Of a stretch of 33,127 nucleotides of DNA, positions 1-33,127 are shown piece after piece (positions within the stretch are counted from its first letter, which is position 1; every line of letters begins with the position of its first letter). A model generated the notes under the pieces. The model saw nothing but the letters and a program-made list of their open reading frames with translations. It was not told the origin of the DNA and ran no database searches. The position numbers and the translations under genes were made by a program. Source of the DNA: Chloroflexota bacterium (GTDB taxonomy: Bacteria; Chloroflexota; Chloroflexia; Chloroflexales; Chloroflexaceae); the NCBI GenBank assembly GCA_030550625.1, contig JAUQOZ010000134.1:1-33127 (forward strand), written 5' to 3'.

Positions 1-627
1 GAAAAACTAGAGAAGATGGTATACGAATTGCTGGAGAATACACCAAACGGTCAGTTACCATTAAACGATATTATCACCATTCTAAAGAAACATGGATTTC
101 AAGAAAAGACTTCTTATCTTTATCTTCGACGAGCGAATTCAATAGAAACTATAACCATTCCCGGAACCAAAACTAAATTATGCCGCTTAAAGAATAGACT
201 GTCATTATCATTTCCTAGAGTCTCCGAGATTATTGATGCAGATCTACGCACAAATATAGAAAAGGCTCTTGTAGACCTAAATGAAGAAAACGTCGATCTT
301 GGTTTGTTTCAATTAGGTCGTGAATTCGAATCGGTTCTCAAATCGGCACTAGTCTACGGGATTGAGAAAGGAAAAGTCAACCCTAGTGTTTCTTTAGGGA
401 GAGATCCTTCCAAATGGAAACTCGCTAACATGATTGATTGCGCTAGAGATAACAATTTAATAAAGGAATCAGGAGTTGTACACCTTTTGCGCCAAGAACG
501 GAATAACCGCGCTCATGGTTCACGCCCATCTCTTGAGGAAAGACAAGCATTAATGAATGCAGCTCCATATATTGCTGGAATGTATATTGACTACATCATT
601 CTATTTGAGAAATTTAAGCGCGATTAG
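1..627 (+). CDS. Left-truncated protein: winged-helix-like N-terminus plus HEPN-like C-terminal domain
   Basis: The reading frame is open from base 1. The first ATG is at 16, but the five codons before it (E-K-L-E-K) continue the same helix, and no good ribosome binding site is present, so the gene probably starts outside the window. Residues about 1-60 (from the ATG) look like a winged helix: two helices, then a beta wing around ETITIPGTKTKLCRL. The C-terminal half is helical and contains RNNRAH, fitting the R-N-x3-H pattern of HEPN domains, which in many family members forms an RNase active site in toxins and defence proteins. The DNA is much richer in A+T than the rest of the window (the first 60 bases are 40% G+C), which suggests horizontal transfer. 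I do not recognise the full-length family. The HEPN assignment rests on motif and helical pattern only, and a DUF4145-like non-catalytic relative is an alternative. Confidence 0.7.
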   Translation, partial: EKLEKMVYELLENTPNGQLPLNDIITILKKHGFQEKTSYLYLRRANSIETITIPGTKTKLCRLKNRLSLSFPRVSEIIDADLRTNIEKALVDLNEENVDLGLFQLGREFESVLKSALVYGIEKGKVNPSVSLGRDPSKWKLANMIDCARDNNLIKESGVVHLLRQERNNRAHGSRPSLEERQALMNAAPYIAGMYIDYIILFEKFKRD

Positions 628-675
628 TGATTATTTATAAAATATTTTTCAGTATGATATCTAATCAAAGCATCG

Positions 676-1743
676 CTACCGATGACACGTATTACACGGC
701 AAATCCGGCGCCGGCTCGTGGCGATTGTTAATCTGATGCATGCTGTGGCAAGTCGGGCAACCAACCCGGCTCGGTGAACCGCGGTGGCAGTCGTTGCACG
801 TCGGGTTGAGCGGGTGCGGCATACGCACCTGTTGCGGGTGCAGGTTGTGGCAATTGACGCAACCGAGGTATTGTTCTAACCCGGCTTCGCTCGCCACCGG
901 CGGCACCGGGGTGGGTTCGGGCGCTACCGTTGGAGTGGGTGGCGGCAGCGTAGGGGTTGGGGCTGGCAGTGGCGTGTCGGTAGGCAGAGGCAGTGGCGTC
1001 ACCGTCGCCGGGACAGCGGTCGGGGTGGCGGTGAACGCCAGTGTAGGCATAACCGTTGCCGGCGCTGTGGCCGTCATCTGCGGGGAAGGCGTCAATGTAG
1101 CGCTGGGCAAAGGCGACATGGTTGGCGTTGCGGTTGCGGTGGGTGCGAGGGTTGGCGTTGCGGTTGCGGTAGAGGCGAGGGTTGGCGTTGCGGTTGCGGT
1201 GGGTGCGAGGGTTGGCGTTGCGGTTGCGGTGGGGAACAAGGTAGGCGACGCAGTTGGCGTGGCAGTGGGCGATAGGGTAACAGCGCCACCGGCGACTTCG
1301 ACCGCTTGTTGCTGCAACAGAAAGTCAACCAGCGCCGCGATTTGCTCGTCTGGCAATAGATTGCCGTAATCGTCACCAACCACCGCGCGCACGATTCCCG
1401 CTTGGTGGCCGGGAACGATAAATTCATCATGCGAGCGGATCGACCGTTCGAGGTATTCCCGCCCGCTCACGCCGGGCATGCGCTCACCGGCCCGCCGGCC
1501 AACCCCGGCCAAATTCGGGCCAACTCCCGCCCGCCCGCTTGCATCAAGGGTATGGCAGGTGATGCACGGCACGCCGCCGGCCAACGGCGCGCGGCCAAAG
1601 AAGAGGTCAGCGCCGCTCACGTGCGCCACCGGCGATGGGGTTGGCGATGGCGAGGCCGGTTGCTGTGAGGTGCAACCGGCCACCATGCCAATCAACATCA
1701 CACCGGCGAGCAACGGGATGATCCACGCCGGTACCTTTACCAT
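676..1743 (-). CDS. Lipoprotein with five c-type haem motifs (mono-haem domain, Thr/Pro linker, tetra-haem tail)
   Basis: 355 residues. A signal peptide ends in a lipobox (VAGC, Cys24), so the protein should be lipid-anchored outside the membrane. Residues about 44-145 form a cytochrome c-like domain with CITCH (60-64). A Thr/Pro/Ala-rich linker follows, built partly from ten-residue repeats. The last 60 residues carry four more motifs: CVNCH, CNDCH, CPTCH and CNTCH. The family role is electron transfer, with haem attached covalently after export. The usual distal Met of mono-haem cytochrome c is not obvious: the expected region reads PGHQAGIVRAV. The start ATG has GGGAG seven bases upstream. 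The gene lies 26 bp downstream of the PhoX-like gene on the same strand, so co-transcription is likely. Redox partner and substrate are unknown. Confidence 0.88.
   Translation of the reverse strand: MVKVPAWIIPLLAGVMLIGMVAGCTSQQPASPSPTPSPVAHVSGADLFFGRAPLAGGVPCITCHTLDASGRAGVGPNLAGVGRRAGERMPGVSGREYLERSIRSHDEFIVPGHQAGIVRAVVGDDYGNLLPDEQIAALVDFLLQQQAVEVAGGAVTLSPTATPTASPTLFPTATATPTLAPTATATPTLASTATATPTLAPTATATPTMSPLPSATLTPSPQMTATAPATVMPTLAFTATPTAVPATVTPLPLPTDTPLPAPTPTLPPPTPTVAPEPTPVPPVASEAGLEQYLGCVNCHNLHPQQVRMPHPLNPTCNDCHRGSPSRVGCPTCHSMHQINNRHEPAPDLPCNTCHR
1121..1240 (-). repeat. Four tandem copies of a 30-bp in-frame repeat
   Basis: Units at 1121-1150, 1151-1180, 1181-1210 and 1211-1240 each start GTTGGCGTTGCGGTTGCGGT on the plus strand and differ mainly in their last ten bases. 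Each unit encodes ten residues of the Thr/Pro linker between the mono-haem and tetra-haem parts of the cytochrome lipoprotein. Copy number can change without breaking the frame. Confidence 0.9.
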
Positions 1744-1769
1744 TATTGTGCTCCCGTATTCCGCCCTGC

Positions 1770-3695
1770 CTATGACCCGATGATGCCGCTATCGAAGCGT
1801 TGCACCGTGATCACGCTGGGCCGCGGCAAGCCTTGCCGGTCGGGCCACGTGCTGATCGGGTTCTCGAAGGTGCCGCCTTCACCGGGGTGCTGGATGGCGA
1901 GGAACAGCGTGCGGTTATCGGGGGTAAACTCAGGCCCGCACACCTCACTGCCGGCCACCGACGAGAAGAACTGTTGCAGGTTGCCCCGCTGCGAACCGCT
2001 CACCGGCACCGCGAACAAACCATCGTTGAACTTGATCGCGCGCGGCGCGCCGTCGGTCGCAATCCACAGATTGCCCTGATTGTCGAAGGCCACATTGTCG
2101 GGCGCACCGATCGGCGACACCTTGCTCTTGTCGAAGCCGGCAAAGTAGGTGTCTTCCTGCGTGGGCAAACCGGCGAGGATAAAGATTTCCCAGCGGAAGG
2201 TGGTGGCGGAGTGATCATCATTGCGCTCGGTCAGCTCGATGATGTGGCCCCATGCGTTGTTGGCCCGCGGGTTGGCCGCGTCTACGCCGGGTTGGCCGCT
2301 CGCGCCGCGGCGGGTGTTGTTGGTCAAGGCGATGTACACCTTCTTGTTGACCGGGTTGACCTCTACATCCTCCGGGCGATCCATCTTGGTCGCACCCACA
2401 AGGTCGGCAGCCAAGCGGGTGTTGATCAGCACATCACCCTGCGAGCGGAAGCCGTTTTCCGGCGTCAGCGGGCCTTGCCCAAACACCAACGGCAGCCACT
2501 CGCCGGTGCCGTCGGCGTTGAACTTGGCCACATAGAGCACGCCGTCGTCGAGCAGGTTCATATTCGCTTCGCGGTTGCGCGGGTTGAACTTGCCATTGGT
2601 GACGAACTTGTAGACATACTCAAACTGGGCATCGTCACCCGAATAGGCTGCCACCCGGCCATCGCGCCCGATTGCGAAGGTCGCCGCCTCGTGACGGAAG
2701 CGACCCAGTGCCGTGCGCTTCACTGCCGGCTTCGCCGGATCATACGGATCGATCTCGACACACCAGCCGAAGCGGAACGACTCATTCGGCTCCTTGGCAA
2801 TATCGAACCGGCTGTGGAACCGCTCCCACTTGCGCTCCGACTCACCAGCCGGCAAGCCATAGCGGCGATGCACCGCGTAGCGCGGGTCGTTGCGGTCGAG
2901 GCCATTGAGATTGGCGAAATACTGGTGGAAGTTTTCTTCCCCGCTCACCACCGTGCCCCACGGCGTCTTACCGCCAGCGCAGTTGTTGAGCGTGCCGAGG
3001 ATCGCGTCGGCGCCGGGGTCAGCGCTGGTGCGCATCCACGGATGGCTGGCAGCCGGGCCGCTCAGACGGGTAGCGCTAAAACCGCTCACCCGGCGATTGA
3101 AGGGTGAATTGCGCACATAGCTCCACGTGCCGTCAGGCGCGCGCACCACTTCGACCACCGACATACCGTGAGCGGCAATGCCGACATCTACTTGATTGCG
3201 GGTCGGATTCTTATCATCGTACTTCGGGAACATCAACTCTTCGTTGGTGTACTCGTGATTGACCACGAGCAGACCGCGGTTCGAGTTGTTAGATCCGTAG
3301 GGCAGCGGCAAAAAGCCAACAAAGTCGCAGTTATAGCCAAACTGCTTCACCTGCGCTTCCGGCGACTGCAACCAGACATCGAAATCGGGCGCATCGGCGC
3401 TTAGCGGCTCACCCCAGCGGATAAGGGTGCGCGCATAATAACCATCCGGCACCACCACATCATCGAAATCCGGATCGGTGGGCTTCACTGTCTTGAACTT
3501 CAAGCCGGGGCTAGCGGCCAGCGCCTCTTCGACGGCGGTCAGATTAGAGCCGATCAAGGCCAGCGAACCGCCGATTGCCAGTGTCTTAAGCATACCGCGG
3601 CGCGAAATACGCAGCGCCAACACCTCTTCTAGCGTCTGACCAACGCCAGCCTGCGAGCGAACAACCCATTTGTCCTTTTCGTCGTGGCCACCCAT
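1770..3695 (-). CDS. phoX: PhoX-family (DUF839) Tat-exported phosphatase
   Basis: 641 residues. The N-terminus has a twin-arginine signal (SRRGMLK, Arg32-Arg33) followed by a hydrophobic stretch and an Ala-rich cleavage region, so it should be exported folded. The body matches the DUF839/PhoX family, whose characterised members are Ca/Fe-dependent alkaline phosphatases that release phosphate from organic esters. A conserved block, NNCAGGKTPWGT followed by GEEN, holds the Cys and Glu positions expected near the metal cluster. Other typical blocks are LLVVNHEYTNEELMF and GPEFTPDNRTLFLAIQHPGE near the C-terminus. The ATG is preceded by GAGGAGG at ten bases. It leads an operon with the multihaem lipoprotein. 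The gene symbol is by family; many DUF839 proteins have not been tested for phosphatase activity. Confidence 0.9.
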   Translation of the reverse strand: MGGHDEKDKWVVRSQAGVGQTLEEVLALRISRRGMLKTLAIGGSLALIGSNLTAVEEALAASPGLKFKTVKPTDPDFDDVVVPDGYYARTLIRWGEPLSADAPDFDVWLQSPEAQVKQFGYNCDFVGFLPLPYGSNNSNRGLLVVNHEYTNEELMFPKYDDKNPTRNQVDVGIAAHGMSVVEVVRAPDGTWSYVRNSPFNRRVSGFSATRLSGPAASHPWMRTSADPGADAILGTLNNCAGGKTPWGTVVSGEENFHQYFANLNGLDRNDPRYAVHRRYGLPAGESERKWERFHSRFDIAKEPNESFRFGWCVEIDPYDPAKPAVKRTALGRFRHEAATFAIGRDGRVAAYSGDDAQFEYVYKFVTNGKFNPRNREANMNLLDDGVLYVAKFNADGTGEWLPLVFGQGPLTPENGFRSQGDVLINTRLAADLVGATKMDRPEDVEVNPVNKKVYIALTNNTRRGASGQPGVDAANPRANNAWGHIIELTERNDDHSATTFRWEIFILAGLPTQEDTYFAGFDKSKVSPIGAPDNVAFDNQGNLWIATDGAPRAIKFNDGLFAVPVSGSQRGNLQQFFSSVAGSEVCGPEFTPDNRTLFLAIQHPGEGGTFENPISTWPDRQGLPRPSVITVQRFDSGIIGS

Positions 3696-3797
3696 AGCGT
3701 GAACGCCTCCTCATTAAACACCAGTACAGGAGCCTGCGGTTGCCAACCGGGCAACAGGGGTCTTGCCATTGGGATGTATACGTTCTGGGCAGCCGTG

Positions 3798-3803
3798 ATT
3801 ATA
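3798..3803 (-). promoter_or_regulatory. Candidate -10 box for the PhoX/cytochrome operon
   Basis: The minus strand reads TATAAT, a perfect -10, about 103 bp upstream of the PhoX start codon and within an A+T-rich stretch. No convincing -35 lies 16-18 bp upstream. The long leader contains an imperfect GTTGCC/GGCAAC hairpin. No clear Pho-box was recognised. Confidence 0.4.
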
Positions 3804-3894
3804 TGGAATGTTTATAAACAAGAATTGATGTAAATATGAAACGAAGGTTAAGCCAACATGATCATGGCATAACACCCGCTACGCTGGCGAGGTG

Positions 3895-3935
3895 TGGAAA
3901 CAAACAACGCCGCTCTCTCAGCGTAGAGAGCGGCG
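3895..3935 (-). terminator. Rho-independent terminator of the FmdB/nucleotidyltransferase/AAA operon
   Basis: A perfect 11-bp stem (3908-3918 with 3925-3935) and six-base loop are followed on the minus strand by TTGTTTGTTT. It lies 27 bp beyond the stop codon of the AAA protein gene. The position, stem and U-rich tract all fit an intrinsic terminator. Confidence 0.85.
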
Positions 3936-3961
3936 CAAGAAACGACAGCGGGGATCAGGGT

Positions 3962-5014
3962 TCAACAGCCAACGGCCCGCGCCAACTCCGGCCTGAGCGC
4001 AGCACTGGCCGGATCAAGCCGGGCCATCACCCGTTGCACCATGCGCAAATCGTAGGCGATTTGGAGATTGCGCGCCGGATCGGCGGCAAACAGGCCATTC
4101 CCGTGACGATCGAAGCTATTGGCCAAAAACAGCCACATATCGCTATCGAGCGTAGTATCGGGCGTGAGGCCATACCAGCGCAAGAAGCCGGCAACCTGCG
4201 CCGAGGGGCTCAATTGCGGCAACTGCGGCCCACCGAACACCGCGCGCAACCGATCGCGGGCTTCGACCACATCGCGGACAGAGTCACGGATCATGGCTCG
4301 TTGCAAACCTACCGGCGGCGGCGGCAATTGGGGCGGCTGCCGCCGGTAGGCAGTGACATTGACCTGATGGGCATAGGCTAATAGTTGCGCATCGCGCACC
4401 GACAACTGGTTGGGTTGGTGAAATGTGGCCATGAATAGCACATTCGGCGGCGCAGCTACCGGCCTAGCCGCGACCGGCAACAGGTGCAGCCGTTCGTGCA
4501 AGTAGTGGAACAACTCATCGGGGGCCAAACCATCAAACAAGACGAAGTAGAGCTTGCCGGCGCCTTGCGGCGATTGGGCTTCGCTCAGCACCTCACTCAA
4601 CTGGCTATCGCCAAAGCGGGTATGGAGATCACGGTAATAGTCACGCTGGCCGCTCTGCGCCGTCCATTGTGCTGAACCAATGCGGATAAATTGGCCGGGG
4701 GCGTCACCAACCAGTGCCGCGACCAAATGTTGCACCAATGCCGCCTTACCGGCCCCGGCCCTCCCACTTAACACCACGCACGGATAGGTCTTGAGCGACA
4801 CATACACGGCGGTCAACAAGCGTGCTTCGGTTGGATCAGCATCAACTCGCAACCGCCGGATTGTCTCCTGCTCTGCGCTCAGCGCCGGATCCTGCCGTCT
4901 CACGCCGGCCAGTGCTGGCGTCTGCCCGTTCACGGGCAAGGCCAACTCCCAGCGGCCCCCTTTGGCCTCGCCGCGAGCGCCATTGCTTGCGGCATGGAAG
5001 TTGTAAGCAATCAT
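3962..5014 (-). CDS. Degenerate McrB-like AAA-type P-loop protein
   Basis: 350 residues, with no signal peptide or membrane segment. A P-loop lies at residues 84-91 (GRAGAGKA): the Lys is present but the usual Ser/Thr after it is Ala. An IGSAQWTAQSGQRDYY stretch then resembles the W-T-D region of McrB-type AAA_5 proteins. YFVLFDGLAPDEL sits where Walker B is expected, but Gly replaces the catalytic Glu after Asp. VLFMATFHQPNQLSVRDAQLL resembles sensor 1 and the following arginine region. The protein may therefore bind nucleotide without hydrolysing it well. It lies 6 bp downstream of the sugar nucleotidyltransferase gene, just before a terminator, so it is the last gene of that operon. Family placement is by motif reading only and its function is unknown. 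Confidence 0.75.
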   Translation of the reverse strand: MIAYNFHAASNGARGEAKGGRWELALPVNGQTPALAGVRRQDPALSAEQETIRRLRVDADPTEARLLTAVYVSLKTYPCVVLSGRAGAGKAALVQHLVAALVGDAPGQFIRIGSAQWTAQSGQRDYYRDLHTRFGDSQLSEVLSEAQSPQGAGKLYFVLFDGLAPDELFHYLHERLHLLPVAARPVAAPPNVLFMATFHQPNQLSVRDAQLLAYAHQVNVTAYRRQPPQLPPPPVGLQRAMIRDSVRDVVEARDRLRAVFGGPQLPQLSPSAQVAGFLRWYGLTPDTTLDSDMWLFLANSFDRHGNGLFAADPARNLQIAYDLRMVQRVMARLDPASAALRPELARAVGC

Positions 5015-5020
5015 AGTGGT

Positions 5021-5995
5021 TCACCCGAAACGAATATCCGACATATCACCGACATTCAACTCTTGGCTAACACCGCTCACTTGCGCTCGATCACCGATTA
5101 AGCTGCGCGTGATAATCACCGACTGGATCTGCGCCTGAGCGTTGATAATTGAGTCGCGCACAATCGCCTGCCGCACGACTGCGCCGTCGGCGATCGAGAC
5201 ATACGGCCCGACTACCGCCTCTTCAATCACTGCCGTCGGCGCAATATTGACCGGCGGAATGATCACCGCATTGGGATACTCGGCGGCGCGATTGTGGCCA
5301 TGTTCGAGCAGATAACGATTGGTATCGAGCAGCGCCTCAATCGTGCCGCAATCTCGCCAGACCCGCACCGTCTCGGCGCGCAGCTCTTCGCCGCGGTCGA
5401 TCATCACTTGCAGCGCATCGGCCAAATAGAATTCCCCCTTGGTCTGGATATTATTCTCCATGATGTAATCGATCGCCGACATCAACCGGCTGGCTTCAGG
5501 CACATAATAGAACCCGGCCACAGCCAGATTGGAAATCGGCTCGCTCGGTTTTTCGACCAACCGCACGATCCGGCCTTTTTCAACCACCACTACGCCAAAC
5601 CGGCGCGGATCATCGACCTCTTTGCAGTAAATGATGCCGTAGTCGGGATGCTCGTTGAGATGTTCAATATCAAACTCAAGCAAGCCATCGCCAAACACGA
5701 TCAAGAGCGGGCCGGTCAATTCACGGGCTAACGCGATCGCATCAGCTTGCCCGCGCATCACCTTTTGCTCAAGAAAGCGCATCGGGTACGAATAATTGGC
5801 CCGCATAAACTCTTCGATCTGGTTGCCGAGATAACCGACCACACAGATCAGTTCATCAATCTGCAACGGGGCTAGATAGTCAATAATATGCGCCAGCACC
5901 GTCTTGCCGGCAACACTGACCAATGGTTTCGGGCGAACAAAGGTATGCGGGCGCAGGCGCGTACCCAAACCGGCTGTCAGGATCATCACGCGCAT
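5021..5995 (-). CDS. Sugar-phosphate nucleotidyltransferase with left-handed beta-helix tail
   Basis: 324 residues. The N-terminus (MILTAGLGTRLRPHT, then KPLVSVAGK) is the signature of nucleotide-sugar pyrophosphorylases of the RmlA/GalU/mannose-1-phosphate guanylyltransferase fold. VFGDGLLEFDI supplies the metal-binding Asp region, and VVEKGRIVRLVEKPSEP is a typical substrate loop. From about residue 240, hexapeptide-type repeats (VIPPVNIAPTAVIEEAVVGPYVSIADG) form a left-handed beta helix. The enzyme should make an NDP-sugar in the cytoplasm for envelope polysaccharide; base and sugar cannot be fixed from the sequence. AAGGAG lies seven bases before the ATG. The gene starts 3 bp after the FmdB-like gene and is followed after 6 bp by the AAA protein gene, so all three are probably translated from one mRNA. 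Confidence 0.92.
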   Translation of the reverse strand: MRVMILTAGLGTRLRPHTFVRPKPLVSVAGKTVLAHIIDYLAPLQIDELICVVGYLGNQIEEFMRANYSYPMRFLEQKVMRGQADAIALARELTGPLLIVFGDGLLEFDIEHLNEHPDYGIIYCKEVDDPRRFGVVVVEKGRIVRLVEKPSEPISNLAVAGFYYVPEASRLMSAIDYIMENNIQTKGEFYLADALQVMIDRGEELRAETVRVWRDCGTIEALLDTNRYLLEHGHNRAAEYPNAVIIPPVNIAPTAVIEEAVVGPYVSIADGAVVRQAIVRDSIINAQAQIQSVIITRSLIGDRAQVSGVSQELNVGDMSDIRFG

Positions 5996-5998
5996 AGC

Positions 5999-6235
5999 TT
6001 AGCTCCTTGACCCGCAGCCGCAACTGCTGCAACTGCACCCGCCGCCACTAGGCGCAACCATCGCTGCCGCAGCCGCCGTTTCGCCACGGCTATGCGTAGC
6101 AAAAAGCGACAACCGGCGTTGAACATGGGTGCTCTGGCAGAAGGGGCAGACAATATGCTGATCAGCCGCGTTCATAGGCAGCAAGCGTTCGAACTGGCGC
6201 GCACAATCCAAGCAGCCATATTCGTACATCGGCAT
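5999..6235 (-). CDS. FmdB-family putative regulatory zinc-ribbon protein
   Basis: 78 residues. The N-terminus MPMYEYGCLDCARQFERL, followed by CPFC, is the standard FmdB/CxxC_CXXC_SSSS zinc ribbon: two CxxC pairs binding one zinc. The C-terminus is unusual, a Gly/Ser/Cys cluster (GGGCSCSSCGCGSRS) that could bind additional metal. FmdB was named as a possible regulator of formamidase and amidase genes, but most members have no proven role. GAGGTG lies five bases before the ATG. It is the first gene of a three-gene operon with the nucleotidyltransferase and AAA protein, and its promoter is at 6291-6299. Confidence 0.9.
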   Translation of the reverse strand: MPMYEYGCLDCARQFERLLPMNAADQHIVCPFCQSTHVQRRLSLFATHSRGETAAAAAMVAPSGGGCSCSSCGCGSRS

Positions 6236-6290
6236 ACATTCACCTCATAACGTCAGGGGGGAAGAATGCGGGCGGACATGGCCCACCCGC

Positions 6291-6299
6291 ATTATACCA
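6291..6299 (-). promoter_or_regulatory. Extended -10 promoter of the FmdB operon
   Basis: The minus strand reads TGG-TATAAT: a perfect -10 preceded by the TGn extension. No good -35 is seen at 17 bp, as is common for extended -10 promoters. Transcription would begin near 6284, about 49 bp before the FmdB start codon. Confidence 0.6.
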
Positions 6300-6421
6300 C
6301 GGCGGTTTGCCTGCTTGGATAACGGTTTGCTTATCTTCACGATAACGTTACGCAAAGATTGAGACACCTTCAGGCTGCGGCAACGACCGACCGCTATCTT
6401 GCCCACATGGTACGCCGGTCA

Positions 6422-6634
6422 TCACCGTAATTCGGGCAATTCGATCGGGTCTTCACGCGGTTCGCATAAACCGCAAAACAAGGCGCGGGCCGTCACGATC
6501 GCTTTGTGACTGCCTTTGCGGTCTGCGTAGAGTGCAACGATATGCGGCATCTCTTGGGCATGATCGCGACAGACCGCACGCCCGCAAAAGATGCACGTAC
6601 CGTGGGCAGGCCGGTTACAATGCCAGCAATTCAT
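6422..6634 (-). CDS. Small zinc-finger protein resembling DUF2180/B-box type
   Basis: 70 residues with paired metal-ligand motifs: CWHC (3-6), CIFC with CRDH downstream, and CGLC near the end. The Cys/His spacing (CxxC...CxxC...CxDH) resembles B-box fingers and the DUF2180 family of small archaeal and bacterial proteins. There is no signal peptide. The ATG codon follows GGGGAAACAGAC, a weak ribosome binding site. It lies downstream of the surface-protein gene on the same strand, separated by a 12-bp hairpin at 6650-6682, so it may be expressed by read-through or from an unseen promoter. Its function is unknown. Confidence 0.75.
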   Translation of the reverse strand: MNCWHCNRPAHGTCIFCGRAVCRDHAQEMPHIVALYADRKGSHKAIVTARALFCGLCEPREDPIELPELR

Positions 6635-6649
6635 GTCTGTTTCCCCAGA

Positions 6650-6682
6650 TGGCTGGGGCGTGTATTGGTTACGCCCCAGCCA
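6650..6682 (-). terminator. Strong stem-loop between the surface-protein gene and the small zinc-finger gene
   Basis: Arms 6650-6661 and 6671-6682 pair over 12 bp with a nine-base loop. The hairpin starts 6 bp beyond the surface-protein stop codon. No U-tract follows on the minus strand (TCTGGGG), so it may be a partial terminator, an mRNA-stabilising end or a processing site rather than a full intrinsic terminator. Confidence 0.5.
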
Positions 6683-6687
6683 ACTCG

Positions 6688-9600
6688 TTAGCGCGCAATG
6701 TACGGAATCCAGATCCGTGGCACACTGAGCAACACCGGCGCTTCGAGCAACTGATTAGTGATAGCCGTCGAAGCATTGAGAATCTCGACAGTGTTGGTTA
6801 ATCCACCAGTCACTTGCGCCGGATTCACGGTCACCCGGAAGAGCAAGGTGAGCCGTCCGGGCGTATCGCCGCTTTTCGCCGGCACTGTGCGGTTGTTCCA
6901 TGTCAACACCGTGCGCCCGCCTGAGGTCGTGATCGCTGGCGCCGGGCCGCTGATCATGGCGTTATATGTCACCCCTGCCGGCAACACATCACGCAACGAG
7001 ATGGTAAAAGCGTTATCGGTTGGGTTCACGACCTCGATCTGGTAGAGGAAGGTTGGGTTAGGATCACCCGGATTCGTTGGCGGCAGCGAGGTGATATTTG
7101 CCGTCTTGGCGACCGCCGGCCCATCAACACAGATGCGCACAGTTGGATCAACCTCGCCGTCGGTGCGCGGGATGATGCCATCAGGACTCGTCACTTCGGC
7201 ACTCGTGCCCTGATCGCTCCAGACCTGCCCAACCTGCAACCAGATCGCTAACGGCAATTCACTGACATTGCTCGCAGCCGGCTTTGCCGGCACGGTCAGA
7301 TTGCGCCACACCAATTGGGTGGAACCAGCCTGCGCACCGCTAGTAAGCCGGATGATGCTATCAGGAGCCGGCATACCTGTGTCGGGTCGCAGATAGTTCA
7401 ACCCAATCGGCAGCGTCAACGTGACCGTCGTGTTGCGATAAGCGATGGTGTTCGTGTTGAGCATAGTCAAGGTGTAGAGACGTTCTTCCCCTGACACCGC
7501 GCACTCACTAATTCGCTCGATCCGTGGCGTGTAGGTGTGTAGCGGTTGGGTCGTTACTCGTTCCCATGCGACATCGTGCGTCCGGCCATCAATCGTATAA
7601 GTAGTGCAGCGATTGGTGCTACGGCAAGTAGCCGACAACAGGTTATCAGCCGTCGCCCGCGCATAGACATCGGCAGTGCCGATAATATCAGCCGCCGCTG
7701 CCCGGAAGAGAATATCAACTTTGCCATTGGCCGGTATCGAATTCACAGTCCACCGCACTTCAGTACGGCCATCCGGTAGCGCGCGCTGGCCGGCAAAGGC
7801 ATACAACGAGCTATTGACCGTCTCGCTATAGAGATAGCGCGGCGGCAAGATCGCGTAGGCACTCACGCCATTTAAGGCCGCATTCGGATTCAGATTGCGC
7901 ACCGTCACCGTAAAGAGACCACGGTCGCGCAAACCTAACGTCGTGCGTTCAGCCTTGATCTCAAAGTCGAGCCGGTTGCTCCCACAACGATAATCAATGA
8001 CTGCTTCAACAGGCGGACGTGGCGACACCCGTGTATTCCGCCCAGTCGTTGAGTCAAAGAAGTCGTAACCGACCGCATTTTTATACTTATCTGTAACACA
8101 TGGCGGATTGAAGAGTGTGCGCACCCGTACTGTATAACTCTGTCCGGGAGCAATTGTTAGCGTTGGCCATGCCCATGTATTGCCGCTGATATCTGGGGTT
8201 TGCTTGCCTGCCGGCAAATTGGTGAAGACAACACCCTGATATGCCAATTCAGGGATGGCAAAATCCACCAAACCAGCCGTGTAGGTCGTCGTCGTTTCGG
8301 CGTTAGTAATAACGAGGGTGAAGAACAGCTCCTGACCGCCGGGTGGAACTGAGCCAGAAATAATCTGGGTCGTGCCCAAATTGGCGCCGGCAGCGTCGCT
8401 AAAGAACTTACTCACCTGAATATTGGGCGTGATCCGCACACAGGCTCGCGCGATAGCAAAGGAAATTTCTTCACCCGGCTGCCCAGAATCAGGATTAATC
8501 AGGGCATCCTGCATGCGCGTTTGGTCGAGATCATTGCAGTAGGTGCGCGTCTGCAACTGACCGCGTGTGATCACGTTGTAGCGGATGTATTGCGTCTCTC
8601 CCGGCGCAAGCGTGATATTCTGCCAACTCAATGTGATGCGCTCGACCGATCCCACTACTGTCGAGCCCAGTGCCGGTTCAAAAGGCGCCGCACTATCGGG
8701 ATCGCCGCTATCAATCGTAGCGCTGCCCGTTACATAGGTAAAATCGGCTTGATTACCCGCCGGCAAGAGGTCATGCACCTCAATCCCGGTCATCGTGGTC
8801 GAACCGTTATTGGTCAACGAAACGATGTACTGGAAGGGTTGATTATTGCGAGCAATATAGGCGCTGCCGCTCTTTTCAGCTTCAGAGTATTTTTTAACTT
8901 CTAACCGCGGCACGACTTTAAACCCGCCCATATCGCTGCCAGCACACGTCTGTGGCACGCCGGCAGGCATGATTAAGTCGCCTAACGTTGTGCCAGAGCC
9001 GGTGCCATTGCCAACCGTCGAATAGCGCGCCGTCACCTCAAACGAAAAGCTCTGCTCAACCGGCGTGTTAATATTGCCCGCCCCAATATTGAATGTCCAT
9101 ATCAAAATGCCGCCATTGCCGGCGCTTGGCGGCTGTGCGGTGAACGAACCAACATTGCTGGCGCTGCCCGGCACATAACGCACATTCGGCTGCAACTCGA
9201 TCCGAACCTGCACGCCATTGAGCGCTTGCGGCCAATAATTGCGCACTTTGAAGGTAAAGCTGCCGCGTTCGCCGAAGATGATGGTCTGGGGCGGGCCGAA
9301 ATCCACCTCCGCCGGCGCACGAACGTTGTAGGCGATATCGCCAGTTTGTGGCGCAATCGTGTAGCGTTCGCTAGGCGGATTGAGCTTGAACGGCATCTCG
9401 TTACTGGTAACATAGTAGTCCACCTTGCGATTGATCATGCGCTCGCAAGGTAAGACATCGAGCTTGCGGAAGGTGACGAAGATATCAACTGTTTCGCCCC
9501 GTAACATTTGGGGAATCGTCCATACTAGCGCTGGCCGGCCATTGATCGTATCAATCGTTGGCGGGAAATTGGTGCGGTCAGGCCCGCGCACACTACTGAC

Positions 9601-10434
9601 AAATTCGGCGCCAAAGGGCACAATATCGGTCAGTTTGACTTCCGTGGCCGTAATCGCATCCTCGCGATCGACATTGGTGAGGCGCAAGCGGTATTCGCCG
9701 GTTTGCGTAGGAAAGATACGCGGATTCAGCCCGCTGGCAGTGCGCTCTTTTTCAAGCCGGAAAAGCGGCCCTTCTACCAGCGTTGAGGCATTGGCGATCG
9801 CGCGTGCGGTGCTTTCGCTGCCGACAAAGAATTCGGCTGAGGCCGAGGGCCGGCGCGGGTCTTTGCCAAATATCGGATAGACAAATTCCGGCACACGCAA
9901 TGCGATTTGGAAACTGCCGCTTGTACCATTCGCGAGATTGCCATCACCAATGGTATAGGTAAAGCCGCCTACCGCTGTCGTTGAATTGTAATCAGGCGCA
10001 CCGCTGCGTGTGATGGCCGGCCCGCTGACATTGAACGCCACACATGCATTGGCGCCGCTGTCGCGACAGTGTTGCTGAAATTTATCGGGGTTGAGCGTTG
10101 TCGGACGAGCGACGCTCCAGAAGTTCCACGTGATTTTAATGCGGGCATTGCTCAGAGTAGTACCACTATTATTACTATAAGTCACCGTGTAAATGAGATC
10201 TTGCCCGCTGCGAATCCGGGCCGGCGAAGCCAGAATGGTTATGCTAACGCCACTTTGGTTCAGCACGATCGGCGCAGGTGCAGTCGCCGGTCCGGCAGGC
10301 GCTGCGCTGTCACGACTAGCGGTCGCTGGCATTGCAGCAATGTCAGCCTGACGAGCTTGGGCAAGATGCGTGTTAAGAGGAGCGAACAGCAGGGAAAAGA
10401 CCACCACAAACCACAATACATTTTGTTTTGGCAT
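6688..10434 (-). CDS. Large secreted surface protein with repeated DUF11-type beta domains
   Basis: 1,248 residues from the chosen start. A signal peptide (MPKQNVLWFVVVFSLLFAPL, cleaved near residues 25-30) is followed by many DUF11-like Ig-fold domains, recognisable by recurring patterns such as YTVTYSNNSGTTLSNA, EVHDLLPAGNQADFTYVTGSA and ISLRDVLPAGVTYN. Such domains build extracellular stalks or sheaths. I chose ATG 10434 over GTG 10449 because CTAGGAG lies just before the ATG at normal spacing and the GTG start would place the ribosome binding site inside the coding region. The protein ends PRIWIPYIAR, sharing a terminal motif with the proteins at 16436-20167 and 28094-30178. No LPxTG or C-terminal membrane segment is present. 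The promoter is probably at 10503-10511. Confidence 0.9.
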   Translation of the reverse strand: MPKQNVLWFVVVFSLLFAPLNTHLAQARQADIAAMPATASRDSAAPAGPATAPAPIVLNQSGVSITILASPARIRSGQDLIYTVTYSNNSGTTLSNARIKITWNFWSVARPTTLNPDKFQQHCRDSGANACVAFNVSGPAITRSGAPDYNSTTAVGGFTYTIGDGNLANGTSGSFQIALRVPEFVYPIFGKDPRRPSASAEFFVGSESTARAIANASTLVEGPLFRLEKERTASGLNPRIFPTQTGEYRLRLTNVDREDAITATEVKLTDIVPFGAEFVSSVRGPDRTNFPPTIDTINGRPALVWTIPQMLRGETVDIFVTFRKLDVLPCERMINRKVDYYVTSNEMPFKLNPPSERYTIAPQTGDIAYNVRAPAEVDFGPPQTIIFGERGSFTFKVRNYWPQALNGVQVRIELQPNVRYVPGSASNVGSFTAQPPSAGNGGILIWTFNIGAGNINTPVEQSFSFEVTARYSTVGNGTGSGTTLGDLIMPAGVPQTCAGSDMGGFKVVPRLEVKKYSEAEKSGSAYIARNNQPFQYIVSLTNNGSTTMTGIEVHDLLPAGNQADFTYVTGSATIDSGDPDSAAPFEPALGSTVVGSVERITLSWQNITLAPGETQYIRYNVITRGQLQTRTYCNDLDQTRMQDALINPDSGQPGEEISFAIARACVRITPNIQVSKFFSDAAGANLGTTQIISGSVPPGGQELFFTLVITNAETTTTYTAGLVDFAIPELAYQGVVFTNLPAGKQTPDISGNTWAWPTLTIAPGQSYTVRVRTLFNPPCVTDKYKNAVGYDFFDSTTGRNTRVSPRPPVEAVIDYRCGSNRLDFEIKAERTTLGLRDRGLFTVTVRNLNPNAALNGVSAYAILPPRYLYSETVNSSLYAFAGQRALPDGRTEVRWTVNSIPANGKVDILFRAAAADIIGTADVYARATADNLLSATCRSTNRCTTYTIDGRTHDVAWERVTTQPLHTYTPRIERISECAVSGEERLYTLTMLNTNTIAYRNTTVTLTLPIGLNYLRPDTGMPAPDSIIRLTSGAQAGSTQLVWRNLTVPAKPAASNVSELPLAIWLQVGQVWSDQGTSAEVTSPDGIIPRTDGEVDPTVRICVDGPAVAKTANITSLPPTNPGDPNPTFLYQIEVVNPTDNAFTISLRDVLPAGVTYNAMISGPAPAITTSGGRTVLTWNNRTVPAKSGDTPGRLTLLFRVTVNPAQVTGGLTNTVEILNASTAITNQLLEAPVLLSVPRIWIPYIAR

Positions 10435-10502
10435 ACCTACTCCTAGCACGAATTGAATGACGTGAATGCTGCAATGCTCGTTATGGAGAGTCTACCACGT
10501 AC

Positions 10503-10511
10503 ATTGTACCA
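10503..10511 (-). promoter_or_regulatory. Extended -10 promoter of the surface-protein gene
   Basis: The minus strand reads TGG-TACAAT, giving transcription from about 10496, some 62 bp before the chosen ATG. The -35 region is weak (TACCAT at 17 bp). A palindrome lies immediately upstream. Confidence 0.5.
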
Positions 10512-10528
10512 ATTCTGAACCAGCGATG

Positions 10529-10545
10529 GTATCCACTAGTGGTAC
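10529..10545. promoter_or_regulatory. Candidate operator: palindrome CCACTAGTGG
   Basis: A perfect 10-bp palindrome (10533-10542) is flanked by GTA and TAC. Its centre is about 41 bp upstream of the predicted surface-protein transcription start, the usual place for an activator that contacts polymerase at a promoter lacking a -35 box. The binding protein is unknown. Confidence 0.3.
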
Positions 10546-10657
10546 TAGATATAGTTTAGACGTTATGCCAACAGTCACAGCATTTACTGCTTGATTAGCC
10601 GTATCCACCGAGATTTTCGCGCTGATGGCGCCGCACGAAAGCTGACTTGCCAACCTG

Positions 10658-10666
10658 TGCTATGAT
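10658..10666 (+). promoter_or_regulatory. Extended -10 promoter of the AEC permease gene
   Basis: TGC-TATGAT occurs 35 bp upstream of the ATG, with no strong -35 box. Transcription would begin near 10673. Confidence 0.45.
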
Positions 10667-10700
10667 AGTTGACTTGTAAAGTATTGGCGCCGAGGTTGCC

Positions 10701-11636
10701 ATGATTGCGGTTCTGATTGAAGTGCTCTTGCCGATTGCGGTGGTGGCTGCGGCAGGGTTTGCCTTACGCCGGGCCTTGCCGCTCGATCTGGTCACGCTCA
10801 ACCGGTTGATGATTTACGGCCTGAGCCCGGCGCTAATCTTTGTCGCGCTGGTACGAGCCGACTTAAGTGGGCCTGACGCGGGGCGTATGCTCTTTTTTTC
10901 GGTGGGAGTGCTGGCGCTGATGGCGCTGACGGTCTGGCTGTGCGCATTGGTGTTGCGGCTGCGCGGCAAAGAGGTGACGGCGCTGTTGCTGACTAGCATG
11001 TTTATGAATTCGGGCAACTATGGCTTGCCGGCGTCACGGTTTGCCTTTGGCGAGGCTGGCTTTACGTTAGGGGTGTTTTACTTTATCATGCAATCCATCA
11101 TGGCGCAGACACTAGGGGTTGGGGTGGCGGCTGCCGGCGCGGCTGGCGGCGGCAAACAGGCATGGCGGCAGGTGTTTGACCGCCTCACCCACATGCCGCA
11201 GATTTATGCGGTGGCCGGCGCGTTGGCCTTGCGTGGGATCGGGTTTCATCCAGCGGAAGCCACCGGCATTGCCCGCAGCTTGTTTGAAGGGGTGGCGCTG
11301 CTTAGCGAGGCGGCACTGCCGGTGATGCTGCTCATTCTCGGTGTGCAATTGGGGGCCGGCGCGCCGATTGTGCAGCCGGCGATGGTCGCGTTTGCCACTG
11401 CGATCCGGCTGATTGTGTCGCCTATCCTCGCCTTTGGTCTCGCCCGTTTGCTCGGCATGGACGGCATTGCGCTGGGGGTGGGGGTGATGATGGCCGGGAT
11501 GCCGACGGCGGTGAATACGACTATTCTGGCGATTGAGTTTGATACCCGCCCGCAGTTGGTGGTGAGTACGGTGGTGGTGTCGTCGTTTGCAAGTTTGGTG
11601 ACGTTGAGTGTGTTGTTGAGTTTGGTGCGGTCATAG
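10701..11636 (+). CDS. AEC-family (auxin efflux carrier-type) permease
   Basis: 311 residues, mostly hydrophobic, with about ten membrane segments arranged as two five-helix halves. The central region contains NSGNYGLP (residues about 98-105), a conserved AEC-family block, and the C-terminal half contains MPTAVNTTILA, its counterpart. Bacterial AEC proteins are inner-membrane carriers, some for malate or other organic acids, but the substrate cannot be read here. GAGG lies five bases before the ATG. It is transcribed alone, divergently from the surface-protein gene, and is followed by a 38-bp tandem repeat. Confidence 0.9.
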   Translation: MIAVLIEVLLPIAVVAAAGFALRRALPLDLVTLNRLMIYGLSPALIFVALVRADLSGPDAGRMLFFSVGVLALMALTVWLCALVLRLRGKEVTALLLTSMFMNSGNYGLPASRFAFGEAGFTLGVFYFIMQSIMAQTLGVGVAAAGAAGGGKQAWRQVFDRLTHMPQIYAVAGALALRGIGFHPAEATGIARSLFEGVALLSEAALPVMLLILGVQLGAGAPIVQPAMVAFATAIRLIVSPILAFGLARLLGMDGIALGVGVMMAGMPTAVNTTILAIEFDTRPQLVVSTVVVSSFASLVTLSVLLSLVRS

Positions 11637-11646
11637 CAGGGGCGCA

Positions 11647-11767
11647 GCGCGCTCCGCCCGTACCGCTGCAAGAGGGGCAGAACGGCGCGCTCCGCCCGTA
11701 CCGCTGCAAGAGGGGCAGAACGGCGCGCTCCGCCCGTACCGCTGCAAGAGGGGCAAAACGGCGCGCT
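11647..11767. repeat. 38-bp tandem repeat, three full copies plus a partial
   Basis: Units begin at 11647, 11685 and 11723, each starting GCGCGCTCCGCCCGTACCGC; the partial fourth copy (GCGCGCT) starts at 11761. The first two units are identical, and the third has one change (GGCAAAACG for GGCAGAACG). The array fills the gap between the AEC permease stop codon and the amidohydrolase start. Confidence 0.93.
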
Positions 11768-11786
11768 GATTGGACGACGTCATCTT

Positions 11787-13397
11787 ATGCCGCTAACTGA
11801 TCTGCTGCTGCGTAATGTTGTCTTGGCCGGGCAAGCCGGGCGGTATGCGATTGCCATCAGCGGCGAGCGCATCGTTTGGGTTGGCCCCGACCGCGATGCA
11901 CCGTCGTGGTCATCGGCGGCGACGCGCGTGATCGATGGCGGCGGGATGCTGACCTTGCCCGGCTTGACCGACTGCCATTTCCACCTGCACAATGGCGCGC
12001 GCGCGTTAGGGGTGCTGCGCCTCGAAGATGCGCAGAGCGTTGCCGATCTGCAAGCCCGGCTAGCCGCTTACGCCGCCGCCCACCCCCATCTGCCGTGGCT
12101 GATCGGGCGCGGCTGGCGCTACCGGCTGTTCACCAACGGCCAAGCGCCTGACCGGCGCTTGCTTGACGCGGTTGTGCCTGACCGGCCAGTCTTGTTGACT
12201 GCGTTCGATGGCCATACAGCGTGGGCGAATACTGCGGCCTTGCAGATCGCTGGCATCTTGGGCGGGGCGGAAACCGGTAATCCATTTAGCATCGTGGTGA
12301 TGGGCGCAGACGGGTTGGCGAGCGGCGAGTTGCGCGAAGCGCCGGCGATGGATCTGGTGCGGCGTTGCATCCCGCCGCCAACCGAAGCCGAGCTGCGTGA
12401 TTTGCTGCGCCGCGCGCTGCGCGAGCTGGCCGGGCTAGGGTTGACCGGCATCCACAATATGGATGGCGATGAAGCGCAGCGCAACCGCTACCGTGAGCTG
12501 GCGGCTGCGGGTGAGTTGACCTTACGCATCCGCTTGCCCCTCTCGGTAACACCGGGGACTGATCCGGCCCAGATCGCAGCGTGGGCCGCCGATGCCCGCC
12601 ATCATCCGCATTCCTTCGTGCAGACCGATGCGGTCAAGCTGTTTGTCGATGGCGTGGTCGAGGCCAAGACGGCGCTCATGTTGGCGCCTTATGCCGATGG
12701 CAGCGGCGAGTGCGGGGTGGCCAATTACGATCCGGTAGAGTTTGTAGAACTGATCACCTGCGCCGACGCTGCCGGTCTGCAAGTCTGCGTGCATGCGATC
12801 GGCGATGGCGGCGTGCGCCAGACCCTCGACGCCTTTGCCGCAGCGCAACAGGCCAATGGCTGGCGCGACGCCCGCCACCGAGTCGAACATGCCGAGATCG
12901 TTGATCCGGCAGATCTGCCCCGTTTTGCCGCGCTAGGAGCGATTGCCTCGGTGCAGCCAGTGCATGTTGATTTCGGGATGGATCAACAGAACCCGTGGTG
13001 GCGGCTGGTAGGGTCGCAACGCCACCGCTACGGCTTCCCGTGGCGCGATTTGCTGCGGGCCGGCGCGCCGATGGCGCTCGGCAGCGATTGGCCGGTGGCC
13101 GATCCCAATCCGTTGCGCGGGATGCAAGTAGCTTGCACGCGGGGCAAGCTCGATCTCAGCCCGTTGGAAAGCGATTTTCCCGATCAGCGGCTGACGGTAG
13201 CTGAAGCATTGGCTGGCTATACCACATGGGCCGCCTACGCCGGCTTCCGCGAGCGCGAATTGGGCCGGCTAGAGGCCGGTTATCTGGCTGACCTGATCGT
13301 GCTCGACCGTGACATCACCATTGGCCCGCCTGACCAGATTGCAGCGGCACAGGTAATGTTAACGATCGTGGACGGGCAGGTGGTGTTTGAGCGGTAA
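11787..13397 (+). CDS. YtcJ-type metal-dependent amidohydrolase (amidohydrolase family 3)
   Basis: 536 residues, cytoplasmic. After an N-terminal beta sandwich, LPGLTDCHFHLH places the metal-binding HxH at His64/His66. Further family motifs follow in order: VKLFVDGVVEAKTA, VCVHAIGDGG (metal-ligand His), RHRVEHAEIV and LGSDWPV (catalytic Asp). The C-terminus (GYLADLIVLDRDI) completes the sandwich. Relatives hydrolyse amides, formamides or imines, and the substrate is not predictable from sequence. There is no good ribosome binding site before the ATG. The 38-bp repeat lies directly upstream. The stop codon is only two bases from the stop of the convergent RCK gene. Confidence 0.9.
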   Translation: MPLTDLLLRNVVLAGQAGRYAIAISGERIVWVGPDRDAPSWSSAATRVIDGGGMLTLPGLTDCHFHLHNGARALGVLRLEDAQSVADLQARLAAYAAAHPHLPWLIGRGWRYRLFTNGQAPDRRLLDAVVPDRPVLLTAFDGHTAWANTAALQIAGILGGAETGNPFSIVVMGADGLASGELREAPAMDLVRRCIPPPTEAELRDLLRRALRELAGLGLTGIHNMDGDEAQRNRYRELAAAGELTLRIRLPLSVTPGTDPAQIAAWAADARHHPHSFVQTDAVKLFVDGVVEAKTALMLAPYADGSGECGVANYDPVEFVELITCADAAGLQVCVHAIGDGGVRQTLDAFAAAQQANGWRDARHRVEHAEIVDPADLPRFAALGAIASVQPVHVDFGMDQQNPWWRLVGSQRHRYGFPWRDLLRAGAPMALGSDWPVADPNPLRGMQVACTRGKLDLSPLESDFPDQRLTVAEALAGYTTWAAYAGFRERELGRLEAGYLADLIVLDRDITIGPPDQIAAAQVMLTIVDGQVVFER

Positions 13398-13399
13398 TC

Positions 13400-15097
13400 C
13401 TACGTCAAATACGTCAACACCTCTACCTCATCCCCGCTCTCAATGACCAGATTATCGGGCGGCAACCACTGAAACTCGCCGCCGCGGCGCAGACTTAACG
13501 GCAACTGGCCGGCAGCGCGCAGTTCAGCGACCGTCTTGCCGGCGCGCCGGTCAGTCACGATCTGGCGGCGCACAACCAGCAATTGATCGCCAATGTCGAA
13601 GGCCGCTTCGACATCAGACACGAGCGCCGCCGCCACCAGACTCGGCGCGGCCAGCGCCGAGGTGCTAAAAGCGGTGCGAATGCCGAACAGGTCAGCCAGC
13701 CGGTCGGCCAGCACATCGCTAAAGACGCGCAGCACCAAATGCACATCAGGGTACATGCTGCGCACGGCCAGCCCGATCTGCAAATTGAGCAAGTCGTCGC
13801 TGTAGAGAGCAGCGAGCGACATGGCCTGCTCGATGCCAGCTTCCCGCAGCAACTCTGGGTCACGGGCATCGCCGCGCAGCACGCGCACCCCTTGCGCGGT
13901 TAAGGCCTCGATATAGCGTTGCGGCGTTTCAACCGTACAAATGACGGTCAGTGGCGGGCGGGGGTTACGCCGGTTGAGCAGGCGCACCACCTGCGTGCCC
14001 ACTTTCCCCAAACCACAGACGATCAAACCGCCGTCACTCCGCGCGGAACGCGGACGGTTAGCCCATTGCGCCGCTTCCAGCGCCGGCAGCGGGCCGACCA
14101 ATGCGATCTCTTCGCTGGGCAAGATGGGGAGATTGGCATTGGGGCCGGGCAAGCGGCGCACCCCGAAGCGGGTTTCGACCTCGGCAACTGGCCCGATCAG
14201 CGGGCTGCCATCGCTGACGGTAATATAGGCTACCCCCAGCAAGCCGGCAGGCAGATCGAGCACGTAGCGCACATTGGAGTTAAGTAAAGCAGCGGCAAAG
14301 GTTGGCGCGGCGAGGGCTGCCGGGCTAAAGGCCGAATTACGGCCAAAGGTGCGCTCAATGCGCGCATCGAGGGCGCGGCTAAAGATACGCTGCACGGTCG
14401 GCAATTCGGGGCGGATGCGGCGCGCGGCCAGCGCAATCTCCAAATTCTTCAGATCATCATCAATGGTGGCGATCAAGCCCTGCGCCCGCTTGAGACCGGC
14501 CCGCGCCAGCACCGCTGGGTCACGGGCATCGCCGCGCACCACCGGCACCCCTAAACCGGTCAACGTCGGGATAAACTCGCAGTTCGGATCGAGCTCGATG
14601 GCCACCACCTCGCGCCGGCAATCGAGCAATTGCAGCACTGCGCGGTAGCCAACCCGCCCCAACCCGCAGACGATCATGTGACCGCGGTAGGTAGCCGCCA
14701 ACGACTCTTGCCAGCGATCAGGCCGCGCTCGTTTGTCAACCAGCAGCCGGCCCACATCAACGGCGCTTTGCAGCAAAAAGAAGAGACCGAGCAGCGGAGT
14801 AAGAAAAAAGAGCGCGCGCCCAATCAGTTCATCAGGCAAGTCGAGATCGGTCTGAAAGATGAGCAGTTTGAGCGTCTCGAAGAGGGCAAAAGCAGTATCA
14901 GGTTCGTAGTCGAGACGTTCTGGCAAATAAAACCAACGCAAGTAGAGGGTACAGCTCGCCAAAACCAACAGCAGTGCGGTGATTGGGAACCATGCCTCAC
15001 GCACGATGCGCAGATCGTCGATAATATTGGCAAGAATCAACCGCCAGAGCGCAAACCGGCGCCGGCGCAGGCGGGTGAGGCGAATGTCTTGAGCCAT
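13400..15097 (-). CDS. Membrane protein with two RCK (TrkA-N/TrkA-C) modules, probable ion channel or ion-flux regulator
   Basis: 565 residues. An Arg-rich N-terminus is followed by two hydrophobic segments (about 37-57 and 92-116). Two Rossmann-type TrkA-N domains follow, with GLGRVG at 145-150 and GLGKVG at 362-367; both carry a later acidic position typical of NAD binding (VVAIELD in the first copy). Matching blocks FSPAALAAP and FSTSALAAP show that the two halves arose by duplication. RCK modules gate K+ channels or transporters by binding nucleotide. No TVGYG selectivity filter is visible between the two membrane segments, so a classical K+ channel is not supported. A CASTOR/POLLUX-like arrangement is possible. 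The gene is converging with the amidohydrolase gene and lies 81 bp downstream of trpD. Confidence 0.85.
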   Translation of the reverse strand: MAQDIRLTRLRRRRFALWRLILANIIDDLRIVREAWFPITALLLVLASCTLYLRWFYLPERLDYEPDTAFALFETLKLLIFQTDLDLPDELIGRALFFLTPLLGLFFLLQSAVDVGRLLVDKRARPDRWQESLAATYRGHMIVCGLGRVGYRAVLQLLDCRREVVAIELDPNCEFIPTLTGLGVPVVRGDARDPAVLARAGLKRAQGLIATIDDDLKNLEIALAARRIRPELPTVQRIFSRALDARIERTFGRNSAFSPAALAAPTFAAALLNSNVRYVLDLPAGLLGVAYITVSDGSPLIGPVAEVETRFGVRRLPGPNANLPILPSEEIALVGPLPALEAAQWANRPRSARSDGGLIVCGLGKVGTQVVRLLNRRNPRPPLTVICTVETPQRYIEALTAQGVRVLRGDARDPELLREAGIEQAMSLAALYSDDLLNLQIGLAVRSMYPDVHLVLRVFSDVLADRLADLFGIRTAFSTSALAAPSLVAAALVSDVEAAFDIGDQLLVVRRQIVTDRRAGKTVAELRAAGQLPLSLRRGGEFQWLPPDNLVIESGDEVEVLTYLT

Positions 15098-15117
15098 AGC
15101 AATGGTTGTCTCTGCTC

Positions 15118-15146
15118 AAACACGAAGGCGCAAAGACGCGAGCGCC
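15118..15146. repeat. Short CGCAAAGACGCGA-type intergenic repeat
   Basis: The stretch around GGCGCAAAGACGCGAG in the gap between trpD and the RCK gene matches the repeat family found in greater number at 25048-25239. Confidence 0.5.
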
Positions 15147-15178
15147 ACCCGTTGCGCCGTTGTGTGGCACATCATCAG

Positions 15179-16201
15179 TTACACCTCGCCGCGACTGACT
15201 GCGATCATGCGGTTGAGCCGTTCGAGCGCCCGCCCGCTATCGATGCTGGCCCGCGCCATCTTGACACCGGTGGCTAGATCGGGCGCGAGGTCGCCGGCCA
15301 CCAGCGCTGCGGCGGCATTGAACAACACCACATCGCGGCGCGGCCCCTGCTCTTCACCGCTGAGGATGGAACGCACAATCGCCACGTTGTAGGCGACATC
15401 ACCGCCGCGCAACGCTTCACGCGGCGCGCGCGCCAAGCCGACATCTTCCGGCGCGACCATCATCTGGCGCGGCGTGTGCCCGGCCCGCACCTCGAAGATC
15501 AGGTTGGGGCCGGAAAGGGTTAACTCATCAACGCCGCCATCGCCATGCACCACCAGCGCGTGAACTGTTTCGAGCCGGCTGAGGGCGTTAGCCAGCTTTT
15601 CGGCCAGCGCCGCGCTCGCCACCCCCAACACTTGATAGCGGGCGCGGGCCGGGTTGGTCAGCGGGCCGAGAATGTTAAACACGGTGCGAATGCCGATCTC
15701 ACGCCGCACCGGCCCGGCAAAGCGCATCGCCGGATGGAACTTGGGCGCAAACATAAAACCGATGCCAGCATCGCGCAAGCAACGCGCCACCCCTTCAGCG
15801 TCCAGCTCGATCTGCACCCCCAGCCCCTCCAGCACATCAGCGCTGCCGCACACGCTCGACATCGCCCGATTGCCGTGCTTGGCCACCGTCAACCCAGCGC
15901 CAGCCGCGACAAACGCCGCGGTGGTGCTGATATTAAACGTATGCGCACCATCGCCGCCGGTGCCGCACGTGTCGATCACCGGCCCGTCAAAGTAGACGTG
16001 AGTCGCCTTCTCGCGCATCACCGCCGCCATGCCGGCAATCTCGGCATCAGTCTCGCCCTTGATATGCAACGCAGTCAGGAACGCGCCGATCTGAGCCGGC
16101 GTCGCTGTGCCGCTCATAATCTCTTCCATCACGCTGGCCGCTTCGGCTTGGGTCAGATCGCGCCGCGCAACCACCGCGGCAATCGCCTCGCGAATGTTCA
16201 T
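15179..16201 (-). CDS. trpD: Anthranilate phosphoribosyltransferase
   Basis: 340 residues, normal for the family. TrpD transfers the phosphoribosyl group of PRPP to anthranilate, the second step of tryptophan synthesis. DTCGTGGDGAHTFNIST (about residues 77-93) is the PRPP-binding glycine-rich loop, KHGNRAMSSVCGSADVLE is the second signature, and FNILGPLTNPA the third. The N-terminal helical domain (QAEAASVMEEIMSG) is intact. GAGGAG lies six bases before the ATG. No other trp gene is adjacent, so it is not in a complete trp operon here. A near-consensus promoter (16292-16320) lies upstream, with a leader of about 80 bases holding two related hairpins. Confidence 0.97.
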   Translation of the reverse strand: MNIREAIAAVVARRDLTQAEAASVMEEIMSGTATPAQIGAFLTALHIKGETDAEIAGMAAVMREKATHVYFDGPVIDTCGTGGDGAHTFNISTTAAFVAAGAGLTVAKHGNRAMSSVCGSADVLEGLGVQIELDAEGVARCLRDAGIGFMFAPKFHPAMRFAGPVRREIGIRTVFNILGPLTNPARARYQVLGVASAALAEKLANALSRLETVHALVVHGDGGVDELTLSGPNLIFEVRAGHTPRQMMVAPEDVGLARAPREALRGGDVAYNVAIVRSILSGEEQGPRRDVVLFNAAAALVAGDLAPDLATGVKMARASIDSGRALERLNRMIAVSRGEV

Positions 16202-16224
16202 TGCATGCTCCTCAGAGATGCAGG

Positions 16225-16280
16225 AAACGCACTGCCGTGCATCTTAACGATGGGAGACGCACTGCCGTGCGTCTGTACAT
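16225..16280. repeat. Two related palindromic repeats in the trpD leader
   Basis: On the plus strand GAAACGCACTGCCGTGCATC and GAGACGCACTGCCGTGCGTC are near-copies about 30 bp apart. The second is a perfect hairpin (GACGCAC/GTGCGTC, loop TGCC). Both lie between the trpD transcription start and its ribosome binding site. The core (GGCAGT/ACTGCC) recurs at 26760-26920. Confidence 0.65.
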
Positions 16281-16291
16281 GTTGCGGTTGT

Positions 16292-16320
16292 ATTGTAACG
16301 AGGCGGCGCGTTACGGTCAA
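16292..16320 (-). promoter_or_regulatory. Sigma-70-type promoter of trpD
   Basis: The minus strand shows TTGACC (16315-16320), a 17-bp spacer and TACAAT (16292-16297), each hexamer matching five of six consensus bases. Transcription would start near 16285, about 84 bases before the trpD ATG. Confidence 0.75.
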
Positions 16321-16435
16321 TCGGCAGTTTTCCCAGCAGATCGTGATGTAGACGTTTTGTGGACGCGCCTGCGCTACGGTAGAGGCCCAATCCCGGCAAA
16401 CAATGATGCATGCGGTCGATAAGGAGGGATGACTA

Positions 16436-19400
16436 ATGGCGCGACGGCTACTCTTACTCGTCTGTCTACTCACGATGCTGGCCGTGACGTTGCCTCCACC
16501 GGTTATTCAAGCCGAACCGGGCGAGCCGCCAGCGGCGCTGAGCGATACGCCAGCTATGCTCGGAAGTGATGCCTATAGCGCACTCTATTACAAAGCGGGT
16601 ATGGTCTTTTGGGCCGCTAATCCCCTCACCTGCACAACTTTTGAGTTTCCTGAGGCGTGCCAGATCCGGCAGGTAATTCCCGGCGGCAGCCAACGAACCA
16701 TCTACGATAGCGGCGCTGATGGACCCTTCATTGTGTCAAATGTCGCCGTTGATAATGCTTTCGTGTACTGGATCGGCAGCGATTTCACGATCAAGCGCAA
16801 ACCCATCTATAGCGCCAACGACGAGAACGCCGAAACGCTGGCGAGCACCGCCCATACCACCGCTACCCTGCAATTCTCGCTCGACGTTGATGATAATTTC
16901 ATCTTCTGGACAGAGAGCATTCCCAGCGGGACGGGCCGCGTCGGAAGACTATATCGCATGCCCAAGAACGGCGGCCCACGCCAGTTGATGCAGGAGTTTA
17001 ACCAACCGATGAGTAAGGTGCGCGCCGATGGCGCCGGCGGCGCATTCTACATCGCGCCGCTCTTTACCAATCTCCTGCTGCAGACGGTTCCTAGCGGCAG
17101 CGGCTTTACGACCTCGTTGGAAAACCGGCCGTTTGGCGTACAAGCGTATGCTGTGACGGCCACCCATTTCTATTGGGCCGAGAAGGTTACGAATTTGATT
17201 ATCAAACGGGCGCCGCGCAACAATCTGACTGCCGTTGAAACGCTGGCCAATCGCGGCAATGTCAGTAATCCGAACGCAAGCGGCATTGTGGTGTATGGCG
17301 ACACGATCTTTTGGCACGAAGTGCGTTCGAACATCGGTCCGCTTTACCGGCTGCGACTCGGCGGATCACCGGAAGCGATCACTGACGATCAAATGATATC
17401 AAGCGGCATGTTTGTCAACGATCGTTTCTTGTACTGGAACAACAGTAATGTCTATCGCTTGTCAGTGAATGCCTCGGCGTGGACGATTGATCTAGGTGTG
17501 AACGCGATGGAAATCATCCAAGCCGTGCAACGGCCGGCCAATGACGTGCCGCTGGTCAGCGACAAAGAGACCTTTGTGCGCGTCTTTGCCCAAATCGTGA
17601 GCAGCAATCCGCCACGCTCGACCGTAAACATTTGGCCTGCAGCCTTGCTCTATGGCACGCGCAGCGGCGTGCCATTGCCCGAATCTCCGCTCATGCCGTT
17701 GCCGCCGGGCTGGAATGAGGTGCGTAGTAGTGCGCCAAACCGCCGCAATGTCAATGATGGCTTCTGGTTTCGCCTGCCGGCCTCGTGGAGCGATGGGACG
17801 GTCGAGTTGCGGGCAGTGGTGAATCCGCGCCGGGTGCTCAGCGAAACATCGTATGCCAACAATGAGCTGACCCGTACTGTCACCTTTGTGCGCAAAGCGC
17901 CGATCTGTCTCGATTTGCGGCCAGTTGCTACCGAACGCGGTACGACCATTGCTACCATCCCTCGATCAGGCGAAGGCGCATGGTTCTACTCCTTCTTCCG
18001 CAAGGCTGAACAGTTACTGCCCACCCACGAACTGCGCGTCATCGCGCGCGGTGGCGATCCGCTGCGCAAACCGCGCTGGTATCTGTTCGAGAGCGATCCG
18101 TTCGGCCTCTCAACAACCAATGCTGATAGCGGTTTGATGGTGTTTCTACTCAATGTGAACACCCTCTTTGACCGCAATCTCTGCACCAACGGCGGCGATA
18201 CGATCAAAACTGTGATGGCGCAGGATTTTCCCGGTCGTGAAGTGAATGGAATCCAATTCGGCAATGCCCTGCTCTTCTTCGCGTTTTGGAGTCCGGAAGG
18301 CGGATTTATCGAAAACACACCCGGAGGAGGGGTGACATTAGCGCATGAAATCGGGCATTACTACGGGCGCGGACATATCAACTGCCCGCCCGGAGTCCCT
18401 TCTGGAGTTGATGGCGGGTATCCCTACCCAAGCTGCCAGCTTGATCATACCGGCCCTAATGAGCATATCGGGCTTGATGTTCGCCCAGCGGGACGCAGCT
18501 TGCTCGTGCCGGACAGCACTGGCGATCTGCTGTCGTATGCCCACCACATTTCCCTACGACGCTGGCCTTCTGACTACACATGGCGCGCCATCTTCAACCG
18601 GTTGGCGCCGCGCAGCGGGCCGGCAGCGTTGACCGTCGCCCCTGACGCAACACCGGCCGCCGCCTTCTCGTACATCGTCACCGGCTTCGTTACCGGCAAT
18701 ACTGCCGAGCTACGTGAGATCTACCAATTCTCCGATCCGCTGCTCAGTGAAGTGACCACGCGCATGAATGCAATCACTGCGCCAAGCAGCGCCTTCCGCA
18801 TTCGCGCCTACAACGGCGCCACCCTGCTCGTCGATCAGCAATTGCGGGTTAATGAAGCGACGGCGGAAACCGGGCCGGGCCAGACCGAGCCGGATATGAT
18901 AGGCTTCTTCCACCGGCTTGATCTGGGGGTGAAACCAACCCGGATCGAGATTGTGCGCGTTGCCGGCGGCGCGGTGATTGGCACACGCAACGCCTCGCCC
19001 AATCCGCCCACGGTGACGATGACTGCGCCGGCGGCTGGCAGCAATGTTGACCGCACGCTCACCGTGAGTTGGAACGCGAGTGACGCCGATGGCGATCTGC
19101 TCCACCATCTGGTGCGCTACAGCGGTGATAATGGCGCGACGTGGAGCGTGTTGGGCCAAGGTTTGACCGGCAATAGTCTGACGGTTGATCTGAGCGGCAT
19201 GCCCGGCGGTACGCAAGCGCGGGTGCAGGTCATTACAACGGATGGTCTCAACACGGCGATCGCCACTTCAGCTCCGTTTAGCGTGCCGCGTCGCGCGCCG
19301 CAGGTGTTTGGGCAAGCCGAAGGCGGCATCTTCTTCCCGCTCAATGAGCCGGTTGTGCTCCGTGGCGACGCCTACGACCCCGAAGATGGGCCGTTAGCCG

Positions 19401-20167
19401 GCAACCGGCTGGCGTGGGAGGTGAGCGGGCCGGTAACGCGCACCGGTGACGGCTTGCAATTCACCCTGCTTAACTTGCCTCCCGGAACCTATAACGTCCG
19501 GCTGCGCGCCACCGACAACGACGGGCAGGCAGGCGAAGCCACCTTCGCGTTCGTAGTCGAACCGAAGCGGGTGGTTGATGGCGCTGCGCCGGAGATCGAC
19601 GGCTTCTGCGACGATGAGGGCTATAGCGCCGATCCCGACCCAATCACGCTCTGGTATAACGCCGGTACGGCTACGGCGACCAGCGCGCAGGGCCGGATGA
19701 TTCGCAGCGGCGATTATCTCTACCTCTGTTTGAATGGGTTGCCGCTCAGCGGCGTTTTGAGCGATGGGATACGGATCAAGTTTGATCCCGACAACAGCGC
19801 CGATACTGTCCAGCAGAGCAGCGACCTTATCTTTACGATTGATCGTACCGGCGTTGTGCGCAGCGGGCGGGGCAACGGCACCAGCACCGACCAATTCGAT
19901 CCGGTGGCGCAAGGTATTCTGGCGGTGTTCAGCCAGACGAGCGACAACTGGAGCGCCGAACTGCGCATCAACGCCAACCTCATGGATGGCTGGAACAAAC
20001 GTATCCGAATGACGGTACGGCATGAGTGGGTTGGATTGGGCTTGATCCCCAGCGGCTCGTCGGTATGGCCGGCAGGCGGCGGCGCTAGCAGTCCGGCAAC
20101 GTGGGGTTTGGCGGCGTTGGGAGATGTACCCGGCAATCGTATCTACACGCCGTTAGTGATGCGGTAA
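16436..20167 (+). CDS. Very large secreted protein with metzincin-type metalloprotease site and C-terminal binding domain
   Basis: 1,243 residues. A signal peptide (about 1-26) is followed by about 320 residues with repeated FVYWIGSD/FIFWTES/FLYWNNS strands, suggesting a beta-propeller. A CARDB-like or Ig-like region follows (to about 485), then a catalytic region with HEIGHYYGRGH at 637-647, exactly the HExxHxxGxxH zinc motif of metzincins. Ig/fibronectin-like domains follow (about 850-1045). The C-terminal domain from DGAAPEIDG resembles CBM9/DOMON-type binding modules. The protein ends GNRIYTPLVMR, a tail shared with two other secreted proteins here. AAGGAGGG lies seven bases before the ATG. 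Peptidase activity is likely, but the protein fits no single named family that I recognise. Confidence 0.9.
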   Translation: MARRLLLLVCLLTMLAVTLPPPVIQAEPGEPPAALSDTPAMLGSDAYSALYYKAGMVFWAANPLTCTTFEFPEACQIRQVIPGGSQRTIYDSGADGPFIVSNVAVDNAFVYWIGSDFTIKRKPIYSANDENAETLASTAHTTATLQFSLDVDDNFIFWTESIPSGTGRVGRLYRMPKNGGPRQLMQEFNQPMSKVRADGAGGAFYIAPLFTNLLLQTVPSGSGFTTSLENRPFGVQAYAVTATHFYWAEKVTNLIIKRAPRNNLTAVETLANRGNVSNPNASGIVVYGDTIFWHEVRSNIGPLYRLRLGGSPEAITDDQMISSGMFVNDRFLYWNNSNVYRLSVNASAWTIDLGVNAMEIIQAVQRPANDVPLVSDKETFVRVFAQIVSSNPPRSTVNIWPAALLYGTRSGVPLPESPLMPLPPGWNEVRSSAPNRRNVNDGFWFRLPASWSDGTVELRAVVNPRRVLSETSYANNELTRTVTFVRKAPICLDLRPVATERGTTIATIPRSGEGAWFYSFFRKAEQLLPTHELRVIARGGDPLRKPRWYLFESDPFGLSTTNADSGLMVFLLNVNTLFDRNLCTNGGDTIKTVMAQDFPGREVNGIQFGNALLFFAFWSPEGGFIENTPGGGVTLAHEIGHYYGRGHINCPPGVPSGVDGGYPYPSCQLDHTGPNEHIGLDVRPAGRSLLVPDSTGDLLSYAHHISLRRWPSDYTWRAIFNRLAPRSGPAALTVAPDATPAAAFSYIVTGFVTGNTAELREIYQFSDPLLSEVTTRMNAITAPSSAFRIRAYNGATLLVDQQLRVNEATAETGPGQTEPDMIGFFHRLDLGVKPTRIEIVRVAGGAVIGTRNASPNPPTVTMTAPAAGSNVDRTLTVSWNASDADGDLLHHLVRYSGDNGATWSVLGQGLTGNSLTVDLSGMPGGTQARVQVITTDGLNTAIATSAPFSVPRRAPQVFGQAEGGIFFPLNEPVVLRGDAYDPEDGPLAGNRLAWEVSGPVTRTGDGLQFTLLNLPPGTYNVRLRATDNDGQAGEATFAFVVEPKRVVDGAAPEIDGFCDDEGYSADPDPITLWYNAGTATATSAQGRMIRSGDYLYLCLNGLPLSGVLSDGIRIKFDPDNSADTVQQSSDLIFTIDRTGVVRSGRGNGTSTDQFDPVAQGILAVFSQTSDNWSAELRINANLMDGWNKRIRMTVRHEWVGLGLIPSGSSVWPAGGGASSPATWGLAALGDVPGNRIYTPLVMR

Positions 20168-20180
20168 TGGCAGGATGAGC

Positions 20181-20260
20181 GTTGGGCCGCATGGATATGC
20201 GGCCCAACGACGTTGACAAGATGGCCTGTTAGGTAGGGCCGCGCTAGCGCGCGGCCCTAC
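20181..20260. terminator. Two perfect stem-loops between convergent genes
   Basis: Hairpin 1 pairs 20181-20192 with 20197-20208 and hairpin 2 pairs 20233-20244 with 20249-20260. Each has a perfect 12-bp stem and a four-base loop, and their arms share GGGCCGC. They lie between the stop codons of the convergent metzincin and nrdJ genes. Neither has a U-tract on either strand, so they may block or process transcripts rather than act as classical terminators. Confidence 0.6.
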
Positions 20261-20272
20261 TGGGCGGAATGG

Positions 20273-22741
20273 CTAACATTCGCTATAGCCGCACGAATGG
20301 CACTTGCGGCAACCCTCTTCGTTCAGCAGCGTCGCGTTTTGGCATTCGGGGCAGATTTCGCCCGCCTCAATCGCGCCGTGACCCGGCTCAACGTGCAGAT
20401 GCGTCACCGGCGCCGGCTTGGGTGCAGGCGGCTCAACGATACCGTTGCTGTATTCGCTGCCAAAGGCATACTCGCCGTTGTAATAGCCGTTGCCGTTGCC
20501 ATTTCCATTGCCGTTCCCGTTGCCCTTCACGTAGTGATCGAGCAACACCTTGCCGATCGCATCAGGCACCGAACGCACCCGATCCGGGCCAAAGCCCGCC
20601 GAGCGCGAACCGCCGATCCCGCGCAGTTGCTCGGCGATCAGCTTGACCGGCACGCCACAACGCAGCGCTAGCGAGATCAGCCGCCCGATCGCCTCGGTGA
20701 AGGCGGTGACATCACTGCCGGCCCGGCCAATGATCGCAAAGACCTCAAACGGCTTACCCTCCAGCTCGGTGACGAACAGGCGCAGCTTGCCGAGCGGCGT
20801 CACCACCGGGAAGGAGTGGCTCGGCAGACCCTCGGCAGGCACCGGACGCGGGGTGAGTTCCACCGGCGCTGGAGCGGCTGGCTGCTCAGCCGGCTTGCTC
20901 TCGCTCTTGCCGGTCGAACCGGTTGACAACACCTGATTCGCCCGCGAGCCGTCGCGGTAGACGGTAATCCCCTTGCAGCCAAGGCGGAAGGCTAGCTCGT
21001 AAGCCTCGCGCACTTGATCGGGCGTCGCTTCGTGGGGGAAATTGATGGTCTTTGACAGGGCGCTATCGGTATACTCCTGAAACGCTGCTTGCATGCGCAC
21101 GTGCCATTCGGGTGAGATGTCGTGGGCCGTCACCCACACTCGCTGCACCTCGGCAGGCACTTCGGGGTGATGGATGTGGCCGGTGTCGGCGATCCGCTCC
21201 ATCAGCTCGGCGCTATACCACCCCTCGCGCTTGGCTTGGGCCACAAAGTCTTGGTTAATATCGAGCATGCGGGTATCGGCCTGATAGCGCCAGAAGGCGA
21301 TCGCAAACAGCGGCTCGATGCCCGACGAGCAGCCGGCGATGATGCTAATCGTGCCGGTGGGAGCGACGGTGGTCACGTTGCAGTTACGCAAGAGGCGCTG
21401 CGGGCGAACGCGCGAACCATCGGGCCGGCGGGCGCAGGTTGCATCCGGCCCCCAGATGCTGTACTCCCATTCGGGGAAGGGGCCGCGCTCGCGGGCCAAC
21501 TGCTCGGAAGCGACTTTGCTCTCTTCATCGAGGAAGTGCATCACCTTGCGCGCCAGCTCGATCGCCTCGTGCGAGTTGTAAGGTACACCCAGCTTCACCA
21601 GCATATCGGCCCAACCCATCACCCCCAACCCAATCCGGCGGATGCGCTGGCTCAGTTGAGCAATCTGCTCGAGCGGGTAATGGTTAGCGTCGATCACATT
21701 GTCGAGGAAGCGGGTGCTCTCATGCACCACCTCGCGCAGATGTTCCCAATCGATCTGCTTATCGGGGGTCACGAACTTGCCCAGATTGACCGAGCCGAGG
21801 TTGCAGACATCGTAGGCCAGCAACGGTTGCTCGCCGCACGGATTGGTCGCCTCATACTCGCCGAGATGGGGCACCGGATTATACTCATTGGCGCGGTCGA
21901 TGAAGAACAGGCCGGGTTCGCCGGTAGCATGGGCGCACTGCACAATCAGGTCAAAGACCATACGAGCGCGGAGCCGCATGGGCTGGCCGGGTGGCACCAG
22001 CACCTCGCCAGTCAGCGGATGCTTCAGCCCTTCGCGGGAGGCGATATGCACTTGGCCGGTGCGCGGATTGATCAGATCGTATTCCTCGTCACGATCCACC
22101 GCGCGCATAAAGGCATCGGTAATCGCCACCGAGATATTGAAATTGGTGATCTTGGTGGTATCGAGCTTGCAGGTAATAAACTCGAGAATATCGGGGTGAT
22201 CGCAGCGCAAAATACCCATATTCGCGCCGCGGCGGGTACCACCCTGCTTAATCGCCTCGGTCGAATGGTTATAGACATCCATAAAGCTGACCGGGCCGCT
22301 GGCCACTCCCATCGTGCTGCGCACCACATCATTGCGTGGGCGCAGGCGCGAGAAGCTAAAACCGGTGCCGCCACCGCTTTGGTGAATAAGGGCCTGATGC
22401 TTGAGCGTCTCGTAAATGCTGGTGAGGTTATCCTCAATCGGCAACACAAAACAGGCGCTCAATTGGCCAAGCGGGCGACCGGCGTTCATCAGCGTCGGGC
22501 TATTCGGCTCGAAATACCCCTGCGTCATGAGGTGGTAAAATCGCTCGGCCCGCTCTTCGACCTGCTCGGACGAAGCGCCATAACGCGCATCGACGGCGGC
22601 AATCGTCTCGGCCACCCGCCAAAACATCGTCTCTGGCGTCTCGATCACATCACCGTGCTCGTTTTTCAGCAGGTAGCGCTTCTTCAACACCGTGCGGGCG
22701 ATGTCGGTCAGGTTCGCAGGGGCAAGCTCTCGTTTCATCAT
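20273..22741 (-). CDS. nrdJ: Class II (adenosylcobalamin-dependent) ribonucleoside-diphosphate reductase
   Basis: 822 residues. It reduces ribonucleotides to deoxyribonucleotides using a radical from adenosylcobalamin, without oxygen or a second subunit. Visible features: NSPTLMNAGRP and LSACFVLPIEDN, GGGTGFSFSRLRP, and the active-site block NPCGEQPLLAYDVCNLGSVNLG, which holds the catalytic Asn, Cys and Glu. PTGTISIIAGCSSGIEP and GCKGITVYRDGSR follow. A TSCPD-type domain (LRLFVTELEGKPFEVFAIIG) comes next, then an Asn-Gly repeat linker and a C-terminal zinc ribbon ending CRKCHSCGYSEC that may supply redox cysteines. I chose ATG 22741 (a second ATG is at 22738) because AGAGGAG lies upstream and the family N-terminus starts here; GTG 22801 would add unrelated residues. 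Promoter and NrdR-like sites are at 22864-22958. Confidence 0.95.
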   Translation of the reverse strand: MMKRELAPANLTDIARTVLKKRYLLKNEHGDVIETPETMFWRVAETIAAVDARYGASSEQVEERAERFYHLMTQGYFEPNSPTLMNAGRPLGQLSACFVLPIEDNLTSIYETLKHQALIHQSGGGTGFSFSRLRPRNDVVRSTMGVASGPVSFMDVYNHSTEAIKQGGTRRGANMGILRCDHPDILEFITCKLDTTKITNFNISVAITDAFMRAVDRDEEYDLINPRTGQVHIASREGLKHPLTGEVLVPPGQPMRLRARMVFDLIVQCAHATGEPGLFFIDRANEYNPVPHLGEYEATNPCGEQPLLAYDVCNLGSVNLGKFVTPDKQIDWEHLREVVHESTRFLDNVIDANHYPLEQIAQLSQRIRRIGLGVMGWADMLVKLGVPYNSHEAIELARKVMHFLDEESKVASEQLARERGPFPEWEYSIWGPDATCARRPDGSRVRPQRLLRNCNVTTVAPTGTISIIAGCSSGIEPLFAIAFWRYQADTRMLDINQDFVAQAKREGWYSAELMERIADTGHIHHPEVPAEVQRVWVTAHDISPEWHVRMQAAFQEYTDSALSKTINFPHEATPDQVREAYELAFRLGCKGITVYRDGSRANQVLSTGSTGKSESKPAEQPAAPAPVELTPRPVPAEGLPSHSFPVVTPLGKLRLFVTELEGKPFEVFAIIGRAGSDVTAFTEAIGRLISLALRCGVPVKLIAEQLRGIGGSRSAGFGPDRVRSVPDAIGKVLLDHYVKGNGNGNGNGNGNGYYNGEYAFGSEYSNGIVEPPAPKPAPVTHLHVEPGHGAIEAGEICPECQNATLLNEEGCRKCHSCGYSEC

Positions 22742-22863
22742 TGCTAGAATGCTCCTCTGTTGGACAAACCATCGGCACGCGGAGAAACCGGGATAGCACA
22801 CCCAAAAGTGTAAAGAATTATTTTAACTTTCATCACGACGCGGAAAGCCGGCACTAGAGGTAG

Positions 22864-22879
22864 ATACTACATCTAGTGT
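22864..22879. promoter_or_regulatory. NrdR-box-like palindrome upstream of nrdJ
   Basis: ATACTACATCTAGTGT matches the remembered NrdR-box pattern ACACTATATNTAGTGT at 14 of 16 positions (counting N as a match). NrdR is the ATP/dATP-sensing repressor of ribonucleotide reductase genes and normally binds two boxes 31-32 bp apart. A poor second candidate (core CATATCTTGG) starts at 22896, 32 bp away. Both lie just downstream of the predicted transcription start, where binding would block initiation or early elongation. Confidence 0.6.
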
Positions 22880-22928
22880 GTACGATGAGTGGTAGGGTGC
22901 ATATCTTGGTATTCTCGCACGCGCCGCT

Positions 22929-22958
22929 AGTGTAGCACAGCGATTAGGATCGTGTCAA
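22929..22958 (-). promoter_or_regulatory. Sigma-70-type promoter of nrdJ
   Basis: The minus strand shows a perfect -35 TTGACA (22953-22958), an 18-bp spacer ending in TGC, and -10 TACACT (22929-22934). Transcription would begin near 22922, giving a leader of about 180 bases. Confidence 0.75.
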
Positions 22959-23011
22959 GCGGGGAAATGGTTACAAAATCATTTACAAGTTGACGATAAT
23001 GCAACAACGCT

Positions 23012-23041
23012 TTGTCCACACACCAGCAAATCTGGTATCAT
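23012..23041 (+). promoter_or_regulatory. Extended -10 promoter of the hydrolase/aminotransferase operon
   Basis: TTGTCC (23012-23017), an 18-bp spacer ending in TGG, and TATCAT (23036-23041). The predicted start near 23048 lies 27 bases before the chosen ATG. The promoter is divergent from that of nrdJ. Confidence 0.55.
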
Positions 23042-23074
23042 ATCGGCAGGACTTCCGTGCAAAGAGGCATGTCT

Positions 23075-23908
23075 ATGGCGACACTTGCTGCATCAAGTGC
23101 TGAAACCGCAGTGGCCGGACTGCGCACCAGTTTTCGCCGCGCTGGGCAAGGTGCGCCGTTGCTGTTACTGCATGGTTGGGGCGGTTCGTCACGCCTGTGG
23201 CACTACACCCTGCGCGATCTGGCCGATCGCTATACGCTCATCGCGCCTGATCTCCCCGGTTTCGGCTCGTCGCCGCCGCTGAACGGGAGGCTCTCGCTTG
23301 AGCGGCTGGCCGATTGGGTGATCGCGTTTGCCGACGCGCTGGGTATCGAGCGGTTTGCGATCAACGGTCACTCGCTCTGCGCGGCAGTCGCCGTGCATGT
23401 GGCTGCGCGTTACCCTGAGCGAGTGACGCGCCTTGTCCTGACCAGCTTTAGCACCTTCCGCGATGAACGCGAGCGGCGGGTGGTGGCTTCGATTCACCAC
23501 CTGATGGCGCTGTGGCTGGCGCTGCGCCGCCCATGGATGCTCGACGTGCAGCCAATTATGCGGCTGGTCGGCAATCGCTTCTTCTACCGGCTCCCCGCCG
23601 ATCACGGCATCCTCCGCGAGACGTTTGCCGATTTCTTGGCGATGGAGCAGCGCACCGCGCTAGAGACGGCGCGCGGCGCCGGCAGCCCGACGATCAGCGC
23701 CGCGATGGCCGCCGTGCGCGCGCCGAGCCTGATTGTCGCCTGTCGCCACGACCAGATTATGCCGCCGCCGGGAGCACCGGTAGCCGCCGCGCGCATCCCG
23801 CGCTGCCGGCTGGTCTGGATCGAGCAGTGCGGCCATCTGCCTATGCTCGAACGCCCGAATGAGTATCACGCTATTCTGACCGAGTTTCTTGAGGAATCAC
23901 CCGCATGA
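23075..23908 (+). CDS. Alpha/beta hydrolase with atypical nucleophile elbow
   Basis: 277 residues, cytoplasmic. LLLLHGWGGSSRLW (about 29-42) is the oxyanion-hole region. INGHSLCAA (97-105) holds the nucleophile Ser100 in GHSLC, where the family normally has GxSxG, so the last Gly is Cys. ACRHDQIMPP carries the likely acid Asp, and QCGHLPMLERP the catalytic His. I chose ATG 23075 because AAAGAGG lies seven bases upstream; ATG 23069 is too close to it, and an upstream TTG at 23012 lies inside the promoter. The reaction may be ester, thioester or C-C hydrolysis, and the substrate is unknown. Its last four bases overlap the next gene (ATGA), so translation is probably coupled. Confidence 0.88.
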   Translation: MATLAASSAETAVAGLRTSFRRAGQGAPLLLLHGWGGSSRLWHYTLRDLADRYTLIAPDLPGFGSSPPLNGRLSLERLADWVIAFADALGIERFAINGHSLCAAVAVHVAARYPERVTRLVLTSFSTFRDERERRVVASIHHLMALWLALRRPWMLDVQPIMRLVGNRFFYRLPADHGILRETFADFLAMEQRTALETARGAGSPTISAAMAAVRAPSLIVACRHDQIMPPPGAPVAAARIPRCRLVWIEQCGHLPMLERPNEYHAILTEFLEESPA

Positions 23909-25047
23909 CGATCGATGTTGCCGCTTATCGTGCCGAGTTTCCGATTACCGAACGCTACGCCTTCCTCAGCCACGCTGCCGTCTCGCCGCTGAGCCGGCGG
24001 GTGCAGGCTGCCGTGCAAGCCTATCTCGACCACGCCGCCCGCGAGCCGTTTCTGGCCGTCTTTCCGCAGGTGATGGCCCAGTTTGCCGAGCTGAAACAGC
24101 GACTGGCCCGCCTGATCAACGCGGCCTCGCCCGACGAGATCGTGTTCATGCCCAACACTGCCGCTGGCATCAATACTGCCGCCGTCAGTTTGCCGCTGCG
24201 CCCCGGCGATAATGTGCTGGTGCTTGATGGCGATTATCCGGCGAATGTCTACCCTTGGCAGCAGTTGGCGTACCGGGGGGTGCTGGTGAAGGTAGTGCCG
24301 CAACACAAGGGCGGCCTTGACCTTGACCTGCTCGTGCGCCGGATCGATCACCGCACCCGCGTGATTGCCCTCAGCACGGCGATGTTTGCTACCGGCTTTC
24401 GCAATGATCTGGCCGCGGTAGGCCAGATTTGCCGCGAGCGCGGGATCTATTTCGTGGTTGATGCGATCCAGACCCTCGGCGCCTTTCCGCTCGATGTGCA
24501 GGCGTGGCACATCGATATGCTGGCTTGTGGTTCGCAGAAATGGCTGCTGTCAACGCCGGGAAGCGGCTTTCTCTACGTGCGGCGCGAGCTGATCCGCGAT
24601 CTGGTGCCGGGGGCGTATGTTGGCGCGGCCAGCAGCGTGAGCGGGCAGAATTATCTCGATTACAACCTGACCCTGCCTGAAACCGCCGAGCGATTTACGC
24701 TGGGTACGCCGAATGTGGCCAATAACCTCGCGCTGTTGGCGGCAGTGACGATGCTGCAAGAGGTGGGGATCGAGCGGATTGAGCGCCAGATTAACACGCT
24801 GGTGGCGGCGCTGATCGACGATCTGCGCGAACGCGGTTACCAACTGGCCGCCGATACCGCCCCTGAACATCGCAGCGGGATTGTGGTGGCACTGGTCGAT
24901 AACCCCAACGCCGTTTCCCACCGGCTCAACGAGGCGGGGATCGTGGTGACGCCGCGCGGCGCTGGCGTGCGCATCGCGCCCCACTTCTACAATACGCTCG
25001 ATGAAGTGTTGCGAGTGGGAGAGGCGCTCGACGCCGCTACCAAGTGA
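23905..25047 (+). CDS. Class V aminotransferase (cysteine desulfurase/isopenicillin N epimerase-like PLP enzyme)
   Basis: 380 residues. This is a fold-type I PLP enzyme: FVVDAIQTLG places Asp186 and Gln189 against the cofactor, and ACGSQKWLL places the Schiff-base Lys at 212. N-terminal FPITERYAFLSHAAVSPLS and FTLGTPNVANN are typical of the isopenicillin N epimerase/kynureninase-like branch of class V. I see no clear flexible-loop Cys of a true cysteine desulfurase, so NifS/SufS function is not assumed. It overlaps the hydrolase gene by 4 bp and is probably its metabolic partner. After the stop codon the DNA enters a repeat-rich intergenic stretch. Confidence 0.88.
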   Translation: MTIDVAAYRAEFPITERYAFLSHAAVSPLSRRVQAAVQAYLDHAAREPFLAVFPQVMAQFAELKQRLARLINAASPDEIVFMPNTAAGINTAAVSLPLRPGDNVLVLDGDYPANVYPWQQLAYRGVLVKVVPQHKGGLDLDLLVRRIDHRTRVIALSTAMFATGFRNDLAAVGQICRERGIYFVVDAIQTLGAFPLDVQAWHIDMLACGSQKWLLSTPGSGFLYVRRELIRDLVPGAYVGAASSVSGQNYLDYNLTLPETAERFTLGTPNVANNLALLAAVTMLQEVGIERIERQINTLVAALIDDLRERGYQLAADTAPEHRSGIVVALVDNPNAVSHRLNEAGIVVTPRGAGVRIAPHFYNTLDEVLRVGEALDAATK

Positions 25048-25239
25048 AAGGCGCAGAGGGGGCAAAGACGCGAAGGGTTTAACGCAAAGGCGCGAAGAAC
25101 GCAAAGGACGCGAAGTTTTTTGGAACATGGTACCAGCAAGCTGGAGGCCATCCTAACAACATCTTAGTGTCCTTCGCGACCTTTGCGTCTTTGCGTTTAT
25201 ATCATCCTCTGCGCCTTTGCTCCCTCTGCGTCTTTGCCT
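25048..25239. repeat. Inverted array of CGCAAAGG/CGCGAAG-type intergenic repeats
   Basis: The left part holds repeated units such as GGCAAAGACGCGAAGG, ACGCAAAGGCGCGAAG and ACGCAAAGGACGCGAAG. After about 50 bp of unrelated DNA, the right part holds their complements (CCTTCGCGACCTTTGCGTC, CTTTGCGTCTTTGCG and others). The arms can pair imperfectly. The stretch separates two convergent genes and contains no supported coding sequence. Confidence 0.75.
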
Positions 25240-26313
25240 CTATCCGATGGCGCGCAACCGGTCGAGGATAGTCTGCGCACTGCGTGTCCACGGCCACTCA
25301 CGGGCCCGGATAGCGGCTTGCGCACCGAGCGCGCGGGCCTCATCGCGCTGGCGATGCACGCGTCGCAACAACTCCACCAGCGCATCAACGTCTGGCTCGG
25401 CCCACTGCGCACCGGCGTAGAGGCCACTCGTGGCGCCGGTCGGCGTCAAGCCACGGATTGGCAAAGGATAGCCACACGTTTCGTCGAGAAACGTGGTCAG
25501 ACCGCTCCACGCGGTCGCGATCACCGGCACCCCGCACGCCATCGCCTCAAGTGCTGGCATTCCCCACCCCTCGCCCCGGCTAGGCAAGACAAAGCAATCA
25601 GCGCTGCGATAGAGTTCGGCCATGCGCACCGGGCTAAAGGTCTGGTTATAGAGCACGGCCACCGGCGGGGCCTGCTCGCCGAGCGCCGCTGCCAATTCGC
25701 GTAGCGGGTTGCCGGCGGCACGATGGTCAATCTTCAACACCAACACTACCGGATCATGGGGTTGAAACGCAGCCCGGTACGCCGCCAACAACACATCCCA
25801 ACCCTTGCGCTTGCTCCACTCAAACACTGAAACAAAGACGGTGCGATCGGCCAGATCGCGGCGCGGCGAACCGGGAGTAAAGACCTCCAGATCCACCCCT
25901 AGCGGTACGACATAGACTGGCCGGGTCACGCCGCTGGCGATAAACACCTCCCGCCCCCACGCGGTCGGCGTCCAGACTTCATCCATCAGGTTGGCCTGCT
26001 CAACCCAATGGGCCGGCAAGCGATCGGTTTCGAGCATGGTAAAACCGATGCGGTACGCGCCGCTATTTTTGCAAAACAAATCGCCGCGGCCATACACCAC
26101 TTGCGGCACATCGAGCCGGATGGGCAACTGTTGCAGCGAGCGGATATGCGGCGGGATGACGCCGTATATATGCTCGACGACATCGACATCGAACAAGTAG
26201 AGCGGGCGTACCGGTAGACCGGCATCGGTCAGCGCGGCCACAATCGCTTGTGACGAGCTGCTATAGCCGGTCGGCGAAGCGAAGGTTGAATGCCAAACAA
26301 GGTGCGGATGCAT
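25240..26313 (-). CDS. GT4-family glycosyltransferase
   Basis: 357 residues, GT-B fold. The N-terminal half (MHPHLVWHSTFASPTGYSSS) is the acceptor side. The C-terminal half contains VFVSVFEWSKRKGWDVLLAA (donor-binding start), then PSRGEGWGMPALEAMACGVPVIA, with the E-x7-E motif of GT4 retaining transferases. It should transfer a sugar from a nucleotide donor to a cell-envelope glycan or lipid on the cytoplasmic face; the sugar is unknown. No clear ribosome binding site precedes the ATG. The gene lies 50 bp after the small coiled-coil gene and is the last member of the minus-strand polysaccharide block. Confidence 0.92.
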   Translation of the reverse strand: MHPHLVWHSTFASPTGYSSSSQAIVAALTDAGLPVRPLYLFDVDVVEHIYGVIPPHIRSLQQLPIRLDVPQVVYGRGDLFCKNSGAYRIGFTMLETDRLPAHWVEQANLMDEVWTPTAWGREVFIASGVTRPVYVVPLGVDLEVFTPGSPRRDLADRTVFVSVFEWSKRKGWDVLLAAYRAAFQPHDPVVLVLKIDHRAAGNPLRELAAALGEQAPPVAVLYNQTFSPVRMAELYRSADCFVLPSRGEGWGMPALEAMACGVPVIATAWSGLTTFLDETCGYPLPIRGLTPTGATSGLYAGAQWAEPDVDALVELLRRVHRQRDEARALGAQAAIRAREWPWTRSAQTILDRLRAIG

Positions 26314-26363
26314 AGGATAAAGGAGGGGTCACAGCGCTGCTGTGACCATACTGTGAGCGCAGG

Positions 26364-26741
26364 TTATTCTTCCAGCGCGGCCAAGCGTTCGGCCAGCGCC
26401 TGCCGGGCCGCCCGTTCAGTGTCGAGATGAGCAATCAAGCTCTCGACAATACGAGTTAGCGTGGCGAGCGTTTCATAAATCCGGGCTAACTCCGGCCCCG
26501 CCAGCCCCCACGCCAACCGGCGGTGCAAGCTTGCCAGCAGCGAATTATCTGACGACGTAAGCGCCCATAACGAACGCAAGGCATTGACTTGCTCGGCCAA
26601 ATACGCATCACGGGTCAGAAACTCGCTGAGAGCAACAAATTGGCTATAGTCAACCGCTGGGTTGCTCAACGCACGCGCAACCGCCGTCGCAAGCGGCTCG
26701 TCGTCGCGTGGATTGACGATGATCGGGCCGTGAGAAGTCAT
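26364..26741 (-). CDS. Small coiled-coil protein of unknown function
   Basis: 125 residues, beginning MTSHGPIIVNPRDDEPLA. The ATG at 26741 is chosen because AGGAG lies eight bases upstream; an upstream start would add residues that overlap this site. The sequence is helical with no membrane segment, and the last 40 residues (LARIYETLATLTRIVESLIAHLDTERAARQALAERLAALEE region) form a leucine-rich coiled coil. The C-terminal tail of the tandem glycosyltransferase at the right edge is also a charged helix, so both may act as scaffolds for glycosyltransferases. I do not recognise a family. Confidence 0.75.
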   Translation of the reverse strand: MTSHGPIIVNPRDDEPLATAVARALSNPAVDYSQFVALSEFLTRDAYLAEQVNALRSLWALTSSDNSLLASLHRRLAWGLAGPELARIYETLATLTRIVESLIAHLDTERAARQALAERLAALEE

Positions 26742-26759
26742 TGTAGGAACTCCTATGAA

Positions 26760-26784
26760 CGTGCGGCAGTGTGACTGCCGCACG
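26760..26784. repeat. Perfect palindromic hairpin with GCGGCAGT core
   Basis: Arms 26760-26770 and 26774-26784 pair over 11 bp with loop GTG. It lies immediately upstream of the coiled-coil gene start, between that gene and the epimerase gene, and shares its core with the repeats at 26835-26934 and the trpD leader. Confidence 0.7.
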
Positions 26785-26834
26785 CCATACCAACAACTTC
26801 AGCGCTGAAGCAATAGGTGGCGCTGATATACTCT

Positions 26835-26934
26835 TGCGGCAGTGTCCTGCCACTCCACAACCGCAGGACAAGGCAGCAGGCCAAGCTTTAAGCATGCGGC
26901 AGTGTCCTGCCGCACTCCATAACCGCAGAACAAG
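26835..26934. repeat. Two direct repeats of about 40 bp containing a GCGGCAGTGTCCTGCC hairpin
   Basis: Copies start at 26835 and 26895, exactly 60 bp apart. Both begin TGCGGCAGTGTCCTGCC and continue with near-identical sequence to ACAAGGC. The second copy can form a GCGGCAG/CTGCCGC hairpin. They lie just beyond the epimerase stop codon. The gap 26742-26949 holds no supported gene. Confidence 0.75.
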
Positions 26935-26949
26935 GCGCCGGGTCAAACT

Positions 26950-27969
26950 CTAGCGGAACAAATGCAGGTTATCGCGGATCCAACCCACCATGCGCTCAAT
27001 CCCCTCGTAGACCGAAACGCGCGGTTCCCAGCCCAATTCCTGCTTGGCCAGCGCAATATCGCTGATATAGACCGGCTGATCGCCGGGCCGCCAATCGCTA
27101 TAGCGCACAGAGATCTCGCGGCCAATCAAACGGCTCAGCACCGGGCCGAACTCAGCCCAAATCGACAAGGCGTTGTGGGGGCCGCCGCCGATATTGTAGA
27201 TATGGCCGCTCACCTGATCAATCCGCTCGAGCGCGGCCATATACGCCGCGATCAGATCATCAACGTACAGCATATCGCGCACCTGCTTGCCGTCACCATA
27301 GATCGTGATCGGACGATCGAGCAGGGCCGCGATCGCAAAGTGCGCCGCCCAACCCTGATCCTCGACTCCAAACTGGCGCGGGCCATAGATGCATGACTGG
27401 CGGAAGACCACCGTCTTGAGGCCGTAGATGCGGGCATAATCACGCACGTACTGGTCGGCGGCGCCTTTGCTGCAACCGTAGGGCGAATGGAAATCGAGCA
27501 ACTGATGCTCAGGCACGCCGTTGGGCAAATCGCGGTAGCGATAGCGGGTGGCCTCCTCGACTACTGCCACCGTCTCCATCCCGCCGTACACCTTATTGGT
27601 TGACGAGAAAAAGACAATCGGCGGTTTAGGGGCAAGACGAGCCGCTTCAAGAATATTGAGCGTACCGAGCGCATTGATCTCGAAATCGCTGCGCGGATCT
27701 TTCACCGAGGTGGTGACGGCGACTTGGCCAGCAAGATGATAAACGATGCGATGGCCGGGGATCACGGCCTGCATAGCCGCGGCATCGCGAATATCTGCTT
27801 GCACAAAACGCAGCCGGTCGCCATACCGTTCTTGCAACCATGCCAGATTGAGCGGTGTGCGGGGACGGCTCAGATTATCAACAATGGTCACCTGTTCGCC
27901 ATGACTAAGCAAGTAATCGGCCAGATTGCAGCCGATAAAACCTGCGCCGCCGGTAATAAGATGGGTCAT
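26950..27969 (-). CDS. SDR-family NDP-sugar epimerase/dehydratase, CDP-paratose 2-epimerase-like
   Basis: 339 residues, an extended short-chain dehydrogenase. GGAGFIG (7-13) binds NAD, and SSTNKVYGG and Tyr164/Lys168 (YGCSK) form the catalytic site. The run DLPNGVPEHQLLDFHSPYGC and the block QSCIYGPRQFGVEDQGWAAHF are characteristic of CDP-tyvelose/paratose 2-epimerases rather than GalE, although UDP- or dTDP-sugar use is possible. It should make a modified sugar nucleotide for the nearby glycosyltransferases. GAGGTGG lies eight bases before the ATG. It has its own promoter at 28013-28021. Confidence 0.88.
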   Translation of the reverse strand: MTHLITGGAGFIGCNLADYLLSHGEQVTIVDNLSRPRTPLNLAWLQERYGDRLRFVQADIRDAAAMQAVIPGHRIVYHLAGQVAVTTSVKDPRSDFEINALGTLNILEAARLAPKPPIVFFSSTNKVYGGMETVAVVEEATRYRYRDLPNGVPEHQLLDFHSPYGCSKGAADQYVRDYARIYGLKTVVFRQSCIYGPRQFGVEDQGWAAHFAIAALLDRPITIYGDGKQVRDMLYVDDLIAAYMAALERIDQVSGHIYNIGGGPHNALSIWAEFGPVLSRLIGREISVRYSDWRPGDQPVYISDIALAKQELGWEPRVSVYEGIERMVGWIRDNLHLFR

Positions 27970-28012
27970 GGATTTGCCACCTCATGAGTCAATACAAAAT
28001 AATTTCCTGCCA

Positions 28013-28021
28013 ATTATAGCA
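28013..28021 (-). promoter_or_regulatory. Extended -10 promoter of the epimerase gene
   Basis: The minus strand reads TGC-TATAAT, a perfect extended -10 with a poor -35. Transcription would start near 28006, about 37 bases before the ATG. Confidence 0.65.
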
Positions 28022-28035
28022 TAGTGACCAACACA

Positions 28036-28074
28036 GCTAACGCCGGCGGCCTGTGTCGGCGCACCGGCGTTAGC
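28036..28074 (-). terminator. Stem-loop after the FG-GAP protein gene
   Basis: GCTAACGCCGG (28036-28046) pairs perfectly with 28064-28074 across a 17-base loop. It starts 20 bp after the stop codon. The following minus-strand bases (TGTGTTGG) are only mildly U-rich, so termination may be partial. Confidence 0.5.
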
Positions 28075-28093
28075 TTGAGAGATGATCACGCAA

Positions 28094-30178
28094 CTAACGG
28101 GCAATGTACGGCGTAAACGTACGATACACCACCGCAACCTTCCGAACCGTAACGTTCATTGTCACTGCCGGCAAACTAGGCGTACTGACAGTCAACGTGA
28201 CGGGGTAAACACCGTTCGCAACGCTAGCCGCATTTACCGTAATCACGACCTTGCTCAGCGTTGTACTACTCACTGTCGAGCTGCTCAGCGTGGCCGAAAC
28301 AATATTGTGGCTATCGCCGCTTTCGCTCAAACTTAGGGTAAGGGGTCTACCGTCACGCGAGCTAAGCGCGATTTCAAACGTCTCAGGCCTCGCGCCATCG
28401 GTGAGCACAAACAGATCTGTAGTAGCTGCCCATAATCCGGGCAAGTTAAGCACGCCATCATTCGTAGCCGATCGGCGAAATTGCGGCCACGGCGCACTGT
28501 AAGCCGGAACCGTCTGGTAGCCGGGTGGCGGCGTTTGGGCCGGAAAGACCGAAGCAAGATTCGTCCACGCATAGAGGTGGGCCGTGATTGGCGGCGCTGC
28601 GCTGGGGCCATTGACAAATTGATGCCCGCCGCCGATCACGACATCCAGCACCCCATCACCATTGATATCACCAACTGCCGGCGTCGCTTTTACGGTATAC
28701 CACGCATAGAGCGATGGCTGAGCGCCGCATGCCGGCGAGAGATAGCAGGTCATCTGCTGGCCGTCGTAACCACGTAAGATGACCACACTCCAGAAATTAG
28801 CCGTTAACACCTCAACGATTCCATCGCCATTGATATCAGCAATGACTGGCGACTGCAAATGGCCGCCATTTGGATCGTTGAAGCGGACGTTCGGATCCAG
28901 CGAGAAGTTGGCGCTATACGGAATTGTTCGCCATTTCGGCGTAGGGTTTTCAGGATCCCATGCGATCGTTTCGCTGTGCGGAATCCCATCATCGCCTGCC
29001 CACCCCACATTCACGACAATCTCTAGCTTCCCATCACCATCAATATCACCGAGGGCTGGCGATGACTCAACACATTCGGGAGCATTAAGCGTTTGTAACA
29101 CTGCGCCATCGCTTAACCGAAAGATCTTAACCCAACGCCCCTGCTTCGTGACAGGAGTGTTAATATTGCTAATTGGCAACCAACAACTCGAACCGATCAC
29201 CAATTCGCTGCCGGGATTGCTGGCTAACACATCACCAATCGCCGGCGAAGAATAGAGCGCCTGATCGACATAGGTGCGCCAGATAAAGCCGGTGTGGAAC
29301 TCGATCCGCTTGGGGTTGCGCGGCGCGGTATCAAAGGCATATAGAAAACCGCCGTCTTGGGTCGAAGGATTGAGATAATGGTTGGCAGTAATATCGGTGG
29401 CCGCTATCAGCTCAAGCTCAGGATCGTTGTCAATATTGTAGAAAATCGGCGTTGACCAGATGGTATCAGCAGCATGATAATACCAGCGCACCGTATAGGT
29501 GGTGCTGGTGACAGCGCTGAGGAGATAGAGGTTGCGATCTAACCCGCCGAAGGCGATTTCTAGCTTGCCATCGCCATCAGCATCTGCCAGCGCAACCGAA
29601 GCGACCACACCGTACAGATCTTCAGCCGGATAGCCTTGCTGCTGCTGCCATTGGCGCAGGCTAAACCGCCAAGCGATTTGACCGGTGATACCATTAACTG
29701 CTACGATCCCGCCATCGCAGTTTGATTCTAGTATTGTACCATAGCCAACAACAATATATGGCACGCCATCACCCAGCAACTCGCCGACGACCGGACTACT
29801 GTTCCCCACATAATCATCGCTTTTCGGCGAACACGGCGCTGGCAGCAACTGCACTGGCGGCCAGAGTTGTGTTCCATTCGCTCGGCGTGCGTGCAAGAAA
29901 CCATCACTCGTGACGACCGCCACCTCTTTGTGATTGGCTGCATTTCCATCGATCTCGGCGATCACTGGCGAACTGCGAATAATTGGCGCACTGCCAAGAT
30001 TGATCCCATGGCGGGCAGTCGTATCTACACCAGTGCCATAGGAGACTGGGTGCGTCCAACCCGGCAGCGGCGGCGGTTGATCGGCATAGCCGGCTCGTGC
30101 GATTGGGGATGGGATCACGGTGGTGAGCACCAACAGCGTCCCTATCAGTAGGATGGATAGAGGGATATACCGCTTCAT
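28094..30178 (-). CDS. Secreted FG-GAP/VCBS-repeat beta-propeller protein
   Basis: 694 residues from ATG 30178, chosen because GGAG lies seven bases upstream and the signal peptide (MKRYIPLSILLIGTLLVLTT) starts there. Repeats with Asp-rich calcium-binding loops recur: ALADADGDGKLEIAFGG, ALGDIDGDGKLEIVVNV, VIADINGDGIVEVLTAN and AVGDINGDGVLDVVIGG. These build a seven-bladed-type propeller as in integrin alpha subunits and many bacterial surface proteins. A short Ig-like domain follows (about 590-680). The protein ends YRTFTPYIAR, sharing the terminal motif of the two other large secreted proteins. Ligand and function are unknown. The promoter is probably TGC-TATGCT at 30217-30225. Confidence 0.9.
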   Translation of the reverse strand: MKRYIPLSILLIGTLLVLTTVIPSPIARAGYADQPPPLPGWTHPVSYGTGVDTTARHGINLGSAPIIRSSPVIAEIDGNAANHKEVAVVTSDGFLHARRANGTQLWPPVQLLPAPCSPKSDDYVGNSSPVVGELLGDGVPYIVVGYGTILESNCDGGIVAVNGITGQIAWRFSLRQWQQQQGYPAEDLYGVVASVALADADGDGKLEIAFGGLDRNLYLLSAVTSTTYTVRWYYHAADTIWSTPIFYNIDNDPELELIAATDITANHYLNPSTQDGGFLYAFDTAPRNPKRIEFHTGFIWRTYVDQALYSSPAIGDVLASNPGSELVIGSSCWLPISNINTPVTKQGRWVKIFRLSDGAVLQTLNAPECVESSPALGDIDGDGKLEIVVNVGWAGDDGIPHSETIAWDPENPTPKWRTIPYSANFSLDPNVRFNDPNGGHLQSPVIADINGDGIVEVLTANFWSVVILRGYDGQQMTCYLSPACGAQPSLYAWYTVKATPAVGDINGDGVLDVVIGGGHQFVNGPSAAPPITAHLYAWTNLASVFPAQTPPPGYQTVPAYSAPWPQFRRSATNDGVLNLPGLWAATTDLFVLTDGARPETFEIALSSRDGRPLTLSLSESGDSHNIVSATLSSSTVSSTTLSKVVITVNAASVANGVYPVTLTVSTPSLPAVTMNVTVRKVAVVYRTFTPYIAR

Positions 30179-30216
30179 ACAACAACTCCGGCAGCGACGA
30201 TACATTCACTGACACC

Positions 30217-30225
30217 AGCATAGCA
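30217..30225 (-). promoter_or_regulatory. Weak extended -10 promoter candidate for the FG-GAP gene
   Basis: The minus strand reads TGC-TATGCT about 40 bp before the start codon; no good -35 is seen. Confidence 0.3.
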
Positions 30226-30284
30226 GATGGATCGAACATCTACATAACCAGACAAGGGTACGCGGAGAGGCTCAATCCCACCCA

Positions 30285-30334
30285 CCAAAATAATAAACGC
30301 CATTGCCAGTGGAATCAGTTCAACCGGCAACGGC
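30285..30334 (-). terminator. Rho-independent terminator of the tandem glycosyltransferase gene
   Basis: Arms 30323-30334 and 30299-30310 pair over 12 bp including two G-U pairs, with a 12-base loop. The minus strand continues GTTTATTATTTTGG, a U-rich tract. It starts 45 bp beyond the stop codon. Confidence 0.75.
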
Positions 30335-30378
30335 TCGTTATCATGCATGCAACAGAGACAAGCGCCGTTTACAGGGCA

Positions 30379-33127
30379 TTATTTTTTTTCAATGGACATT
30401 CGATCACGCAATATAGCCAGTTCATGCTCAAGCCGGCGCTGCTCGTGGCGAGTATGGGCGAGCAGATCGAGCAGATCAGCGATCAGTTGCATCACGGCGC
30501 GTTGATCATGCTGATGACCAGTAACCGGCGAGCGCCCCGCAGGAGAATGCGAACGATAACGCAACTGATTTATCCAGTGACGGGCACGGGCCATGACCGG
30601 CGCCGGTTCGTGGTTGTCGGCTAACACACTATGGCTATTCACCAGTGCAGCCAACCGGCCCTGCACCTGCTCGAACAATTGCCAACCAGCGCTCTGATCG
30701 CAGAGATGCTGGATCAACCCGATAAGATGCGCTTCAAAGCGCGCATAGGTAAAATCGAGCGACCGCCGGATACCGCGTTGGGCCAATTCCGTTACCAATG
30801 GTCGCGGCTGCAAGAACGTTGCCAATGCAATGAGCATGCGATCGATGAGCACGCTCCAGCCGAAGGTAGCTTGTACATACGCCCGCCCGCGCTCACCCAA
30901 GGCCGCAGCCATTTCAGGTTCGGCCAGCAATTGATCAACCGCTGCGCCAAAACTAGCCGCACTTTCACAAACATAGCCGCCGCCACTCAACTCAACATGC
31001 TCTTTGGTGACAGCACAATCGGCATGCACAATGACTGGCCTTCCCTGCTGCCAAGCCTCCATCATCACGATCGAAAAGCTCTCATTCAAAGAAAGCTGAC
31101 ACAGCGCGAGGCAAGCCGCGTATGCGTCCAATAACACATCTCGCTCAACAACACCTATATGGACGATGTCCGAGCGATGAGGCAAGGGAATATGGGCCCG
31201 TCCGGTCAATACCAATCTCAGAGGACTATCAGGATGACTTGCTTTATAAGACAGAAACCAGTCAATCAGCAATGGCACATTCTTAGCCTCTTCCAACCGG
31301 CCGCTGTAGAGTAAAAATGGCGCTTGCCAACCGACATACTGATAGAAACGCTCCGGATCACCACGCAATGGCTCATCAGGGAAGCCATAGCCTAACACCG
31401 TTGAAAACGGATTGGCCAACCGCAGTTTCTCGCGTGCTAATCGCTCTTCAGCCGCCGTATTGAAAAAGATCCCGCGCGCCTCTTCGAGCATTTCACGGAA
31501 GATCGCAAATTGCGCTGCCGGCTCATCGTGCAGACATGGGATATGAAAGGCCCGATCGCCGGCCTGTTGCGCTGCATAATATGAGGTGCCAAAGAGATAG
31601 GGGGTGAAGATAAAGGCGGCATACTCTTCGCGGTGGCGGGCAATATACTCCTCGAGCGCCCGGCTCCGCAGGTTATGTTGCATAAACCGCTCTTCATCTC
31701 GTCGGGTAATAACCTCGCCCCGAACGGCTTTCATCTGCACGTCGTGAAACCCGACCGGATCGACCGGATCGACCGCAAACCGGCGCACAGTAACGCCATT
31801 AATCACTTCAATTTCGGGCAGAGGCGCCGTACCCCAACCAATCAAATCAACAGCGTTGGTCGTTAAAGCTTCAACAGTAAACCCGCGAGCCGCCAATTGC
31901 TCAGCCCACACTTGCGCACCGCGCTCGGCGCCGCCTAACACATCGCGTCCATACCGTGGCGTCACGAAGGCTATCGGGCGATTGCGCAGCATATGTTGGG
32001 CTTGGGCGACATCGAGCGAATTAGGGGGTGGCTCTTCCTGCGCAGCAAGCACACGCAACACCTGCCGCGCTAGATCAGCCGGATCATCTGGGGTAAAGAG
32101 GAGACCAGCATCACCAACAGTACTAGGCAGTGCCGTCGCCGCCGCTGCCACCACTGGCTTGCCGAGCGCCATTGCCTCCATGACCGGCATGCAAAAGCCT
32201 TCATGAATGCTTGCCATCACAAATACATCGCACAACTGGTAGAAAGCGCCAATCTGATCGCGATTTTGCGCGCCGGTAAAGATCACTGCATCGGCCACCC
32301 CTAATTCTGCAGCACGCGCCTTCGTTTCAGCGACGTATCCCGCGTAAGCGTGACCGGTTTCACCCACCAGCAACAATACCGTATTAGGGTAATGGGCGCG
32401 AATCAAGGGTAATGCTTCAACCAGAATATGAATTCGCTTATTGCGCGCCATACGACCCACGTACAACAACACCCGTTTACCAGCTAAGCCATATTGTTGT
32501 TGTAACTGGGGATCGGGCGGCTGAGCGTAAGCCGCATCACGTATCACCGGATACGGCAAGACACTAGTACGGCTTGGCGCGATCAAGCCCGTGTTCACCA
32601 ACTCATCAACCATATATTGGCTGTGCGCCACGGCATAATCGGCAAACCGAACGAGCTGCACATTGGCTACCCCACGGGCAACATCTTCGTACCCCGGTTG
32701 GCCCACTCCCCAAATCGCTGGCGGGGTGACACCGTGATAATCAAAGAGCACTGGCGCCGGTGCAATCCGGATCAGTTCGACAAGATCGTAATACGTCGAG
32801 TAGTTTACAATGATAGCAGCCGAACGCCGAAAATGCTCAGCGAATGGCCGGCTATATTCATTAGGATTGGTTATTTCACTAGGCTGGACAACCACCATAA
32901 ACCGGCGCAGCGAACGTGGCAACCGTCCATCAACAAAGCCGGTCAATAACAACGGATGAAACCCTGCTTCCGCCAAAGCCCGCACTTGGGCTGCCACATG
33001 CGTTCCTACTGCATCATTTGCCAAGCAATTACCGTTGATAATAGTAATTCGCGGGCCTCGCGGCGGCTCAACTATAACTGGTGAACGCAATGGTACGATG
33101 CCACGCTCGCGAAACCAAGCGACCGGA
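30379..33127 (-). CDS. Tandem-domain (GT4-GT4) glycosyltransferase with helical C-terminal tail, 5' end outside the window
   Basis: About 915 residues are visible. The frame is open to the window edge; the only start-like codon nearby is TTG at 33090, with coding-like sequence before it, so the true start is outside. The first transferase domain contains LYVGRMARNKRIHILVEALP and HEGFCMPVMEAMALGKPVV (E-x7-E). A second complete domain begins near IAFVTPRYGRDVLGGAERG and contains FLLYSGRLEEAKNVPLLIDW and NESFSIVMMEAWQQGRPVI (also E-x7-E). The last 100 residues are charged and helical. Two GT4 domains in one chain usually add successive sugars to a growing polysaccharide. The leading PVIVEPPRGPRITIINGNC stretch may itself follow another upstream domain. 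Confidence 0.9.
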   Translation of the reverse strand, partial: PVAWFRERGIVPLRSPVIVEPPRGPRITIINGNCLANDAVGTHVAAQVRALAEAGFHPLLLTGFVDGRLPRSLRRFMVVVQPSEITNPNEYSRPFAEHFRRSAAIIVNYSTYYDLVELIRIAPAPVLFDYHGVTPPAIWGVGQPGYEDVARGVANVQLVRFADYAVAHSQYMVDELVNTGLIAPSRTSVLPYPVIRDAAYAQPPDPQLQQQYGLAGKRVLLYVGRMARNKRIHILVEALPLIRAHYPNTVLLLVGETGHAYAGYVAETKARAAELGVADAVIFTGAQNRDQIGAFYQLCDVFVMASIHEGFCMPVMEAMALGKPVVAAAATALPSTVGDAGLLFTPDDPADLARQVLRVLAAQEEPPPNSLDVAQAQHMLRNRPIAFVTPRYGRDVLGGAERGAQVWAEQLAARGFTVEALTTNAVDLIGWGTAPLPEIEVINGVTVRRFAVDPVDPVGFHDVQMKAVRGEVITRRDEERFMQHNLRSRALEEYIARHREEYAAFIFTPYLFGTSYYAAQQAGDRAFHIPCLHDEPAAQFAIFREMLEEARGIFFNTAAEERLAREKLRLANPFSTVLGYGFPDEPLRGDPERFYQYVGWQAPFLLYSGRLEEAKNVPLLIDWFLSYKASHPDSPLRLVLTGRAHIPLPHRSDIVHIGVVERDVLLDAYAACLALCQLSLNESFSIVMMEAWQQGRPVIVHADCAVTKEHVELSGGGYVCESAASFGAAVDQLLAEPEMAAALGERGRAYVQATFGWSVLIDRMLIALATFLQPRPLVTELAQRGIRRSLDFTYARFEAHLIGLIQHLCDQSAGWQLFEQVQGRLAALVNSHSVLADNHEPAPVMARARHWINQLRYRSHSPAGRSPVTGHQHDQRAVMQLIADLLDLLAHTRHEQRRLEHELAILRDRMSIEKK

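Follow-up and report, generated by a model that had tools for sequence, protein, structure and literature searches.

The 33,127-nucleotide stretch of DNA analysed here (the window) holds an open reading frame at 16436-20167 (+) whose 1243-residue product carries the zinc signature HEIGHYYGRGH in mid-protein, at residues 637-647. The locus raises the question of whether this product is a working metzincin, where it stands among known peptidases and what its flanking domains may do. The original prediction, made from the sequence alone, proposed an extracellular protease acting on the sheath of the cell itself or on neighbours in a mat. The gene is preceded by a Shine-Dalgarno sequence AAGGAGG located 8 bases 5' of its ATG, and the signal-like amino terminus predicts that the product is exported, in agreement with the proposed extracellular location. 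The product is an intact modular metzincin with a natural methionine to leucine replacement in its Met-turn (Table 1).

Table 1. Features of the gene and its product (positions in the window; aa, residues of the product).
Feature	Position	Strand	Basis
Whole gene, multidomain metzincin with predicted secretion	16436..20167	+	ORF; orthologues of about equal length
Putative signal peptide, aa 1-26 (MARR, hydrophobic core, cleavage IQA/EP)	16436..16513	+	Sequence
WD40-like beta-propeller, probably seven-bladed, aa 40-347	16553..17476	+	AlphaFold2 model; VIA-align
CARDB/Ig-like beta-sandwich, ~aa 355-490	17498..17905	+	Foldseek (2kl6, CARDB); Pfam CARDB in relatives
Metzincin catalytic domain, ~aa 484-727	17885..18616	+	Profile search, AlphaFold2, Foldseek, VIA-align
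Zinc site HEIGHYYGRGH, aa 637-647	18344..18376	+	Sequence
Cys650, 3 residues past third zinc His; conserved in all 21 rows of alignment A1	18383..18385	+	Alignment
Cys667 (YPYPSCQ), putative Cys650 partner where no Cys follows the Met-turn	18434..18436	+	Cys counts
Met-turn D-L-L-S-Y, aa 697-701, Leu699 for Met	18524..18538	+	Alignment to relatives
Ig-like domain 1 (Big_7/fn3-like), ~aa 855-950	18998..19285	+	Pfam; strands in model
Ig-like domain 2 (PKD/CopC-like), ~aa 963-1041	19322..19558	+	Sub-cut-off Pfam; model strands
C-terminal beta-rich domain without named family, ~aa 1046-1232	19571..20131	+	Predicted strands
C-terminal tail IYTPLVMR	20141..20164	+	Resembles YLP-box-like tail of many relatives

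Purifying selection acts on the gene, which is intact. Its product is 92.3% identical to the orthologue of C. islandicus and 80.1% to that of Chloroflexus SKYG63, the central region being 93% identical to the C. islandicus protein (L078). Compared with C. islandicus the whole gene has a dN/dS ratio of 0.14, and compared with SKYG63 one of 0.10; the values for the catalytic domain are 0.17 and 0.10, respectively. The open frame, the orthologues and these ratios rule out a pseudogene. A phage origin was also discarded, as no match was found in 50,697 phage records.

In its own contig, in C. islandicus and in SKYG63 the gene is localized between trpD and a ribonucleotide reductase gene. The trpD product is 95-99% identical in the seven other Chloroflexus genomes searched; with the 93% identity of the central region to C. 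islandicus, this assigns the contig to Chloroflexus. In genomes G001, G003, G004 and G005 trpD adjoins the reductase gene without an intervening protease gene, and tblastn at a threshold of 1e-3 detects no gene remnant at the junction; in G006 no reductase match is found beside trpD within the stretch taken. G003, presumably C. aurantiacus, carries its homologue at a different genomic site. A second site is defined by flanks ~92% identical that join Roseiflexus 629F.7, where the gene is intact, to G042 (which we take to be Roseiflexus RS-1) and Chloroflexus G006, both of which retain just the final 60-75 codons. The protease gene is an accessory one, either passed among mat phototrophs or lost by some of them. 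Its presence or absence at the trpD-reductase site in Chloroflexus and the second site common to Roseiflexus would suit a general nutrient-scavenging exoprotease, encoded by an accessory gene exchanged among mat bacteria. That reading is unlikely: the elaborate binding architecture of the protein suggests targeting, and no peptide uptake gene was found adjoining. Nor was an operon partner recognized, the neighbours being housekeeping-like genes (trpD, TrkA-type, ribonucleotide reductase, amidohydrolase and aminotransferase). A secreted protease reportedly promotes aggregation of C. aggregans (Morohoshi 2015, cited in PMC11434263); it was set aside as a counterpart, because the central domain finds no match in G005, assumed to be C. 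aggregans.

The zinc signature is the sole HExxHxxGxxH motif across the six frames of the window. Its occurrence by chance is rejected by shuffling, with a mean of 0.01 motifs in 200 base shuffles and none when the residues of the protein were shuffled 20,000 times. A profile built from an alignment of 21 relatives (A1) hits first leucurolysin (1.1e-4) in the PDB, followed by ADAMs, serralysins and ulilysin among the best 60 of 184 matches. The AlphaFold2 model of the core (residues 362-736) is of no more than fair quality, having a pLDDT of 75 and a pTM of 0.80, with loops below 50 near the cleft. Foldseek places ADAM10, ADAM8, ADAM17 and leucurolysin first for this model, with 10 matches at E<=0.001, and VIA-align likewise returns metzincins at the top. 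The metzincin fold proposed around the signature is thus found by prediction and by profile search alike; a core lacking a metzincin cleft, the outcome that would have contradicted the original prediction, was not obtained. The zinc histidines and glutamate, Cys650, the aspartate and tyrosine of the D-x-x-S-Y turn and the tryptophan behind the turn are invariant columns of A1. The pattern HE..H.....H is kept in 103 of the 105 relatives with the zinc site aligned, the other 2 having glutamine as first residue, a conservation that is partly built in for the loci from the GTDB scan, whose search pattern demands part of the zinc motif.

The comparison with known peptidases places the core close to two families without assigning it to either. 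In the VIA-align ranking, a second look restricted to Foldseek's candidates, the M66 peptidase StcE (3ujz) ranks first (Z 13.1, rmsd 5.1, 289 residues aligned) in one continuous match that spans the Ig-like and catalytic domains (residues 1-372 of the model); StcE is not among the best 50 Foldseek matches to the core model. Adamalysin II comes next (Z 11.5, rmsd 3.3, 177 residues aligned). The structural similarity to M66 over an Ig-like domain followed by a metzincin-like core, and the shared HExxHxxGxxH motif, are not accompanied by a match to PF10462 above its curated cut-off in the product, in its central region or in its own genome, and the propeller and tail domains differ from the accessory domains of StcE. 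The core fold is shared with M12B enzymes (adamalysins, reprolysins and ADAMs) at Z ~11 over ~180 residues, but identity in the structural alignments is only ~10-15%. In M12B an aspartate follows the third histidine, where the product has isoleucine (HINC); it differs further by leucine in place of the turn methionine and by its bacterial accessory domains. No reprolysin family scores above cut-off in the product, and relatives give only sub-cut-off matches. No peptidase family of Pfam or NCBIfam matches the product at all.

The StcE match bears on the substrate. An O-glycoprotease would cleave densely glycosylated surface proteins of the sheath or of mat neighbours in the manner of StcE, its accessory domains binding glycans. 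StcE being the best structural match, over two domains, points that way, as does a 686-residue relative above the M66 cut-off. However, the adamalysin matches are nearly as good (Z 11.5) and adamalysins are not known to be glycan-dependent, the M66 model does not match the product and no glycan-binding domain is named by Pfam, which makes this specificity unlikely even when the turn residue, considered below, is counted in its favour. A metzincin peptidase acting like M66 and adamalysin enzymes remains the preferred reading.

The original prediction had called for a search for a Met-turn after the zinc motif. The turn is present, but its methionine is replaced by Leu699, so that the product lacks the methionine that lies in a 1,4-turn beneath the zinc and is a defining trait of metzincins. 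Among 105 relatives that cover both sites the turn residue is methionine in 99, leucine in 5 and isoleucine in 1; they come from 111 non-redundant relatives, non-redundancy being judged by the last 150 residues only, after 6 without coverage of the sites were dropped. Leucine occurs in the product, in C. islandicus, in SKYG63, in one Candidatus Chloroploca gene and in Mangrovimicrobium, while isoleucine is found in a second gene of G003. The turn codons are CTG in the gene and in C. islandicus and TTA in SKYG63, against ATG in both G003 and Roseiflexus 629F.7. The homologues of these last two bacteria (L036 and L035) are of equal length and 55-56% identical to the product over the full length, but have methionine in the turn (DLMSY and DVMSY) and occupy other genomic sites. 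On a 93-row tree, quickly built and with 31 of its 89 inner branches open, at least four losses of the turn methionine are needed; the three Chloroflexus leucine rows group in a supported clade, and the rows closest to it, G003 and Roseiflexus 629F.7, keep methionine.

The Met-turn methionine was described as absolutely conserved, in more than 700 metzincins, and mutants continue to supply the arguments about its role (PMC1266349): replacement by leucine has minor effects in MMP-2 and compromises the kinetics of protease C, which partly keeps its activity. Peptidases of family M66 reportedly lack this methionine (PMC7518263). With Leu699 the product is therefore M66-like in its turn and unlike most of its own family, in which methionine dominates; the same M66 report is the point in favour of an O-glycoprotease left over from above. 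The leucine shared by the three Chloroflexus orthologues located beside trpD could alternatively mark a pseudo-protease, in which catalysis was lost with the turn methionine and the domain, now part of a surface adhesin, serves for binding or structure. The many adhesion-type domains would fit such a role, and glutamine for the first zinc histidine in two relatives indicates that dead members may exist. It is nonetheless very unlikely for this protein, since all zinc ligands and the glutamate are kept under dN/dS ratios of 0.10-0.17, the engineered replacements just cited leave MMP-2 active and protease C partly so, and the M66 enzymes, described as lacking the methionine (PMC7518263), are active.

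A second variation concerns the cysteines near the zinc helix. Between the third histidine and the residue after the turn, 67 of 102 distinct relatives have one cysteine combined with MSYC and 28 have two cysteines with none after MSY; 4 have none and three other patterns occur once each. The product is of the two-cysteine type (Cys650 and Cys667). This distribution suggests, as a lead and not as proof, a single disulfide with two alternative partners across relatives. The near-perfect raw table and its Fisher value mostly reflect relatedness, because independent events are few: there are three starred pairs, and under most pairings all three change as expected (sign test p 0.25).

The surroundings of the core largely follow the predicted mosaic. 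The propeller superimposes in the model on WD40 folds (Cdc20, G-beta and others) with a VIA-align Z of ~24 and ~270 residues aligned. A CARDB/Ig-like domain, overlooked in the original prediction, lies directly amino-terminal to the protease core; Pfam CARDB matches 5 of the 21 members of A1 at E<=0.01. On the carboxyl-terminal side the expected Ig-like flank is borne out by Pfam Big_7 above cut-off at residues 858-886, while PKD, CopC and fn3 score below the Pfam cut-off over residues 872-1041. The CBM9-like label found no support: no match to CBM9 was obtained with Pfam or PDB profiles, and the carboxyl terminus is predicted to be beta-rich. The profile of this terminal domain finds matches in 12 of 41 genomes, some of which lie in different proteins, other Chloroflexales proteins among them. 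The predicted Ig-like and carboxyl-terminal folds come from the whole-protein model of residues 40-1235; its pLDDT is 79.8 and its pTM of 0.54 is low, so that the model does not give the relative placement of the domains. An internal duplication between the Ig region and the carboxyl terminus was rejected (best E 0.03).

Tails of the YLPLVxR type, searched with a loose pattern, end 27 of 81 sequences, the product included. A similar tail is a putative sorting motif according to the NCBI model NF050076. Run on the product, this model does not call IYTPLVMR, and across the own genome it finds 2 places at E<=1, neither being this gene. A DUF11 protein encoded at 6688-10449 of the window closes with a similar tail, RIWIPYIAR.

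The order of domains had not been recognised as that of a known family in the original prediction. No Pfam or NCBIfam family covers it, but it is not a one-off, the propeller/Ig/metzincin order recurring in other bacteria. At least 300 residues precede the CARDB/metzincin unit in frame in 60 of 102 distinct relatives, and the propeller model matches 23 of the 60 relatives with a long upstream part, 6 of these 23 being sequences from which the model was built. In L046 a sortilin/BNR-type propeller stands in place of the WD40-like one. The central 424 residues match 23 of 61 genomes, own genome included, the A1 profile has matches in 20 of 301 genomes sampled from the phylum, and a scan of GTDB contigs gave at least 114 stretches encoding relatives, of which at least 80 were kept. 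The phyla among the matches listed are Chloroflexota, Verrucomicrobiota, Planctomycetota, Gemmatimonadota, Acidobacteriota, Myxococcota, Nitrospirota and some Proteobacteria. Pfam applied to six relatives yields one M66 match above cut-off (L045, the 686-residue protein, 4.5e-8) and weak reprolysin matches below it; among A1 members Reprolysin_5 matches 9 of 21 and M66 6 of 21 at E<=0.01. The Pfam M66 model matches 6 of the 61 genomes, all at places also found with the central 424 residues, and these six places thus belong to the same metzincin family. No paper on this family was found in the open literature, as covered by an open library only. The product probably belongs to a widespread metzincin family, so far without a name, that lies between M66 and the adamalysins.

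The gene most probably codes for an exported zinc endopeptidase of metzincin type, likely retained at the cell surface, with a predicted activity like that of M66 and adamalysin peptidases. His637, His641 and His647 would bind zinc and Glu638 would serve as general base, while Leu699 may fill the hydrophobic floor below the zinc site and a Cys650-Cys667 bridge may pin down the loop that follows the zinc helix. The propeller, Ig and carboxyl-terminal domains would select or tether substrate at the filament surface or in the mat, with possible anchoring through the carboxyl-terminal tail, although NF050076 does not call it.

A name for the family would cover numerous exported proteins that lack annotation in Chloroflexota, Verrucomicrobiota, Planctomycetota, Gemmatimonadota and myxobacteria. 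The repeated natural replacement of methionine by leucine or isoleucine, together with methionine-bearing homologues ~55% identical in related thermophiles, makes a clean swap test possible. A broader proposal, tentative and with chances slightly below even, is that this unnamed bacterial family bridges the adamalysins and the StcE-type M66 peptidases, having naturally lost the methionine on at least four occasions while retaining the zinc site, and having switched its cysteine partner between MSYC and a YPxxC loop before the turn. If so, it would offer a natural experiment on the reasons for which the Met-turn methionine persists in metzincins and a place to seek the ancestry of the M66 mucinases that lack it.

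The protease gene persists as 3'-end remnants in two genomes, G042 and Chloroflexus G006, whose remnant flanks are ~93% identical to each other. These remnants represent loss of the gene at one site that is common across families.

The ribonucleotide reductase gene beside the protease has an in-frame insert in C. islandicus, with LAGLIDADG_3 and intein-splicing matches inside it. The insert is absent from the orthologous copy in the window. The ribonucleotide reductase match of Chloroflexus SKYG63 also starts at the same residue, with a contig end close by.

Coordinates of the protease gene remnants and of other features
Feature	Location	Strand	Size
DUF11-repeat protein gene, window	6688-10449	-	1253 aa
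Ribonucleotide reductase gene, window	20273-22801		
Insert, C. islandicus	L033:11341-12440	-	~366 codons
Remnant, G042	L172:7620-7841		
Remnant, Chloroflexus G006	L173:8255-8543		

Among the protease relatives, Leu or Ile occupies the Met-turn independently in L092, L088 and L049 (Mangrovimicrobium, Candidatus Chloroploca Khr17 and a second G003 gene). The first zinc His is replaced by Gln in two others, L027 and L063 (QELAHNYGRKH), which may be natural dead enzymes of the family.

The exported-looking DUF11-repeat protein of the window ends in RIWIPYIAR; the protease and many relatives have tails that resemble it. Such carboxyl-terminal tails may act as a common sorting signal in Chloroflexales.
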